Part shown: piece after piece, positions 1-64,000 of the stretch
How positions within the stretch are numbered: position 1 is the stretch's first letter
How the letters are laid out: each line of letters opens with the position of its first letter
Source: Actinobacteria bacterium HGW-Actinobacteria-2
GTDB lineage: Bacteria > Actinomycetota > Actinomycetes > Propionibacteriales > Propionibacteriaceae
Direction of reading: 5' to 3'
Length of the DNA stretch: 64,000 nucleotides
NCBI GenBank assembly: GCA_002841335.1
Contig: PHEY01000003.1
Location: 62,001-126,000 of the forward strand
The notes under the pieces: generated by a model
The model's input: the letters and a program-made list of their open reading frames with translations, nothing else
Told to the model about the DNA's origin: nothing
Databases searched by the model: none
Program-made: the position numbers and the translations under genes

Positions 1-992
1 ATCACGGTCAGTGCGGCGAAGCCGGCCAGCATCAGCAGCGCGAGGTAGACCGTGAAGCCGTCGACCAGCGACATCACTGCGGTGACCGCGGTGAAGCCGG
101 CCAAGGCGACCACGATCAGGCGCAGCCGCACCTGGGTGCGACGGGCGGCGATCAGGCCGGCGGTCAGCGAACCGATCGCCATCACCGAGCCCATGTAGCC
201 GAACTCTTCGGGGCCGACGTGGAACACTCCGGTGGCCATCAACGCGTTGGTCAGCTGGAAGTTCATTCCGAAGGTGCCGAGCATGAACACCACGAACAGC
301 ACCAGCATGATGTCGGGACGCTGCCGGACGTAGCGCAGCCCCTCGGCCACGCCGCCGGCGGTCTTGCTTCGCGGCGCCGGAGTGAGCTCGGCGGGGTTCA
401 TCGCGAACAGGGCCACGCCGACGGCGATGAAACTGGCCGCGTTCATGGCCAGCGCCGGTCCGACTCCCCACCAGGCGATGGTCAGCCCGGCCACCGCCGG
501 GCCGATCAGGCGCGCGGTGTGGAAGCTGGTCGAGTTGAGCCCGACGGAGTTGCCGATCAGTTTGGTGGGCACCATTTCGGGAGCGAAGGCCTGCCGGGCC
601 GGGCCGTCGACCGCCGCAGCGATCCCTTGGATGAACGCCAACAGGTAGACCTGCCACAGCTGAATCCAGCCACCGATCACCAGCACCGCAAGGATCGTGC
701 CGGTCAGCGCCAACCCGGCTTGGGTGTACATCAGCAGTCGGCGCTTGGGGATCCGGTCGGCCAGTGCTCCGGCCCACGGCGAGGCCAGCGTCGGCAGGAA
801 CTGCAGGCCGGTGACGATGCCCAAGGCGACCGCGGAGTTGTCGGTGAGGATGGTGAGCACCAGCCAGTCCTGGGCGACGCGCGCCATCCAGGTGCCGATG
901 TTGGAGACGAAGCCGCCGATCCAGAACAGGCGGAAGTTACGAAGGGCGAACGATGAGAACAGCGGCACCCGCTCTGCGGTCGCCGCGCTCAC
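1..992 (-). CDS. MFS transporter (partial, C-terminus beyond window)
   Basis: Major facilitator superfamily membrane protein; about 330 residues are inside the window and the reading frame runs off the left edge. The N-terminus carries the FRLFWIGGFVSNIGTWM-type first helix and a loop GALADRIPKRR resembling the cytoplasmic motif A of MFS exporters, followed by regularly spaced hydrophobic helices; the best family match is the MFS_3 (EntS-like) group of drug/siderophore exporters. A GTG start at 992 overlaps the TGA of the upstream marR gene by four bases, so the two are translationally coupled and probably co-transcribed. The MarR neighbour suggests that export is induced by a small-molecule ligand. 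The substrate cannot be told from sequence. Confidence 0.85.
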   Translation of the reverse strand, partial: MSAATAERVPLFSSFALRNFRLFWIGGFVSNIGTWMARVAQDWLVLTILTDNSAVALGIVTGLQFLPTLASPWAGALADRIPKRRLLMYTQAGLALTGTILAVLVIGGWIQLWQVYLLAFIQGIAAAVDGPARQAFAPEMVPTKLIGNSVGLNSTSFHTARLIGPAVAGLTIAWWGVGPALAMNAASFIAVGVALFAMNPAELTPAPRSKTAGGVAEGLRYVRQRPDIMLVLFVVFMLGTFGMNFQLTNALMATGVFHVGPEEFGYMGSVMAIGSLTAGLIAARRTQVRLRLIVVALAGFTAVTAVMSLVDGFTVYLALLMLAGFAALTV

Positions 993-1411
993 CGTTCCAA
1001 CACCCGATTCAGCAGATCTGCCGCTTCTCGCAGCAGTCGACGTTCGTCGGCGGTGAGGCCGTCGAGCAGGTCGTCCATCCAGTTGTCGCGGGCGCGGGCG
1101 ATCCGGTCCAAGGTGGCCAGGCCCGACTCGGTGAGGGTGAGCACCTTGCAGCGTCCGTCATCGGGATGATCGTCGCGAGTCACCAGACCCTTCTCGACCA
1201 GGCAGTTCACCGTCTTGGTCATCGACGGAGCGCTCACCCGCTCGATCTCGGCCAACTCGCCAGGGGTCAGCGAGCCGCGTCGCAGGTTCGACAGTGCGCT
1301 CACCTGATGGGGCGGCAGCTCGGCACTGGACTCGAAGCGGACGCGCCGAGAGACCCGCTGGCAGGCGATGCGCAGGTCGTTGGCTAGGGCGGTTGTCGTG
1401 GTCGGACTCAT
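989..1411 (-). CDS. MarR-family transcriptional regulator
   Basis: A 140-residue winged-helix regulator. The central part (ALSNLRRGSLTPGELAEIERVSAPSMTK) is the MarR HTH with the usual SAPSMTK recognition helix, followed by the wing RDDHPDDGRCKVLTLTESG. MarR proteins are dimeric repressors that release DNA on ligand binding. The gene lies directly upstream of, and overlaps, the MFS transporter gene, the classic regulator/efflux pair. No Shine-Dalgarno precedes the ATG; a TAAGCT hexamer seven bases before it suggests a leaderless transcript. An 8-bp inverted repeat just upstream is the likely autoregulatory operator. Confidence 0.9.
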   Translation of the reverse strand: MSPTTTTALANDLRIACQRVSRRVRFESSAELPPHQVSALSNLRRGSLTPGELAEIERVSAPSMTKTVNCLVEKGLVTRDDHPDDGRCKVLTLTESGLATLDRIARARDNWMDDLLDGLTADERRLLREAADLLNRVLER

Positions 1412-1421
1412 AGTACTTAGC

Positions 1422-1442
1422 TTAACTCATTAGTTGAGTTAA
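1422..1442. promoter_or_regulatory. Inverted repeat, candidate MarR operator
   Basis: TTAACTCA and TGAGTTAA are perfect inverted arms separated by five bases, ending 11 bases before the marR start. Size, AT-richness and position fit a MarR dimer site overlapping the marR promoter. Regulatory role is inferred. Confidence 0.65.
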
Positions 1443-1539
1443 CTATTCCGAGATTGAGTGAACGGTGTTGCCGATATCTGTTGGTGCTGGCAGGCTGGTG
1501 CCGGGTTGTGGGCGCGTTGACGGCTGGGAGCGGCGTTAG

Positions 1540-2178
1540 ATGATCGATGGAGTCGTGCGGATCAGTGTGGTCGAAGGTGACCCATTCGCCCGGCGGGCCA
1601 TCAGCGCCTTCTTCGCCAACTTCGCCAACATCCACCTTGATGCCATGTACTCCTCGGGCTCAGAGGCGATTGCCGACGCTGTTGATGCCACCCCTCACGT
1701 CATCGTCACCGATCTGGACAGCCCCGGTGTTGGCGGCCTTGACTTCGTTCACGCCGCGGGCGGCCTCACCAAGCCCCCCCGAATCGTCTGCTTCATGTCG
1801 ATCGTGCCGTCGAACATGGTACGAACGATTCTCGACGCCGGAGTCCGTGGCCTCGTGCTGAAAGACGACCACCCAGACCTCCTTCTCCACGCAGTCCGGC
1901 TCGCCTGCACCGACGACATCCTGGTGTCACCGAGGCTGATTGGTGGCTTGCTGGGCTCACTGCCCCTTCGGGGCTTGCCACCGACCGACCTCTCAGACAG
2001 AGAGCTTGACCTGGCGCGGCTCGTCGGGCTCGGACTCAGCAACTCCGCCATCAGCGATCGCCTGCATCTCTCACCCACTACGGTCAAGACGTACGTGAGT
2101 CGGCTGCTCCGCCGATCAGGCTGCCGTGATCGAGCCATGATGGTTGCCCGTGCCCATCAGTGGGGCCTGGTCGACTGA
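1540..2178 (+). CDS. NarL/FixJ-type response regulator (orphan)
   Basis: A 212-residue protein with an N-terminal receiver domain (about 1-120) and a C-terminal LuxR-type HTH (about 148-208; LSDRELDLARLVGLGLSNSAI, then TTVKTYVSRLLRRSG). Phosphoacceptor Asp58 sits in VTDLDSP and the conserved switch lysine is Lys108. The acidic pocket is degenerate (VEGDP in place of the usual adjacent D-D), so phosphorylation may be weak or absent. No histidine kinase gene lies nearby. It is convergent with, and ends three bases from, the last gene of the bacteriocin operon. A role in controlling that operon is possible but not shown by the sequence. Confidence 0.85.
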   Translation: MIDGVVRISVVEGDPFARRAISAFFANFANIHLDAMYSSGSEAIADAVDATPHVIVTDLDSPGVGGLDFVHAAGGLTKPPRIVCFMSIVPSNMVRTILDAGVRGLVLKDDHPDLLLHAVRLACTDDILVSPRLIGGLLGSLPLRGLPPTDLSDRELDLARLVGLGLSNSAISDRLHLSPTTVKTYVSRLLRRSGCRDRAMMVARAHQWGLVD

Positions 2179-2181
2179 CCC

Positions 2182-2952
2182 TCACCGGGCTGGTCGCACT
2201 CCACGCCAACTTGCTGCCACAAACAGTGCACTCCAAGCGAGCAGGCCCATCGAAGCCGGGATCGGACTGACTGTCGTCAGTGCATCGGCGGCCGTCACCG
2301 TCGCAGACTGCATCAGGCCTGGCGGTAAAAACTCGACCGCACGCGCGACCTGCACCAAGTCCATCCCACGCAGCCCTGCCGCGATCGCGGGCGGCGCGAG
2401 CATCACCCCCAAGAGCAGTCCGAGAGCAGGAGCGGACCGACGAAATAGCCACCCGGACATCGCGCCAAGCGACATCCACGTCACGTGGGTGGTGAGCACT
2501 CCCACGACATTCACCCACACTGACCGAGAGGTCATCGCGTCGATGAGGAGATCGTGAGGAAGGATGATCACCGCAGCCAGTGCGATGCCAACCAGTCCCG
2601 CCACGCTCACAGCCAATGTGACCATCGCCCCGACGCTCAACTTTGCGAGCAAGACCGCCCGTCGTAGCAAGACCTGGAGCGAGAGGTTGATCACGCCGGT
2701 GGACGTGTCCGAGGTCACCATGATGATCGCGAAGACACCGATCAACAGGCCTGACACGAGCGTCCCACTGGCCGGAGCCACTGCCACCAACTCCAGTTGC
2801 TCTGCTCGCGATGCCCCGCGGTTCATCGCATCGAGTGATGCGAGCAGCGCGAGGACGGCCACCGAAACCATCGCAGCCACCACCAAGGGCAGCAACCACC
2901 AGGTGATTCTGTGTGCGCGGAGTTTGATCAACTCGGAACGAAACGCGTTCAT
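2182..2952 (-). CDS. ABC-2 type permease of bacteriocin cluster
   Basis: A 256-residue integral membrane protein with about six hydrophobic segments, starting MNAFRSELIKLRAHR, the typical N-terminus of ABC-2 permeases that precedes the first helix. Its ATG overlaps the stop of the ATPase gene by four bases, so the two form one exporter. It is the last gene of the operon that begins with the lacticin-Q-like peptide. In the lacticin Q and aureocin A53 systems an ABC exporter of this size class (LnqEF, AucEFG) secretes the leaderless peptide and contributes to immunity; I infer the same job here. General drug or lipid export cannot be excluded on sequence alone. Confidence 0.85.
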   Translation of the reverse strand: MNAFRSELIKLRAHRITWWLLPLVVAAMVSVAVLALLASLDAMNRGASRAEQLELVAVAPASGTLVSGLLIGVFAIIMVTSDTSTGVINLSLQVLLRRAVLLAKLSVGAMVTLAVSVAGLVGIALAAVIILPHDLLIDAMTSRSVWVNVVGVLTTHVTWMSLGAMSGWLFRRSAPALGLLLGVMLAPPAIAAGLRGMDLVQVARAVEFLPPGLMQSATVTAADALTTVSPIPASMGLLAWSALFVAASWRGVRPAR

Positions 2953-3878
2953 CTCAGTTCTCCATCTGCAACTACGGCCTCTGGTGCAGCCGGAGTCACG
3001 CGATACTGCGCGTGCTCGGCGGTCAACTCCACGAAGCGCTCTTCCAGTGTCTGATGCTTGGCTTCGAGGTGAGTCAGCAACACCCCGGCGCCGTGGGCTA
3101 GCCGACTCACCTCAAGGGGATCCATTCGGCTGATGACGATCTTGGCGTCTCCCAGCTTGGCGACCTCGGCCCCCGCCGCTCGGCAGGTCTGGGCTAGCAG
3201 GGCCAGGTTGTCTGCCGAAGCCACCGTCTCGCGCGGACCTTCCGCAAGGAAGTCAGTCAGATCACCCTCCGCACGCACCCGCCCCGCCGCGATCACAACA
3301 ATTCGATCAGCCGTCTGCGCCAGTTCGCTCAACAGATGCGATGAGACGAGGACCGCGACTCCGCGCTGCGCGAGGCTGCGGCACAACGTCCGCACCCACC
3401 AAACCCCTTCCGGGTCGAGCCCATTCACTGGCTCGTCCAGCAGCACAGTTGCCGGTTCACCCAGGAGGATCGTGGCGATCCCCAGGCGCTGACGCATTCC
3501 CAGTGAGAACGTGGCTATTCGGCGACGCGCCACGGAGGTGAGGCCGGTCGACTCCAATGCCTCACTGACGCGCTGTTTTGGCACTCCCTGGGCGGCGGCG
3601 AGCATCCACAGATGATCAAAGGCTGTGCGGCGCCCGTAACACCACGACGGGTCCAGCATCCCGGCGATTCCATTCGCTAACGGACGACCTCGATCCGAGT
3701 CCCGCACCGTACCTGCGTCTGGATCCTCTAGCCCGAGAATCAGCCTCATGACGGTCGACTTCCCCGCTCCGTTCGGGCCCACCAGCCCCGTCACAAGACC
3801 ATTTGGAATCGTGAAGGAAACATCGGACGCGGCCTGGACCTCGCCATACCGTTTGCTCACACCTCTGAGCTCAATCAC
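2949..3878 (-). CDS. ABC transporter ATPase of bacteriocin cluster
   Basis: A 309-residue ATP-binding subunit: Walker A GPNGAGKST at about 34-42, signature SLGMRQ at about 125-130, Walker B VLLDEP at about 145-150, H-loop SSHLLSE shortly after, and a C-terminal extension of about 90 residues as in CcmA/BcrA-type exporters. I chose the GTG at 3878 (VIELRGVSKRYG follows at once) because AGGGGAG stands upstream; an ATG at 3929 would add 17 residues with no family match. The start lies inside the end of the preceding PH-domain gene (8-base overlap) and the end overlaps the permease gene. This gives a tightly coupled export/immunity unit. Confidence 0.9.
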   Translation of the reverse strand: MIELRGVSKRYGEVQAASDVSFTIPNGLVTGLVGPNGAGKSTVMRLILGLEDPDAGTVRDSDRGRPLANGIAGMLDPSWCYGRRTAFDHLWMLAAAQGVPKQRVSEALESTGLTSVARRRIATFSLGMRQRLGIATILLGEPATVLLDEPVNGLDPEGVWWVRTLCRSLAQRGVAVLVSSHLLSELAQTADRIVVIAAGRVRAEGDLTDFLAEGPRETVASADNLALLAQTCRAAGAEVAKLGDAKIVISRMDPLEVSRLAHGAGVLLTHLEAKHQTLEERFVELTAEHAQYRVTPAAPEAVVADGELR

Positions 3879-5298
3879 TAACGCGCTCCCCTCTCGGTCG
3901 AACTGACTGTGCAGCGAAAGCGTCCGCAACGGTGGGCACCATCAGCGGCAACCACAGCCACTTCGGTCGCCTGTCCATTACCCGCACTCGCGCTACCTGC
4001 CTGGGGAGGACCCCGGGCATTGCCATGCTTTCGATCAGCCGCACAGAGCCGGTGTGCATGACGTACTCCCGACGCCATAGGAGGCCCCGACGATGGCGGA
4101 ACACCGTGGACCCGGCCGGAGGCAGCCACACCTTCACCCATACGGAATTTGCGAACAGAAGTGCCGCCAACAGCCCTCCCGTGGCGATCCAGAATGAACC
4201 AAGGACGGCCAGGACAGCTGCTGCGCTCACGCCGATCGCGACGACAACCCATGGCAACCCGGCGGAGGTAGTGGCCTCCTCTCTTTGGGTCAGCGAGCCA
4301 GGAATCAGCCTTTCGGACAGTTGGCGGACCGCACTGGTCGGCGCGGCGGGCAGCACGACCAGCGAACGAAATTCGCCTCGCGCTGAGGCCAACACCAGAC
4401 TCACCGAGTAGCGGCCCATCATGTACATGAGCGGATTCTGTGAGATCAGAAGGCCCTGCACCTCGTCGTGTCTGGCCCGGCGATGATGGCGCGCCCACAG
4501 CCCACACTCGGCTTCGAACCCGTCCGCGTCCGCCTCCACCCGGTACCCGCCGTAGGTTGCGATGGCACGCACGAACCCGAACGCGGCAGCCGCAACGATG
4601 AAGCTGGCGCCCATGACCCAGCTTCCCGAAGCGAGACCGTCGACCAGCACCCTGCCGTTCGGTAGAGCCAGAGCGTCGGCCACCTCCGACCAAGCACCCA
4701 ACAGGAACGGCACCAGCAACACGAACTGTCCATAGCCCACGGAGATGATCGCGTAGTCCGGCCAGCGAGCGCGGTAGAGCTCGCTGGTCGCTGTCTGCGG
4801 TGCCGGGCCAGTGCGACAGCGTGGAACCGCTCCACCGGCCGGAACCGGTTCCGGCGCAACCTTCCCGGCGGTCGCTCGGTGGTATTTCCGCAGCTGCGCG
4901 ACGGTGGACGCGTCAAGCGCATCGAGCGTGATGTCGGCCTTGCCTTCTGCTCCAACGACCGCTCGGACCTGGTAGCGATGGAGGAGTTGATGAAAGACGT
5001 TCTGCTCCACGTGGAGGGCCCCGATCTGGGACCACGTCGCCTGCGTGGTGACGCGATTCAACCAGCCACTCCGGTACACGATGCCATCGGCTGAGTAGGA
5101 GTAGCGGATCGTCATCCAATCAAAGAAAATGAGGTTAAGGCGGGTCACCGAGTAGTAAGCGACCAATGCCCACCACAGCCACAGAAATGGGGGTGTCAAC
5201 CTCTCCGCGATGCTGCCCTGGACGAGCATGAACGGCAAGTACACCTTCAACGCGTCGATTGCTCGCAGGACGAGGAGAGCCGGGCTACACCGACGCAT
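3871..5298 (-). CDS. Bacterial PH-domain membrane protein, YdbT type
   Basis: A 475-residue membrane protein with repeated units of paired hydrophobic helices followed by bPH2 (PF03703, DUF304) domains. An example is the N-terminal segment RYSYSADGIVYRSGWLNR, in which a sheet-forming stretch follows two helices; similar units recur near residues 240-300 and 390-440. This is the large partner of a YdbS/YdbT pair. Two PH-domain proteins next to each other are part of the accessory and immunity genes of leaderless bacteriocins such as lacticin Q and aureocin A53 (established for the family). It overlaps the preceding small PH-domain gene by 14 bases and the following ATPase gene by 8. Role in self-protection is inferred from context. 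Confidence 0.8.
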   Translation of the reverse strand: MRRCSPALLVLRAIDALKVYLPFMLVQGSIAERLTPPFLWLWWALVAYYSVTRLNLIFFDWMTIRYSYSADGIVYRSGWLNRVTTQATWSQIGALHVEQNVFHQLLHRYQVRAVVGAEGKADITLDALDASTVAQLRKYHRATAGKVAPEPVPAGGAVPRCRTGPAPQTATSELYRARWPDYAIISVGYGQFVLLVPFLLGAWSEVADALALPNGRVLVDGLASGSWVMGASFIVAAAAFGFVRAIATYGGYRVEADADGFEAECGLWARHHRRARHDEVQGLLISQNPLMYMMGRYSVSLVLASARGEFRSLVVLPAAPTSAVRQLSERLIPGSLTQREEATTSAGLPWVVVAIGVSAAAVLAVLGSFWIATGGLLAALLFANSVWVKVWLPPAGSTVFRHRRGLLWRREYVMHTGSVRLIESMAMPGVLPRQVARVRVMDRRPKWLWLPLMVPTVADAFAAQSVRPRGERVSD

Positions 5299-5764
5299 TC
5301 GGGCCCTGTCGGCTCAATGGTGAATCACAGATCTGCTTCGCCGTGCCCAATTCGACCGGGCCGAGGTCGTGGACCGAACCGAGTGTGCCCATCCGAACCG
5401 TCCCCAGTCCCAACCTTCTTTGCCATGGGCCCTGCCGCAGTTCGGTGAACAAGATCTGATCTGCCGGAACCAAGAGGCGTCGTTCGAAGACCCTTCCTTG
5501 CCGAATCCGAGTACCCGTTCCATCCACCTCGTATCGGTAGTACGCCAACCTGCGAGGCAGGAGCCACAGCATGTCGAACACCGTCCCCACCACGGCCCAC
5601 GCTGCCACTCCCACCGCAAGGATCTGGACCCAGGCGACATCGCGCCAGTACAACCACGCCGCAGCGGCGAGGACACAGCCCACCAGACACCCGACAATCG
5701 CCTGCAGACGCCAGAGGGTCAATGCCTCAGCAGGCAGCCTCCGGGACGCCTCACTACTCGGCAT
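5285..5764 (-). CDS. Bacterial PH-domain membrane protein, YdbS type
   Basis: A 159-residue protein with two membrane helices in the first 80 residues (around AIVGCLVGCVLAAAAWLYW and the stretch after VAWVQIL), then one bPH2 domain (YRYEVDGTGTRIRQGRVFER, then VPADQILFTELRQGP). It is the small partner of the YdbS/YdbT pair. I use the ATG at 5764, which overlaps the upstream stop by 11 bases; the longer frame from 5848 would lie wholly inside the upstream gene. Position between the small membrane protein and the large PH-domain protein matches the accessory block of lacticin-Q-like clusters. Immunity or export assistance is inferred. Confidence 0.8.
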   Translation of the reverse strand: MPSSEASRRLPAEALTLWRLQAIVGCLVGCVLAAAAWLYWRDVAWVQILAVGVAAWAVVGTVFDMLWLLPRRLAYYRYEVDGTGTRIRQGRVFERRLLVPADQILFTELRQGPWQRRLGLGTVRMGTLGSVHDLGPVELGTAKQICDSPLSRQGPNASV

Positions 5765-6026
5765 CAGGCAACTCCGTGCGGCGTCGACGCGCCGTGACCC
5801 ACCACGAAACCAGGGCGAAGAAGCCGATGCCGGCAAGAACCCAGTCAACCCACGAGCCCATCCTCGCAGTGCTTGCCAGATAGACGATCAGTCCTGCATA
5901 CGCTGCAGGGACCAGCCCTCCTAGCCATGCGGCGCTTTGCTTGACCAACCAGGATTGCGCTACCAGCACCGCAGCCAACCCCATGGCGATTACCAGGTAG
6001 GAGACGTCGAATCGTTGGAAGAACAT
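5754..6026 (-). CDS. Small membrane protein of bacteriocin cluster
   Basis: A 90-residue protein with three predicted membrane helices (around residues 8-27, 34-52 and 59-77) and a basic tail TARRRR before an acidic end. The ATG at 6026 has GAGGG at good spacing; earlier in-frame starts would fall in the stem-loop region. I do not recognise the family with certainty. It is the first gene after the bacteriocin structural gene and is coupled to the YdbS-type gene. Leaderless bacteriocin operons usually contain one or more such small hydrophobic proteins involved in immunity, which is the inferred role. Confidence 0.7.
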   Translation of the reverse strand: MFFQRFDVSYLVIAMGLAAVLVAQSWLVKQSAAWLGGLVPAAYAGLIVYLASTARMGSWVDWVLAGIGFFALVSWWVTARRRRTELPDAE

Positions 6027-6062
6027 GTCGACCCTCTGTTCAAATCGGTAGAATTTGTGGCA

Positions 6063-6095
6063 GTGGTTGGCGCTGCTAGTCTCAGCGCCAACCAC
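6063..6095 (-). terminator. 13-bp stem-loop between bacteriocin gene and accessory genes
   Basis: Arms GTGGTTGGCGCTG and CAGCGCCAACCAC are perfect complements around a 7-base loop. It lies 18 bases after the bacteriocin stop and 36 before the next start. On the transcribed strand the stem is followed by ACAAATTC rather than a U-run, so it probably acts as a partial terminator or RNA-stabilising 3' end, giving more structural-gene than accessory mRNA. Function inferred. Confidence 0.65.
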
Positions 6096-6113
6096 CTTCT
6101 CACAAGATCTGGG

Positions 6114-6278
6114 TCACTTGATGCCGAGAATCTGCTTGATCTTCCTGACGATCCAGTCGATCGCTGCGCCCTGACCGATCCACTTGAAGATCAGATCCTT
6201 GTTCGCCCAGGCCCAGTCGACGGCCCGCTTGCCGTACTTCGCCAGCAGTTGAATCAGTTTGATAAATGGACCCCACAT
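6114..6278 (-). CDS. Leaderless bacteriocin, lacticin Q/aureocin A53 family
   Basis: Encodes a 54-residue peptide with no leader, no double-glycine or signal-peptide site, and an ATG preceded by GGAG with 6-base spacing. It has five Trp (2, 22, 24, 33, 42), ten Lys/Arg and three Asp (net about +7), and no Cys. Segments QLLAKYG, AVDWAWANK, AIDWIV and KIKQILGIK match what I recall of lacticin Q almost residue for residue; aureocin A53 and lacticin Z share the same pattern. Known members fold as a compact bundle of four amphipathic helices and permeabilise Gram-positive membranes without a receptor. The peptide is first in an operon with PH-domain proteins and an ABC exporter, as in the known systems. 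A longer frame to 6320 adds 14 unconvincing residues. Confidence 0.93.
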   Translation of the reverse strand: MWGPFIKLIQLLAKYGKRAVDWAWANKDLIFKWIGQGAAIDWIVRKIKQILGIK

Positions 6279-6579
6279 GCCAATCTCCGTTCTTGGCGAG
6301 CACGTCTCGCCGCGCATCAAACGTCACACAGCATTTGGGCTTGACCAAGATCGAACGTCGAATCGAGTACCGACGGGCACTCACTGCCACCCCAGGTTGA
6401 CATGGCGGTTCCCGGATGGGGTTCGTTGGAACACCCAGGCGATACTGATGATGCAGCGCCGGACGCCATGCTCGCGGGGCGAGTGTTCACCCATGGCATT
6501 CGATCCGCAACGAGTCCTGTGCAGGTTCGACGCCATTGGCACGGTTCACCCCTGACCGACGGTGGTTGTTCCCTTCTGG
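6279..6579. promoter_or_regulatory. Upstream region of bacteriocin operon
   Basis: About 300 bases without a convincing gene. It must hold the bacteriocin promoter on the minus strand. I see no strong -35/-10 pair; TTGGTC around 6340 is the best -35-like hexamer but lacks a good partner. Open frames here show no coding character. Confidence 0.45.
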
Positions 6580-6918
6580 CTACTGCCCCATCGGCACCAC
6601 ATTGAGAACGACGAAAATCAGCACCACGACCGCGGTGATGATCAGCGGGAACCGGCCGGACGGCGCCCCGGCAGCGACCGCCCGGCGCGCGAAGTAGGCC
6701 ACCGGCCACAACGGAAGGGCGAACACCGCTATTGCCGCAGCGGTGGCGACCACGCCGGCCCACAGCGGCGGACGCTCGGCGCCGCCCACCTCATAGCCGT
6801 AGGCGCTGATCAACCCCTCCCCCACGAGGAAGGCGGCGACAAACGCCGGCACCAGTAAGAGCATCGACAACCACGCCCACAAAACGGACTTGCGAGCGGA
6901 AAGATCCGTCTCGTCCAT
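6580..6918 (-). CDS. Small membrane protein, unknown function
   Basis: A 112-residue protein with three to four hydrophobic helices: around 14-34, 55-78 (GVVATAAAIAVFALPLWPVA) and 90-110 (PLIITAVVVLIFVVLNVVP), with the N-terminus acidic and the middle loop charged. Not a family I can name. High GC at third positions, unlike the bacteriocin genes, places it with the resident genome rather than with the insert. It is 42 bases from the HAD phosphatase gene on the same strand, which it follows, so it may be co-transcribed from further upstream. Confidence 0.7.
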   Translation of the reverse strand: MDETDLSARKSVLWAWLSMLLLVPAFVAAFLVGEGLISAYGYEVGGAERPPLWAGVVATAAAIAVFALPLWPVAYFARRAVAAGAPSGRFPLIITAVVVLIFVVLNVVPMGQ

Positions 6919-6960
6919 AACCCCATTGTCCTCCCGGCGCCGAGGCGCCGGGCTGAATCG

Positions 6961-7617
6961 CTACAGCTGCTGAGCCCAGGCGAGCAACGCCGGATCAGCC
7001 AAGGACGCGACCTGGACGTGCGGCGCGAAGCCGTCCTGTGTGACCGTGGGCACCCCGACGACCGTCAGCCCGGCCGCCTTGGCCGAGTTCACCCCGACCA
7101 GAGTGTCCTCGAAGGCCACCGCGAGCTCCGGCCGCACCCCCATCACCGCACAGGCGCGCAGATACAGATCGGGAGCAGGTTTGCCGTGCTCGACATCCTC
7201 ACCGGCCACCACGATCTGAAAAGCATCGGTGAGTCCGGCTCGGGCCAGCGAGAGGTCGACCAGCCGCCGCTCGGAGTTGCTCACCACGGCGATCGGCAGC
7301 CGGCCGGCGACCGCCTGCACCAGCGCGACCGCGCCGGGCATCGGCTCGGCCCGGGCGGAGATCACCGCGGCCACGGTGTCAGTGAGCTCGGCCTTCAACG
7401 CCGCCTCGGCACCGGGACGGTCGAACCAGGTCGCCATCATGGTCACGTTGAAATCGATGGTGGTGCCGATCAGTCGCGCCTTCAACTCGGCAGTGAACTC
7501 CTGCCCGTGCGCGGCGAACATCGCCACCAGAGCTTCGGTCCAACATGACTCGGTCTCGACCAGCAGCCCGTCGCAGTCGAAGGCGATCGCCGCGGCCTTG
7601 GTGGGTAAAGCGATCAT
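6961..7617 (-). CDS. HAD-superfamily phosphatase (beta-phosphoglucomutase-like)
   Basis: A 218-residue HAD subfamily IA hydrolase. Motif I FDCDGLLVETE near the N-terminus provides the nucleophile and acid/base Asp; motif II VVSNSE, then motif III lysine in EHGKPAPDLYLRA and motif IV FEDTLVGVNSAKAAG complete the active site, and a helical cap lies between motifs I and II. Such enzymes dephosphorylate sugar phosphates or related metabolites; the substrate is not evident. The ATG at 7617 overlaps the TGA of the CCA-adding enzyme gene by four bases, so the longer frame to 7641 is rejected. Confidence 0.88.
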   Translation of the reverse strand: MIALPTKAAAIAFDCDGLLVETESCWTEALVAMFAAHGQEFTAELKARLIGTTIDFNVTMMATWFDRPGAEAALKAELTDTVAAVISARAEPMPGAVALVQAVAGRLPIAVVSNSERRLVDLSLARAGLTDAFQIVVAGEDVEHGKPAPDLYLRACAVMGVRPELAVAFEDTLVGVNSAKAAGLTVVGVPTVTQDGFAPHVQVASLADPALLAWAQQL

Positions 7618-9062
7618 GACGACTGCCGCTGCTGCCACCACTCCAACAACACCTCACGGGCCTTGTCAGCGCCCAGCGGGCCTTCCTCCATGCGTCGCTC
7701 CATCAAGAACTTGTAGGCCGCACCGACCTCTCGTCCCTCACCGATGCCCAGGATCTCCATGATCTGGGTGCCGTCCAGGTCGGGACGGATGGCGTTGAGC
7801 TCCTCCTGCGCGCTGAGCTCATCGATGCGCCACTCCAACTCCTCGTAGGTGCGACGCAACCGGTCGGCCTTGCGCTGGTTGCGGGTGGTGCAATCGGCCC
7901 GGGTGAGGATGTGCAGATGCTCCAGCTCGACGCCGGCGTCACGGACGTAGCGCCGCACGGCCGAATCGGTCCACTGGCCTTCGCCGTAGCCGTGGAACCG
8001 CAGATGCAGCTCGACCAGCTTGGAGACCGCCTTGATCTCGTCGTTGGAGAAGTGCAGCGCCTGCATCCGCTTGCGGGTGAGCTTGGCGCCGACCACGTCG
8101 TGATGATGGAACGACACCTTGCCACCGGGTTCGAAGCGGCGGGTCGCGGGCTTTCCGATGTCGTGGAACAGCGCGGCCAGCCGATTGATCAGATCAGGAC
8201 CGTGTCCGCGGGATCGCTCCAGCTCGATCGCCTGCTCGATCACGGTCAGGGTGTGCTGGTAGACGTCCTTGTGATGGTTGTGCTCGTCCCGCTCCATCCG
8301 CAGCGCGGGAAGCTCGGGCAGCACGATCTCGGCCAGGCCGGTCTCCACCAACAGGTCCAGGCCGACCCGCGGCCGGTCGCTGAGCATCAGCTTCACCAGC
8401 TCATCGCGCACTCGCTCGGCTGACACGATCCGGATCCGCTCGGCATCGGCGGTCATCGCCGCCACCACGTCCGGGGTCGGACGGAAGCTCAGCTGCGAGG
8501 CGAAGCGGGCCGCCCGCATCATTCGCAGCGGATCATCGGAGAACGAGATCTCCGGCGCCGACGGGGTGCGCAGCAGCATCGCGTCCAGGTCGTCCAGGCC
8601 CTTGAACGGGTCGAGCAGCTCGCCGGTGAACACGTCCAGGGCCATCGCGTTCACGGTGAAGTCGCGGCGCACCAGGTCACCGCCGAGGTGGTCGCCGAAC
8701 TCGACGATCGGCTTGCGCGACTCCGAATCGTAGGCGTCGGCACGGAAGGTGGTGATCTCGATCAGCAAGTCGGTGCCATCGGCTTCGACAATCCGGCAGG
8801 CAATGGTGCCGAAGTCGCGACCGACGTCCCAGACCGCGCTGGTGAACCGGCGCACCAGCACCTCGATCTCGTCCGGCCGGGCCGAGGTGGTGTAGTCCAG
8901 GTCGGTGGTCGGCCGCCCGAGCAGCGCATCCCGCACCGACCCGCCGACCAGGTACAACTCGTGTCCGGCCTCGCCGAAGGCGGCGATCAGCGCCCCCAAC
9001 GCGGGGCCGACCGCCAAGACCTGATCGAGTGCGACCCGTTGGTCGCCGGTGAGAGTCGGCAT
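7614..9062 (-). CDS. cca: CCA tRNA nucleotidyltransferase
   Basis: A 482-residue class II nucleotidyltransferase that adds or repairs the 3' CCA of tRNAs. The head domain shows LVGGSVRDALLGRPTTDLDYTT (GGSVRD plus catalytic DxD), then RRDFTVNAMAL and the RxxRFxxQL-like helix; an HD domain follows (LFHDIGKPATR, with HHHDVVGA). Actinobacterial annotation often calls this gene pcnA. It lies next to and divergent from the DUF6049-murJ pair exactly as in mycobacteria, which supports orthology. The ATG at 9062 is preceded by sequence shared with the divergent promoter region. Confidence 0.93.
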   Translation of the reverse strand: MPTLTGDQRVALDQVLAVGPALGALIAAFGEAGHELYLVGGSVRDALLGRPTTDLDYTTSARPDEIEVLVRRFTSAVWDVGRDFGTIACRIVEADGTDLLIEITTFRADAYDSESRKPIVEFGDHLGGDLVRRDFTVNAMALDVFTGELLDPFKGLDDLDAMLLRTPSAPEISFSDDPLRMMRAARFASQLSFRPTPDVVAAMTADAERIRIVSAERVRDELVKLMLSDRPRVGLDLLVETGLAEIVLPELPALRMERDEHNHHKDVYQHTLTVIEQAIELERSRGHGPDLINRLAALFHDIGKPATRRFEPGGKVSFHHHDVVGAKLTRKRMQALHFSNDEIKAVSKLVELHLRFHGYGEGQWTDSAVRRYVRDAGVELEHLHILTRADCTTRNQRKADRLRRTYEELEWRIDELSAQEELNAIRPDLDGTQIMEILGIGEGREVGAAYKFLMERRMEEGPLGADKAREVLLEWWQQRQSS

Positions 9063-9198
9063 AGCGAGTCATTCTAGTGGCGCAGCTGGCCCCTCACGTG
9101 ATCACCAAAACGGTCACCGGCGACCGTTCAGACGGGCTCATACCGCTGTCGCCGTCCGGCGCGCACTGGCGGACCTGGTCAGCCCGTACGATGGAGCG

Positions 9199-11247
9199 GT
9201 GACGAATGGCAACGCCTGGGCCGGACGGCTGGCCCGCGGGTTAGCCTTCGTCGCTGCCACCGTCGCCCTGCTCGGCGTCCCGGTTCCTCCGGTTGCCCAT
9301 GCCGACACCCCCATTCAGCTGACGTTGACGATGACGTCGTTGACCCCGTCAGGCTCCAAACCCTCCGACCTGGTCACCGTCCACCTGACCGTGACCAACA
9401 CCGGCACCGTCCCTGCCTACGGCGTGGTCGCCCACCTGTGGCGGTCCCGTGACGCGATTCGCGATCAGGGCAACCTGTCCACGCTGGCGTCCGGCGGGAC
9501 CACGCTCGGCGGCTGGTCGTCCGGCCCTGGCACCCATCAGTTGATCACCACCTCGATGACGGCCTTCGAGCCGGGTCAGGTCCGCGACTTCACCTTGAGC
9601 GCGACTTTGGCTCAGCTCGGGTTCGATTCCACCAGCGCCGCCTACGCCTTCGGGGTCGACGTCGTGGCCACGGCCGATCAGAGCAGCAACAACAGCGTGG
9701 TCGCCAAGGTGCGCACCTTCCTGCCGGTCTCCGGCAAGGCGTCGGTACCGCTGACCTCGGTCGTCCTGCTCACCTCGAAGCCGACGAAGCTGGCTCCCAA
9801 TGTGTTCGCCAACGAGAACCTCGCCACCGACCTGAGTGGACGACTCACCCCGATGGTGGACGCTGCAGCCGGCGCCGACCTCAACTGGTTGATCGACCCC
9901 GCCCTCCTCGACGAGGTCCGTGATCAGGCCGATGGCTACCAGGTCCTGGTCGACGGCAAGTTGCGCGACGGCACCGGTCAGCAGGCCGCCACCGACTGGC
10001 TGGCCCGCTTCGCCAAGCTGGACCCGGCCCACGGCGGACGCACGCTGTTCGGCAACCCCGACACCGCCGGGGCCGCCGCCACCGACCACCCCCAGATCTT
10101 CGACTGGTCGGCCACTTCCACCCAGGACCTCGCCGACCTCAGTGCGCTGCCGCTGGTGGCGCTGCCGTCCGGGCTGACCGGGAGCAGCGCGGCGATGAAC
10201 TTCCTCAAGGGCGCCGGCGCGAGCGCGGTGCTGGCCACCAACAGCCGGGTCGCCGGAGCGCTCCAGTCCACATCGTCGGGAACCCGGGTGCTCGCGGCTC
10301 AAGCACTCAGCGAGGTGCAGCCCGCCGATGCCACCGCATCGATCACCCAGCGCCAGCTGATGCTGGCCCAGAGCGTGATCGGCGGCAAACGTGGCCAGGT
10401 GCGGTTGATCACCGGACTGATCGGCTTGGCTGCCGACGCGGCCGCCCGGCCGAGTTGGGTCAACTCGCGCGATCTGGACGCAACCCTCGACACCGACACC
10501 CACGCCGGCGTCGAATGGGAGCCGGTGAAGGAGCAGCGACTCGACGCCGCCCGGCTGTCGATGCTCGATCGGCTCAACGACGCGGTGACGATCTACCGGG
10601 CGCTGGTTCCCGACTCGGTCCTGGCCAGCCAACCGGCGGCGTCGTCGCTGCGGTCGATCAGCGCCACCTGGATTCCCGACACCGAGGGCAGCCGAGCCTT
10701 CAACCAGGCGCTGATGGAGTTGTTCGGACGCGAGGCAGTCGGTGATCGGATACGCCTGAACGTCAGCCCCCGTTTGGTGATGTCGGCGCGCAGCAACCAG
10801 TTCCCGGTGACGATCACCAACTCCTCCTTCGAGCCGGTGAAGGTGCGGGTGGAGTTCACCACCCAGAACCCGCAACGGTTGGCGGTTCCGCCGTCGGAGT
10901 TCGTCACCGTCGATCCCGGGCAGAGTCAGACGATCAACATTCGTCCCGAAGCCACCGGCAACGGTCTGGTCACCGGCAAGGCCGAACTCGTCACCGAGAA
11001 CGGCCACCGCATCGGTGACCCCGTCCCGCTGACCATCGAGGTCACCGATCTGGGCGTGGTGGCGTGGATCATCGTCGGCGTCTCCGGAGCAGTCCTGGTC
11101 GGCGCCACCGCCTGGCGGATCCGGCAGGTCCGTCGCCGGGATGCCGCGGCCCAGGCCGGCCAGTCCGAGGCTGAGGCCGGCGAGCCCGAGTCCACCATCC
11201 CTGAGCCCCCCGCGTCCGCGTCCACTGAGCCCACTGAGGAGCCATGA
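9199..11247 (+). CDS. Secreted DUF6049-family membrane-anchored protein
   Basis: A 682-residue exported protein: signal peptide (LARGLAFVAATVALLGV, cleavage near AHA-D), a long extracytoplasmic region, one C-terminal membrane helix (VVAWIIVGVSGAVLVGATAW) and a basic then Pro/Glu-rich cytoplasmic tail. The N-terminal region (about 35-110) looks like a CARDB/beta-sandwich domain and another beta-sandwich lies before the helix. It is the counterpart of the protein encoded before mviN/murJ in other actinobacteria, and its stop overlaps the murJ ATG (ATGA). I chose GTG at 9199: a TACGAT -10-like hexamer ends seven bases before it, suggesting a leaderless transcript. It probably works with MurJ at the cell envelope, but the function is unknown. 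Confidence 0.8.
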   Translation: MTNGNAWAGRLARGLAFVAATVALLGVPVPPVAHADTPIQLTLTMTSLTPSGSKPSDLVTVHLTVTNTGTVPAYGVVAHLWRSRDAIRDQGNLSTLASGGTTLGGWSSGPGTHQLITTSMTAFEPGQVRDFTLSATLAQLGFDSTSAAYAFGVDVVATADQSSNNSVVAKVRTFLPVSGKASVPLTSVVLLTSKPTKLAPNVFANENLATDLSGRLTPMVDAAAGADLNWLIDPALLDEVRDQADGYQVLVDGKLRDGTGQQAATDWLARFAKLDPAHGGRTLFGNPDTAGAAATDHPQIFDWSATSTQDLADLSALPLVALPSGLTGSSAAMNFLKGAGASAVLATNSRVAGALQSTSSGTRVLAAQALSEVQPADATASITQRQLMLAQSVIGGKRGQVRLITGLIGLAADAAARPSWVNSRDLDATLDTDTHAGVEWEPVKEQRLDAARLSMLDRLNDAVTIYRALVPDSVLASQPAASSLRSISATWIPDTEGSRAFNQALMELFGREAVGDRIRLNVSPRLVMSARSNQFPVTITNSSFEPVKVRVEFTTQNPQRLAVPPSEFVTVDPGQSQTINIRPEATGNGLVTGKAELVTENGHRIGDPVPLTIEVTDLGVVAWIIVGVSGAVLVGATAWRIRQVRRRDAAAQAGQSEAEAGEPESTIPEPPASASTEPTEEP

Positions 11248-14200
11248 GCGAACTCGCCGCCTCACCGCAGGAGCAGAGCCCGTCCGGTGAAGGCGGGGGC
11301 AGCCGACGACGACTCCTCGGTGCTACCGCCCTGATGGCATCCGGGACGGCGATCTCCCGCGTGCTCGGACTGGTGCGGGCGGTGATGATCGCGTTCATCC
11401 TGGGTAACGCCACCCTCCGGGCCAACGTGCTCAACCTGGCCCTGACCGTGCCGAGTTCGCTCTATCTGCTGCTGGCCGGCGGCACCTTGAACAACGTCCT
11501 GGTGCCGCAGATCGTCCGGGCGGTGAAGCAGGACTCCGACGGCGGCAAGGCTTTCGTCGACCGGATCATGACCGGCTTCGTGATCATCCTCGGCGCGCTG
11601 ACCGTGGTGTTCACCGTCGGTGCCCCGCTGGTCATGTCGATCTACACCAAGGACGTCTGGCGCGGTCCCGAGATGGCCGAGCAGTGGCGCTCGCTGCTGC
11701 TGATGAGCTACCTGACCATGCCGCAGGTCTTCTTCTACGGGGTGTTCTTCCTGATCGGACAGGTGCTCAACGCCCGGGAGAAGTACGGGCCGATGATGTG
11801 GGCGCCGATCCTGAACAATGTGGTGGCGATCGCCACCCTTGGCGTGTACCTGGGAGTGTGGGGAATCCAGACGAGCAAGGGCGCCGCCTTCACCGACCAG
11901 CAGGTGTGGCTGCTGGGTATCGGTTCCAGCTTGGGCATCATGGCGCAGACCCTGATCCTGATCCCCTATCTGAAGATGGCCGGCTTCAGCTACCGGCCCC
12001 GGTTCGACCTGAAGGGCACCGGTCTGGGGCAGACCTTCCATGTGGCCAAGTGGATGGTCGGCTACGTCGCGCTGACCTCGCTGGCCCAGGTCGTGGTCAC
12101 CAACCTGGCCTCCGGTGGCCTGCCTACCGCTGATGGCCTCGGCGGCGGCGTCAACGCCTACGGGAACGCCTACCTGATCTGGGTGCTGCCGCATTCGCTG
12201 ATCACCGTGTCGCTGGCCACGGCCATGCTGCCCTCGGCCTCGGCGGCCGCCCAGGAGGGACGACTGGAGCAGGTCGCCGCCGAGACCATCCGAGCGATTC
12301 GGCTGGCGCTGACCTTCCTGCTGCCGGCGTCACTGGCGTTCATCGCGTTGGCCGATCCGATCGCCCGGGTACCGTACGGCAATGGTGTCGGCGCCAGCGA
12401 CTATCACCTGGTCTCCTGGGCACTGATGGCCTTCGGCTTCGGGCTGGTGCCGTTCACCATCCAGTACCTGTATCTGCGCGCCTTCTACGCCTTGGACAAC
12501 ACCAAGACCCCCTTCCTGCTGCAGATCTGGGTCAGCGGCGCCAATGTGGCGCTGGCGATCGCGTTCGTGGTGCCGTGGAACGACCCGGCCACGGTCGCGG
12601 CCCGGCTCGCGCTGGCCTACTCGGCGTCCTACCTGATCGGGGTGTTCCTCACTCATCGGGCATTGCGTCGCCGCCTTCCTGACCTGGACGGCATGGCGGT
12701 GCTGCGTCATCTGGGACGCCTGGCGGTGCCGACCATCGCTGCGGTGGCGCTGGCCTGGGTGATCACCTGGCTGTTCGCCGGAAACGCCAGCGCGCTGTTG
12801 CGTCTGGCGGGTTTCGTGTTGGCCACCGCAGTGGCGGTGTTGGTGTTCTTCTTCGCGGCCAAGCGGATGGGTGTCCCCGAGGCTGCCTCACTGCTGGACG
12901 TGTTGCGTCGCCGCAAGACCGACGACGGCGACGTCGATGCGGTCGAGGCGATCGTGGACGAGTCCGAAACGATCATCACCGGCGACGACACCGGCGACAC
13001 CCCCAACCTTGATCCCGATGGCACCGGAGTGTTCGTCCCGGTGAGCGAGCCGCTGGACTATCCCGCCCCGGACAGCGGCGCGGTGGCCGGGCTGGTGCTG
13101 GCCGATCGCTACGAGTTGGCCGAGCAACTCGCCATCAACGACGGCATTCAGACCTGGCGAGCCCACGACCCGGTGCTTGGACGTCCGGTGCTGGTTCACC
13201 TGCTGGCCAACAACGACGCGCGCACCCCGCGGATTCTCTCCGCTGCCCGTGCCGCTGCGGTGGCCACCGACTCCCGGTTCCTGCGGGTGCTGGACGTGGT
13301 GGAGGCCGCCGATGGCGTCAACGCCTACCTGGTGTACGAGTACGAGGCCGGTCAGAGTCTGGAGAAGTTGCTCCGCGACGGTCCGCTGACCTCGGTCGAG
13401 ACCGCCTGGGTGGTGCGCGAAGTGAGCGAAGCCCTGGTCGCCGTGCATGCCCAGGGACATTTTCACCAGCACCTGAACCCGGCCACGGTGCTGATCACCG
13501 CCAATGGCAATGTCAAGATTCTGGGCTTCGAGACCGATGCCGCCATGCACTCCGACGGCACCCCTGCCTCGGTCAGCACCGCGATGGACGTCCAGGCCCT
13601 CGCCGATCTGCTGTACGCCTGCCTGGTGGCGCACTGGCCCCGCGGTGAACGGTTCGGTCTGCCGGCCGCCCCGGTTGAGCACGGACGCGCCGTCGCCCCG
13701 AGCCGGGTCCGTGGTGGGGTCGCCCCGGCCCTCGACCTGGTGATCGATCGCATTCGTTCCGGCAACCCGCGTGGCCACGCGTCTCGGCTGTTCACTGCGG
13801 CCGCGGTGGCTGCGGAGTTGTCCAGCATCCTCGGCCCGGCCGACGCGTCCAGTGGACTGCGTACCCGTCTGGGTGCGGCCGAACGCTCCGAGTCCTCCGC
13901 GTTGCAGTCACCACCGATCCCGACCCCGGCGACCAGCCACACCTTCGTCACCTCGCGGGTCAGCGCCGACGAGGTTGGCGAGATCGATTCCGACGACGCC
14001 GAGCCGCCCTTCGTGGACGCGGCTCTGGCCCGCAGCGACAGCTTCACCCCGATCCCGCCGCCCGGACCAAGCCCGCACGGGCCGCGCCACATCCCGCTGC
14101 TGTTGCTGACCTCCGCGCTGGTCACCGTCGTCGGCCTGGTGGCGGCAGCCATCATCACTGCGCAGGTCAACCAGGCGGCGGTCTCGCCGCTGGTGGCCGT

Positions 14201-14651
14201 AGCCAAGGTGGACGACTTCGATCCCAAGGGCGATGGTGGCAGCGGTGGGGAGAACTCCGCAGCCGCCAGCCTGGCCGCCGACGGCAACCTGGCGACGTTG
14301 TGGACGACCGACACCTACCGCGCGGCGAAGTTCACCAACAAGCCCGGTGTCGGGTTGTTGGTCGATCTGGGCGCGGTGCACGCGGTGAAGACCGTCACCG
14401 TGCATCTGAGTGGTCAAGGCAGCGACATCGACGTCCGGGTGCCGAAGTCCGCGTCCTCGTCGGGCTCGACCAAGACCGTCTCCGACTGGCGCGTGGTGAC
14501 CTCGGTGACCAACGCCGGCGACGTGGCCACCTTCAACATGGGCAACGAGTCGACCCGCTACCTCCTGGTGTACTTCACCGGCCTTCCGCCCATCGGCGGC
14601 GGCAAGTACCAAGGCGGCATCGCCGAGATCGAGGTCATGGGGGGCAGCTAA
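11244..14651 (+). CDS. murJ: MurJ lipid II flippase fused to pseudokinase and extracellular domain
   Basis: An 1135-residue fusion. Residues about 25-545 are a MurJ/MviN MOP-family flippase (14 helices) that moves lipid II across the membrane. Residues about 614-870 resemble a Ser/Thr kinase but lack catalysis: the ATP-anchoring Lys region reads VLVHLL, the HRD loop reads HQHLNP and DFG reads GFE. A Pro-rich linker, a single helix (about 950-975) and a C-terminal discoidin-like beta domain follow. Mycobacterium tuberculosis MviN has the same architecture, where the phosphorylated pseudokinase recruits FhaA (established there). The linker contains many Ser/Thr and acidic residues. Translationally coupled to the DUF6049 gene. 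Confidence 0.92.
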   Translation: MSELAASPQEQSPSGEGGGSRRRLLGATALMASGTAISRVLGLVRAVMIAFILGNATLRANVLNLALTVPSSLYLLLAGGTLNNVLVPQIVRAVKQDSDGGKAFVDRIMTGFVIILGALTVVFTVGAPLVMSIYTKDVWRGPEMAEQWRSLLLMSYLTMPQVFFYGVFFLIGQVLNAREKYGPMMWAPILNNVVAIATLGVYLGVWGIQTSKGAAFTDQQVWLLGIGSSLGIMAQTLILIPYLKMAGFSYRPRFDLKGTGLGQTFHVAKWMVGYVALTSLAQVVVTNLASGGLPTADGLGGGVNAYGNAYLIWVLPHSLITVSLATAMLPSASAAAQEGRLEQVAAETIRAIRLALTFLLPASLAFIALADPIARVPYGNGVGASDYHLVSWALMAFGFGLVPFTIQYLYLRAFYALDNTKTPFLLQIWVSGANVALAIAFVVPWNDPATVAARLALAYSASYLIGVFLTHRALRRRLPDLDGMAVLRHLGRLAVPTIAAVALAWVITWLFAGNASALLRLAGFVLATAVAVLVFFFAAKRMGVPEAASLLDVLRRRKTDDGDVDAVEAIVDESETIITGDDTGDTPNLDPDGTGVFVPVSEPLDYPAPDSGAVAGLVLADRYELAEQLAINDGIQTWRAHDPVLGRPVLVHLLANNDARTPRILSAARAAAVATDSRFLRVLDVVEAADGVNAYLVYEYEAGQSLEKLLRDGPLTSVETAWVVREVSEALVAVHAQGHFHQHLNPATVLITANGNVKILGFETDAAMHSDGTPASVSTAMDVQALADLLYACLVAHWPRGERFGLPAAPVEHGRAVAPSRVRGGVAPALDLVIDRIRSGNPRGHASRLFTAAAVAAELSSILGPADASSGLRTRLGAAERSESSALQSPPIPTPATSHTFVTSRVSADEVGEIDSDDAEPPFVDAALARSDSFTPIPPPGPSPHGPRHIPLLLLTSALVTVVGLVAAAIITAQVNQAAVSPLVAVAKVDDFDPKGDGGSGGENSAAASLAADGNLATLWTTDTYRAAKFTNKPGVGLLVDLGAVHAVKTVTVHLSGQGSDIDVRVPKSASSSGSTKTVSDWRVVTSVTNAGDVATFNMGNESTRYLLVYFTGLPPIGGGKYQGGIAEIEVMGGS

Positions 14652-14739
14652 CAGCCCCAGTCCACTCCCGCAGGCATTGGCACCGAGCCAGAGAGCACTG
14701 ACCCGCCTCAACCAGGGGACGAACCCCTCCGGATTGGCA

Positions 14740-14931
14740 TCAGGATCGGCCACCGTGTCTGGAGCGATCCCGCCACCGGTATCCGGCTTGCCCGCCGATG
14801 ATCGCTCCCACGACGGCTCCAATCGACTGGAGAGTGGGGGCACTCAGATTCGGTGCGGAGGCCGCGACTGCCCACCCAACGAAGAACCCCGCCACGCCGC
14901 CGACGATGAGCAGTATGAAGACCTTTCCCAT
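14740..14931 (-). CDS. Small glycine-rich membrane protein
   Basis: A 63-residue protein with two hydrophobic helices rich in small residues (FILLIVGGVAGFFVGWAVA and IGAVVGAIIGGQAGY) and a basic tail. It lies 10 bases downstream of, and on the same strand as, the secreted 394-residue protein gene, and both are poorer in GC than the flanking housekeeping genes. No family assigned. Co-transcription with a secreted protein of unknown, possibly toxic, function makes an immunity role conceivable; this is speculation from context. Confidence 0.55.
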   Translation of the reverse strand: MGKVFILLIVGGVAGFFVGWAVAASAPNLSAPTLQSIGAVVGAIIGGQAGYRWRDRSRHGGRS

Positions 14932-14941
14932 TGCTTACCCC

Positions 14942-16126
14942 TCAGCAGGCGTATCGAGTCGTGCTCTTGTAGGTCGGGAAGTTGATCGCTGGAATCCAAT
15001 AGAAGTTGATGCGGGCGCATTGCTTCTTGGAGGCGGCCTTACTGATCACATTTCCAATGTTGGTAAGAACCACTGCGGCATAGACCCCACAGGCAACTGC
15101 CACGATGGCATTAGGGATCACACCACAAGCGGCCGCCCCAATGCTGTAATAGCTGCTTTTTGATGCCAACGACTTCACTTCGGACTTACTGAACGACACC
15201 GACGTTTCAAAGAAGCCAACACTGATGCTCGGGTCAGCTGTAACCGGGTACTTGGTCCTTGCCTCTACCTCGACGACCTGCTCGAGAATATCGCCCTTGA
15301 CCTCGTAGTGGGTGGCTATGGGATCCCCGTTGGCATCCAGTGCCCATGGAACACCGATCACCCCGACCTCAAGGGCGACGACCCTACGCTCCGTGGCCGG
15401 CGGCGTAACCATTGCTACGGCATGTCGCTTATCGACGCTCAACTCACCGAGTTCAGTGGCAGACCCGATGATGCGGCGCACGTCCTTCTCGAACCTAGCC
15501 AACTCGCCTGGTTTTGCGACAGTGGCACGGACGGGCGCGATAATTGCAATCGAACCGTCGGGCTTGGCGCTGAGATGCGCTCCGGTCGGCAGATCTATCC
15601 GGAAGCGAATCCTCCCCGAAGCAGCGCTGCTCGCAAGAACCGCGACCAACTGCACGCCATCCTGTGTAGCTCGGGTGACGAGATCGGTTCCCGGTGCGAC
15701 GCCTACCTTGACCAAGCTCCCGGCGATGCTTGTCGTCGTGCCCTTGGCACCTTCAACGCCGATCCCCACCGAATGCAAGTTAGGTGATGACACCTCTGCT
15801 GCCCCTTCACGGGTCACGGAAACCTTGACACCATCGCCGTCTTCGTGGTGAAGGCCTGACGAGGTCGAGGCCATCGGAACCGCGTGTGTGGTGGATGCTG
15901 CCTCGGCGAGTTCATGAACAGCCTCAGCATCACCACCCCAGTAGTTGCGGGCTGCGCGTTGCACCGCAAGCCTGGCTTGCGAGGCCCCTTCGCTTGCCTG
16001 AGCCACCGCGTCAACGGGCGCGACTTCCTCCGCTTGTGCGGGTGTTGCTATCTGGTTGCACGCGATCGCCAGGGCCAGGAGCAGGGCCAAACTCAGGCCA
16101 GCCCCCCCCCTGGGGTGTTTTGGCAA
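14942..16126 (-). CDS. Secreted protein of unknown function, low GC, G9 tract at start
   Basis: A 394-residue exported protein. It has a signal peptide (LSLALLLALAIACNQIATPAQ, cleavage after AQA), a predicted alpha-helical stretch, a beta-rich middle, then YPVTADPSISVGFFETSVSF. The C-terminal 70 residues include a Cys-bracketed hydrophobic segment (ACGVIPNAIVAVACGVYAAV) and end in Cys. Similar C-termini occur in many uncharacterised actinobacterial secreted proteins. Start is TTG at 16126 with GGAG about 10 bases upstream. Codons 6-8 form a run of nine G, so slippage would shift the frame. Sampled GC is about 55 percent, below neighbours, hinting at transfer. Function unknown. Confidence 0.7.
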   Translation of the reverse strand: MPKHPRGGAGLSLALLLALAIACNQIATPAQAEEVAPVDAVAQASEGASQARLAVQRAARNYWGGDAEAVHELAEAASTTHAVPMASTSSGLHHEDGDGVKVSVTREGAAEVSSPNLHSVGIGVEGAKGTTTSIAGSLVKVGVAPGTDLVTRATQDGVQLVAVLASSAASGRIRFRIDLPTGAHLSAKPDGSIAIIAPVRATVAKPGELARFEKDVRRIIGSATELGELSVDKRHAVAMVTPPATERRVVALEVGVIGVPWALDANGDPIATHYEVKGDILEQVVEVEARTKYPVTADPSISVGFFETSVSFSKSEVKSLASKSSYYSIGAAACGVIPNAIVAVACGVYAAVVLTNIGNVISKAASKKQCARINFYWIPAINFPTYKSTTRYAC

Positions 16127-16451
16127 GGTTCACTTCTCCGCCTCTTCATCGACTATGAGATCATAGTTCTCCCGTTCGGGGTACTGTTCCACGATGCCGC
16201 TAAGCAGGCAACCCTCTGCGTCAAGTCTGACCGGCCTTCGACACAGGCTCGACGCTGAGCGCGGGACGCAGTCACTGCGCTCTCGGCTGTTTCTCCCTCC
16301 TACCGAACACCTCGCACGCAAGCCTGGTCACAGCCGGCGGCTCGGCTGTGCGGACCAATGGCATGTGACTGAAGGGCCGTATTCGCGAGCCACTGGCTTC
16401 AACGCCTCGGGTGCGAAAAGGTGCTTGGTGGAGGCTCCCGGAAATGGAAGA
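16127..16451. other. Intergenic region with possible small ORF remnant
   Basis: On the minus strand a frame ending at 16130, four bases before the TTG start of the secreted protein, reads GIVEQYPERENYDLIVDEE and looks protein-like. However, no start with a ribosome site can be assigned, and its upstream part (about 16225-16265) carries a degraded copy of the GTCGAAACC/GGTTGAGC-type repeat seen elsewhere. I treat it as a possible truncated gene. Nothing else is recognised. Confidence 0.3.
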
Positions 16452-16476
16452 TGCCGCCGGGGATTCCCCGGCGGCA
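16452..16476. terminator. Bidirectional intrinsic terminator after glpK
   Basis: Eleven-base arms TGCCGCCGGGG / CCCCGGCGGCA around a 3-base loop, 20 bases past the glpK stop. The plus side is followed by CCTTTT; the minus (glpK) side by TCTTCCATTT. Confidence 0.7.
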
Positions 16477-16496
16477 CCTTTTGGTCGATCAGATCG

Positions 16497-18014
16497 TCAC
16501 TCGACGACGTCTTCGTCCACCCAGTCGAAGGTCCGGGTCACGGCCTTCTTCCAGTTCCGGTAGAGGCGGTTGCGCTCGTCCTGCTCCGCAGTCGGCGACC
16601 AGCGCTTGTCCTCGGCCCAGTTGTTGATGACGTCCTGCTCGCCCTGCCAGTAACCGGTGGCGATACCAGCGGCGTAGGCAGCGCCCAGAGCCGTGGTCTC
16701 GGCCACGACCGGACGCACCACCGGCACGCCCAGCTGGTTGGCCTGGAACTGCATCAAGGTGTCGTTGGCGATCATGCCGCCGTCAACCTTCAGTTCCTTC
16801 AGGTCCACGCCGGAGTCAGCGTTCATGGCGTCCAGCACCTCGCGGGTCTGGTAGGCGGTGGCCTCCAGGACGGCGCGGGCGATGTGGCCACGGTTGACGT
16901 AGCGGGTCAGGCCGACGATCGCGCCGCGGGCGTCCGAACGCCAGTACGGAGCGAACAGGCCCGAGAAGGCCGGCACGAAGTAGCAGCCGCCGTTGTCGTC
17001 GACGCTCTTGGCCAGTTCTTCGACCTCCGGAGCGGAGGAGAACATCTTCAGGTTGTCGCGCAGCCACTGCACCAGCGAACCGGTCACTGCGATCGAACCT
17101 TCGAGGGCGTACACCGCGGGCTGATCACCGATCTTGTAGCAGACGGTGGTGAGCAGGCCGTTCTTGCTGGGAACCGGCGAGGTGCCGGTGTTCATCAGCA
17201 TGAAGTTGCCGGTGCCATAGGTGTTCTTCGCCATGCCGACCTCGAAGCAGGCCTGGCCGAAGGTCGCCGCCTGCTGGTCACCCAGGTCGCCGGCGATCGG
17301 GACGCCACCGAGCAGGCCCTGCTCGCGGCCGTAGCCGTAGACCTCAGCGGAGGACTTGATCGCGGGCAGCATGCTCATCGGGATGGTCATGTCGGCAGCG
17401 ATCGAGGGGTCCCAGCTCAGGCTGGCCAGATCCATCAGCATGGTGCGCGACGCGTTGGTCACGTCGGTGACATGCACGCCACCATCGGGGCCACCGGTCA
17501 GGTTCCAGATCAGCCAGGTGTCCATGTTGCCCATGAGCAACTTGCCGGCCTCGGCGTCGGCGCGGGCGCCGTCCACGTTGTCCAGAACCCACTTGACCTT
17601 GGGGCCGGAGAAGTAGGTGGCCAGCGGCAGGCCGACGCGAGCCTTGTACTTGTCCTGGTCGCCACCACCGAGCTCGTCGACGATCTTGGCGGTGCGGGTG
17701 TCCTGCCACACGATCGCGTTGTAGACCGGCTGGCCGGTCTCCTTGTTCCAGACCACCGTGGTCTCGCGCTGGTTGGTGATACCGACGGCCTGGATGTTGT
17801 CCTTGTTCAGGCTCGCCTTGGCCAACGCCTCGGCGACGACCTCACGGACGGCGTCCCACACCTCGATCGGGTTGTGCTCAACCCAACCGGCGCGGGGGAA
17901 GATCTGCTCGTGTTCCTTCTGGCCCACAGAGACGATCCGTCCCTCGTGGTTGAAGACGATCGCCCGGGAGCTCGTGGTGCCCTGGTCGATGGCGAGAATG
18001 TACTTGTCAGCCAT
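16497..18014 (-). CDS. glpK: Glycerol kinase
   Basis: A 505-residue FGGY-family kinase of normal length that converts glycerol and ATP to sn-glycerol-3-phosphate. The N-terminal phosphate-binding motif [14 protein letters not shown], the substrate-site residues in GWVEHNP, the FGGY signature region [13 protein letters not shown] and the C-terminal [16 protein letters not shown] are all present. It lies 120 bases downstream of glpF on the same strand, so uptake and phosphorylation are co-ordinated. The product is oxidised by GlpABC encoded about 3 kb away on the other strand; the SorC-type regulator between the two sets is the likely controller. Confidence 0.97.
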
Positions 18015-18134
18015 GGAATGGTTCCTTCCACATCATTGTCGAATGGATGTTTGGTCGATGGGGTGCGATGGGGCGGGTTGGAACCGGGCGGGTGAGATGC
18101 ACTCCAGAGCTCACCCGCCCGGGACTCAGCGAGA

Positions 18135-18887
18135 TCAGGCCGGGAGCAGGACGCCGGCAACCAGACCGGCAATCACACCACCAATGATCGGGCCGACCAC
18201 CGGAACCCAGGAGTAACCCCAGTCGGAATCGCCCTTGCCCTTGATCGGCAGCACCGCGTGAGCGATGCGAGGACCGAGGTCACGAGCAGGGTTGATGGCG
18301 TATCCGGTCGGGCCACCGAGGGAGGCGCCGATACCGACAACCAGCAGGCCAACGCCCAGAGCGCTCAGCCAGCCGAGATCGACGGACTTGACCGAACCAG
18401 CGGCGATGATGACGAACACCAGCACGAAGGTGCCGATGGCCTCGGTAACCAGGTTCCAGCCGTAGCTGCGAATGGCCGGTCCGGTGGAGAACACGCCCAG
18501 CTTGGTAGCGGCGTCGGGCTCCTCATCGAAGTGCTGCTTGTAGGCCATCCAGGCCAGCACCGCACCCAGGAACGCACCAACCAGCTGCGCGGCCAGGTAC
18601 ACGCCCACCTTGCCCCAGTCGACGGCTTCGCCGCCGGCGATTTGCTTGGCGGCCAGACCGAGGGTCACGGCCGGGTTCAGGTGCGCGCCAGACTTCTGGG
18701 AGACGAGAACACCGGCGAAGACCGCAAGGCCCCAGCCGAAGTTCACGAACAGGAAGCCAGTGCCGTTGCCCTTTGACTTCGTCAGTGCGGTGTTGGCCAC
18801 GACGCCAGCACCGAGGAGGAGCAGCATCGCGGTGCCGACTACCTCAGAGAGGAACAGAGCTCCCACTTCATTCTCACTTTCCGACAC
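18135..18887 (-). CDS. glpF: Glycerol uptake facilitator (aquaglyceroporin)
   Basis: A 250-residue MIP-family channel with six helices and two half-helix loops carrying LNPAVT and INPARD; the Asp after the second NPAR is the usual glycerol-facilitator (rather than water-channel) marker. Upstream of glpK on the same strand. The assigned GTG start (18887) sits in a palindrome with no obvious ribosome site; an in-frame GTG seven codons downstream has GGAAAG before it and would still retain the first helix, so the true start is uncertain. Confidence 0.95.
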   Translation of the reverse strand: MSESENEVGALFLSEVVGTAMLLLLGAGVVANTALTKSKGNGTGFLFVNFGWGLAVFAGVLVSQKSGAHLNPAVTLGLAAKQIAGGEAVDWGKVGVYLAAQLVGAFLGAVLAWMAYKQHFDEEPDAATKLGVFSTGPAIRSYGWNLVTEAIGTFVLVFVIIAAGSVKSVDLGWLSALGVGLLVVGIGASLGGPTGYAINPARDLGPRIAHAVLPIKGKGDSDWGYSWVPVVGPIIGGVIAGLVAGVLLPA

Positions 18888-19366
18888 CTGGTGGTGTCAG
18901 TTGGGGCGTCCGACGTTGGACGCGTTTTTGTTTTGTTCGGTCCCCGCGAGGGGAGAGGCGGTGTTGCGATGTGGGCAGGCTCACCGGATGGCGCGCTGAG
19001 CAAGGCTCCGCGCGTCCGTCCAGGGGGCGGGAGATGCGCCTGTGGACCAACCGGACCACAGCTGCGTCTTCCGGTGAGTCTTGGCCGGCGCCGACCGCGG
19101 CTTTGCGATCGGACGGCTGCTGGGGCTGACAGGTAGTGACCCGAGGACCGGTGCCCAGACCCGGCCCGAGAGGTTCGTCCTGACTGCAACTCTCGCAGTC
19201 CGGACTGACGGTGTGGAGTAGGAAGCTTGCCCAGCCAAGACCACAGAAGCGGTCATGCTCATGAGGACTCCCTTGCCACTCGAACATTCAGGCGGTGGCG
19301 ATGAAGCGAGCACGGTGCCACCGTTTGGCATCATCTTGCTTATCACTGAACGGATGCGCTAGACCG
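18888..19366. promoter_or_regulatory. Divergent control region between glpF and the SorC regulator
   Basis: About 480 bases with no credible gene. It must carry the glpF promoter (minus strand). GACACC-TGGT-GGTGTC (18883-18898) is an inverted repeat spanning the glpF start. CGTCC-GACGTT-GGACG (18907-18922) is another, followed on the plus strand by a T-rich run, so it could block antisense transcription or bind a regulator. Nothing else recognised. Confidence 0.5.
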
Positions 19367-19382
19367 GTGCACGAACGTGCAC
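19367..19382. promoter_or_regulatory. Palindrome upstream of SorC-type regulator
   Basis: GTGCACG-AA-CGTGCAC is a perfect 16-base palindrome ending 15 bases before the regulator start codon and abutting its ribosome site. The position suggests an autoregulatory operator; binding is inferred. Confidence 0.6.
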
Positions 19383-19397
19383 AGGGAGGTGGCTGAG

Positions 19398-20354
19398 ATG
19401 AACGACCGCTACGAGGAGATGTACCAGGCGGCCTCGCGCTATTACATCCAAGGCGAGACGATGGAGAGCATCGCCCGCCAACTGCGGCTGTCACGCTCAT
19501 CGGTCTCGCGACTGCTGAAGGACGCCCGCGAGGCCGGGCTGGTGCGGATCAGCATCGCCGATCACCGCGGTTCAGCCTCCCCGATGGCGGCCACCCTTGC
19601 CCAGGTGTTCGGGATTCGGGTGCACATGGTCTCGGTGCGGGAGAACGCCAATGAGGCCAGCCGCTTCGACCAAGTGGCCCGGCTGGCCGGAAAGTTGCTC
19701 ACCGAGATGGTCGACGATCACCAGCTGATCGGGATCGCCTGGGGCGTGACGCTTTCGCACGTGGTCAAACACCTCGGACGTCGTCCGCTGGTCGATGCCA
19801 CCGTCGTCCAGATCAACGGCGGGGCCAATCAGCGAAGCTCGGGGATCCCCTACATCGGCGAGATCCTGCAGGCCTTCGGCGAGGCCTTCGATGCCCGGGT
19901 GGTGCTGTTCCCGGTGCCGGCGTTCTTCGACTACGCCGCCACCAAGGACGCCATGTGGCGGGAGCGCTCGGTGCAGAACGTCCTGCAGATGCACGCCAAC
20001 CTCGATCTGGCGGTGTTCGGGGTGGGATCGTTGCACGGACGGGTGCCTTCCCACGTCTACAGCGCCGGCTACATGGACGATTCCGACATGCAGCAACTCG
20101 CCGGCGATGGCGTGGTCGGTGACGTCTGCACCGTCCTGCTGCGTGAAGACGGCACCTACGCCGACATCGCCTACAACGCCCGCGCCACCGGCCTGACCCC
20201 TGCCGAGTTGCAGCGCATCCCGCGTCGGCTGTGCGTGGTCGCCGACCCGTCGCGGGCCGCAGCCGTCGTCGGGGCTCTGCGGGCGGGGACGGCGACCGAC
20301 CTGGTGCTCGACGAGGGCACCGCGCGGGCCGTCCTCGACCGGTTGCGTCTGTAG
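19398..20354 (+). CDS. SorC/DeoR-type sugar-binding transcriptional regulator
   Basis: A 318-residue regulator: N-terminal HTH (about 10-50; GETMESIARQLRLSRSSVSRLL) and a C-terminal SorC effector-binding domain (about 60-315) with GIAWGVTLSHVVKHL and NLDLAVFGVGS, the phosphosugar-binding loops of the family. I use the ATG at 19398, which has GGGAGG nine bases upstream, rather than 19377. It is divergent from glpFK and upstream of glpABC, so a glycerol or glycerol-phosphate-type inducer and control of both transcription units are likely, though not demonstrated. Not a GlpR of the classical DeoR type. Confidence 0.88.
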   Translation: MNDRYEEMYQAASRYYIQGETMESIARQLRLSRSSVSRLLKDAREAGLVRISIADHRGSASPMAATLAQVFGIRVHMVSVRENANEASRFDQVARLAGKLLTEMVDDHQLIGIAWGVTLSHVVKHLGRRPLVDATVVQINGGANQRSSGIPYIGEILQAFGEAFDARVVLFPVPAFFDYAATKDAMWRERSVQNVLQMHANLDLAVFGVGSLHGRVPSHVYSAGYMDDSDMQQLAGDGVVGDVCTVLLREDGTYADIAYNARATGLTPAELQRIPRRLCVVADPSRAAAVVGALRAGTATDLVLDEGTARAVLDRLRL

Positions 20355-20358
20355 CTGC

Positions 20359-20652
20359 TCAGCGCAGCGAATCGATCACTCCGGAGTCGGAGCCGTGCGT
20401 GGCGCTCGCCGCCGAGATGATCGGCGGAGCCTGGTGACTGCGGTGCACGGTGATCGCCAGAACGACCAGGATCGCCAGGACGACCGCGGCCAACACCACC
20501 CACCACCCAGCCACGCCGCGCCTGCGCGGGCCGGGGGCCGACAACTCGGTGGGCAGCTCCGAGCCCGTTGATGGCGCGGTCTTCGAGAGGAGCGGCGGCC
20601 GTCCAGGCGGGCCGGCGTGGCCCGTCGGGTACAGGGATGGCTCCTGATTCAT
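20359..20652 (-). CDS. Single-pass membrane protein, unknown
   Basis: A 97-residue protein: Pro/Ser-rich N-terminus (about 1-45), basic PRRRG, one strong helix (WWVVLAAVVLAILVVLAITV) and a short outer tail. It resembles the many small Pro-rich actinobacterial membrane proteins with no assigned role. It is convergent with the SorC regulator (stop codons four bases apart) and divergent from glpA. ATG at 20652 preferred; an upstream GTG at 20661 is equally possible since neither has a good ribosome site. Confidence 0.65.
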   Translation of the reverse strand: MNQEPSLYPTGHAGPPGRPPLLSKTAPSTGSELPTELSAPGPRRRGVAGWWVVLAAVVLAILVVLAITVHRSHQAPPIISAASATHGSDSGVIDSLR

Positions 20653-20730
20653 GGAGAACACTGTACTCGGTTCTCAATGGCTACCGATTTCCCACCACCG
20701 ACGCCTCAGCTTGCACATCTGCCACACCGG

Positions 20731-20750
20731 GCTTGCACGGATGGGCAAGC
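20731..20750. promoter_or_regulatory. Inverted repeat upstream of glpA
   Basis: GCTTGC and GCAAGC arms with an 8-base spacer, about 105 bases before glpA. A partly similar TTGCACATCTGCCA stands 20 bases upstream. The core TGCACG is shared with the palindrome before the SorC regulator, so it may be its site at the glpABC promoter. Tentative. Confidence 0.35.
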
Positions 20751-20855
20751 GTGGCCGTGTCTGCCTAGGCTGACCTGCAAGGCGGCCGCCGCCGCTATGC
20801 CTGTGATTCAGCGTCGAACCAGGCTGGCGGTCGCTGGGACTGATCGGAGGAACGG

Positions 20856-22430
20856 GTGAGGAAACTCGCTGTTGACGTCGTCGTCATCGGTGGGGGTTCG
20901 ACCGGGGCTGGCGTGGTCCGCGACGTGGCAATGCGTGGATACAGCGCTGTGCTGGTTGATCGGGCCGATCTTGGTCAGGGAACCACCGGCCGCTTCCACG
21001 GCTTACTGCATTCGGGCGGACGCTACGTCGTCTCCGACCCCCTCTCGGCGACCGAGTGCGCCGAGGAGAACGACATCGTGACCCGCATCCAGTCCTCAGC
21101 GGTGGAAACCACCGGTGGGTACTTCGTCACCTGCCCCGGCGATGACCCCGAGTTCGCCGACAAGTTCCTGGCCGGCGCGGCAGCCACCGGCGTGTGGGCC
21201 CGCGAAGTCAGCGTGTCCGAGGCACTGCGCAACGAACCGCGGCTCAACCCCGGCATCTCCCGCGCGATCGAGGTGAAGGACGGCACCGTCGACGGCTGGC
21301 AGCTGGTCTGGGGTGCGGCGAACTCCGCGCGCCACTACGGTGCCGAGATCCTCACCTATCACCGGGTGACCAAGATCGAGACCTCCGGCGGTGCGGTCAC
21401 TGCCGTGCGGTGCATCGACGAGCGGCGCGGCGAAGAGCTCGTCATCGACACCAACTTCGTGCTCAACTGCGGCGGTCCGTGGGCCGGCCAGATCGCGGCC
21501 ATGGCCGGGGCGCACCCGGTGGAGGTCGTACCCGGACGAGGCATCATGATCGCGATGAACCACCGGCTGGTGAACCGGGTGGTCAACCGCTGCATCTACC
21601 CCGCCGACGGCGACATCCTGGTGCCCGCGCACACCGTCAGCATCATCGGCACGACCGACGTGAAGGTCGACGATCCCGACCACCTGGCCATCGAACCGAA
21701 CGAAGTCCAGCAGATGCTGGACGCTGGTGAGGTGCTGGTTCCCGGTTTCCGTGCCAGCCGTGCCTTGCACGCCTGGGCCGGCGCCCGTCCGCTGATCAAG
21801 GACGATCGGGTCTCGGCCTCCGACACCCGGCACATGAGCCGCGGCATGGCCGTCATCGACCACACCACCCGCGACGGGCTGGACGGCATGCTGACCATCG
21901 GTGGCGGCAAGCTGACCACCTACCGGCTGATGGCCGAGCACATCGTGGACGCCATGTGCGACAAGCTCGGCGAGCAACGCGAATGTCGCACCGCTCGTGA
22001 AGCCATCCCCGGCTCGGAGTCCGGCCGGACCCACAAGGTCTCCGATCGGCTCGCCGAACGCGAGGAGGACCGCTTCGACTCCCAGATCATCTGCGAGTGC
22101 GAGTTGATGAGCCGCAAGATGTTCGTTGACGCGATGAACGCCCAACCCGAGGCCAGCTTCGATGACCTGCGTCGTCAGCTCCGCTTGGGAATGGGCCCGT
22201 GCCAAGGCGGCTTCTGCAGCACTAGGGCGACCGGTATCGCCCACGCCGACGGACGCCTCAGCGCCGAGCAGGCCACCGCGCTGATGCGGCTGTTCCTGAA
22301 GAACCGTTGGATCGGGCTGTGGCCGATCCTGTACGGCGAGCAGGTCCGCCAAACCGCGCTGGACAACTGGATCTTCGCCACCTTGGACGTGGCCCATCTG
22401 CCCGAGCCGGAATCGGAGGTGACGGCATGA
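20856..22430 (+). CDS. glpA: Anaerobic glycerol-3-phosphate dehydrogenase subunit A
   Basis: A 524-residue flavoprotein that oxidises glycerol-3-phosphate to dihydroxyacetone phosphate. N-terminal FAD-binding VVIGGGSTGAGVVRD, the GlpA/GlpD substrate region GRFHGLLHSGGRYV, and a C-terminal BFD-like iron-sulfur region with Cys in CECELMSRKM and GPCQGGFC, which separates GlpA from aerobic GlpD. GTG start with GGAGG nearby. Its TGA overlaps the glpB ATG, and the three subunits form one operon. Electrons pass through GlpC to the quinone pool, fitting fermentative or anaerobic respiratory glycerol use. Confidence 0.95.
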   Translation: MRKLAVDVVVIGGGSTGAGVVRDVAMRGYSAVLVDRADLGQGTTGRFHGLLHSGGRYVVSDPLSATECAEENDIVTRIQSSAVETTGGYFVTCPGDDPEFADKFLAGAAATGVWAREVSVSEALRNEPRLNPGISRAIEVKDGTVDGWQLVWGAANSARHYGAEILTYHRVTKIETSGGAVTAVRCIDERRGEELVIDTNFVLNCGGPWAGQIAAMAGAHPVEVVPGRGIMIAMNHRLVNRVVNRCIYPADGDILVPAHTVSIIGTTDVKVDDPDHLAIEPNEVQQMLDAGEVLVPGFRASRALHAWAGARPLIKDDRVSASDTRHMSRGMAVIDHTTRDGLDGMLTIGGGKLTTYRLMAEHIVDAMCDKLGEQRECRTAREAIPGSESGRTHKVSDRLAEREEDRFDSQIICECELMSRKMFVDAMNAQPEASFDDLRRQLRLGMGPCQGGFCSTRATGIAHADGRLSAEQATALMRLFLKNRWIGLWPILYGEQVRQTALDNWIFATLDVAHLPEPESEVTA

Positions 22431-23671
22431 GCCGCGTGGTCGTGATCGGGGCCGGACTGGCGGGTCTGGTGGCTGCGAATCGCCTGGCTGACGCCGGCCT
22501 GGCAGTGACGTTGTTGCACAAGGGTCTGGGCGGGCTGCAGCTCGGCCAGGGCTCCATCGATGTGTTCGGCTACGCCCCCGACCGGGTTCTGAACCCGATC
22601 AAAGCCGTGAGTCAGGTTGCGACATCGCACCCCTACGCCGCCACCGGCTCCTCGGCCGTCCTGGACGGTCTGGCGTACCTGAAACAGGAGTTGCCCGAGC
22701 TGTTGGTGGGTGACCCCGAAGCCAACTATCAGTTGCCGACCGCAGTCGGCTCGGTGCGTCCGACCTGCCTGGCCCAGCCCAGCATGATCGCCGGGCACGT
22801 CCGCGACGGCGCCGAGCTGGTGATCGTCGGCATCCGCCAACTGAAAGACTTCCATCCGCAGTTGGTGGCCGAGAACCTGTCACGCACGGTGCTGCCGGAC
22901 GGGGGGCGCCTGAGTGCCCGCCATGTGTGGGTCGACTTGCCCGCACGCGACGGCGAGGTGGACTCCTCGCCGGTGGGTTATGCCCGCGCGTTCGACACCG
23001 AGGCTTTCCGGATCGCCTTCGCCACGGCGCTGTCACCGCAGTTGAACGGCGACGAGATCGTTGGCCTGCCTGCCGTGGTGGGTCTGACAGACCCCAAGGC
23101 TTGGCGGGATCTGGCCGGCAAGCTCGGCCATCTGGTGTTCGAGATCCCGCTGCCGCCGCCGTCGATTCCCGGCATGCGGCTCAATCAAGCGCTCACTGCC
23201 CGAGCTCTTGCCGCAAATGTCCGGATCGTTCCCGGCGTGCGCACCCATGCGTTCAGCACGGTGGCTGGGCGGGTCGCCAGCGTCACCACGGCCGCAGGCC
23301 CGGGTGGACGGACCTACCCCGCGGACGCGTTCGTCCTGGCCACCGGCGGGTTCGAGTCCGGCGCCTTGGAGCTGGACTCCCACCAGGTGGTGCGGGAGAC
23401 CTTGTTCGGCCTGCCGCTGACCGGTGTCGGCGACGGTGCCCTCCTGCACGGCGACTACTGGGGACCGGAGCAGCCACTGTTCCGCGTCGGGGTCAGCGTG
23501 GACGACCGGATGCGTCCGGTTGATCCGTGGGGCGCCCCGGCATATCCCAACCTGTGGGCTGCCGGCGGGATCCTCGCCGGTGCGTCCGGCTGGCGGGAGT
23601 TGTCCGGCGACGGGATCGCGGTAGCCAGCGCCGTTGCGGCCGCCGCGGCGATCACGAAGGAGTTGTCATGA
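22427..23671 (+). CDS. glpB: Anaerobic glycerol-3-phosphate dehydrogenase subunit B
   Basis: A 414-residue flavoprotein subunit. It opens with the dinucleotide-binding fold VVVIGAGLAGLVAANRLADAG and ends with a second flavin-binding element including NLWAAGGILAGASG. The ATG at 22427 overlaps the glpA stop (ATGA), and the glpC ATG overlaps its own stop, so all three subunits are translated in step. Members of this family bridge GlpA and the membrane-bound GlpC. Length is normal for the family. Confidence 0.93.
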   Translation: MSRVVVIGAGLAGLVAANRLADAGLAVTLLHKGLGGLQLGQGSIDVFGYAPDRVLNPIKAVSQVATSHPYAATGSSAVLDGLAYLKQELPELLVGDPEANYQLPTAVGSVRPTCLAQPSMIAGHVRDGAELVIVGIRQLKDFHPQLVAENLSRTVLPDGGRLSARHVWVDLPARDGEVDSSPVGYARAFDTEAFRIAFATALSPQLNGDEIVGLPAVVGLTDPKAWRDLAGKLGHLVFEIPLPPPSIPGMRLNQALTARALAANVRIVPGVRTHAFSTVAGRVASVTTAAGPGGRTYPADAFVLATGGFESGALELDSHQVVRETLFGLPLTGVGDGALLHGDYWGPEQPLFRVGVSVDDRMRPVDPWGAPAYPNLWAAGGILAGASGWRELSGDGIAVASAVAAAAAITKELS

Positions 23672-24927
23672 CCACCCCCGATCAGCGCCTGGTCATGGGC
23701 GAGGACGGCCTGGCGTTCGCCGGCCACAAACTGTCGCGGGCCAGCCTGGACGCGTGTGTGAAGTGCACCATCTGCGAGACCGCCTGTCCGGTGTCGGCGG
23801 TGACACCGCTGTTCACCGGACCGAAGTTCGTCGGCCCGCAGGCCGAGCGGTTCCGCAACGGCGAGTCGGTCGATCACTCGCTGGACTACTGCTCCAGCTG
23901 CGGCACCTGCACCTTGGTGTGCCCCCAAGGCGTCCAGATCGCCGAGCTGAACTCCCAGGCGCGTGCGGTGATGAAGGCCGACCACATGCCGCTGCGCGAC
24001 CGGCTGATCGGCAAGACGGTGCTGATGGGCACGGTGATGACGCCAGTGGCGCCGATCGCCCGGGCCGCGCTGAAGAACAAGCCGATCCGCAAGGTGATGG
24101 AGGCCGTCATCGGCGTCCATGCCGATGCCCCGATGCCGCCGGCCCAGTCGCAGACCTTCGAAGGCTGGTTCCGCAAGCGGGCCACCCCTGCTGGTCCGTT
24201 CCCCCGCGGCACGGTGGTGTTCTTCCACGGTTGTGCCGGTGGCTACTTCGAGGTGGAGACCTCCAAGAAGAGCGTCGAGGTGCTCGAACACCTCGGCTAC
24301 CAGGTGTTGGTGCCCAAGCAGGGGTGTTGCGGCTTGGCTCAACAGTCGAACGGGTTGTTCGACGGTGCCACCAAGGACGTCCTGAAGTTGTGCGACGACC
24401 TGCGCTCGGCCGGCAAGGACCTGACGATCATCTCCTCGTCCGGTTCCTGCACCGGCATGCTGAAGCATGAGGCGCACGAGATCATGGGCGTCGATGACGA
24501 GCGACTGCGCGACGTCGGCACTCGGATCCGCGACATCATGGAGTTCCTGCTGGAGTTGCATGACGCCGGTGAGCTGCCCACCGATTTCTCCCCGATCGAG
24601 ATGACGGTGCCCTATCACGCGCCATGCCAGCTGAAGAGCCAGGGCATCGGCAAGCCGGCCATCGAAGTGCTGCGGCTGATCCCGGGCCTGACCGTGGTCG
24701 ACTCCAATGCCACCTGCTGTGGCATTGCCGGCACCTACGGGCTGAAGAAGGAGAAGTACGAGATCGCCCAGGCCGTCGGCAAGCCGTTGTTCGACATGGT
24801 GAAGGCGACCAACCCCGAGTTGGCGCTGTGCGACACCGAGACCTGCCGCTGGCAGATCGAGCAGTCCTCCGGCGTGAAGACCGAGCACCCGATCTACCTG
24901 ATCCACCAGGCGTACGGCCTCAGCTGA
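23668..24927 (+). CDS. glpC: Anaerobic glycerol-3-phosphate dehydrogenase subunit C
   Basis: A 419-residue iron-sulfur subunit that anchors GlpAB at the membrane and passes electrons to quinone. Two 4Fe-4S motifs, CVKCTICETACP (about 28-39) and CSSCGTCTLVCP (about 76-87), are followed by two CCG domains (QGCCGLAQQ and TCCGIAGTYG) typical of heterodisulfide-reductase-like electron carriers. It is the last gene of glpABC and convergent with transaldolase, the stops being only six bases apart with no terminator hairpin between. Confidence 0.95.
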   Translation: MTTPDQRLVMGEDGLAFAGHKLSRASLDACVKCTICETACPVSAVTPLFTGPKFVGPQAERFRNGESVDHSLDYCSSCGTCTLVCPQGVQIAELNSQARAVMKADHMPLRDRLIGKTVLMGTVMTPVAPIARAALKNKPIRKVMEAVIGVHADAPMPPAQSQTFEGWFRKRATPAGPFPRGTVVFFHGCAGGYFEVETSKKSVEVLEHLGYQVLVPKQGCCGLAQQSNGLFDGATKDVLKLCDDLRSAGKDLTIISSSGSCTGMLKHEAHEIMGVDDERLRDVGTRIRDIMEFLLELHDAGELPTDFSPIEMTVPYHAPCQLKSQGIGKPAIEVLRLIPGLTVVDSNATCCGIAGTYGLKKEKYEIAQAVGKPLFDMVKATNPELALCDTETCRWQIEQSSGVKTEHPIYLIHQAYGLS

Positions 24928-24933
24928 GCTCGA

Positions 24934-26022
24934 TCAGCCGATCGCAGCCTGGGCACGTGTCACTGCCCGGGTGAGTTCCTTCCAGGAGGCGACGAACTTG
25001 GCCACACCCTCGTCCTCCAGAGTCTGGAAGACATCGGCGAGGTCGACACCGGCTGCCTGAATCTCGGCCAGGACGGCGGCTGGCGCGGTCGCGTCCGCTC
25101 CGAGCGCGGCGTCCAGCCCGCCGTGATCAGCGAAGGCCATCATCGTCTTCTCCGGCATGGTGTTGACCACGTCGGCGGCGACCAGGCCAGAGACGTACAA
25201 GGTGTCGGAGTAGGCCGGGTTCTTGGTGCCGGTCGAGGCCCACAAGGGACGCTGCCGGTTGGCACCCTTCGCGGCCAGAGCCTGGAAACGCGGCTGGTCG
25301 AACACCTCGACAGCCACGGCGTAGGCGACCGCCGCGTTGGCGATGCCGGCCCGCCCGGCCAGCTCGGAGCGACCCAGCTTCTCCAGCCGCGCGTCGATCT
25401 CGGCGTCGACGCGAGAGACGAAGAACGATGCCACCGAATGGATTCTGGATAGGTCGCGGCCCGCCAGCGCAGCCCGCTCGAGTCCGGTCAGGTAGGCGTC
25501 CACCACCTCGCGGTATCGCTCGACGGAGAAGATCAGCGTGGCATTGACCGAGATCCCGGCCGCGATGGTGTCGGTGATCGCCCCCAGGCCCTCGCGGGTG
25601 GCCGGAATCTTGATCAGGACGTTCTCTCGTCCGACCCGTTCGTAGAGCTCGGCGGCTTGAGCCACCGTAGCTGCGGCGTCATAGGCAAGTCCCGGCTCGA
25701 CCTCGATCGAGACCCGGCCGTCGACGCCTTTGGTGGCGCGGTAGATCGGATCGAACAACTCACACGCGTCGCGGACGTCCTCGGTGGTCAGCTGCATCAT
25801 CGCCTCCTCAACGGTGGCCCCACGAAGCAGAGCGAGCTGATCGGCGTAGTCGGCTGAATCCTCGACCGCGGCGGCGAAGATCGTCGGGTTGGTGGTGACC
25901 CCGACCACTGAGTAGTCGGCGATCAGCCCAGCGAGATTGCCACTGGTGAGGCGATCTCGCGACAGATCGTCCAGCCAGACCGAGACCCCAGCCTTCGATA
26001 GTGCCTGCAGCTTCTGATTCAT
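24934..26022 (-). CDS. tal: Transaldolase
   Basis: A 362-residue class I aldolase-fold enzyme of the pentose phosphate pathway, moving a dihydroxyacetone unit from sedoheptulose-7-phosphate to glyceraldehyde-3-phosphate. Seen are [12 protein letters not shown] at the N-terminus, [11 protein letters not shown] (phosphate/substrate site) and the Schiff-base lysine in [12 protein letters not shown]. Length is that of the actinobacterial long form. It stands alone on the minus strand, divergent from the NagD-like phosphatase. Usually transketolase and zwf are adjacent in actinobacteria; they are not here. Confidence 0.95.
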
Positions 26023-26171
26023 CGCTCACTCCTCGACCAGTTGTTCTCCTCCAGTCTTACCCTCCCTCACCGCTGCGACCACGGTTCGCGCGCCTCTGCG
26101 GGTCCGAAGTGCCCATCCGGCTGCGGATTAGAGTTTGTGTCGCACCCGCGTTGCCGAAGAGGAGGCCAGTG

Positions 26172-26993
26172 ATGGCATCACCGTGGTCACGGCCCGAACA
26201 GCCCTATCGTGGCTACCTGTTCGATCTCGACGGCACCGTCTACCTCGGCGACGAGCTGCTGCCGGGCGCGCGGGAGACCCTTGCCGAACTGCGCCGCCGT
26301 GAGATCCCGGTGCGGTTCTTGTCGAACAATCCCACCCGCGACCCCCAGCAGTACGTCGCCAAACTGGTCGGCTTGGGGGTGGCCGCCAGCGTCGCTGAAG
26401 TGATCAACCCGGTGCTGACCACGGTGACCTGGCTGAAGGCCAACCATCCCGAGGCCGTGGTGTTCCCGATCGCCGAGGCGCCCCTGCGGGATGCGATCCG
26501 CGCCGCGGGGCTGACGATCAGCGAAGACCCTGCCGAGATCGACATCGTGATCGCCTCCTACGATCGCGGCTTCGACTACCGCAAGCTGCAGATCGCCTTC
26601 GATGCGCTGTGGTTCCACCGCCGAGCGTTCCTCGTCCAGACCAACCCGGATCGCTACTGCCCCTTCCCCGGCGGACGCGGCGAGCCCGACTGTGCGGCGA
26701 TCACCGCCGCGATCACCGCCAGCACCGGCGTCGAATGCCGCCACAGCTTCGGCAAGCCCGACCCGATCATGCTCACCACCGCGCTGGCCACCCTGCCCGG
26801 TCTGGTCGCCGCCGACGTCGTGATGGTCGGCGATCGGCTGCACACCGACATCGCTATGGGAGTGGCCGCCGGCATGGACACCGCACTGGTACTCACCGGA
26901 GACACCTCTGCGGAACAGGCCGCAGCCGCGACCGAGTATCGACCCACCTACGTGCTGGATCGCATCGATCAGCTGCTGCCCGCCGCGGGCTGA
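26172..26993 (+). CDS. HAD-IIA (NagD-like) phosphatase
   Basis: A 273-residue phosphatase. Motif I FDLDGTVYLGDELLPGA, motif II RFLSNNPTR, the C2 cap, then GKPDPIMLTTAL and MVGDRLHTDIAMGVAAGMD are the HAD-IIA hallmarks. ATG at 26172 with GAGGAGG upstream; the longer frame from 26001 overlaps the divergent promoter region. Actinobacterial relatives include glycerol-3-phosphate phosphatase, which would fit near glp genes, but the substrate is not decided by the sequence. Its 3' end overlaps the convergent yaaA gene by 25 bases. Confidence 0.88.
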   Translation: MASPWSRPEQPYRGYLFDLDGTVYLGDELLPGARETLAELRRREIPVRFLSNNPTRDPQQYVAKLVGLGVAASVAEVINPVLTTVTWLKANHPEAVVFPIAEAPLRDAIRAAGLTISEDPAEIDIVIASYDRGFDYRKLQIAFDALWFHRRAFLVQTNPDRYCPFPGGRGEPDCAAITAAITASTGVECRHSFGKPDPIMLTTALATLPGLVAADVVMVGDRLHTDIAMGVAAGMDTALVLTGDTSAEQAAAATEYRPTYVLDRIDQLLPAAG

Positions 26994-27805
26994 TCCGGTC
27001 GCAACCCCGATGAAGCGACCCGGTCGGCGAAGGGCCGCACGAACACCGGCGCGGTCGGGCTGGAACTGGCCTGGTCGTAACGGTAGCCGGCGCGGTCGAA
27101 GGCGAGAAGCTCGCTGGTCGCGCTGATGGCGTTGGTGATCAGCCAGGCGGCCATCTCGCCGCGCGCTCGCTTGGCGTAGAACGAGATCACCGAGCGACGA
27201 CCCCGGGCGTTGGTGTCTTCGAAGCGCGGAGTGATCACCGGCGCGTCCAGGCGTTGGGGTTGAACAGCTGAGAAGTACTCGGTGGAAGCCAGGTTCACCA
27301 CCGCGCGCTCCCCACCGGACTCGGCCAGATCGGCGCGCAGTTGGTCGGTGATCCGCTCGCCCCACCACTGGTAGAGGCTGGCTCCTCGATCGGTGGTCAA
27401 CCGGGTGCCCATCTCCAGCCGGTAGGCCAGGATCAGGTCGAGCGGACGCAGCACGCCGTACAGCCCCGACAAGATGCGCAGTGAGGTCTGTGCCCGCTGA
27501 TAGTCCTGGTCGGTGAAGCGCTCTCGGGCGGCCAAGCCTTGGTAGGCGTCCCCGTTGAAGGCGAAGATCGCCGGACGGGCGGCCCCGTCCGGGAAGGGCA
27601 CAGCGAAGTCGGCCCATCGCTGGACGTTCAAGGCGGCCAGTTCATCTGAAAGGTGCTGCAAGGCCGCCACCTCGGCCACTGACTTGGTCTGCATCACGGC
27701 TGCTAAGGCGACGGATTGGTCCAGCAGGCGCGGCAGCGTCGAGGGCATCGACGGCACCGCCGAATCGAAGTCCAGCGCCTTGGCTGGGGACAGCAGGATC
27801 AGCAC
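26969..27805 (-). CDS. yaaA: YaaA/DUF328 peroxide-stress protein
   Basis: A 278-residue YaaA-family protein with the canonical start MLILLSPAKALDF, then FNGDAYQGL, LRILSGLYGVLRPLD and a C-terminal TPRFEDTNARGRRSVISFYAKRARG cut into the family's conserved block (SFYAKRARG). E. coli YaaA limits intracellular iron and DNA damage during peroxide stress. Length is about 25 residues above the usual because of a Ser/Pro-rich tail, which is the part overlapping the convergent phosphatase gene. Confidence 0.92.
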   Translation of the reverse strand: MLILLSPAKALDFDSAVPSMPSTLPRLLDQSVALAAVMQTKSVAEVAALQHLSDELAALNVQRWADFAVPFPDGAARPAIFAFNGDAYQGLAARERFTDQDYQRAQTSLRILSGLYGVLRPLDLILAYRLEMGTRLTTDRGASLYQWWGERITDQLRADLAESGGERAVVNLASTEYFSAVQPQRLDAPVITPRFEDTNARGRRSVISFYAKRARGEMAAWLITNAISATSELLAFDRAGYRYDQASSSPTAPVFVRPFADRVASSGLRPDQPAAGSS

Positions 27806-27814
27806 GCACTGAGC

Positions 27815-28615
27815 CTAGGCGTCGTCGCCACACTCCGCCTGCGCGGGATCGGCCTGCGAACGTCGGTAGCTCCCGGGGGTGAGGCCCAGGATCCGTGCGA
27901 AGTCATGGGTCAGATGCGCCTGGTCGGCGTACCCGGTCTCCACCGCCAGTCGGGCCAGGTCGATCTCCGGTTGCAGCCGCAGCCGCTCGGCTGCCTCCTG
28001 GATTCGCCGCCGACGGATGAGTGCGGCCGGGCTCAGGCCCACGTGCGCCTGAGCGAGCCGCTGCACGGTGCGAGCGCTCACCGCCAACGCCGTAGCCAGA
28101 TCCCCCACTCGGAGGGCATCGGGCTCTTCGGCCGCTGCCACCAACCGGTTGGCCAGCAAGGCCTCCGGGGTGGGCGGGCCGACGCGCTCTACCAGCCAGG
28201 ACGAGAACTGCGTCACGGCCGCGTCCAGGCGATGGGCGGCCATCGCGGCCTCCACGTGATGGTGAAGCGCGGGCTCGCTCAGCAGCAGGCTCTTGGCCAC
28301 CAACGCGCTCGGGTCAGGGGTGAAGCTGCGCACCGCCGCCGGCCACAGCAAGGCGCCGATCGCCCACCCCGCACCGCTGAGATCTCGAAACGATGCCCGG
28401 GTGGTCGGCCCGTACAGCCCGATCAGTTCGGGTTCGATCACCAGATTGAACGCCGGATAGGCGATCAGGTGCTGACGGCTGGTCTGCCCCGGCGCCAGCT
28501 GCCAGCGGGTGATCCAGAACCAGCGCACCAACTCAGCGGCAGCCGACGGTGGCGGCATCCGCTGCAGGTACGGAAGCCGCTCGGGGTAGAGCGGACCCCG
28601 GGAGTGCGCTGGCAT
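27815..28615 (-). CDS. AraC-family transcriptional regulator
   Basis: A 266-residue regulator: an N-terminal ligand-type domain (about 1-140, with LVRWFWITRWQLAPGQ, the DUF6597-like start) and a C-terminal AraC double HTH (about 160-255) including LAVSARTVQRLAQAHVGLSP and GYADQAHLTHDFARILGLTP. It is divergent from the VOC-domain gene with 85 bases between, so control of that gene is the simplest idea. The ligand is unknown. Confidence 0.9.
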   Translation of the reverse strand: MPAHSRGPLYPERLPYLQRMPPPSAAAELVRWFWITRWQLAPGQTSRQHLIAYPAFNLVIEPELIGLYGPTTRASFRDLSGAGWAIGALLWPAAVRSFTPDPSALVAKSLLLSEPALHHHVEAAMAAHRLDAAVTQFSSWLVERVGPPTPEALLANRLVAAAEEPDALRVGDLATALAVSARTVQRLAQAHVGLSPAALIRRRRIQEAAERLRLQPEIDLARLAVETGYADQAHLTHDFARILGLTPGSYRRSQADPAQAECGDDA

Positions 28616-28700
28616 GGGTCCAGCCTAAGAGGCTGCCCTGACGCCGCAACTGTCGGAAATCTACAAGGCACCGGCGTTCCGGCGCGCTTAGCCTGAACCC

Positions 28701-29204
28701 ATGACCACACCAGCAACCGGGCAGCACACCACAGCCGGACGGCCCCACGGCTTCTCGTCGCTGACGCCCTTCATCGCGGTGCACCCCGCCCAAGCGGCGA
28801 TCGACTTCTACACCGAGGTCTTCGGTGCTCGCGTGGTAAGCCTGACCAGCTTCGGCGAGGTGATCGTGCACGCAGAGCTCGACTTCGGCGATGGCCGTCT
28901 GCAGCTCGGCGAACCCACCGCCAGCTCTCACCTGATCGAGCAGAGCAGCTCCGATGAGGTCAACTTCTCGATGGGCATCTACGTGGAGGACGCCGACGCC
29001 ACTGTCGCGCGAGCGGAGGCGGCTGGAGCGACGGTCCGCGAACCGCTGGCCGACTTCGTCTCCGGCGACCGATTCGCCAGCATTCGTGACCCGTTCGGCG
29101 TCCGCTGGTCGGTGATGACCAGAGTGGAAGACCTGTCCGACGACGAGAGCGCTCGCCGCGTGGCCGCGTGGGCCGCATCCTTCAGCTCCGGCTCGGCCAA
29201 CTGA
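28701..29204 (+). CDS. VOC-family (PhnB/glyoxalase-like) protein
   Basis: A 167-residue vicinal-oxygen-chelate protein with the two beta-alpha-beta-beta-beta units: LTPFIAVHPAQAAIDFYTEVFGA in the first (shortened here to IDFYTEVFGA) and NFSMGIYVEDADATVARAEA plus RDPFGVRWSVMT in the second. Proteins of this PhnB-like group bind small molecules; many are uncharacterised. Divergent from the AraC regulator. Confidence 0.85.
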   Translation: MTTPATGQHTTAGRPHGFSSLTPFIAVHPAQAAIDFYTEVFGARVVSLTSFGEVIVHAELDFGDGRLQLGEPTASSHLIEQSSSDEVNFSMGIYVEDADATVARAEAAGATVREPLADFVSGDRFASIRDPFGVRWSVMTRVEDLSDDESARRVAAWAASFSSGSAN

Positions 29205-29267
29205 CTCCTCAGCGACGAGGCTCCCAGGCAGGATGTCCCGGACCGAGTTATACCGGTGGGGGTATTC

Positions 29268-29293
29268 GGAATCTTTTCGGGCCCATGGTGGTT
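29268..29293 (+). promoter_or_regulatory. SigR/SigH-type promoter of trxBA
   Basis: GGAAT at 29268-29272 and GTT at 29291-29293 are separated by exactly 18 bases, the consensus for the SigR (Streptomyces) and SigH (Mycobacterium) disulfide-stress sigma factors, 64 bases before the trxB start. trxBA is a known target in those genera, so the match is unlikely to be chance. Confidence 0.8.
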
Positions 29294-29357
29294 ACTGCCA
29301 AGCGCAGCGGCCCGCTCAGTTAGAGTGAGGCTGCCCACCACGACCTGTTGAGGAACC

Positions 29358-30296
29358 ATGACCGACATCCGTGAAGTCATCATCATCGGCTCCGGCCCCG
29401 CCGGATTCACCGCCGCGATCTACACCGCCCGCGCCGGGCTGAAGCCCCTGATGTTCGAGGGAGCGATCACCGCCGGCGGTGCGCTGATGAACACCACCGA
29501 GGTGGAGAACTTCCCCGGTTTCACCGACGGCATCATGGGTCCGGAACTGATGATGAACATGCGCGGCCAGGCTGAACGCTTCGGTGCCGAGATCATCACC
29601 GACGACGTCGCCGCCGTAGAGCTGACCGGCGCGGTCAAGACCGTCACCGACTCCGAAGGACGCACCTACCAGGCAAAGGCTGTGATCCTGGCCACCGGTT
29701 CGGGCTACCGGCGCCTCGGCCTGGCTGATGAAGACCGGCTGAGCGGACGTGGCGTGTCCTGGTGCGCCACCTGCGACGGCTTCTTCTTCCGCGACAAGGA
29801 CATCGCCGTCGTCGGCGGTGGCGACTCCGCGTTGGAGGAGGCGACCTTCCTGACCCGCTTCGCCAAGTCGGTCACCCTGATTCACCGCCGCGATGAGTTG
29901 CGCGGGTCGAAGATCATGGTCGACCGCGCTTTGGCCGATCCGAAGATCACCGTGGCCTGGAACTCCAAGATCACCGGGCTCACCGGAGAGCAGGCGATCA
30001 GCGGCGCCGTCCTGACCGACACCGTGACCGGTGAGACTCGCGAACTCCCGATCCAGGGGTTGTTCGTCGCCATCGGCCACGATCCGCGTTCGGAGTTGTT
30101 CGTCGGCCAGGTCGACCTGGACGAGGCCGGCTACGTGAAGGTGGCCTCGCCGAGCACCCGAACCAACCTGGAGGGTGTTTTCGCTTGTGGCGACCTGGTT
30201 GACCACAGCTACCGGCAGGCCATCACCGCCGCCGGCTCGGGTTGTGCGGCCGCGCTGGACGCCGAGCGTTTCCTCGCGGCTTTGTCAGATCAGTGA
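29358..30296 (+). CDS. trxB: Thioredoxin reductase
   Basis: A 312-residue NADPH-dependent flavoenzyme that keeps thioredoxin reduced. FAD-binding [19 protein letters not shown], redox-active SWCATCDG (CxxC, about residue 136), NADPH-binding [15 protein letters not shown] and the C-terminal FAD motif [16 protein letters not shown] are intact. It is followed after 41 bases by trxA and preceded by a SigR/SigH-type promoter. Its location between murJ and the parAB region is that of other actinobacteria. Confidence 0.97.
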
Positions 30297-30337
30297 CCTA
30301 AGCTGGCCTTCGCTGGTTTCGAAAGAGGAGTATGAAC

Positions 30338-30658
30338 ATGGCTGTGGTTGATGTCACAGATGCCACCTTCGCTTCGGTGGTGCTCGGCTCCACCAAGCCT
30401 GTGGTGGTCGACTACTGGGCCGATTGGTGCGCCCCGTGCAGGCAGCTGTCCCCGATCATCGAGGAGCTGTCCAATGAGTTGGGTGACCAGGTCACCTTCG
30501 CCAAGATGGACACCAATGTGAACACCGCCACCCCGATTCAGCAGGGCGTGATGAGCCTGCCGACCATCCAGGTGTTCGTCGGCGGAGAGTTGGTCAAGCA
30601 GTTCGTCGGCGCCAAGCCGAAGTCGGTCTTCGCGAAGGCGATCGAAGAGTTCCTCTGA
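30338..30658 (+). CDS. trxA: Thioredoxin
   Basis: A 106-residue thioredoxin, the electron carrier partner of TrxB. The active site reads WCAPC instead of the usual WCGPC, and the cis-Pro loop SLPTIQVF is intact. I take the ATG at 30338, seven bases after GAGGAG, rather than 30332, which is too close. It forms the trxBA operon and is followed by a strong terminator. The Gly-to-Ala change in the CxxC loop occurs in other natural thioredoxins and may shift redox potential slightly. Confidence 0.95.
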   Translation: MAVVDVTDATFASVVLGSTKPVVVDYWADWCAPCRQLSPIIEELSNELGDQVTFAKMDTNVNTATPIQQGVMSLPTIQVFVGGELVKQFVGAKPKSVFAKAIEEFL

Positions 30659-30668
30659 GCCGAACGTG

Positions 30669-30702
30669 AGCAGGGCCCCGGGAGTGATCCCGGGGCCCTG
30701 CT
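30669..30702 (+). terminator. Rho-independent terminator of trxBA
   Basis: Fifteen-base perfect stem (AGCAGGGCCCCGGGA with its complement) around a GTGA tetraloop, 11 bases past the trxA stop and followed by GCTTTCG. Confidence 0.85.
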
Positions 30703-30868
30703 GCTTTCGCTGGTTCAGCCGGTAACGACGGCTGTGACACCGTCAGCGGTGATAGAGCTCCCCGCGTAGGCGAGGCGGAGTCGGTGTTGCTGATCCGACA
30801 CTGGTGCGGTCGAGTTACTTCGATGGTGACGGGGTTGTGGTTTGTCGGCCCCGCCACTACCTCGAAAC

Positions 30869-32512
30869 TCAGCGACTGAACGTCCTACTGACTGCCGTCT
30901 TCCGGTCCACACCCACCAGGCGGTAGGTGGCCTTCTTCGAGGCTTTCCAGGTTGCCTTGAACCAGGCAGCCTTGCTCGCCCTTGTCGTCAGAACCTTCGT
31001 CCAGGTGCCATTGACTCGCTTCTGCAAAACGAGTTTCGGCCCACCGCTGACAGCTACCCACCGCTTCACCTTGGCGTTGTAGACCACAACCTTGCCGATT
31101 ACGGTGCGCTGGGCATGGTTCTGGAACGCCTGAACCCAGATGATCTTGCTCGACGCGGGCTTCACCGGCGTCACCGGGGGCGTCAGCGCGGGAACAGTGG
31201 CTGAGGCCGTCAGGGCGGACTCAAAGGTCCCCCGCATGTCTTCGGTGAAATCGGATGCCGGCGGGATGGCGTTCGAGCCCTTCGAAGCGTCCCTCACCAC
31301 CGTTGCGGTGAACACTCCGGTGTAGGAGCCGGTGAGTTCCGAGATCGCCAGCGTTCCCGACGCATCACGTGAGCACGTCTGGAAGGTACCGGTGGCCACC
31401 CCGGTCAGCGCCGGATCAGTGCTGGTCAGGTCGACCGTCCCCACACTCGCCCCCTTGCTGTTGCGCACCTGGGCGCTGGCCGTCAGCGTGGTGATCTTCG
31501 AAGCAGACGTTGCGTTGATCGCGTAGCCCATGCTCACCGGAATCGATGCGCAACCCGCGCTCAGCGTTGGCGTCGCGGCGGTGAGCGAGGTGACCGTCAC
31601 TCCACGCGCGTCGACGCGGCCCAGAACGGTCCCCGTCCTGGGCGCATAGCCGATGGCGGGTTCGTAGCCAGCTGTGCCGACCTGCACCTCGGCGCGGATC
31701 GTCTTGCCGTGATCGGCATCGGTCAACGTGTAGGTCGCAGACGTGGCTCCGGGAATCGTCGTCGAGTCGCGCTTCCACACATATCCTGTGGGCTGTGCGT
31801 CCGGACTCCACGATCCCGCGCTCACCGTCAGCGTCTCGCCAACCCGAGTCGTGCCAGAGATCGCCGGGCTCGACACGGGAGTGAGCATGCCGGGGCTGAC
31901 GTCGACTGCAGCCGAGAGCGCAGCCGTCGGGGCATAGTCGGGGATAGTGGCCCTGACCCACACCGTAATGGCCTTGTTGGCGTCTTCTGCCTGCAGTCTG
32001 TAGGTCGATGACACGGCGCCATCGATCTCCGTCCCCGCACGCATCCACCGGTAGCTGTAGCTGGTCGGGGTCGGAGTCCACGTTCCGGTGTTAGCCGTGA
32101 GAAGCTGCCCCACTGTGGCGGTCCCGGTGATCCACGGGCTCCCCACAGTTTCGAACTCGCCCAACACGGTCGATGAGGTGGCCCCAACCGGGGTCGCGCT
32201 GTCAATGCAGGTGGCACTCGCGGTGATCGTCATCCCCATGTCGCCGTACTGCAAGGTGTAGGAATCGGCGACAATCAGGGTGCTCGGGGAACCAGTGTGC
32301 CTCCAGGTCACCGACCCCGGGGAGGCGCAGTTGCTCCACTGAGCTGAGAGCGTATTGCCGACGTGAGGCACGCCGAAGATGCTGAGCGACGGTGCGCCCA
32401 CGGCCTGGGCTTGCGCCGGGCTGAGGAGCGCTGATCCGGCGACGAGCGCTGCGCTCAGCCCCGTGATGATGATTCGACGCAGGCGTGAACCGCCTGGGGT
32501 TGCTGAGGTCAT
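30869..32512 (-). CDS. Secreted Ig-like-repeat surface protein
   Basis: A 547-residue exported protein: signal peptide (IIITGLSAALVAGSALLSP, cleavage near AQA) then three repeats of about 80-90 residues of the actinobacterial type ISGTxxVGxTLTxxxGxWxP ... YxWxRxGxxIxGAxSxTYxL, the first degenerate. A further beta domain with two Cys (AGCASIP ... FQTCSRD) and a basic C-terminal beta domain (KRVNGTWTKVLTTRASKAAW) follow. No sortase motif or membrane anchor. ATG at 32512 with GGGAAAGG upstream. It stands between trxA and the GNAT gene, which are adjacent or nearly so in relatives, so it is probably an insertion. Adhesion or matrix role is guesswork. Confidence 0.85.
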   Translation of the reverse strand: MTSATPGGSRLRRIIITGLSAALVAGSALLSPAQAQAVGAPSLSIFGVPHVGNTLSAQWSNCASPGSVTWRHTGSPSTLIVADSYTLQYGDMGMTITASATCIDSATPVGATSSTVLGEFETVGSPWITGTATVGQLLTANTGTWTPTPTSYSYRWMRAGTEIDGAVSSTYRLQAEDANKAITVWVRATIPDYAPTAALSAAVDVSPGMLTPVSSPAISGTTRVGETLTVSAGSWSPDAQPTGYVWKRDSTTIPGATSATYTLTDADHGKTIRAEVQVGTAGYEPAIGYAPRTGTVLGRVDARGVTVTSLTAATPTLSAGCASIPVSMGYAINATSASKITTLTASAQVRNSKGASVGTVDLTSTDPALTGVATGTFQTCSRDASGTLAISELTGSYTGVFTATVVRDASKGSNAIPPASDFTEDMRGTFESALTASATVPALTPPVTPVKPASSKIIWVQAFQNHAQRTVIGKVVVYNAKVKRWVAVSGGPKLVLQKRVNGTWTKVLTTRASKAAWFKATWKASKKATYRLVGVDRKTAVSRTFSR

Positions 32513-32669
32513 TGTCTGCCTTTCCCTACGGTCTACCGTTGGTGCCGCCGGGTAGTCCGGGTACGTGATGCCGTACCCCTCCATCCAATCAGGCCGACGT
32601 TTGCTCAGCGCCGAATCCTGAGGATCGCCAAAGGGCACCGCCTTCGGTTCGGGATTGGTGAGACCCCAT

Positions 32670-33209
32670 CTAGCCTCGGAAACCCTCCACGCGCGACGAA
32701 ATTGCTCCCCCGGCCGGCTCCGGGTTGCCACCGAGGCCGCCAAACAGTCGCTCCAGGAGGCGCAGACTCGTGCGTTGGAGCACCGTCTTGCGAAGATCGA
32801 GGAGCCAGAGGCGCTCGTGATCGGGAAGGGTGAAGCCGACCTCACGCAGAAAGCCGACCGGCGGCATGGCACACACGAGTCGGCCTTGGCCGCCTGAGGC
32901 GCGGATCGCGGTGAGCTTGTGGCGCAGCGACTCGGCCGAAGCCGCCTGCACCAGTTGTCGCCCGTAACCGTGTCGAACGAACTCCGGACGCACCCAGATC
33001 ATCTTCACCATCGCCTCGTCGGCCCGGGCTGCCGGCGCCAAGGCCAGCACGGCCACGACGTCATCGTCTTGGGTCAGCTTGACCCCGCAACTTCCCCACT
33101 GCGCTTCGGCAGCGCCCAGCCACTCGGTGCCAACGGGGAGGCGGCGTCCGCAGTAGGGGCAGGGCAACTCCGTCAGCTCCGCTGCCAACAAAGGTGAGAT
33201 GCGAGCCAT
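32670..33209 (-). CDS. GNAT-family acetyltransferase with Cys motif
   Basis: A 179-residue protein with an N-terminal CPYCGRRLP motif and a further GSCG, suggesting a small zinc-binding element, then a GNAT fold with the acetyl-CoA loop VRPEFVRHGYGRQLVQAA. A related conserved protein lies between the thioredoxin and par genes in mycobacteria. Divergent from the aminotransferase gene. Acceptor unknown; DNA-proximal zinc motif makes a nucleic-acid or ribosomal protein target possible but unproven. Confidence 0.8.
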   Translation of the reverse strand: MARISPLLAAELTELPCPYCGRRLPVGTEWLGAAEAQWGSCGVKLTQDDDVVAVLALAPAARADEAMVKMIWVRPEFVRHGYGRQLVQAASAESLRHKLTAIRASGGQGRLVCAMPPVGFLREVGFTLPDHERLWLLDLRKTVLQRTSLRLLERLFGGLGGNPEPAGGAISSRVEGFRG

Positions 33210-33286
33210 CGACTTCCTTGGGTTTTCTTAGACCAGATTCGGTTGGCTGGCTTCATCCTAGGCCGTCAGTACGGCAATCTGGACCG

Positions 33287-34603
33287 GTGAGTCTGCCTGA
33301 GCCGTCCCGCCGCGACACGCGACTGGACCACTACGTCGATACCTACGCCGAACGCACCCATGGATTGCAGGTGTCTGCCGTCCGAGCACTGTTCGCCGTA
33401 GCAAACCGTCCCGAGGTGGTCTCACTGGCCGGCGGCATGCCCAATATCGCCGACCTTCCCCGGATGGAATTGGGCGCCTCGATGGACCGGCTCATTCAGG
33501 AGCGCGGCGTTCAGGCCATGCAGTACGGGGCCGGCCAGGGCGAGCTGTTCATGCGGGAACACATCATTGAGGTGATGGCCGAGGAGCAGGTTCACGCCCA
33601 TCCGGACGATGTGGTCGTCACCTGCGGCTCGCAACAGGCATTGGACCTGGTCACCCGCATCTTCATCGATCCCGGTGATGTGATTCTTGCCGAAGGCCCC
33701 AGCTACGTCGGCGCCTTGGGCACCTTCCACTCCTACCAGGCCAAGGTCGTCCACGTCGGCATGGACGCCGAAGGTATCGAGCCCGACGCCCTGGCCCACG
33801 CCGTGGTGAGCCTGCGGGCGGCCGGCCAGCGAGTGAAGTTCCTCTACACGATCCCGAACTTCCAGAACCCGACCGGCGTGACCCAGTCGGTCGAGCGGCG
33901 GCGTGCGCTGGTCGCCGTGGCCAAGGAACACGACCTGCTGATCATCGAGGACAACCCCTACGGTCTGCTCACCCTTGAGGGCAGCCCGATGCCGGCGCTC
34001 CGCTCGATGGACTCTGACAACGTCATCTACCTGGGTTCGTTCTCCAAGACCTTCGCTCCGGGCTTCCGGATCGGATGGGCACTGGCGCCGCATGCCGTGC
34101 GCGAGAAGCTCGTCCTGGCTCAGGAGTCGGCCACCTTGGCCCCGCCGGTCTTCAGCCAGTTCGCGATCTCTGCCTACTTGGAGGAGTTCGACTGGCGCGG
34201 CCAGATCGTCGCCTTCCGCGACATGTACCGCGAGCGGCGCGACGCCATGCTCGCCGGTCTGGCCGAGCACATGCCTGCCGGCAGCACCTGGACGGTGCCC
34301 AACGGCGGCTTCTTCGTCTGGGTGACGCTGCCGGAGGGTCTGGATTCCCAGGCGATGCTGCCGCGGGCGGTCTCCGCGCGTGTCGCCTACACCCCAGGCA
34401 CGGCTTTCTTCGCCGACGGCCTGGGCAGCCGCAATATGCGCCTTTCGTTCTGCTTCCCGACTCCGGAACGGATTCTGGAAGGCACTCGCCGACTCGGCGA
34501 GGTCATCAGCGCCGAACTCGAGATGAACCGCACCTTCGGCATCGATCCGGGCGCCGCCCGCCACCACGATCTGCAAACCGGGCCCGCACCCGACATCAGT
34601 TAG
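33287..34603 (+). CDS. PLP-dependent aminotransferase, class I/II (MocR-related)
   Basis: A 438-residue fold-type I aminotransferase. SLAGGMPNIADLP, CGSQQALDLVTRIFIDPGD, IPNFQNPTG, the PLP Asp in IIEDNPYGLL and the Schiff-base Lys in GSFSKTFAPGFRIGW are all visible; the closest described relatives are 2-aminoadipate/aromatic aminotransferases. GTG at 33287 is preceded by CAATCT six bases away and no Shine-Dalgarno, suggesting a leaderless message. It ends eight bases before the ligase gene, so the pair form an operon. An amino-acid substrate related to D-Ala or peptidoglycan supply is possible but unproven. Confidence 0.9.
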   Translation: MSLPEPSRRDTRLDHYVDTYAERTHGLQVSAVRALFAVANRPEVVSLAGGMPNIADLPRMELGASMDRLIQERGVQAMQYGAGQGELFMREHIIEVMAEEQVHAHPDDVVVTCGSQQALDLVTRIFIDPGDVILAEGPSYVGALGTFHSYQAKVVHVGMDAEGIEPDALAHAVVSLRAAGQRVKFLYTIPNFQNPTGVTQSVERRRALVAVAKEHDLLIIEDNPYGLLTLEGSPMPALRSMDSDNVIYLGSFSKTFAPGFRIGWALAPHAVREKLVLAQESATLAPPVFSQFAISAYLEEFDWRGQIVAFRDMYRERRDAMLAGLAEHMPAGSTWTVPNGGFFVWVTLPEGLDSQAMLPRAVSARVAYTPGTAFFADGLGSRNMRLSFCFPTPERILEGTRRLGEVISAELEMNRTFGIDPGAARHHDLQTGPAPDIS

Positions 34604-34611
34604 GAACCCAC

Positions 34612-35577
34612 ATGACCGACACTCAGCATCACGGACCGATCGTCGTCCTCTCCGGCGGGCTGTCCCACGAGCGCGACGTTTCCCTGCGTTCTGGACGCCG
34701 GGTCGCCCAGGCCCTGCGCGACCAGGGCCGAGAGGTGATCGAGTCCGACTTGAACGCCACCTTGGTGGAGTTGATCGCCGGCCTTAGTGATCCGGTCATC
34801 TTCCCGCTGTTGCACGGTGGGGTCGGCGAGGACGGGGGCCTCCAGCAGGTTCTGAAGCTGCTCGACGTGGCCTACGTGGGCTCAACCCCCGCCGCTGCCC
34901 GCCGCAGCTTCAACAAGGCCATTGCCGGGCCGCTGGTGGCCGCTGCTGGGATCACCACCCCAAAAGCCATCGCGCTGCCCCACGACATGTTCCGTGAGCT
35001 CGGCGCGGCCGCGCTGGTGGCCGCCATCGGTGCGCGATTGGGCTTCCCGCTGATGGTCAAGCCGGCTCGCAGCGGCTCGGCCCTGGGCTGCACCGTGGTC
35101 AAGAGCGCGGCCGAGTTGCCTGCTGCGATGGTCGGCGCCTACTCCTACGGCGATGTCGCGGTGGTCGAGGAGTTCATCTCCGGCACTGAGGTGGCCGTTG
35201 GCGTGGTGGTGCTGGACGGTGAGCCGCAGGCGCTGCCCGCGGTCGAGATCCGTCCGCAGTCGGGCGTGTACGACTACACCGCGCGCTACACCGCCGGCGA
35301 GACCCGTTTCATCGTGCCGGCCGAGGTGTCGGATGAGGTCGCTGCCGCCTGCGCCGCGCTGGCGGTGAAGGCCCATCAGGTGTTGGGGTTGGGCACCTTG
35401 TCGCGCGCCGACATCATCGTCCGTCCGGATGGGGAGCCGGTGTTCCTCGAGGTGAACTCCTCGCCGGGAATGACCGAGACCTCCCTGTTCCCGCAGGCGG
35501 TCGAGGCGGCCGGCACCGACTTCGGGGTGCTCTGCGCCGCCTTGGTGGACGCCGCCTGGGCTGCGCATCACCGCTGA
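34612..35577 (+). CDS. ddl: D-alanine-D-alanine ligase-like ATP-grasp protein
   Basis: A 321-residue ATP-grasp ligase. VVLSGGLSHERDVSLRSG at the N-terminus, LHGGVGEDGGLQ, ATP-binding MVKPARSGSALG, YDYTARY and the metal-binding FLEVNSSPGMTE are the Ddl hallmarks. It joins two D-Ala for peptidoglycan. Usual Ddl reads LEVNTLPG; here LEVNSSPG, and the protein is a little shorter than the main Ddl of many actinobacteria, so it may be a second, specialised copy. ATG at 34612 with AGGA upstream. A GNAT gene starts four bases after its stop. Confidence 0.88.
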   Translation: MTDTQHHGPIVVLSGGLSHERDVSLRSGRRVAQALRDQGREVIESDLNATLVELIAGLSDPVIFPLLHGGVGEDGGLQQVLKLLDVAYVGSTPAAARRSFNKAIAGPLVAAAGITTPKAIALPHDMFRELGAAALVAAIGARLGFPLMVKPARSGSALGCTVVKSAAELPAAMVGAYSYGDVAVVEEFISGTEVAVGVVVLDGEPQALPAVEIRPQSGVYDYTARYTAGETRFIVPAEVSDEVAAACAALAVKAHQVLGLGTLSRADIIVRPDGEPVFLEVNSSPGMTETSLFPQAVEAAGTDFGVLCAALVDAAWAAHHR

Positions 35578-35581
35578 CGCC

Positions 35582-36061
35582 ATGGAGGAGCTCGGACCCG
35601 ATCGGTATCCCGAGTGCCTGGACGTGTTGCGTCGCGGGTTCGCGACTGTGGTCGCCACTCACGGCATCACGGCCGACAACACCCCTAGTAATCCCGCGTT
35701 TTGGCAGGATGACGAGGTGGCACGGGTGGTGGCGAAGGGGTTCAGCGTCTTCGGCGTCGAGCACGACGGGCGGCTGGTTGGCTGTGCCTTCGTCGGCCCC
35801 AGTCGCGACGCCGACCGCTGGTCCTTGCGTCACCTGGCGGTGGTTCCGGAGGCGCGCCACCAGGGCATCGGAGAGGCGCTCGTGGGCGAGGCCGCCCGGC
35901 GAGCTCGTGAAGGCGGAGCGAGGGTGTTGCGGATCGGGATCGTGGCCGAGAACACTCGCTTGGCCGACTGGTATCACCGACTCGGTTTCGTCACTGTCGA
36001 CGCGGGCCAGCGCTATCCCGGCCTGGTCTTCTCCGTTGACCACCTGGAGTTGCCGCTGTAG
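35582..36061 (+). CDS. GNAT-family acetyltransferase
   Basis: A 159-residue GNAT protein with the acetyl-CoA loop LAVVPEARHQGIGEALV and the C-terminal ENTRLADWYHRLGFVTV. It begins four bases after the ddl stop and is probably the third gene of the aminotransferase-ddl operon. Such small GNATs acetylate amines of metabolites, antibiotics or proteins; nothing in the sequence fixes the substrate. Confidence 0.88.
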   Translation: MEELGPDRYPECLDVLRRGFATVVATHGITADNTPSNPAFWQDDEVARVVAKGFSVFGVEHDGRLVGCAFVGPSRDADRWSLRHLAVVPEARHQGIGEALVGEAARRAREGGARVLRIGIVAENTRLADWYHRLGFVTVDAGQRYPGLVFSVDHLELPL

Positions 36062-36120
36062 GCCGCTGGTGGCCCGCGATACGCCCTCAGACCCCGCTCG
36101 TTGGGGGCGAGGCTGGCTGA

Positions 36121-36360
36121 GCCGCCTGCGGGCTCTTTGAACCACCCCATCTGGCTGGTTGAGCCTGTCGAAACCATCCCGCCACGCACCCAGGGTTTCG
36201 ACACGCGGCTGCGCCGCTGCTCAACCAACATACAAAGCCCAACCCAAGCCAGCTAGGCCGCCTGCGGGCTCGTTGAACCACCCCGTCTGGCTGATTGAGC
36301 CTGTCGAAACCATCCCGCCACGCACCCAGGATCTCGACGCGCGGCTGCGGCGCTGTTCTA
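36121..36360. repeat. Two direct copies of a ~100-bp palindromic repeat
   Basis: Copy 1 (36121-36224) and copy 2 (36257-36360) share nearly all bases at an offset of 136. Each contains GGTTGAGCCTGTCGAAACC (ATTGAGC in copy 2) and, further on, the inverted GGTTTCGAC and GCTCAACC, so each can fold into a long hairpin. Copy 2 is decayed at its right arm. Shorter relatives occur at 50741-50765, 54315-54430 and about 16225-16265. The rest of 36062-36434 shows nothing recognisable apart from an AT-rich stretch near 36410-36430. Confidence 0.85.
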
Positions 36361-36434
36361 TCAGCGACCAAGAGGGGTCACCGGCGTGCGACGATCCCCA
36401 CCCAAAGAGGCTATTTGTCGATAAATAACTCTAG

Positions 36435-37346
36435 CTACGTCAGGAGGTCGACGATGCGCTGCAGGTCCTCGGCGCCGGCGTAGTCGATCACGATGCGGCC
36501 GCGTTTGGCCGTGCCGGCGATGGTCACCCGGGTGTCCAGCTTCTCCGACAGAACGCCACGCAGGCGCTCTGCGGCCGGGGCCGGCTGGACGGGCTTCTTG
36601 CTACGGGGGGCCCGCTTTTCACCGTGCTCGCCTAGGGACACGATCTCCTCGGTGGCACGCACCGAGAGACCTTCGGCGACGATCCGGGTGGCCAGTTTCT
36701 CCATGGCGGCCGCGTCGGGCAGCATCAGCAAGGCACGGGCGTGTCCGGCGCTGAGCACTCCGGCGGCGACCCGGCGCTGAACGGGAGCCGGCAACTGCAG
36801 CAAGCGAATGGTGTTGGAGATCTGCGGACGCGAGCGCTTGATCCGCAGGGACAACTCCTCCTGGGTGCAGCCGAAGTCGGCCAGCATCTGCTGATAGGCC
36901 GCAGCCTCCTCCAGGGGGTTCAGCTGGGCACGGTGCAGGTTCTCCAGCAGGGCGTCCCGCAGCAGGTCGGCCTCCTCAGTGCGCCGCACAATCGCCGGAA
37001 TTGTCGATAAACCGGCTTTCTGGCTGGCGCGCAGACGCCGTTCGCCCATGACCAACTCATAGGTACCGTCATCGAGCGGACGCACCACCACCGGCTGCAA
37101 CAGGCCGACCTCGGTGATGGAGGCCACCAGCTCGGCGAGGGCGTCCTCATCGAAGACGCTTCGAGGCTGCTTCGGGTTGGGCGTGATCGAACCGATGGGG
37201 AGCTCAGCGAAACGTGCCCCCGACACTTCACCGGAGACTGACGGCGCCTCGGCGGTGCTGGTCGTGGTAGGCGCCAACTCAGGGTCGGTGCGCTGCAGGA
37301 GGTCACCCAGACCCTTACCGAGTCCGGTTCGACGGGGGGCGTTCAC
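36435..37346 (-). CDS. parB: Chromosome partitioning protein ParB
   Basis: A 303-residue CTP-dependent DNA clamp. N-terminal [13 protein letters not shown]-binding [14 protein letters not shown], the HTH ([21 protein letters not shown]) and a C-terminal dimerisation segment ([19 protein letters not shown]) are present. It loads at parS (two copies lie in and before parA) and recruits SMC and ParA to segregate origins. It follows parA with one base between the genes. Length is normal. Confidence 0.95.
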
Positions 37347-37347
37347 C

Positions 37348-38262
37348 TTAGTTCTCCTTCGTGGCAGCGCCGCGGTGGGCGAGTTCTTCGGCCGCGTCCA
37401 AGTAGGCCTGAGCCCCGGCGGACGCCGTGTGGTAGTTGATCACTGACTGCCCGTAACTGGGCGCCTCGGACACGCGCACCGACCGCGGGATCGTCGCCCC
37501 CAAGGTCTCATTCGGGAAGTGGCGCCGCACCTCAGAGGCGACTTGGGAGGCCAGCCGGGTGCGGGAGTCGAACATCGTCAGCAGCACCGTCGAGAGGTAC
37601 AACCGCTCGTTCATCGAGCCTTTCACCAGGTTGATGGTGCGCAGGAGCTGCGTGACCCCCTCCAGCGCGTAGTACTCACACTGGATCGGAATCAGGATCT
37701 CGTCGGCGGCAACCAGCGCATTGAGCGTCAGCAGACCCAGGGACGGCGGGCAGTCGATGAACACGTAGTCGGGGTGATGCGAAGCACGGAAGTCGCGCAG
37801 CGCATGCAGCAGGCGGCTTTCGCGGCCCTGGATGTTCACGAGGCCGATCTCCGCACCAGCGAGATCCAGGGTGGCCGGCAACACCCAGAGCCCGGGAGCT
37901 TCCGGGGAACGCTGCACCAGCTCGCCGATACTCACCTCGCCAGATAAGGCTTCATAGGTGCCCCGGACCCCTTCGCCGTGGTCGATGCCCAGCGCGGTGG
38001 ACGCGTTTCCCTGGGGGTCGAGGTCGATCACCAGTACCTTCAACCCGCCTTGAGCCAGCGCTGTGGCCAGGTTCACCGCGGTGGTGGTCTTTCCGACACC
38101 GCCCTTCTGGTTGGCGATCACCATGGTGCGGGTCTTGGATGGGCGCGGCAGGCGTGTTTCACGTGAAACACTCTCCGCCAAGTCGTCGGCGGCCTCGAGT
38201 TCCTCGGGAACCTCAGGGCCGTCGAATGCCACCCGGCGCGCGGCATTACCAGTCATCGTCAT
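37348..38262 (-). CDS. parA: Chromosome partitioning ATPase ParA
   Basis: A 304-residue Walker-type ATPase: deviant Walker [15 protein letters not shown], Walker A' [11 protein letters not shown] and a basic DNA-binding C-terminal region. It carries a 45-residue N-terminal extension before the catalytic core ([10 protein letters not shown]), usual for actinobacterial Soj. I chose the ATG at 38262, six bases after GGGAG; GTG at 38277 and ATG at 38256 are alternatives. The extension's coding sequence contains a perfect parS. Works with ParB in origin segregation. Confidence 0.95.
38155..38170. promoter_or_regulatory. parS site (perfect consensus, inside parA)
   Basis: TGTTTCACGTGAAACA matches the bacterial parS consensus at all 16 positions. 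It lies within parA and encodes the VSRET of its N-terminal extension. Confidence 0.95.
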
Positions 38263-38283
38263 CAGTTCTCCCGACACCGTCGA

Positions 38284-38299
38284 TGTTTCACGTGAAACC
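38284..38299. promoter_or_regulatory. parS site (one mismatch, upstream of parA)
   Basis: TGTTTCACGTGAAACC differs from the parS consensus only at the last base; it lies 22 bases upstream of the parA start, between parA and rsmG. Confidence 0.9.
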
Positions 38300-38364
38300 T
38301 CACAATAGGGCCAAGCATGCGGGCCTCGGCATCTCGGCCCGGCAACGCTCGCCAGCCGAACACC

Positions 38365-38967
38365 CTACCGGTGAGTGATCTCAATCACCCAGGTGGATTC
38401 CCCCACCACCGGCACAGTCACTTCATGCACCCGGCCCACCAGGCCTGCCCTCGTCAGGGCGTCCTTCGAGTCGGCTAGCTCGTCTTGAGCAGACACTCCC
38501 TTGAGGGCCAGCATCGAGCCGCCCCGAGCAAGCAGTGGTCGGGTCCAACCCACCAGGCGCGGCAAGGGCGCCACCGCCCGGCTGGTCACCACTTGGTACT
38601 GCCCACGGTGCTCCTCCGCGCGAGCACGCACCACCTCGACCCGGTCACCCAGGCCCAGCTCCGCGACAGCCAGCTCAAGGAACTCACTGCGCCGCAGCAG
38701 CGACTCCACCAACGTCACCCGCAGGTCCGGGCGCAAAATCGCCAGCGGTAGTCCGGGCAGCCCGGCCCCCGAGCCGACGTCCACTACCTGGGCTCCAGAT
38801 GGAATCAATCCCTCGCCGGCGACGCTGTTGAGCACGTGGCGCTCCCACAGGCGATCGCCCTCACGCGGACCCATCAGCCCCCAGGAAATGCCTCGATCAA
38901 GCAATATATCTACATATTGCTTGATCGTCTCGGACTGGTCGCCGAAGAACTCGGCGAGCTGCTTCAT
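38365..38967 (-). CDS. rsmG: 16S rRNA (guanine527-N7)-methyltransferase
   Basis: A 200-residue SAM-dependent methyltransferase (GidB) that makes m7G527 in 16S rRNA; loss gives low-level streptomycin resistance. SWGLMGPREGDRLWERHVLNS, the SAM loop VVDVGSGAGLPGLPLAILRPD and VTSRAVAPLPRLV are family signatures. The ATG overlaps the jag stop by one base (TGATG). Its N-terminal coding part contains a long AT-rich inverted repeat at 38894-38927. Confidence 0.95.
   Translation of the reverse strand: MKQLAEFFGDQSETIKQYVDILLDRGISWGLMGPREGDRLWERHVLNSVAGEGLIPSGAQVVDVGSGAGLPGLPLAILRPDLRVTLVESLLRRSEFLELAVAELGLGDRVEVVRARAEEHRGQYQVVTSRAVAPLPRLVGWTRPLLARGGSMLALKGVSAQDELADSKDALTRAGLVGRVHEVTVPVVGESTWVIEITHR
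38894..38927. repeat. 14-bp perfect inverted repeat inside rsmG
   Basis: CGATCAAGCAATAT and ATATTGCTTGATCG flank six bases. It lies in rsmG codons for SETIKQYVDILLDR and is far richer in A/T than its surroundings. Could bind a protein or extrude as a cruciform; role unknown. Confidence 0.75.
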
Positions 38968-39521
38968 CAGGCCTTCGGCAAAACCACGACGCGCCGCTGG
39001 GGCTCCTCGCCCTCGGACTCGCTGACCAAGCCGGCCTCAGCAACCACGTCGTGCACGATCTTGCGCTCGAACGGGTTCATCGGCGCCAACCGGACGGCCT
39101 CGCCGCTGTCGTTCACCGAAGCCACGGCATCCTGAGCCAGGTCCTGCAGCACCTTGCGGCGCTTGTCGCGGTAGCCGGCGACGTCCAGCATCAGACGGCT
39201 GCGATGACCGGTCTCGGTCATCACCGCCAGGCGCGCCAGTTCCTGCAGCGCCTCGAGCACCTCGCCGTTGCGGCCGACCAACAGATCGCCGTCGGTGACG
39301 ATCGACACGTGCGCGCGACCGCCCTCGGTGTAGGTGTCGATGTCGCCGTCGAGGTCGGCGATGTCGAGCAACTCCTCGAGGTAGTCAGCGGCGATCTCGC
39401 CTTCGTTGTCGAGGGCGGCGACACGCTTGGACGGCGCCTCGCTCGTCGAGTCGGTGTCCTCGGCCTCGACCACCTCGGTGGTCTCCACTTCTTCGGTGGT
39501 CTGGTCCACTTCTTCACTCAT
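38967..39521 (-). CDS. jag: Jag/KhpB-type RNA-binding protein (KH and R3H domains)
   Basis: A 184-residue protein with an acidic N-terminus (about 1-35), a KH domain (about 70-125; LLVGRNGEVLEALQELARLA) and an R3H domain near the end (MNPFERKIVHDVV). KhpB proteins bind many RNAs and influence cell-envelope and division genes in other bacteria. ATG at 39521 is preceded by GGAG six bases away. It lies between yidC and rsmG, the conserved order around bacterial origins. Confidence 0.92.
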   Translation of the reverse strand: MSEEVDQTTEEVETTEVVEAEDTDSTSEAPSKRVAALDNEGEIAADYLEELLDIADLDGDIDTYTEGGRAHVSIVTDGDLLVGRNGEVLEALQELARLAVMTETGHRSRLMLDVAGYRDKRRKVLQDLAQDAVASVNDSGEAVRLAPMNPFERKIVHDVVAEAGLVSESEGEEPQRRVVVLPKA

Positions 39522-39535
39522 TTGGGGCTCCTTGG

Positions 39536-40633
39536 TCACTTCTTACGCTTGGCCCGGGTGTCCTTGCGAGGCTGCTGCCGCTGGATCACCTGACGCTGCA
39601 CCTGCGGTGCCGCGTCGTCGTCGGACTCGGTGGGGCTTTCGGGGGCCGGTGAACTGCCTTGCCGGTTCACCGTGGTCGTGCTCGCCGCCGCGGCAGCCGG
39701 ACGCTTCGCGCCCCGCCGCTTGGCAGCGACCTCGTCAGGATCCAGACCCTTGGCACGCATCCGCTCTTCCCAGTCGACGAAGGCCGGGGTACCGGGGGCC
39801 GGGTTGTTGTGGATCAGGATGTACTGCTGACCCATGGTCCACAGGTTGGTGGTGAGCCAGTAGATCAGCACACCGATCGGGATGCTCACACCCATGAACA
39901 GGTACATGATCGGGAACAGGTAGAGCATCATCTTCTGCTGCTGGGCCATCGGGCCGGTGAGCGCTTCCGGCGGCATGTTCTTGCGCAGCAACTGGAGCTG
40001 GGTCACGAACAGGACCAGCGTCATCAGCACGACCAGCGACGCGGTCACCCACTGAGTCGCACCCCAGGTGAAGGCCTCACCGTGGGACGGCCAGAAGGTC
40101 GCCGAAATCGGCGCCCCGAAGATCGTCGCCCCTTGTAGGGAGGTCACCAACGACCAGTCCTGCTGGAAGAACTGCCCAACCACCTCGTTGGCGTTCGTGG
40201 CCCGCGACACGCTGTTGAGCACGTAGAACAGCGCGAGGAAGATCGGCATCTGCAGCAAGAGCGGCGTGCAGGAGGCCATCGGGTTGACGCCCTCCTCCTT
40301 GTACAGCTTCATCGTCTCCTGGCCGAGACGCTCACGGTCGTCGCCGTACTTCTCGTTGAGCGCCTTCACCTTCGGCTGCAGCAGCTGCATGTTGCGCGAG
40401 GAGTTGATCTGCTTCACGAACAGCGGGATCAGCGCAGTGCGGATCACCACCGTCAGCAGGACGATCGCCAGCGTCCACGTCCAACCCGAATCGGTGGGCA
40501 TGCCCAGGGTGGTCAGCAACCAGTGGAAGCCGACCAGAATGCCGGACACCGCCCAGTACAGCGGATACATCGCCGCGTTCAGTGCGCCGAGGAAGTCATC
40601 CCACAACGTCAGCGGAATCAGCATCGAGATCAT
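39536..40633 (-). CDS. yidC: Membrane protein insertase YidC
   Basis: A 365-residue Oxa1/YidC insertase with five membrane helices. WTLAIVLLTVVIRTALIPLFVK opens the core (helix with the conserved positive residue), KYGDDRERLGQETMKLYKEEGVNP-type coiled cytoplasmic loop follows in part, and the last helices lead to a basic, Arg/Lys-rich C-terminal tail of about 70 residues, as in other actinobacteria, that contacts ribosomes. ATG at 40633 with GAGGG upstream preferred to GTG two codons earlier. It inserts proteins alone or with SecYEG. Confidence 0.95.
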   Translation of the reverse strand: MISMLIPLTLWDDFLGALNAAMYPLYWAVSGILVGFHWLLTTLGMPTDSGWTWTLAIVLLTVVIRTALIPLFVKQINSSRNMQLLQPKVKALNEKYGDDRERLGQETMKLYKEEGVNPMASCTPLLLQMPIFLALFYVLNSVSRATNANEVVGQFFQQDWSLVTSLQGATIFGAPISATFWPSHGEAFTWGATQWVTASLVVLMTLVLFVTQLQLLRKNMPPEALTGPMAQQQKMMLYLFPIMYLFMGVSIPIGVLIYWLTTNLWTMGQQYILIHNNPAPGTPAFVDWEERMRAKGLDPDEVAAKRRGAKRPAAAAASTTTVNRQGSSPAPESPTESDDDAAPQVQRQVIQRQQPRKDTRAKRKK

Positions 40634-40651
40634 GTTCACCCTCTATGCGGC

Positions 40652-40957
40652 TCAGGCCGCCTGGTCGGAAGCGTGGTCGTGGTTGCAGTCGTGGACTGCG
40701 GCCGCCTTGGCAGCCTGCTCGGCGGCCCATTCCTCGGCAGCGGGGGTCCCGGGGACGGGGTCATAGCCGCCCAAGGACCAGGGGTGGCAGCTGGCCAAGC
40801 GCTTGGTCGCCAGGAACGTGCCTTTGGCTGCCCCGTGAACAGTCACCGCCTCCAGCGCGTACGCCGAACACGACGGGTAGTACTTGCAGACGGGTCCGTA
40901 CAGCGGCGAGATCACCGCGCGGTACACCTTCAACAGCCCGATCAACAGGTATCTCAT
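40652..40957 (-). CDS. yidD: Membrane protein insertion efficiency factor YidD
   Basis: A 101-residue YidD (haemolytic-family DUF37) protein: [16 protein letters not shown] amphipathic helix, then [17 protein letters not shown] and [16 protein letters not shown] with the conserved cysteines. It assists YidC-mediated insertion. Its ATG overlaps the rnpA stop by four bases, and yidC starts 18 bases downstream. Confidence 0.93.
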
Positions 40958-41289
40958 GCCGCCAGCCGATCCAGGCAGGCAGTGAAGGCGGAGCGGAAGT
41001 CGCTACCCAGGTCCGCCTGATCAGCGCCCGGGAGCGCACGCACCACCACGTCCACACTGAATGGTGCCGACGGCAGCGCGTCGGCGGTCAGGTGCCGCAG
41101 GCGTCGCTTCACCCGGTTGCGGACAACAGCTTTGCCCACCGCCTTGGAAACGATGAAGCCTGCCCGCGACGGGGGCAGGTCGGTTCGTCGGGCATGCACG
41201 ACCACGCAGCTGCGTCCGGCTCGGACGCCCTGACGCATGGTGTCGCGAAAGTCGCCGGCTCGGCGCAGTCGCGAAGCCGAACCCAACAC
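40954..41289 (-). CDS. rnpA: Ribonuclease P protein component
   Basis: A 111-residue basic protein that with the rnpB RNA matures tRNA 5' ends. [20 protein letters not shown] at the N-terminus (cut at 20), the RNR motif in [16 protein letters not shown] and the central beta-sheet are typical. GTG at 41289, ten bases after the rpmH stop, is chosen because the frame further upstream overlaps rpmH. Confidence 0.93.
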
Positions 41290-41299
41290 CTGGCTGGCT

Positions 41300-41437
41300 T
41301 CAGCCGGCCAGGCGGGCGCGGCCTTGGCGACGACGGGCCGAAATGATCGCGCGCCCGGCGCGGGTCCGCATGCGCAGACGGAAGCCATGGGTGCGGCTGC
41401 GACGCCGGTTGCTCGGCTGGAAAGTGCGCTTGCTCAC
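41300..41437 (-). CDS. rpmH: 50S ribosomal protein L34
   Basis: A 45-residue ribosomal protein starting [19 protein letters not shown] with GTG as initiator and GGAG seven bases upstream; the full L34 family pattern is present through [15 protein letters not shown]. Lies next to rnpA, as at nearly all bacterial origins, and is divergent from dnaA. Confidence 0.96.
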
Positions 41438-41751
41438 GCGAATGCTCCACTGTTCGATGGTCTGGTACATATGCGCCACGGAGGCACACGGGTGCCACGA
41501 AGGCGACTGGCTAACGATACGCGGACCTCCCGCACTCGGGCAAACCAGAGCCTCACAGGAGCGAAGTCGAGCCGACACGCCGTACGAGTTCAAGAAGAAT
41601 TCCGAGATCGTTTGCGAAGCGCTCGCGACCTCGGTAGGTTTTTGCTGCCAACGGGGGATCACACCCGGGCTTTCGCCTTTCCCATACACAGTCTGTGGAC
41701 AAACGTGTGGACATCGGGCGATCTGGGCGAAGGAGGGGTCGGCTAGCGCCT
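41438..41751. promoter_or_regulatory. rpmH-dnaA divergent region with DnaA boxes
   Basis: About 310 bases without a gene. TGTGGACAA at 41694-41702 is the exact complement of the DnaA box TTGTCCACA, and TGTGGACAT at 41706-41714 is one mismatch away. They lie 40-60 bases before the dnaA start, a place suited to autoregulation. AGGAGGGG at about 41731-41738 is the nearest purine-rich ribosome site to dnaA. Confidence 0.75.
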
Positions 41752-43152
41752 ATGTCGGAAGTTCCCGCACCCCAACCTCCCAAGTCGGATCTCTCGACAT
41801 TGTGGGAGTACGTCACCTCGAACTCCGAAACCGCCACCCGTGGCTGGGTCTCGGCGATCATCCCGGTCGCCATGCACGACTCGCTGCTGATCGTCGCGGT
41901 CGCCAACGACTTCACTCGCGATCGGGTCGAATCCCGACTGCGCGCCTCCATCGAGTCCCAGCTCACCGAGTACCTCGGGACGCCCACCCGATTGGCGATC
42001 ACCGTCGACCCGAACCTCACCGACGACGCCGCCGTTGACTATGAAGACGACGAGCCCCCGACCTCCGAACCTGAGCCGGTGGCCGCCGCGCCGTCCCGCG
42101 TGCAGCGCAACTCCTTTCCCGATCGGCTGAACCCGAAGTACTCCTTCGAGTCGTTCGTCATCGGCAGTTCCAACCGGTTCGCCCACGCTGCCGCGGTCGC
42201 GGTCGCCGAGGCGCCCGGCAAGGCGTACAACCCGCTGATGATCTATGGCGACTCCGGTCTGGGTAAGACCCACCTGCTGCACGCCGTGGGCCACTACATC
42301 CGCAACTACTACGACCGGGTGCGGGTCAAGTACGTCTCCACCGAGGAACTCACCAACGACTTCATCAACTCCATCTCGGAGAACCGGACGGCCGAGTTCC
42401 GGCGGCAGTACCGCGACATCGACGTCCTGCTGGTCGACGACATCCAGTTCCTGGAGTCGAAGATCCAGACCCAGGAGGAGTTCTTCCACACCTTCAACAC
42501 CCTTCACACCGCGCAGAAGCAGATCGTGCTCACCTCCGATCGCCCGCCGAAAGCGTTGGAGGCGCTCGAGCCGCGTCTGCGTAGTCGCTTCGAGTGGGGT
42601 CTGATGACCGACATTCAGCCGCCTGACCTGGAGACCCGGATCGCGATCCTTCGCAAGAAGGCCGCGGCTGAACGACTCACGGCCGGCCCGGACGTCCTGG
42701 AGTTCATAGCCAGTCGGATCAAGACCAATATTCGTGAACTCGAGGGCGCGCTGATTCGCGTCACTGCGTTCGCCAGCCTCAATCGCCAAGAGGTCGATCT
42801 GTCTTTGGCTGAGATCGTGTTGCGCGACTTGATCCCCGAGGGCGGCGAGACCCAGATCACCTCGTCGGCGATCATGACCCACGTGGCCGACTACTTCGCC
42901 GTGACCGTCGACGAGTTGTGTGGCCAAAGCCGCACACACGTCTTGGTGACCGCTCGCCAGATCGCGATGTACCTGTGCCGTGAGCTCACCGATCTCTCCT
43001 TGCCGAAGATCGGCCAGTTGTTCGGCGGCCGCGACCACACCACGGTGATGCACGCCGATCGCAAGATCCGCCAACTCCTGCGCGAACGCCGCAGCGTGTT
43101 CAACCAGGTCGCCGAGATCACCACTCGGATCAAGCAGTCTCCGCTGCGCTGA
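41752..43152 (+). CDS. dnaA: Chromosomal replication initiator DnaA
   Basis: A 466-residue AAA+ initiator: domain I (about 1-85), short acidic linker (about 95-115), AAA+ core with Walker A GDSGLGKT (166-173), Walker [13 protein letters not shown], and C-terminal domain IV with the DNA-recognition motif [14 protein letters not shown] at 41752 is chosen; the ribosome site AGGAGGGG is 13 or so bases upstream, rather far. Downstream, unlike the normal dnaA-oriC-dnaN order, a lipoprotein and an OmpA-family gene intervene. Confidence 0.97.
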
Positions 43153-43175
43153 ACCAGCGCATCAGGGCCAAGAAG

Positions 43176-43184
43176 TTATCCACA
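43176..43184 (+). promoter_or_regulatory. Perfect DnaA box downstream of dnaA
   Basis: TTATCCACA matches the consensus DnaA box exactly, 23 bases after the dnaA stop and about 1.3 kb from the main box cluster. Confidence 0.8.
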
Positions 43185-43301
43185 GGGCGAGGTCCGCAGA
43201 GGCCTGCACGCGCTGAATCTGGCTAGGGTCGTGAGCAAGCAGCACCGGTCGTCCACTCGGACGCCACCCCATGAAAGCCGATGACTAGCTGAGGAATCTG
43301 C

Positions 43302-43883
43302 ATGCGCGCACTCGTGATGATCGTCCCCTTGTTCGCCCTCACCTTGACCGGCTGCGGAGTCCTGAATCCACAGCCGACCACCAACCCACCCGCTCAGAAC
43401 CCGGGCCAAGCTCGGCCGCTGCCACCCCAGGCAACCAATACGATTCCGCCCACCGACCTGCCGGTGATTGGCACCCGGACCACTTCCGACAAGGACATTC
43501 CACTGGAGATCTCGCTGCGCGAGGTCCGTAGCGGCACCGGAGCGATGACCGTGACGTTCTCCGCTACCAACCGCAGCACCACCGGCAAAGCGTGGGACAT
43601 CTGGGATTTCTTCAGTGACGGCATCACCCAGGTCGAGGGGGACGGCGACTGGACGGCCGACGGCGTCGCCGTGATCGACACCACCGCAGCCAAGCGATAC
43701 CTGCCAGCACGTTCGGCCGATCATCACTGCATGTGCAGCCAGGGTCTGCTCGACACCACCGTCGGCCCCGACCAGACCGTCTACCTGAGCGCCGTCTACC
43801 AAGGGTTGCCACCCGACGTCACCACGGTGTCGGTCGAGATTCCCCATGCCGGGGTGTTCGGCAACGTCCCGGTCACCCGGTGA
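43302..43883 (+). CDS. Lipoprotein of unknown function between dnaA and dnaN
   Basis: A 193-residue lipoprotein: signal peptide with lipobox LTGC (lipidated Cys at 18), a Pro-rich linker (about 25-50) and a beta-sandwich domain (about 60-190) with SLREVRSGTGAMTVTFSATN and two Cys in HHCMCSQG. Similar modules occur in actinobacterial envelope proteins. Its stop overlaps the GTG of the OmpA-family gene by three bases, so the two form an operon and may be partner proteins at the envelope. No link to replication is visible in the proteins. Confidence 0.85.
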   Translation: MRALVMIVPLFALTLTGCGVLNPQPTTNPPAQNPGQARPLPPQATNTIPPTDLPVIGTRTTSDKDIPLEISLREVRSGTGAMTVTFSATNRSTTGKAWDIWDFFSDGITQVEGDGDWTADGVAVIDTTAAKRYLPARSADHHCMCSQGLLDTTVGPDQTVYLSAVYQGLPPDVTTVSVEIPHAGVFGNVPVTR

Positions 43884-44470
43884 ACCGCTTCGTCGGCGGG
43901 ACGGTAGCTCTCGCCCTGGCCGTGACCGGCGTGCCGGCGGCACCAGCATCGGCCCAGCCCACGCCAACGTCGCCACCTCCTGTGGTCGTCCCTGTTCCCA
44001 ACAGCACTCCCGTCGAGTGGCCGGTGTTGGACATCACCCCCACCGCGGAGACCATCGCCGGCGTCCAGGACATGCACTTCACCAGTGCCAACAGCGACGG
44101 CTCGGCCACCGAGACCGAGGACGGCCACTCCCGCGTCTATGTGTTGAAGGCCGATGTCATGTTCGCCTACAACAAGGCCACGCTCACCGCGAAGGCCAGA
44201 GCCACCCTCACCGACATCGCCGCCAAGATCGCCGCCGCCAACGTCATCGAGCTCACGGTGGTCGGCCACACCGACTCCGACGGGGCCGACGCTCACAACC
44301 TGACGTTGTCGAAGAAGCGGGCCAAAGCGGTCGCTGCGTTCCTCGCCGCCCGCCTTCCCGCGACCACCACCATCAAGGCTGTGGGCAAGGGTGAGACGCA
44401 GCCCCGGTCCACCAACGTCACCACCTTCGGGCGCGCACTCAACCGCCGCGTCGAAATCACCGCACGGTGA
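43880..44470 (+). CDS. OmpA-family envelope protein
   Basis: A 196-residue exported protein: signal peptide (VALALAVTGVPAAPASA), a Pro/Thr linker and an OmpA C-terminal-like domain (about 95-195) with VGHTDSDGADAHNLTLSKKR and GRALNRRVEI, the peptidoglycan-binding fold that grips diaminopimelate. GTG start overlapping the lipoprotein stop. Together they look like a lipoprotein/peptidoglycan-binding pair placed between dnaA and oriC. Confidence 0.88.
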   Translation: MNRFVGGTVALALAVTGVPAAPASAQPTPTSPPPVVVPVPNSTPVEWPVLDITPTAETIAGVQDMHFTSANSDGSATETEDGHSRVYVLKADVMFAYNKATLTAKARATLTDIAAKIAAANVIELTVVGHTDSDGADAHNLTLSKKRAKAVAAFLAARLPATTTIKAVGKGETQPRSTNVTTFGRALNRRVEITAR

Positions 44471-44978
44471 ACACTGATCACTTTCCACAGTCGCACTGAC
44501 TGTGTACCGCCCGTCGTCGGCCAACTTTGGGCACCCTTACTACGCTCAGTTGACAAGCAACGCAGTATCGGTGTCCCCCACACGGGTGACCGCGGGATGT
44601 CCCCCCAAGGGGGACGTTGTACACCACTGTGGGTAACTCTGGGGATAACTGTGGATCCCTGTGCAGCGCTGTACGAGGCCGCCGACTCGTCCTCAAATCC
44701 TCCCCGTGTAGTTTTTGGTTCTCCACATCGGCCGTCCACACCCCGACACGCCGCCGGAGTAGCCCGGACGCCGGTTTTCCACGCTGTCCACAGTGGCTAC
44801 TACCCCTATGAATTAGTTAGCTATCAATCCAACTCAAAGTCACGGCTGTGCACACTCCTTGCCTCACTCACGCATGCTCTGGCTCAGACCCAGGCACAGT
44901 CTTGGCCGTGGGCAGCCTCCCGACAGACGCTCGCGTCGATATGATCAACCACACCCGTGTCATTCCTAGGGGGCAATT
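44471..44978. other. oriC: Origin of replication (oriC)
   Basis: About 500 bases before dnaN. DnaA-box-like nonamers (7-8 of 9 matches) stand at 44481-44489, 44628-44636, 44640-44648, 44650-44658, 44719-44727, 44732-44740, 44775-44783 and 44784-44792, in both orientations, with three packed at 44628-44658. An AT-rich stretch (about 44803-44832) beside the last pair is the likely unwinding element. Placement beside dnaN and between the divergent rpmH/parAB and dnaN/gyr blocks supports this. Confidence 0.85.
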
Positions 44979-46136
44979 GTGAAGATCCGTCTTGAGCGCG
45001 ATGTGCTGGCTGAGGCCGTCGCCTGGGCTGCGCGCAGCCTGCCCACCCGGCCGAGCGTGCCGATTCTGGCCGGTCTGTTGGTCAAGGCATCCGGCAACCA
45101 GGTGGTGATGAGCAGCTTCGACTACGAGACGTCGGCGCAGATCACCGTCCCGGCGCAGGTCTCCGACGAAGGTGTCGCGCTGGTGTCGGGTCGACTGCTC
45201 GCCGACATCGCCCGGTCGTTGCCGAACAAGACCGTCGAGATCACCTCCGATGAGACCCGCATGGAGCTGGTCTGCGGCACGGCGCGTTTCACCCTGCAGA
45301 CGCTGCCGGTGGTGGACTACCCCGCGCTGCCCGAAATGCCCGAAGCCACCGGCGTCATTCCCAGCGAGGAGTTCGCTCGCGCAGTCTCCCAAGTGGTCGC
45401 GGCCGCCGGACGTGACGAGCTGCTGCCGGTGTTCACCGGTGTTCGCCTGGAGATCGAGAACGCCACGCTGTCGCTGCTGGCCACCGACCGCTACCGGATG
45501 GCGCTGAAGGAACTGGATTGGAACCCGCGCAGCAGCGCCGAGGGTGCCGCGTTGGTCCCGGCGCGGGTGCTGGCCGAGACGGCCAAGTCGATGACTTCTG
45601 GGGAGAGCGTCACGGTGAGCCTGTCCGCCACCGGATCCGGCGACGGCCTGATCGGGTTCGAGGGCACCGGAACCGCCGGCGTCCGCCAGATCACCACGCG
45701 CCTGCTGGACGGTGAGTTCCCGAAGGTTCGGCACTTGATGAACGTCCAGCCGGCGGTCACGGTTCGGGCGAACACCACCGACCTGATGTCGTCGGTGAAG
45801 CGCGTCGCGCTGGTCGCCGAGCGCAACACGTCCCTGCGGATGCTGATCGCCGAGGGGTCGATCACCCTGGAAGCAGCCACCGGCGATCAGGCCCAGGCCG
45901 TGGAGGCGCTGGAAGCCGAAGTGGTCGACGTCAGTGGCGGTGGCCTGGCCATGACCGCGGCCGGCTTCAACCCCCACTACCTCTCCGATGCGCTGTCGGC
46001 GCTGGATTCGGCATACGTCGAGTTCTCCTTCACCGCGCCGGGCAAGCCGTGCCTGTTGATGGGGTTGAACGAGCTGGACGGCGAGCCGATCGCCGACTAC
46101 CGGCACGTGATCATGCTGATGCGCCTGCCGGCGTGA
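44979..46136 (+). CDS. dnaN: DNA polymerase III beta sliding clamp
   Basis: A 385-residue clamp: three repeated domains, with KIRLERDVLAEAVAWAARSL (family start), PVLSGLLV-type PILAGLLVKASG, LLATDRYRMALKEL and the C-terminal PVLIMPMRLP-type ending VIMLMRLPA. It rings DNA and tethers polymerases. GTG start with AGGGGG upstream. A 75-base gap leads to recF; the gnd gene often found here in mycobacteria is absent. Confidence 0.96.
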   Translation: MKIRLERDVLAEAVAWAARSLPTRPSVPILAGLLVKASGNQVVMSSFDYETSAQITVPAQVSDEGVALVSGRLLADIARSLPNKTVEITSDETRMELVCGTARFTLQTLPVVDYPALPEMPEATGVIPSEEFARAVSQVVAAAGRDELLPVFTGVRLEIENATLSLLATDRYRMALKELDWNPRSSAEGAALVPARVLAETAKSMTSGESVTVSLSATGSGDGLIGFEGTGTAGVRQITTRLLDGEFPKVRHLMNVQPAVTVRANTTDLMSSVKRVALVAERNTSLRMLIAEGSITLEAATGDQAQAVEALEAEVVDVSGGGLAMTAAGFNPHYLSDALSALDSAYVEFSFTAPGKPCLLMGLNELDGEPIADYRHVIMLMRLPA

Positions 46137-46211
46137 ACCCTGATGCCGGGACCGGCCCGCGGCGCGGACGACACGATGACCGCCGCCGGTGACCTGCTGC
46201 GGCGGTGATTG

Positions 46212-47354
46212 ATGTTCGTCACTCACCTGAGCTTGGCCGACTTCCGGTCCTACCCGCACGCCGAGGTTGCCCTCGACGCCGGGGTGACGGTTTTCACCGG
46301 CGCGAACGGACAAGGCAAGACCAACCTGGTTGAAGCCTTGGAGTTCATCGCCACCCTCGGGTCGCACCGGGTGGGTTCGGAGACCCCGCTGGTGCGCGCC
46401 GGTGCGGAGAAGGCACTGGTGCGGGCCCGGGTGCAGGCCGCGCGTGACGACGACCGCAGCCTGTTGCTCGAGATCGAGATCACCCCTGGTCGGGCCAACC
46501 GTGCCAGCGTCAACCGCTCTCCCCGGCGACCGCGCGAACTGCTCGGGGCGTTGCGGGTGGTGCTGTTCTCCCCGGACGATCTCGCCGTGGTCAAGGGCGA
46601 TCCCAGCGAACGGCGTCGCTTCATCGATGAGCTGATGGTGGCCCGTTGGCCTCGACTGGCCGGCGTCCGCGCCGACTTCGAAAAGGTGCTCAGGCAGCGC
46701 TCGACGTTGTTGAAGTCCTTGTCCGGACGCACTTATCGGCCGGTCAGCGCCGAGGCGGCCGCTACTTTGGAGATCTGGGACGCCCAGTTGGCCGGCTTCG
46801 GGGCCGAGATCGTGGCCGCACGGTTGGCCACACTCAAAGCCTTGCAGCCCTTGGTCGCCGCGGCCTACGCCGACCTGGCGCCGTCGAACAATGTGGCCGG
46901 GTTGGAGTACCGCTCCTCCAGTGGCGTCAGCGCCGAGCTCGGTATCGCCGAACTGGCCGAGGTGCTCACCGCCACCATGGCCGAACGCCGGGGCGAGGAG
47001 ATTGCCCGTGGCCAGTGCCTGGTCGGTCCGCATCGCGATGACCTGGCCCTGACTTTGGGGGAACTGCCGGCGAAGGGCTACGCCTCCCACGGCGAATCGT
47101 GGTCGTTCGCGCTCGCGCTCCGGCTGGCATCATTCGCCCTGTTGCGCGCCGATGGCATTGAACCGGTGTTGATCCTCGATGACGTCTTCGCCGAGCTGGA
47201 CGAGACCCGCCGTGCGCGTCTGGCCGAACTGATCTCGGACGCTGAACAGGTGCTGATCACCGCTGCGGTGGCCGCCGACGTCCCATCGGCCTTGACCGGA
47301 CGTCGGTTCACGGTGAGCGCCGGCGTGGTGGAACCAGACGACGACGAGAATTGA
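46212..47354 (+). CDS. recF: DNA replication and repair protein RecF
   Basis: A 380-residue SMC-like ATPase that helps load RecA at gaps. Opening [14 protein letters not shown], Walker [14 protein letters not shown], signature region around [11 protein letters not shown] and Walker [16 protein letters not shown] are intact. ATG at 46212 is used; a TTG directly before it would add one residue. Situated between dnaN and dciA in the canonical order. Confidence 0.95.
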
Positions 47355-47389
47355 GTGAGTGCGGCGCCCCCTAGCAGCGCCGCACTCAC
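47355..47389. terminator. 13-bp stem-loop after recF
   Basis: GTGAGTGCGGCGC and its exact complement flank a 9-base loop immediately after the recF stop. No U-run follows, so it is a weak terminator or an RNA-stability element before dciA. Confidence 0.5.
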
Positions 47390-47524
47390 GTCCGGGGAAA
47401 CCTACCAGTTGTCGTTCTCCCGATGACAATTACCTGGTACCCGTATCTCCATCAAACCACCGCCCCAACAGCCTCGATCAGCCGAGTGGTGGAATCCCCA
47501 GGCGAGTTTGAGAGGATGGTCGGC

Positions 47525-47995
47525 GTGAGCGACACCGCCGATCACGATCCACAGGGAACCGACCTGGCCAAGCAGATTGCCCGGGCGGCCCGTGGTGCCG
47601 CTCCCAAGCCGCGCCGTACGTCGAAACCGGCTGCCCGTACCGATGGCCCGACTCCGATCGGGGAGCTGTTGGGCCAGGTGGCCGACAGCCAGGGCTGGAC
47701 CAAGGAACTCAGCATCCACCAGTTGCTGAGCCGCTGGCCGTCCTTGGTCGGCGCGGTCAACGCCGCCCATTGTGAACCCGAACACTACGCCGACGGTGTG
47801 CTCACCGTGCGTGCCGAGTCGACGACGTGGGCCAGCTCGTTGCGGGCGATGGCGCCGCAGTTGGTCGCGGCGCTCAACGACGCGCTTGGCCAGGGGTCGG
47901 TGACCCGGGTGACCGTCGTCGGACCGCAAGCACCCAGTTGGAAGAAGGGCGCCCGCTCAGTTCCGGGACGCGGCCCGCGAGACACCTACGGCTGA
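47525..47995 (+). CDS. dciA: DciA-type helicase loader (DUF721)
   Basis: A 156-residue DUF721 protein: basic N-terminus with KPRRTSKPAAR, then the conserved DUF721 core GWTKELSIHQLLSRWPSLVG and RAESTTWASSLRAMAPQL. DciA recruits or loads the DnaB helicase in bacteria lacking DnaC. GTG at 47525 is taken because the frame upstream shows no conservation. Position between recF and gyrB is the standard one in actinobacteria. A GC-rich hairpin at 48006-48020 lies between it and the convergent small gene. Confidence 0.88.
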   Translation: MSDTADHDPQGTDLAKQIARAARGAAPKPRRTSKPAARTDGPTPIGELLGQVADSQGWTKELSIHQLLSRWPSLVGAVNAAHCEPEHYADGVLTVRAESTTWASSLRAMAPQLVAALNDALGQGSVTRVTVVGPQAPSWKKGARSVPGRGPRDTYG

Positions 47996-48035
47996 CCTGC
48001 CCGCGGCGGCCGGGGGCCGCGCTCGACGATCAGGC

Positions 48036-48317
48036 TCAGAAGTTGCGCACCAGCCGCAGCAGGAGCGGCAGCACAACCGTGAAGACGAAGACGATGGCTG
48101 CAGTCAACAGGAACGACACCATCAACTGCGCCTCAGGCTTGCCGATCCCCGGTGCGACGAAAGCACTCTCGGTGGCGGCGTCTATCGGGGCGTCCTGGTG
48201 GACGCGGTTGGTCATCTCCGCTGCCGGCGGGTCTTCGATCGCGCGCCGCGCGACGGGCTTCTCGGACCGGGATCGGGTCATGGCTTTGATCGCACGGACC
48301 GGTGAAGATGTCGTCAC
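48036..48317 (-). CDS. Small membrane protein, unknown
   Basis: A 93-residue protein: charged N-terminus (SRSEKPVARR) and one strong C-terminal helix (LMVSFLLTAAIVFVFTVVLPLLL) followed by RLVRNF, i.e. a tail-anchored layout. GTG at 48317 has TAGGA seven bases upstream. No family recognised. Divergent from gyrB and convergent with dciA. Confidence 0.6.
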   Translation of the reverse strand: MTTSSPVRAIKAMTRSRSEKPVARRAIEDPPAAEMTNRVHQDAPIDAATESAFVAPGIGKPEAQLMVSFLLTAAIVFVFTVVLPLLLRLVRNF

Positions 48318-48719
48318 AGGAGAATCCTAGGGAGGCAACATTCCGTTCCGCAGTCACCCAAAAGGGGTGAATATCGACTGATTTCAGACTCGTTGTCGGT
48401 CGCCATTTCTGTGGGCTACCCAGGCCGGTGTCCGTCCCCGGGCCGGGGTCTGGGCGTCGGGGCTGAACGGGGTCGGAACGGGTCCCCCGCGGCTACCCGT
48501 GGCTGCGCCGATTTGGCGCGCTGGCGCCCCAGGATGCGTATCCGGACATGGGCCGACCCCTGATCTGAGCCCCGGAGGCGCTTTTTGGGCCACTGGAGGC
48601 CCGTTTTGAGGTCTCAGGTGCCCAGGAAAACGTGCGGGATCAGCTAGAATGGCGACGTTCCTGGTTGAGCCGCCGTGTTCGCTTCACGGTGGCCATTGTT
48701 ACGTCCGAGGAGATCCCAC
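48318..48719. promoter_or_regulatory. Region upstream of gyrB
   Basis: About 400 bases without a gene. TAGAAT at 48645-48650 is a good -10 hexamer about 70 bases before gyrB; no matching -35 is seen. GGGCC-ACTGGA-GGCCC followed by GTTTT near 48581-48605 is a weak terminator-like hairpin. GGTTGAGC at 48663 is a fragment of the genome's dispersed repeat. A gyrase promoter here would be expected to respond to supercoiling. Confidence 0.5.
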
Positions 48720-50735
48720 GTGAGCGACGAGCCCAGCCTCACCACGTCAGCGGCCGAAGCGGCCCATGTTGCCGAAGGTAACTACGACGCTTCCGCTATC
48801 ACTGTATTGGAGGGTTTGGAAGCTGTCCGGAAGCGTCCCGGTATGTACATCGGGTCCACCGGCGAACGCGGCCTGCATCACCTTGTCTATGAAGTGGTCG
48901 ACAACGCCGTCGACGAGGCGCTGGCCGGCTACTGCGACACCATCTTGGTCGAGCTGCTCGACGAGGGCGGCATTCGAGTCACCGACAACGGGCGCGGTAT
49001 TCCGGTCAAGGAGCACCCCAAGGAGAAGATCTCTGCACTGACCGTGGCGCTCACCATGCTGCATGCCGGCGGCAAGTTCGGCGACGGCGGCTACAAGGTC
49101 TCCGGCGGTTTGCACGGCGTGGGTGTCTCGGTGGTGAACGCACTGTCGGACTCCCTGACCGTCGACGCCTTCCGCGACGGCTACCACTGGCAGCAGTCGT
49201 TCAACCTCGGCGATCCGATCGACAAGCTGCAACAGCTCGAAGCGACCGATGCCACCGGAACCACGGTCACCTTCTACGCCAGCCCGACGATCTTCGAGAC
49301 CACCACCTACTCCTACCAAACACTGGCGACCCGCTTTCGGGAGATGGCCTTCCTCAACAAGGGCCTGAAGATCACCATCGCCGACCGGCGCACGGCGGCG
49401 ACGTCCACCGACGAGGACGATGCCGAGCTCGAGGCCAGCCGCGAGGAGACCTTCCAGTACATGGACGGTCTGATCGACTACGTGAAGTACCTGATCGGCG
49501 CCAAGGAGACCATCAACTCCACGGTGGTCGCGATCGAGGCGGCCTCGCCGGAGACCAAGATGAGCCTGGAAGTGGCGATGCAGTGGAACACCTCGTTCAA
49601 CGAGAGCGTCCACACCTTCGCCAACACCATCAACACCCACGAGGGCGGCACCCACGAAGAAGGTTTCCGGGCCGCGCTGACCAACACGGTCAACAAGTGG
49701 GGTGAGACCTGGGGGATGATCAAGAAGAAGGACGACCGCGTCTCCGGTGACGACATCCGTGAAGGTCTGACCGCGATCATTTCGGTGAAGCTGGCCGAAC
49801 CGCAGTTCGAAGGCCAGACCAAGACCAAGCTGGGCAACACCGAGGCCCGCTCGTTCGTTCAGAAGGTCGTCAACGATCTGCTCGGCGACTGGTTCGAGAA
49901 GAACCCGTCCGAGGGCAAGGACATCGTCCGCAAATCCCAGGCGGCCGCGACCGCGCGGGTGGCCGCCCGCAAGGCCCGCGACATGGCCCGCAGCCGCAAG
50001 GGCCTGCTCAACAAGGGTCAATACGGCAAGTTGAGTGACTGCTCGTCGACCGAGCCGGCCGAGTGTGAAGTGTTCATCGTCGAGGGTGACTCCGCCGGTG
50101 GCTCGGCCAAGGGCGGACGCGACCCGCGCACCCAGGCGATCCTGCCGATCCGCGGAAAGATCCTGAACGTCGAGAAGGCCCGGCTGGATCGGATCCTGCA
50201 GAACAAGGAGGTCGAGGCGATCTTCAACACCCTCGGCACCGGTGTGCAGGACGACTTCGATGTCGACAAGCTGCGCTATCACAAGATCGTGCTGATGGCC
50301 GACGCCGACGTCGACGGCGCGCACATCCGCACGCTGCTGCTGACCTTGTTGTTCCGATTCATGAAGCCGCTGATCAACGGCGGATTCGTCTACCTGGCCC
50401 AGCCGCCGCTGTTCCGACTGCGTTGGACGAACGCGCCGCATGAGCTGGCCTACTCCGATGCTGAGCGCGACGCGATGCGGGACGCCGGCATCGCGGCGGG
50501 CAAGAAGTTGCCGCAGGTCAACCCGATTCAGCGCTACAAGGGTCTGGGTGAGATGGATGCCGGCGACCTGTGGGACACCACGATGGATCCGGAGAAGCGC
50601 TCGCTGCTGCAGGTGACGTTGGAGGACGCTGCCGCGGCCGATCAGACCTTCACGATCTTGATGGGTGAGGACGTCGAACAACGCCGCGCCTTCATTCAGC
50701 GCAATGCCAAGGACGTCCGCTTCCTCGATATCTAG
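48720..50735 (+). CDS. gyrB: DNA gyrase subunit B
   Basis: A 671-residue type IIA topoisomerase ATPase subunit. GHKL ATPase site [42 protein letters not shown]; Toprim [12 protein letters not shown] and [16 protein letters not shown]-terminal [12 protein letters not shown] at 48720 has GAGGAG seven bases upstream. Works with GyrA to introduce negative supercoils. Confidence 0.97.
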
Positions 50736-50818
50736 CCGTCGCGGTTGCGCCTGTCGAAACCGCCCTTCCACCCCACAACTGCACGTACCTCTCAGGGAAC
50801 TGAGCCAAGGAGAACCAC

Positions 50819-53464
50819 ATGTCCGACGGTCCACTCGAACCGGAAGAGTCCGACGTCGAGGTTGTCGCGCCTGATCAGAAGCTGGCGCCAACTCACGCCA
50901 AGACCGAAGAAATCGACCTCCAGGTGGAGGTGGAGCGGTCCTACCTCGACTACGCGATGAGCGTGATCGTCGGGCGAGCGCTGCCCGACGTCCGCGACGG
51001 TCTCAAGCCGGTGCACCGCCGCGTCCTGTACGCCATGTACGACGGTGGCTACCGTCCCGACCGCGGCTGGAACAAGTGTTCCCGCGTGGTCGGTGAGGTG
51101 ATGGGTCTGTACCACCCGCACGGTGACTCGGCGATCTACGACACCCTGGTGCGCCTGGCTCAGCCGTGGGTGATGCGTGCGCCGCTGGTGGCCGGCCAGG
51201 GCAACTTCGGTTCGCCGGGTAACGACCCGGCTGCGGCCATGCGATACACCGAGTGCAAGATGGCGCCGCTGTCGATGGAGATGGTCCGCGACATCACCGA
51301 GGACACCGTCGACTTCACCCCGAACTACGACAACCGCGAACTGGAGCCCACCGTCCTGCCGGCCCGGTTCCCGAACCTGCTGGTCAACGGGTCGACCGGT
51401 ATCGCGGTCGGCATGGCCACCAACATCCCCACGCATAACCTGCGCGAGGTGTCCGAGGCCGTCCAGTGGTACCTGGAGAATCCCGAAGCCACCAAGGAAG
51501 AGCTGCTCGAAGCCGCGATGGAGCGGGTGAAGGGGCCGGACTTCCCCTCCGGCGCGCTGATCGTCGGCCGTCAGGGCATCGAGGACGCCTACCGCACCGG
51601 TCGTGGTTCGGTGATCATGCGGGCGGTCATCGACATCGAGGAAGACAAGGCCGGACGCACCCAGCTGGTGGTCACCGAGCTGCCGTACATGTGCAACCCG
51701 GACAACTTGGCGGTGAAGATCGCCGAGTTGGTCAACGCCGGCAAGCTCACCGGCATCGCCGACATCCGTGACGATTCGAGTGCGCGTACCGGCCAGCGGT
51801 TGGTGATCCTGCTCAAGCGGGACGCCCAGCCGCGCGTGGTGATGAACAACCTGTACAAGCACACCCAGCTGCAGGACACCTTCGGCTGCAACATGCTGGC
51901 GCTGGTCGATTCGGTGCCGCGAACGCTGCGACTGGACCAGTTCATCTCCTATTGGGTCAAGCACCAGGTGCAGGTGATCCAGCGTCGCACCGCGTTCCGG
52001 TTGGACGAGGCGGAGAAGAAGGCGCACCTGGATCGTGGCCTGGTGGCTGCGCTCAACCGACTGGACGAAGTGCTGGCGTTGATCCGGGCTTCGCGTACCG
52101 CCGATGCGGCCCGCGAAGGGTTGAAGGACCTGCTGGGCATCGACGACGACCAGGCGCTGCACATCTTGAACCAGCAGCTGCGTCGACTGGCGGCGATGGA
52201 GATTCAGCAGATCGTCGACCGGTTGGCCGAACTGGAGAAGACGATCGCCGATTTGAAGGACATTCTGGCCAAGCCGGAGCGTCAGCGGTCGATCATCAGC
52301 ACCGAGCTGGCCGAGATCGTGGCCAAGTACGGCGACGACCGGCGCAGCCGGATCATCGCCGCGGACGGTGATCTCAGCGATGAGGACTTCATCCCCGACG
52401 ACGACATGGTGGTCACCATCACCCGCGGCGGCTACGCCAAGCGCACCCGTACCGACCTGTACCGGACGCAGAAGCGCGGCGGCAAGGGCGTCCGCGGTGC
52501 CACGCTGCGCGCCGATGACGAGGTCGATCACCTGTTCGCGACGACCAACCATCAGTGGATCTTGTTCTTCACCAACCTGGGCAGGGTCTACCGGGCCAAG
52601 GTGTGGCAGCTGCCGGAGGCCGGACGTGACGCCAAGGGCGGTCACGTCGCCGGGCTGCTGAGCTTCCTGCCGGAGGAGAAGATCGCCGAGGTGCTCACCT
52701 TGCGCACCTACGACGACGCGCCCTACCTGCTGTTGGCCACCAAGGCCGGCCTGGTGAAGAAGACCCAACTGCGGGCCTACGACTCGCCGCGCCAGGCGGG
52801 CGTGATCGCGATCAACTTCCGCGACGAGGACGACGAACTGATCGGTGCGGGCCTGTGCTCGGCCGACGACGACGTCCTGCTGATCTCGCGGAAGGGCCAG
52901 GCGATTCGCTTCGCTTCCGACGACAGCCAGCTGCGTCCGATGGGACGGGCGACCTCCGGGGTGACCGGCATGAAGTTCCGCGGCGACGATGCGCTGCTGA
53001 GCATGTCGGTGATCGGCGCGGACCTCGACGAGGACAACCGCTTCGTCTTCACCGTGACCGACGGTGGCTTCGCCAAGCGCACAGTGGTCAGCGAGTACCG
53101 CCAGCAGGGCCGTGGCGGTTTGGGCATCAAGGCGATGAAGCTGAACGAGGATCGTGGCTCGCTGGTGGGTGGCCTGGTGGTCACCGAAGCCGACGAAGTG
53201 ATCGCGATCAAGACCAGCGGACAGATCACCCGCTCGGCGGTCGCCGAGGTGCCGACCAAGGGCCGCGACACGATGGGGGTCAAGTTCGTCTCCGTCACCG
53301 GGGACGACGCGGTGTCGGTGATCGCTCTCAACCCCGAATCCAGCGCGGACGACGAGGATGGCGACGCGGTTGACCCGGCTGTTGGCGATCAGGGTACGGT
53401 GGTGATCGACGATCAGGCCGATGAGCCTGCTGCAAGCACGGCCGAGGAGGCTAACGGTGACTGA
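50819..53464 (+). CDS. gyrA: DNA gyrase subunit A
   Basis: An 881-residue breakage-reunion subunit. The quinolone region reads [19 protein letters not shown], with Ser and Asp at the positions whose change gives quinolone resistance, so it looks wild type. The catalytic Tyr is in [10 protein letters not shown]. The C-terminal beta-pinwheel has the GyrA box region [13 protein letters not shown] and ends in an acidic tail of about 45 residues, making it longer than many homologues. AAGGAG six bases before the ATG. gyrA is separated from gyrB by 83 bases that contain a repeat fragment. Confidence 0.97.
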
Positions 53465-54308
53465 AGCGCAGGACGCCAAGCCGAGCGTTGACACCGACAA
53501 GTCGTGGTCCGTGGACGGCGCTGAGACCTCTCCGTCCAGCCCGTCCGAGGGCTTGGGTGACACCGTGGTGAAGATGCCGAAGATCTCCGCGCGTGGCGCG
53601 GGGGTGAAGCCGACCATGGGTTCAGGGAAGGCGTCGACCGCCGAGAAGTCGAGCGGTTCCAAGCCGAGCATTCCCAAGCCGGTGCGTAAGGGCTCCAGCG
53701 AAGACCTGATGGCCGCGTTCGACAAGCCGGAGGCGGCTGCGGGCAGCGCGAAGTCGGCGGCACCTGCCGCGGCTCCCCGTCCGGCCGCGCCTGTTGCTGA
53801 CGCAGCTCCCGCGGCGGCTGCCACCACGTCGGTTTCGGTGGCCAGCGTCGTCCGTCCGCCGGCGGCAAAGCCTGTCGCTCCCGGCGCCAAGCCGCCGGCC
53901 TCAGCCCCGGCAGCGTCGTCCGCCCCGTCGGCGCGGCGCACCCGCAAGGCTCGCCTGCGCGTGGCCCGGCTCGATCCGTGGTCGGTGATGAAGACGGTGT
54001 TCCTGTTCTCCATCGCTTTCGGGATCATGGCGTGGGTGGCCACCTACCTGCTGTGGCAGGTGCTGATGGCGTCCGGCCTGTTCGGTGCGATCAACGACGC
54101 GATCCAGAACGCGGTTTCCAGCCCGAACAACACCGAGGGCTGGCGGATCGAGGACTACCTCAGCGCCAATAAGGTGCTGGGCGTCACCGCCCTACTCGCC
54201 GTGATCAACGCGATCATCACCACCGCCCTGGGCACCGTCGGCGCCTTCCTCTACAACCTGAGCGCCAACATCCTCGGCGGCCTGGAACTCACCCTCGCCG
54301 AAGACTGA
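53457..54308 (+). CDS. DUF3566 membrane protein
   Basis: A 283-residue protein: a long low-complexity Ala/Pro/Ser/Lys N-terminus (about 1-165), a basic stretch ([13 protein letters not shown]) and a C-terminal DUF3566 domain with two membrane helices ([19 protein letters not shown] and the pair ending [19 protein letters not shown]). The family is almost always found directly after gyrA in actinobacteria; its function is unknown. GTG at 53457 has GAGGAGG seven bases upstream and overlaps the gyrA end by eight bases. Confidence 0.88.
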
Positions 54309-54314
54309 CCGCTC

Positions 54315-54440
54315 GCTGGTTGAGCAGCAGCGCGCTGCCCGCACTCTCCTGTCGCTGGTTGAGCAGGCCGCGGAGCGGCCGTGTCGAAACCTCAACTCCG
54401 GCTGGTTGAGCAGCGGCGCAGCCGCGTGTCGAGACCCTGG
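54315..54440. repeat. Cluster of dispersed palindromic repeats
   Basis: Three GCTGGTTGAGCAG motifs, a GTGTCGAAACC and a GTGTCGAGACC, with GC-rich hairpins between (GGCCGCGGAGCGGCC). These are the same elements as at 36121-36360, here broken and interleaved. Confidence 0.75.
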
Positions 54441-54510
54441 GCCCACCCCACGATTTGAGACCGACCGCCCTAGTCGGTAACCTTCACTCTTGCGTGTTCA
54501 CCCGCATCGC

Positions 54511-54587
54511 GGGCCTATAGCTCAGACGGTTAGAGCGCTGCCCTGATAAGGCAGAGGTCACTGGTTCAAGTCCAGTTAGGCCCACCA
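54511..54587 (+). tRNA. tRNA-Ile (GAT)
   Basis: Complete cloverleaf: acceptor GGGCCTA pairs with TAGGCCC, D-loop AGCTCAGACGGTTAGAGC, anticodon loop CTGATAA with anticodon GAT between CTGCC/GGCAG arms, TTCAAGT T-loop, discriminator A and an encoded CCA. Follows the gyrA-DUF3566 genes as in many actinobacteria; tRNA-Ala, often next, is not here. Confidence 0.97.
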
Positions 54588-54592
54588 CCCAC

Positions 54593-54618
54593 GAAGCCCG
54601 CTCCTCGGAGCGGGCTTC
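54593..54618 (+). terminator. Terminator after tRNA-Ile
   Basis: GAAGCCCGCTC and GAGCGGGCTTC arms around a CTCG loop, five bases after the tRNA, followed by GCCGTTCTC. Confidence 0.75.
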
Positions 54619-54652
54619 GCCGTTCTCGAGAGCCGCGATTGACCCTGCGGAC

Positions 54653-54766
54653 GTGGAGGACGATGACGCTTCTGAGTCCTTCACCTGCAAGACCGTCGGC
54701 CGAGACGTGATTCTCACCTTCGATCCCGACACCTATCCCGTCGAGGGTGAGTTGTCCCTTTCCTGA
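54653..54766 (+). CDS. Possible 37-residue ORF or gene fragment
   Basis: GTG start, no clear ribosome site, encoding an acidic peptide containing FTCKTVGRDVILTFDPD. Codon use looks protein-like and the frame stays open upstream of the GTG, so it may be the 3' remnant of a larger gene left beside the tRNA. No family recognised. Confidence 0.3.
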   Translation: MEDDDASESFTCKTVGRDVILTFDPDTYPVEGELSLS

Positions 54767-54904
54767 CATACGCGGCGGCCGATGACAAGGACGCCGCCGA
54801 ACGAGTCACGGCCCGTGGCGCGGCCTGAGACCAGCACCGCAGATAGTCCGGATCGAAGGCAGCGTGCGCCGCTAGCATCGAAGCAGACGCGAGGAGGAGC
54901 ACCG

Positions 54905-55945
54905 ATGCCCTACGCCGAACTACACCTCCACCTCGAAGGCACGCTCGAACCCGAACTCGCCTTCCAGTTGGCCGAGCGCAACCGCGTCACCCTCCCCTGG
55001 CGTGACGCCGACGACCTACGCAGCCGCTACGACTACGGCTGTTTGCAGGACTTCCTCGACATCTACTACGCCAACATGGAGGTCCTGCGCACGGCCGAGG
55101 ATTTCGCCGACCTCACCAACGCCTACCTCGCCCGCGCCGCGCGGGCCGGCGTGGTTCGCGCCGAGGTGTTCCTCGACCTGCAGGCGCACCTGGCCCGCGG
55201 GATCCCGGCCGAGACCGTGCTGGGTGGAGTCAGCGAAGCGTTGCGCGCATCCGAGGCCACCCATGGAGTGAGCTCCGGTCTGATCATCACCTTCTTGCGC
55301 CACCTGCCGGCCGACGACGCCGAACACGCCTACGACCAAGCCCTGGCCACCGGGGTCGAGTTACTGGGCATCGGCCTGTGCTCGTCAGAAGTCGGCTTCC
55401 CCGCAGCACCCTTCGCGCCGTTGTGGGAACGTGCCCGCGCCGACGGCCTGCACACCGTCGCCCACGCCGGCGAGGAAGGCGACGCCAGCTACGTGTGGGA
55501 CGCCTTGCGTCACCTCAAGGTCGAACGCATCGATCACGGCATCCGCGCCATGGAAGACCCGACGTTGGTCGCTCATCTGCGCGATCACCGCATTCCGCTG
55601 ACGGTCTGTCCACTGTCGAACGTCCGGCTCAAGGCGGTACCGGACCTGGCCGCCCACCCACTGCCAGCCATGCTCGACGCGGGTCTGATGGTGACCGTGA
55701 ACTCCGACGACCCGGCCTACTTCGGCGGATACCTCGACGACAACATCGCCGCGGTTCGACGTCAGTTCGACCTCACCGACGCCCAACTCGCGACGTTGGC
55801 CGCCAACAGCTTCGAGGCGTCCTTCCTGCCACCGGCTGAAAAGGCGCGCCTGCTCGCCGAAATCAGCTCTGGTCCGACCGCTGGCCGACTCGGCGGCGAC
55901 ATCAACGGATCGGCGGGATCAAGTCGCGATAGCAGCCCGGTTTGA
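54905..55945 (+). CDS. Adenosine/adenine deaminase family protein
   Basis: A 346-residue metal-dependent TIM-barrel deaminase. N-terminal metal site ELHLHLEGTLEPE (HxH), catalytic VAHAGEEGDASYVWDAL, the RIDHGIRAMEDP His, PLSNVRL and the metal Asp pair NSDDPAYFGG are present. The HAGEEG variant and NSFEASFL end resemble adenine deaminases and 6-aminodeoxyfutalosine deaminases more than classical adenosine deaminase, so the substrate is left open. ATG at 54905 with GAGGAGGAG upstream. Confidence 0.9.
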   Translation: MPYAELHLHLEGTLEPELAFQLAERNRVTLPWRDADDLRSRYDYGCLQDFLDIYYANMEVLRTAEDFADLTNAYLARAARAGVVRAEVFLDLQAHLARGIPAETVLGGVSEALRASEATHGVSSGLIITFLRHLPADDAEHAYDQALATGVELLGIGLCSSEVGFPAAPFAPLWERARADGLHTVAHAGEEGDASYVWDALRHLKVERIDHGIRAMEDPTLVAHLRDHRIPLTVCPLSNVRLKAVPDLAAHPLPAMLDAGLMVTVNSDDPAYFGGYLDDNIAAVRRQFDLTDAQLATLAANSFEASFLPPAEKARLLAEISSGPTAGRLGGDINGSAGSSRDSSPV

Positions 55946-55950
55946 AGCCG

Positions 55951-56199
55951 TCAGGCCAGTTCGTCGGATGCTCGTACGAGCTCCACCGGCACGTCGAAGT
56001 CAGTGCGTCCATCCAGTGACTCGATCGAGAAGGCGAGACGCACGACGACGGAGTTGGACCGCTCGCTCAACACCTCGGCTTCGATCCATAACTCCCGTGG
56101 GTAGGCACCAGATGGCGACAACTCGTCTTGGCTGAGAACCGCCGCCTTCTCCTGAAAGGTGTGTTCGGCCCCAGCAGCATCAGTCAGGATGAACTCCAC
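55951..56199 (-). CDS. Small conserved-looking hypothetical protein
   Basis: An 82-residue, acidic, beta-rich protein (MEFILTDAAGAEHTFQEK, then SVVVRLAFSIESLDG). No signal, no helix of membrane length, no motif I recognise. Convergent with the deaminase gene, five bases from its stop. Upstream bases to 56321 hold no other gene. Confidence 0.55.
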   Translation of the reverse strand: MEFILTDAAGAEHTFQEKAAVLSQDELSPSGAYPRELWIEAEVLSERSNSVVVRLAFSIESLDGRTDFDVPVELVRASDELA

Positions 56200-56321
56200 G
56201 AAGCCCGGAAAGTCGTCACTCAGCCAGCGGGTGCGAGCACGCGCACAGTTGCCATGCCTGATCCTCCCACCCGGATCGAGTTGTCTTGCGGCAGCTCGAT
56301 CCGGTCTTGAGGATGCAGAAA

Positions 56322-56355
56322 GGCCGCCACCCCGAATCAGATCGAGGTGGCGGCC
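56322..56355 (-). terminator. Terminator of PHP-domain gene
   Basis: GGCCGCCACC and GGTGGCGGCC arms with a 14-base loop, 21 bases past the stop of the 468-residue gene; on its strand the stem is followed by TTTCTGC. Confidence 0.7.
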
Positions 56356-56376
56356 CTCACTGCGTGAGCTGGAAGG

Positions 56377-57783
56377 TCAGCAGACCTTGCCGGTCTTGGC
56401 GTCGACCTTCACCACGGTGGTGGAGGGCTTGCCGTCCACGAGGGTGGTGATCTTCACCGCGAAGACCTGCCGGTGCCACCAGGCGCCGAACTCGCGAGAG
56501 ACGCTCACCTTTGCCGTGGTGCGATCCACAGAGGCGAGAGCAATGGCGGCCGCCTCGGTCTCGGTCAGGTAGTGGCCGTGGTGCGACTTGGTGTTCAGCT
56601 CCACACCGAAGGCGTTGGTGAAGGAGATGCCGTTATCGCCCTTGATCTGAGCGCGGATGTAGTTGTCGACACCAGCGGCCACCTTGTCCAGGTCCACCGT
56701 GTTGCCGGTGGCCACAACCTTGCCGTCAGCGATCCACTCGATGGTGTTGTAGTTGGTGGCCTGGATCGAGATGGTGTCCTTGGCCTCGTTCACCGAGATG
56801 CGGGTGATCGTCGGGGCGGGCTTGGTGCGATCGCCCTTGAAGTCGGAGCCCAGCTCGCGCTTGGCGACCAGAGCGGTGGAGTAGAACGCGCCCGACATCA
56901 GCGTGTCGTGAACGGCTGCTTCAGTCAGGGTCGGCATCAGCAACCGGTTGTAGGCGTAGCCCAGGGCACCGGTGGAGTGGGCATCATCGTTGGCGAAGCC
57001 CGACACGTTCTGCTGGGGCATGGTCTCCTGCAGCACCGAATCCCACAGGATGCGGTCGGAGTAGGAGTCGCCGTCGGAGACCTTGTTGACGATCTCCATG
57101 CCGACCAGCGAGTCGGGGTACTTCTCGAACAGTCCGACGTAGCGGGCAACCTTGACCGGGTCGGTCGCTGCCGCCTCACCGGTGGTGGTGTTGCTGCCGC
57201 CGTAGTACCGGCCGGGGTGGTTGATGTGCATCAGCGGCTTCAGCTTGGCCGTCGAGGCCTTGTTCATTTCGTCGACGTGGGCGGTCTTCGACTCCAAGGT
57301 GGCGCCGCTGGAGTTGTTCCAGTCGGTCCAGAAGGTGTTGAGGTGATCGGCCGTGGACTGCTCATCGGAGTACGGAATCCCGATCATGCCCGCGCCACCG
57401 TTGCGGCCGGCGCCGGTGTTCATCTCGTTCATGCGCTGGGTGGTCAGGTAGTAGTTGGGGTCGGCCTGCGCATGGGCGGTGTCGGTGCGGTCCCAGGTGG
57501 TGTTGATCACGCTGTGGTCGGTCATCGCATAGACGTTGAAGCCGAGGGAGTAGGCCGCCTCGAGCATCTCGGTGGCGGTGTTGCCGCCGTCCGACTCGGT
57601 GGTGTGGTTGTGGAAGCCGGCCTTGTACTGCTGCCAATGCCAGTTCACCCCTGCATAGGGGTTGGTGATCTTGTAATCCATGTCGCTGCTGGTGCACGCA
57701 GCGGCGTTGGTCATCGGGAGGGCGGTGAGTGCGATGGTGCCGACGATCGCACTTGCGGCCAACCTGAAACTACGTCGGGACAT
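56377..57783 (-). CDS. Secreted PHP-domain protein with C-terminal PepSY-like domain
   Basis: A 468-residue exported protein: Tat-like start MSRRSFRLAASAIVG, cleavage near NAAA; a PHP phosphoesterase fold (about 45-290) with metal ligands in AGFHNHTTESDG, MTDHSV, HINHPG and FANDDAHS; a beta domain; and a PepSY-like C-terminus (TETEAAAIALA ... VVKVDAKTGKVC). ATG at 57783 with GAGAGGAA upstream. PHP proteins cleave phosphoesters with two or three metals; an exported version with PepSY is unusual. Substrate unknown, perhaps extracellular nucleotides or phospholipid-derived phosphate. Confidence 0.85.
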   Translation of the reverse strand: MSRRSFRLAASAIVGTIALTALPMTNAAACTSSDMDYKITNPYAGVNWHWQQYKAGFHNHTTESDGGNTATEMLEAAYSLGFNVYAMTDHSVINTTWDRTDTAHAQADPNYYLTTQRMNEMNTGAGRNGGAGMIGIPYSDEQSTADHLNTFWTDWNNSSGATLESKTAHVDEMNKASTAKLKPLMHINHPGRYYGGSNTTTGEAAATDPVKVARYVGLFEKYPDSLVGMEIVNKVSDGDSYSDRILWDSVLQETMPQQNVSGFANDDAHSTGALGYAYNRLLMPTLTEAAVHDTLMSGAFYSTALVAKRELGSDFKGDRTKPAPTITRISVNEAKDTISIQATNYNTIEWIADGKVVATGNTVDLDKVAAGVDNYIRAQIKGDNGISFTNAFGVELNTKSHHGHYLTETEAAAIALASVDRTTAKVSVSREFGAWWHRQVFAVKITTLVDGKPSTTVVKVDAKTGKVC

Positions 57784-57970
57784 GAGTTCCTCTCTTGATC
57801 GGCCCCGGCGGTTTGCTGACCAGCAGACTCCGGTCAAGCACCGGGCTTTTGCCCCATCTCAGTGGTGCAACATGGCCGAGAGTCCTATGCGATCGAAACG
57901 GCGGACGAACTACTACAAAACGTCGTAGTCCATAGGGACGATGGGCCGCCCGCCACGCAGAGAGGCGCGC

Positions 57971-58897
57971 CTACGCGGCCGGGATCGTGGCCAGGATGTC
58001 GATGACGTAGGCCTGGGCGGCGGTCTGGTTGGCTTCGTCGGCCGGGTAGACCAGCAAGAGGCGCGAGCCGACCTTCTTGCCGACGGTCACCGCGCCACCA
58101 CCCGAGTCGATCTCTTGGTAGGAGCTCGACCAGCTGGAGGAGGTCGTGCCGCCCCACGCGCCAGCCACGATGTGGTACAGCAGCGAGTCGGTCTTGGTGA
58201 CGGTCGCACCGTTGCCTTCGGCCAGCACGATCACCTGCTGCTCGGTCGGCTTGGCAGCGTCCGCCGCGATGGTCAGCGTTGGTTCGTGGCCGAGCTCGCC
58301 GGTGACGGTGATGCCTGCCGGCAGGGTTGCCTGGGTGGGGGTCGCGGCCGCCAACGCCTCAGTGGTGACGGTCGTGGTGCCGAGGATGTCGACCACGAAA
58401 ACCAGCGTCGAACCGGCGGGGATGGAGTCCTTCTCCTCGTTGCCGTAGCCGTAGTCGGGCGGGACGATGAGCTGAACCCGGTCGCCGACTTTGGTGCCCG
58501 CCAGCCCGTACTTCCAACCGTCGACCACCTGGCTCAGCGCGAAGCTTGCCGACTTGCCGGAGTCATAGGAGGAGTCGAACTGGGTGCCGTTGCTCCACAG
58601 GAAGCCCGCGTAATTCACCTTCACGTAATCGCCGGCTGCAACCACGGCACCGGTGCCGGCGGTCAAGGTCTTCACCGAGATCACCGCCGGCGGATCGGAG
58701 GCGACTTGGGTCATGGTGGGGATGCCCTTGGAGTCGAACGTGATGGTGGGCAACTCGCCTCGCGGATTGCGATCAACCTCGGGTGCGGCGGCGCTGGTGC
58801 TGGCTGATGCCGACGGCGTGCTTGCGGTACCAGCAGTGCATCCAGTGAGGGCAAGACTGAGGGCGAGGACGACGGCGGGCAGGGTCTTGAGCGTCAT
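57971..58897 (-). CDS. FKBP-type peptidyl-prolyl isomerase lipoprotein
   Basis: A 308-residue lipoprotein (lipobox LTGC, Cys about residue 20), Ser/Ala-rich linker, a canonical FKBP domain (about 80-185; VKVNYAGFLWSNGTQFDSSY, VPPDYGYGNEEK, LVFVVDIL) and a second, degenerate FKBP-like domain (about 195-308; VGKKVGSRLLLVYP, AYVIDIL) lacking most active-site aromatics. It folds or binds exported proteins at the cell surface. ATG at 58897 is used since it starts a proper signal peptide. Confidence 0.9.
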   Translation of the reverse strand: MTLKTLPAVVLALSLALTGCTAGTASTPSASASTSAAAPEVDRNPRGELPTITFDSKGIPTMTQVASDPPAVISVKTLTAGTGAVVAAGDYVKVNYAGFLWSNGTQFDSSYDSGKSASFALSQVVDGWKYGLAGTKVGDRVQLIVPPDYGYGNEEKDSIPAGSTLVFVVDILGTTTVTTEALAAATPTQATLPAGITVTGELGHEPTLTIAADAAKPTEQQVIVLAEGNGATVTKTDSLLYHIVAGAWGGTTSSSWSSSYQEIDSGGGAVTVGKKVGSRLLLVYPADEANQTAAQAYVIDILATIPAA

Positions 58898-59220
58898 GTC
58901 AGGTAGGGACTCTCCGCAGTCGCGGGGGCTGCATTGGGGCATCGGTGGCAGATTCCAGCTCGCCGGATCTGACGCGGACGAAGGCTGCCGTCGGCAAGAC
59001 TAGCTACCGCGCCTATGGACAACCTGTGATGACGTGGTGATTCGCCGCGGGCCCCTCGCCGTCCGAAGCTGAGTCGGGTGAGTCGTGCTGCACGGCAGAC
59101 AGGCCTTCGGCGCGGGCGGTGACGGCTGCCTTTCCACGGGACGTCCCTCAGCCTGGCGCCGCCAGTGACCAAACCCTGACGCGGGCTGCGGCCCGTCCCG
59201 GGCGTGGCTACCGTGGAACG
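58898..59220. promoter_or_regulatory. Divergent region between FKBP and ThrE genes
   Basis: About 320 bases, no gene. TACCGT at 59209-59214 ends six bases before the thrE GTG, suiting a leaderless promoter. Nothing else recognised. Confidence 0.45.
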
Positions 59221-60573
59221 GTGAGAAACCCACCTCCGCCGCCGACGTTCGACGAGCATGAGCACGAGGACGCGCTGGAGCCGCGGCATCTGATCAGACG
59301 ATCGGACGTGGTGGCGCGCGCCGGCATCTTGATGCTGGGTGCGGGCACCTCGGGATTGCGGGTGCGTGAGCTGATGGCCGCGGTGGCCCAGACCGTCGGG
59401 CTGCGCGCCATCCGAGCACAGGTCACCTTCACCGACATCGTGTTGACCGTGCAGCGCCGCGGCGCATTCCGCACCCAGGTCGCCGAGATCAGCGCTCCGG
59501 GCGTCAACGCTCACCGCATCGCGATGCTGCACAAACTTGCGCTCACCTTGCCCGAACGCGCCACCGTGGCCGAGGTCGACGCCATGCTCGACGAGGTCGA
59601 ACACACCCCGCGGCTCTACCCCACCTGGGTGCTGGTGCTGCTCACCGCGCTGGCGTGCGCGTCGGTGACCGTCCTCAACGGCGGAAACTGGCGCGAAATC
59701 GTCGCCGTCCTGCCGGCCGCAGCGCTGGCGTTCTGGCTGAACCGCTTCCTGGCCTCCCGCCAGCTCAACCACCTCGCGGTGGTGATGACGGCCGCGGCTG
59801 TCGCGACCGGCTTGTTCCTGGCCTTCACCGCGCTCCTCGACCTGGCCCTGGGGGGCACCAGTGACCGGATGGCCGCCGGACTGGTGTGCGCGGCGATCTT
59901 CCTGATTCCCGGCTTCCCGATGGTCACCGCCGGACTCGACCTGGCCCGCGTCGACCTGATGGCCGGAGTGCCACGGCTGGCCTACGCGATGATGGTGCTG
60001 CTCGCGCTCACCATGGGTGTCTGGGTGATGATCTCGGTCAGCGGAGTCTCCCCGGACCCAGTCCCTGCCCTTGTCGGGCCAGTATGGGCGGTGTGGTTGG
60101 CCTACGCGATCGCCAGCTTCTTCGCGGTCCTCGGCTGGGCGATCATGTTCAATGCGCCGCTGTCGATGGCGCTCGCGTCCGGAGTGATCGCGGTGTTGGG
60201 CAACCTCCCGCGGCTGGCGCTGATCGAAGCCGGAATGAAGCCGCACATCGCCACCTTCATCGCCTGCTTCGTCATGGGGGTGCTGTGTGCGATCGCGGCC
60301 GGACTGTTCGACATGGAAAAGATCATCATGACCGTGCCGACCCTGCTGGTCTCGATCCCCGGCTCGGCAGCGCTGCGCACCCTGGTCTCCTTCGACCAGG
60401 CGGACGTGTTGCACGCCATTCAAAGCGGAGTCGAGACCGTCCTGGTCGCCATCGCGATGGTTGCCGGCCTGGCCGGAGCGCGCATGCTGACCGATCCGGA
60501 GTGGGCCTTCACCCGCCTCGACCCGCCCAACTCGGCGCGGGCGATCATCCGCCACCTGTTCGGACGGCGCTGA
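59221..60573 (+). CDS. ThrE-type threonine/serine exporter
   Basis: A 450-residue protein with an N-terminal DUF1212 domain (about 25-170; ARAGILMLGAGTSGLRVREL) and ten or so membrane helices making ThrE and ThrE_2 halves (for example FLIPGFPMVTAGLDLARVDL). Corynebacterium ThrE exports threonine and serine by proton motive force. GTG at 59221 lacks a Shine-Dalgarno, with a -10-like hexamer at leaderless distance. Fused (single-chain) form as in other actinobacteria. Confidence 0.9.
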   Translation: MRNPPPPPTFDEHEHEDALEPRHLIRRSDVVARAGILMLGAGTSGLRVRELMAAVAQTVGLRAIRAQVTFTDIVLTVQRRGAFRTQVAEISAPGVNAHRIAMLHKLALTLPERATVAEVDAMLDEVEHTPRLYPTWVLVLLTALACASVTVLNGGNWREIVAVLPAAALAFWLNRFLASRQLNHLAVVMTAAAVATGLFLAFTALLDLALGGTSDRMAAGLVCAAIFLIPGFPMVTAGLDLARVDLMAGVPRLAYAMMVLLALTMGVWVMISVSGVSPDPVPALVGPVWAVWLAYAIASFFAVLGWAIMFNAPLSMALASGVIAVLGNLPRLALIEAGMKPHIATFIACFVMGVLCAIAAGLFDMEKIIMTVPTLLVSIPGSAALRTLVSFDQADVLHAIQSGVETVLVAIAMVAGLAGARMLTDPEWAFTRLDPPNSARAIIRHLFGRR

Positions 60574-60599
60574 CCGCACAGTCCACGCCTGCGGTGGCG

Positions 60600-61304
60600 C
60601 TACTCCCACACGGCGATGTTGCGCCGGGTCGGCTGCCCCACGCTGGGGGCGAACAGCTCGGGGGAACGGGCGCGCAGGCGCTCGATGTCGTCGAAGACAG
60701 CGCGCAGGTGGGCACGCATCAACGGCCGGGCCTCCTCAGCGCCGCCCGACAAGAGCGCATCGAGCACTTCGGTGTGCTGGACGGTGAAGTCATGCAGCGA
60801 CCGATCATGGAGCCCCAGACGGCGCGCGCGGTCCAGGTGTGCCTTCGCTGCCACCACTGACTGCCAGGTGCCCTCGTGATGGGCGAGGCGAAGCAACCCA
60901 TGATGGAACTGTTCATCAAGAAGGAAGAACTGGTCGAGATCGTCCTCGGCGAGCTCCTGCTGTGCAAGATTGGCCCGCAACTCCGCCACCACCTCGGGGT
61001 CGGGATCGGCAGGAATGTCATCCAGTGACGCCAACTCCACAGCCTCCCGCAGGAACTGTGCGTCCGAGACCCGTTGGGCATCAACCCGTGAGACGAACGA
61101 ACCAACCTTGGGGAAGACCTGCACCAGCCCGTCTTGGGCGAGCATGATCAACGCCTCGCGAACCGGCGTCCGGGAGACTCCGAGTTCGGCGGCGAGTTCG
61201 TTCTCAGACAGCGGGGCGCCGGGGCCGAAGTCGAGCCCGATGACCCGTCGTCGCAACTCGTCATAAACGGTGCGGCGGTTGGTCCGCGTAGGGCGTGTCG
61301 ACAT
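60600..61304 (-). CDS. GntR-family (FCD) transcriptional regulator
   Basis: A 234-residue regulator: N-terminal winged helix (GAPLSENELAAELGVSRTPV) and an FCD effector domain (about 95-225) with metal-binding His in DEQFHHGLLRLAHHEG and HTEVLD. ATG at 61304. It follows the SMP-30 gene by 44 bases in one operon whose promoter carries a TTGTATACAA palindrome; the same palindrome lies in the divergent dehydrogenase promoter. FadR-subfamily members of this kind repress uronate, gluconate or polyol genes until the sugar acid binds. Confidence 0.92.
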   Translation of the reverse strand: MSTRPTRTNRRTVYDELRRRVIGLDFGPGAPLSENELAAELGVSRTPVREALIMLAQDGLVQVFPKVGSFVSRVDAQRVSDAQFLREAVELASLDDIPADPDPEVVAELRANLAQQELAEDDLDQFFLLDEQFHHGLLRLAHHEGTWQSVVAAKAHLDRARRLGLHDRSLHDFTVQHTEVLDALLSGGAEEARPLMRAHLRAVFDDIERLRARSPELFAPSVGQPTRRNIAVWE

Positions 61305-61348
61305 GCTGCGATTGTAGGGGTGAGTTCCTTGTGGGGGTGGGGATGCGG

Positions 61349-62215
61349 TCATGACAGTGCAGCTCGCATGTCGATGGACGTGATGTGCCAGCGCCCCAGG
61401 TTGGCCACCAAGGCATCGGTTCCCACAAACACCAGGTTGGTCGGGTTCGACAAGGTGTGTCCGATCGGATCCTCGTACACCGTGGTGACCCCGCCGTCCG
61501 ACTCCAACCGCAGGATGACTGACGGGTAGTAGCAGGCGGTGTAAAGCTGGCCATCGGGGCCGAAGGCGAGGCCATCTGGCACCCGATAGCCGAGGGTCCA
61601 CAGCCGCTCGATCCCGCCGGCCGAGCCGTCGGGCAGTATCGCCACGCGGCAGACCGCGCGTGAAGCGGACTCGGCGACGTAGAGCCAGTTGCCGTCCGGG
61701 GATACGGCAACACCGTTGGCGAAGTGGAATGGTCCCGGGCACCAGACTTCGGGTGGTCCATCAGGAGTGAGGCGGTAGATGGCTCCGCCGCCGGTTTGGC
61801 CGTCTCCCTCACTGTCGGAGACGTAGATCACCCCGTCGTCGGTGATGTCCAAGGCGTTGGGGTACACCAGCTGGTGGTCGCCGACGGCACCGTCGACCAG
61901 GACTTCGACTGGACGTCCGGTACCGACCGCCAATCGACGCACCTGGCGCCGGACGGCGTCGAGCCAGATCACCTGGCGGTCGGCAGTGAAGCGCAACCCC
62001 AAGATGAACCCACCGGGGTTCTGGTCGATGAGCTCGATGGACTTCGCAGCGAGGTCGATACGGAACAGCTGGCCGGCCTCACCTCCACACCACAGGCTGC
62101 CGTCGACGGGATCGAGGTCGAGGCCTTCGGGGTGATCGAGGACCGGTGTGGTGCGAAAACCATCGAAGATCACTCGGGCACTGTTCACGGGCAGCAGCGG
62201 GGTTGACGTCTCCAC
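61349..62215 (-). CDS. SMP-30/gluconolactonase-family protein
   Basis: A 288-residue six-bladed beta-propeller lactonase. HPEGLDLDPVDGSLWCG supplies the first metal Glu, YPNALDITDDGVIYVSDS the Asn/Asp ligands and PDGLAFGPDGQLYTACY the last Asp. Such enzymes open sugar lactones to aldonic acids. GTG at 62215 with AAGGA eight bases upstream. Operon with the GntR regulator and divergent from the mannitol/fructuronate dehydrogenase, so a sugar-acid or polyol route is likely. Confidence 0.9.
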   Translation of the reverse strand: METSTPLLPVNSARVIFDGFRTTPVLDHPEGLDLDPVDGSLWCGGEAGQLFRIDLAAKSIELIDQNPGGFILGLRFTADRQVIWLDAVRRQVRRLAVGTGRPVEVLVDGAVGDHQLVYPNALDITDDGVIYVSDSEGDGQTGGGAIYRLTPDGPPEVWCPGPFHFANGVAVSPDGNWLYVAESASRAVCRVAILPDGSAGGIERLWTLGYRVPDGLAFGPDGQLYTACYYPSVILRLESDGGVTTVYEDPIGHTLSNPTNLVFVGTDALVANLGRWHITSIDMRAALS

Positions 62216-62330
62216 AGCGGTCTTCCTTGTCGAGAGATGACGTGACCGTCGTTGGTCGTCGTCGAGGGCGTTCGCGGGAGTGACGCCTGACCCGGGGCGT
62301 GTTGGCGGTGGAGCCACACCCAGCAAGTGC

Positions 62331-62340
62331 TTGTATACAA
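62331..62340. promoter_or_regulatory. GntR operator O1 (TTGTATACAA)
   Basis: Perfect palindrome overlapping the -10 (TATTGT, 62342-62337) of a minus-strand promoter whose -35 TTGACG lies at 62365-62360 with 17-base spacing; drives the SMP-30 lactonase and gntR genes. Confidence 0.75.
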
Positions 62341-62391
62341 TAACTGTCTACTAGCCTCGCGTCAAGAACCGAAATTGTGGCGTGTCTAGGC

Positions 62392-62422
62392 TTGACACTG
62401 CAATGGTACCGTTTGTATACAA
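62392..62422 (+). promoter_or_regulatory. Promoter and GntR operator O2 of dehydrogenase gene
   Basis: -35 TTGACA (62392-62397), 18-base spacer, -10 TATACA (62416-62421); the second TTGTATACAA palindrome (62413-62422) covers the -10, so a bound GntR dimer would block RNA polymerase. It is identical to O1, 82 bases away. Confidence 0.75.
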
Positions 62423-62485
62423 GACATGTACGGAAGTTGCCGTGCATGCTGTGACCATGACGCTGGCAGTCGGAGGAGAGCAAAG

Positions 62486-63964
62486 ATGACAACGACCCAG
62501 GCTCTGACTCGGCTGTCGCTCGAGAGCGTGACGCGCTTGGATCCCGCGGCGCGACCCCTGGTGGAGCCGCGATCGCTTCAACCACGAATCCTGCACTTCG
62601 GGCTGGGCGCGTTCCACCGTGCACATCAGGCCGTCTACACCGAGGCGGCGAATGCCGTCACCGGAGAGCACTGGGGCATTGTCGACGTCGAGCCCTTCTC
62701 GTCTCGCGCTGTCGAAGGGATGCGCGCACAGGACTGCCTGTACTCGGTGACCGATCGTGCGCCAGGAGACCTGCGGACTCGGGTGGTGGGCTCGGTTGTC
62801 GAGGCCGTGCTGCTCAACGAAGATCCCAGCAGAGTCCGGACGCTGCTCACTGACCCTGAGCTCGCAACGGTGACACTGACCGTCACCGAAAAGGGCTATC
62901 ACCGGCGCCTCGACACCGGAAGCCTCGACACGACTGCGGCCCCGATCCAGACCGACCTCGCCGCCACAGTGACCGAGGAGGCCCCGCTCACCACCGTGCT
63001 GGGCCAACTCAGCGCGGGTCTACGGGCGCGATTCCATTCCACAGGTGCCCCGATCGACCTCATCTCCTGCGACAACATGGCCGGAAACGGGCCGGCCCTC
63101 GCCGCCGTCGTTCGAGGATTCATCGAGGCGTCGGCGTGGACCGACAAAGACGCACTCCTGAGTTGGATGACCCACGCGGTGTCCTTCCCCGCCACGATTG
63201 TCGACCGCATCGTGCCGGCAACCACCGATGAGGATCGAGATCTCGCATCCTCGGCACTGGGGCTGCGTGACGACGTCCCGGTCCTTGGGGAGCCTTACCG
63301 ACAGTGGGTGCTGGAAGACGCGTTCGTCGGGCCACGTCCGCTGTGGAACCACGACGGCGCGTTGTACGTCCCCGACGTCGCGCCGTACCAACTGATGAAG
63401 CTGCGCCTGCTCAACGGCTCTCACTCTGCGATGGCCTACCTCGGTCTCGCGGCAGGATGTCGAACCGTTGCCGACGTGCTCACCACCGACTGGGGTGAAG
63501 CACTGGTGCGCGAGTTCGGTGGTGAGGTCGCACCCACCCTGCCGAAGGCGGGAACCGACCCGGCTGCCTATGTCGAAGACCTGGTCGTCCGGTTCCGTAA
63601 CCCGGCGATGCGCCACCTGCTACGGCAGATCGGCTCGGACGGCACACTGAAGCTGCCCGAGCGGTGGTTCGGCCCGCTGCGAGAGCTGCGGGCCCTGGGA
63701 CGTCCTTCCCCTGTCCTGGAACTGGCGCTCGCCGCGTGGGTGCATGCCACGGCGCCCACCGCTGACGGCGGTCAGCGGTACGGCACCACGGATCCGGCTG
63801 CGCCAACCCTGGCGTCGTGCTGGTCGGGAACGATGGCCCCCACACAGCGAGTCGCTGCGTTGTTGACCGCGGCCGGCGCTGAGGACCTTGCCGCCGCCAC
63901 TGACCTCACCACCGCCATCGCCCAGCGGCTGGATGCCGTCTCTGCGGGAAAGGTCGAACTGTGA
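62486..63964 (+). CDS. Mannitol dehydrogenase-family oxidoreductase (mannitol/fructuronate type)
   Basis: A 492-residue long-chain NAD(P)-dependent dehydrogenase: ILHFGLGAFHRAHQAVY (dinucleotide-binding start), VTEKGYHRR, SCDNMAGNG, DRIVPAT and the catalytic Lys segment YQLMKLRLLNGSHS. Family members act on mannitol, arabitol, fructuronate or tagaturonate; the GntR(FCD)/SMP-30 context favours a uronate or sugar-acid route (uxuB-like), but polyol use cannot be excluded. ATG at 62486 with GGAGGAG upstream. GntR operator covers its promoter. Confidence 0.9.
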   Translation: MTTTQALTRLSLESVTRLDPAARPLVEPRSLQPRILHFGLGAFHRAHQAVYTEAANAVTGEHWGIVDVEPFSSRAVEGMRAQDCLYSVTDRAPGDLRTRVVGSVVEAVLLNEDPSRVRTLLTDPELATVTLTVTEKGYHRRLDTGSLDTTAAPIQTDLAATVTEEAPLTTVLGQLSAGLRARFHSTGAPIDLISCDNMAGNGPALAAVVRGFIEASAWTDKDALLSWMTHAVSFPATIVDRIVPATTDEDRDLASSALGLRDDVPVLGEPYRQWVLEDAFVGPRPLWNHDGALYVPDVAPYQLMKLRLLNGSHSAMAYLGLAAGCRTVADVLTTDWGEALVREFGGEVAPTLPKAGTDPAAYVEDLVVRFRNPAMRHLLRQIGSDGTLKLPERWFGPLRELRALGRPSPVLELALAAWVHATAPTADGGQRYGTTDPAAPTLASCWSGTMAPTQRVAALLTAAGAEDLAAATDLTTAIAQRLDAVSAGKVEL

Positions 63965-64000
63965 CGAGGCAGACGAGGGAGGCTCCCACGACCAACCGGG
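63961..64000 (+). CDS. Possible start of a further gene (partial)
   Basis: A GTG at 63961 overlaps the dehydrogenase stop (GTGA) and stays open to the window edge (13 codons). Coupling suggests the next operon gene, but too little is visible to name it. Confidence 0.35.
   Translation, partial: MTRQTREAPTTNR

Follow-up and report, generated by a model that had tools for sequence, protein, structure and literature searches.

The locus described here raises the question of whether a short reading frame in an actinobacterial chromosome encodes a functional leaderless bacteriocin, how the gene came to lie there and how its expression would be controlled. In the window, the whole stretch of 64,000 nucleotides that was analysed, the initial annotation had proposed a bacteriocin gene resembling that of lacticin Q at the following position:

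6114..6278, minus strand: core peptide gene, aureocin A53/lacticin Q family, 54 residues, stop codon inside the interval

The core peptide and its family

The translation of positions 6114-6278 of the minus strand was intact (MWGPFIKLIQLLAKYGKRAVDWAWANKDLIFKWIGQGAAIDWIVRKIKQILGIK), and its computed composition (54 residues, with 5 Trp, 8 Lys, 2 Arg and 3 Asp; net charge +7; mass 6310.6 Da; pI 10.3) confirmed the length, the five Trp and the charge near +7 read at the outset. Two profile models matched the peptide far above their cut-offs, namely PF11758 (Aureocin-like type II bacteriocin; E 1.4e-18, 66.9 bits, cut-off 25) and the NCBI equivalog model NF033881 aureocin_A53 (E 3.5e-21, 74.6 bits, cut-off 27), which links it to the aureocin A53-like family; the PF11758 search returned no match in any of 14 control genomes. 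Among solved structures, the best match was lacticin Q (2n8p, E 4e-19), followed by epidermicin (3.3e-9), aureocin A53 (2.8e-8) and, weakly, BacSp222 (0.24 and 0.34). The blocks QLLAKYG, WAWANK and KIKQILGIK, which the initial annotation had matched to lacticin Q, proved identical in the alignment with 2n8p. Altogether, 34 of 51 aligned residues were identical to lacticin Q of Lactococcus lactis QU 5, with fewer identities to epidermicin NI01 (21 of 47 aligned residues) and aureocin A53 (17 of 48), both members of the same profile family. Four of the five Trp are in register with those of lacticin Q, and both peptides are strongly cationic and, on the evidence of the start codons given below, leaderless; the core peptide is one residue longer than lacticin Q, which has 53 residues and a charge of +6 (PMC6131525). 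The AlphaFold model consisted of four helices (residues 3-12, 17-25, 27-35 and 40-51; mean pLDDT 92.7, pTM 0.73), its input being an alignment of five sequences, some of them with one to four residues before the probable start. The family is characterised by a compact, saposin-like bundle of four to five helices, and from the sequence match the peptide may share the lacticin Q fold. The assignment was borne out by profiles, alignment with the sequences of solved structures, composition and modelled helices alike, and with the size, charge and Trp-richness of the family the core peptide is supported as an aureocin A53-like leaderless bacteriocin. Members of this family are expected to act unmodified and to keep their N-terminal formyl-methionine, which would raise the mass of the window peptide by about 28 Da.

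The absence of a leader depends on the choice of start codon. A GGAG stands before the ATG at 6278. Two other in-frame starts are found farther upstream, at distances of 13 codons (ATG) and 14 codons (TTG). In the homologous loci L034, L041, L042 and L008, the upstream in-frame starts are all no more than about four residues from the position equivalent to 6278, and in three others (L005-L007) the start is one residue from it, after a purine-rich stretch; in L035 the core frame has several upstream in-frame starts. Because the homologue starts cluster at this point, a leaderless peptide beginning at the ATG at 6278 is well supported by the sequence comparison, as first read, and the longer forms starting at the upstream ATG or TTG are not favoured. 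In L036, near 7551-7590 on the minus strand of a fragmented assembly, no ATG, GTG or TTG was found ahead of the core frame, whose in-frame starts are rarer codons only.

The family is sparsely distributed. With the own genome included in every count and with overlapping samples, PF11758 matched 4 of 196 relatives, 5 of 198 genomes of the taxonomic family (3 of 29 genera), 2 of 394 genomes drawn from the class and 1 of 396 drawn from the phylum, and none of the matches listed came from another genome of the window's genus. A class relative with a 9.2-Mb genome (locus L046, genome G881) gave a weak match of 26.7 bits against the cut-off of 25. Relatives of known name included two Curtobacterium strains, another Microbacteriaceae genome and Streptococcus suis, and plasmid-borne relatives were found in Corynebacterium jeikeium, Parageobacillus and Lactiplantibacillus; in viral contigs, none of the 143 pattern matches encodes a relative.

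The initial annotation had held an actinobacterial member of the family to be surprising, a claim that did not survive comparison with the literature. A survey from 2024 collected 757 aureocin A53-like core peptides by genome mining, of which 97 already came from Actinomycetota (PMC11580447), and since such peptides had been reported from the phylum, the one in the window is no surprise; its novelty is further reduced by the dedicated NCBI model and by the Corynebacterium jeikeium plasmid records annotated with such a peptide. The same study described a Propionibacteriaceae cluster with a PH-domain protein, an ABC transporter and a response regulator, and reported that two synthesised peptides, arachnicin and arcanocin, were active at 100 µg/mL against L. 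lactis HP (PMC11580447). These two peptides and the Brevilactibacter/Propioniciclava cluster belong to the family and phylum of the window peptide, whose 34 identities in 51 residues to lacticin Q compare with published identities of 38.5% for arachnicin and 50.0% for arcanocin (PMC11580447). Neither "histidine" nor "hairpin" appears in the main text of that paper (PMC11580447); no other work naming arachnicin or arcanocin was found, and a wider literature search gave no other report of actinobacterial leaderless clusters among the matches listed. What is new here is modest and concerns the surroundings of the gene: its insertion, the absent kinase together with an altered receiver, a shared motif upstream of the core gene and a hairpin just behind it.

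An inserted cassette

The core gene lies in a segment with the following features:

1451..6577, no strand assigned: inserted cassette of about 5.1 kb, absent from same-genus loci; extent approximate
5754..6026, minus strand: small membrane protein of 90 residues, ATG at 6026, LnqB-like position
5285..5764, minus strand: short bPH_2 membrane protein of 159 residues, ATG at 5764; above cut-off
3871..5298, minus strand: long bPH_2 membrane protein of 475 residues, overlapping the short bPH_2 gene; above cut-off
2949..3929, minus strand: ABC transporter ATPase, ABC_tran above cut-off; start codon uncertain
2182..2952, minus strand: ABC-2-type permease, PF12730 at 25.8 bits, just under the cut-off of 27
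1540..2178, plus strand: LuxR-type response regulator at the far cassette end, with an altered receiver and no partner kinase in the cassette

On the minus strand, the core gene is followed by the genes for the small membrane protein, the two bPH_2 proteins, the ATPase and the permease, tightly packed or overlapping; all reading frames are open, and the cassette is apparently intact. The small membrane protein matched no Pfam family; the top NCBIfam model for the ATPase was a lantibiotic-protection ATPase, under that model's cut-off, and the position of the permease and the gene order are repeated in L034 and L036.

The cassette is flanked by a MarR gene (989-1411) and a gene for a small membrane protein (6580-6918). 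The site was probed with the adjoining hydrolase gene (6961-7641) in 24 genomes of the genus with a completeness of at least 80%, own genome included, and 7 of the 20 same-genus loci returned were extended. The cassette genes were missing between the flanks in all seven. The distance from MarR to the next detected flanking gene was 55-103 bp in six of them and 817 bp in L032; this neighbour was a homologue of 6580-6918 in L029-L031 and the hydrolase in the other four, where the 6580-6918 homologue was undetected. For example, in the comparison with L030 homology ended at 1450 and resumed at 6578, 11 bp there replacing about 5.1 kb. The cassette has a GC content of 62.8%, as against 65.9% for the window, and none of 236 blocks of equal size was lower. 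These data support a horizontally acquired insertion. Transposon or integron mobility found no support as its route: no direct repeat of at least 8 bases was shared near the cassette ends, where a single 8-base inverted match occurred, and neither terminal repeats (of at least 8 bases, near the ends only) nor an integrase marking the insertion was seen.

The source of the cassette was approached through its relatives, all four of the closest compared being from the window's taxonomic family. Identity to the window was 66% for the core peptide and 59% for the ATPase in L036 (genome G111), 54% and 52% in L034 (G067), 44% and 50% in L041 (G609), and 35% and 49% in L035 (G095). The core peptide is about equally near to lacticin Q, L036 and Curtobacterium (64%); with Curtobacterium and its relative L007 the ATPase shares 37-38% of its residues, with C. 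jeikeium 33% and with S. suis 28%. The ATPase identities thus favour L036 and L034, and by this comparison the whole cassette would belong, among those compared, with cassettes of its own family. Of the transfer suggested by the initial annotation, entry into the window's lineage was upheld by the empty sites, whereas the data do not favour recent arrival from a low-GC Firmicute, because the cassette has 62.8% GC and its closest relatives among those compared lie in another genus of the same family. Direct recent transfer is likewise disfavoured by the S. suis values (core 47%, ATPase 28%), which are below those of the same-family cassettes.

L034 and L036, from two genomes of another genus of the family, have the whole gene order of the window in common, plus a histidine kinase; in L035 the transporter sits on the opposite strand. 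In L041, two bPH_2 gene pairs (4051-5845 and 9093-10606) flank one core gene, which suggests duplicated export or immunity parts. PH-domain membrane proteins and an ABC transporter are usual neighbours of the core gene in the family, though some clusters lack them, and those of the window are alike in kind to lnqBCDEF. The lnqBCDEF genes were reported as necessary for lacticin Q production and immunity (PMC8657885, PMC6131525); production ceased when any one of lnqCDEF was deleted, and lnqB, C and D may provide accessory proteins to the LnqEF transporter (PMC8657885). The immunity of enterocin DD14 comes from a different membrane protein, DdD (PMC13262744). The window cassette differs from that of lacticin Q of Lactococcus lactis in lying in an actinobacterial chromosome at 62.8% GC, and in having a LuxR-type response regulator where lacticin Q has the TetR-family LnqR (PMC6131525).

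Possible control of the core gene

Two further elements lie on either side of the core gene:

6062..6096, minus strand: predicted hairpin immediately 3' of the core gene, stem of 14 pairs and loop of 7 nt; coordinates approximate
6388..6400, minus strand: putative regulator-binding motif TCAACCTGGGGTG, some 110 bp ahead of the core gene

The hairpin had a z score of -4.6 in a short stretch and -5.6 in a longer one. Strong hairpins were predicted just 3' of the core gene in all six loci folded (z -2.6 to -6.1), among them L034 (9053-9110), L036 (7325-7398), L041 (7900-7985) and L035 (9508-9600). The loop was 7 nt in all five family cassettes folded and otherwise in Curtobacterium L005, and the stem sequence differed in L035 and L041. 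It is proposed from these foldings that the hairpin protects or partly terminates the core transcript, by which it would raise the ratio of core to accessory transcript.

A HisKA_3 kinase gene is divergent from the core gene in L034 and L036, and kinases related to theirs are present in L035 and L041, so that a nearby histidine kinase was found in all four other family cassettes and is absent from that of the window (coordinates of the comparison: window 1540-2178, L034 7334-8497, L036 7996-9150). A tblastn search of the whole window with the kinases of two relatives gave a best E-value of 0.15 and thus no remnant. The window's own genome holds four weaker kinase relatives, the best 32% identical, and for this reason an unlinked partner is possible: one of the four could replace the missing kinase. 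The regulator, aligned with three relatives, retains D58, which we take to be the phosphorylated Asp of the receiver, and K108. Two residues common to the three relatives are replaced in it: a Thr, presumably that of the receiver switch, by Met, and an acidic residue, presumably of the acidic pocket, by Gly.

Upstream of its core gene the window has one copy of the pattern TCAACyTnnGGnG, drawn by eye from these sequences before counting, and L034 and L036 have two each; every one of these copies falls in the stretch separating the core gene from the kinase or its former place. L041 has one copy upstream of the kinase gene. Stray copies, at 58773 in the window and inside a gene in L035, lie outside the upstream regions of core and kinase genes. 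No match was found in 114,576 bp of control loci, overlapping stretches of the same genomes included, and none in L005-L007. A scan for sigma-70 promoters found none at the core gene. It may tentatively be suggested, as a rather doubtful extension of these observations, that the cassette lost its kinase on arrival, that the regulator, its receiver deprived of the switch Thr and one acidic residue, now acts unphosphorylated, or through a foreign kinase, on the one remaining site, and that the insertion thereby rewired the control of a self-toxic peptide, a reading that counts the single binding-site copy of the window against two in its closest relatives.

The same observations could be taken to mean that the cassette is unexpressed, because each of the four family cassettes examined has a kinase that the window lacks. 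The cassette would then have arrived intact, lost its kinase and become a decaying relic, with a drifting regulator and a peptide no longer made; the two receiver substitutions, at positions of presumed role, and the presence of the cassette in a single one of the searched genomes of the genus agree with this. However, the frames have remained open and the genes overlapping or closely spaced, and the core gene, the hairpin, the ribosome-binding site and one upstream motif copy have all been kept, which makes decay improbable.

Proposed function and significance

The reading preferred here is that the locus is very probably a horizontally acquired leaderless cassette of the lacticin Q/aureocin A53 kind, whose peptide, by analogy with studied relatives, would be exported and kill while the producer is protected. 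The 54-residue cationic peptide would be translated in its final form and fold as a four-helix bundle, to be exported by the ABC transporter (2182-3929) with the aid of the bPH_2 pair and the small membrane protein (3871-6026). Outside, it would kill neighbouring Gram-positive bacteria through membrane permeation, and the transporter, the bPH_2 proteins and the small membrane protein would also shield the producer. The hairpin past the core gene probably lets the core transcript exceed that of the transporter, and the LuxR-type regulator, which has lost its kinase, probably sets expression from the far end of the cassette.

As the regulator, and in relatives the kinase, form part of the cassette, the peptide could also be conceived as mainly a membrane-active signal or a self-acting molecule, regulator and exporter making up a feedback circuit. 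This is very unlikely in view of the close match to lacticin Q, for which killing at nanomolar levels has been demonstrated (PMC6131525), and of the activity of the two synthesised actinobacterial members, though at the 100 µg/mL quoted above (PMC11580447). Although this short reading frame lies on a high-GC strand with many spurious ones, the chance that this one merely resembles a bacteriocin is negligible and was rejected, given profile E-values of 1e-18 to 1e-21, silent control genomes and conserved cassettes in other genomes.

The leaderless bacteriocin cassette of the window thus adds an apparently complete, chromosomal actinobacterial example to a family that has been studied mostly in Firmicutes, at a site that is clean and empty in relatives. 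Since its core peptide ranks with the actinobacterial sequences most similar to lacticin Q among those compared, it is a sensible candidate for synthesis. Moreover, a cassette that is devoid of its kinase and retains the exporter and the putative immunity genes offers a test case for how a cell survives a peptide that is toxic before export, and, if the rewiring is true, it would together with the hairpin represent a compact natural case of retuning the production of an instantly active peptide.
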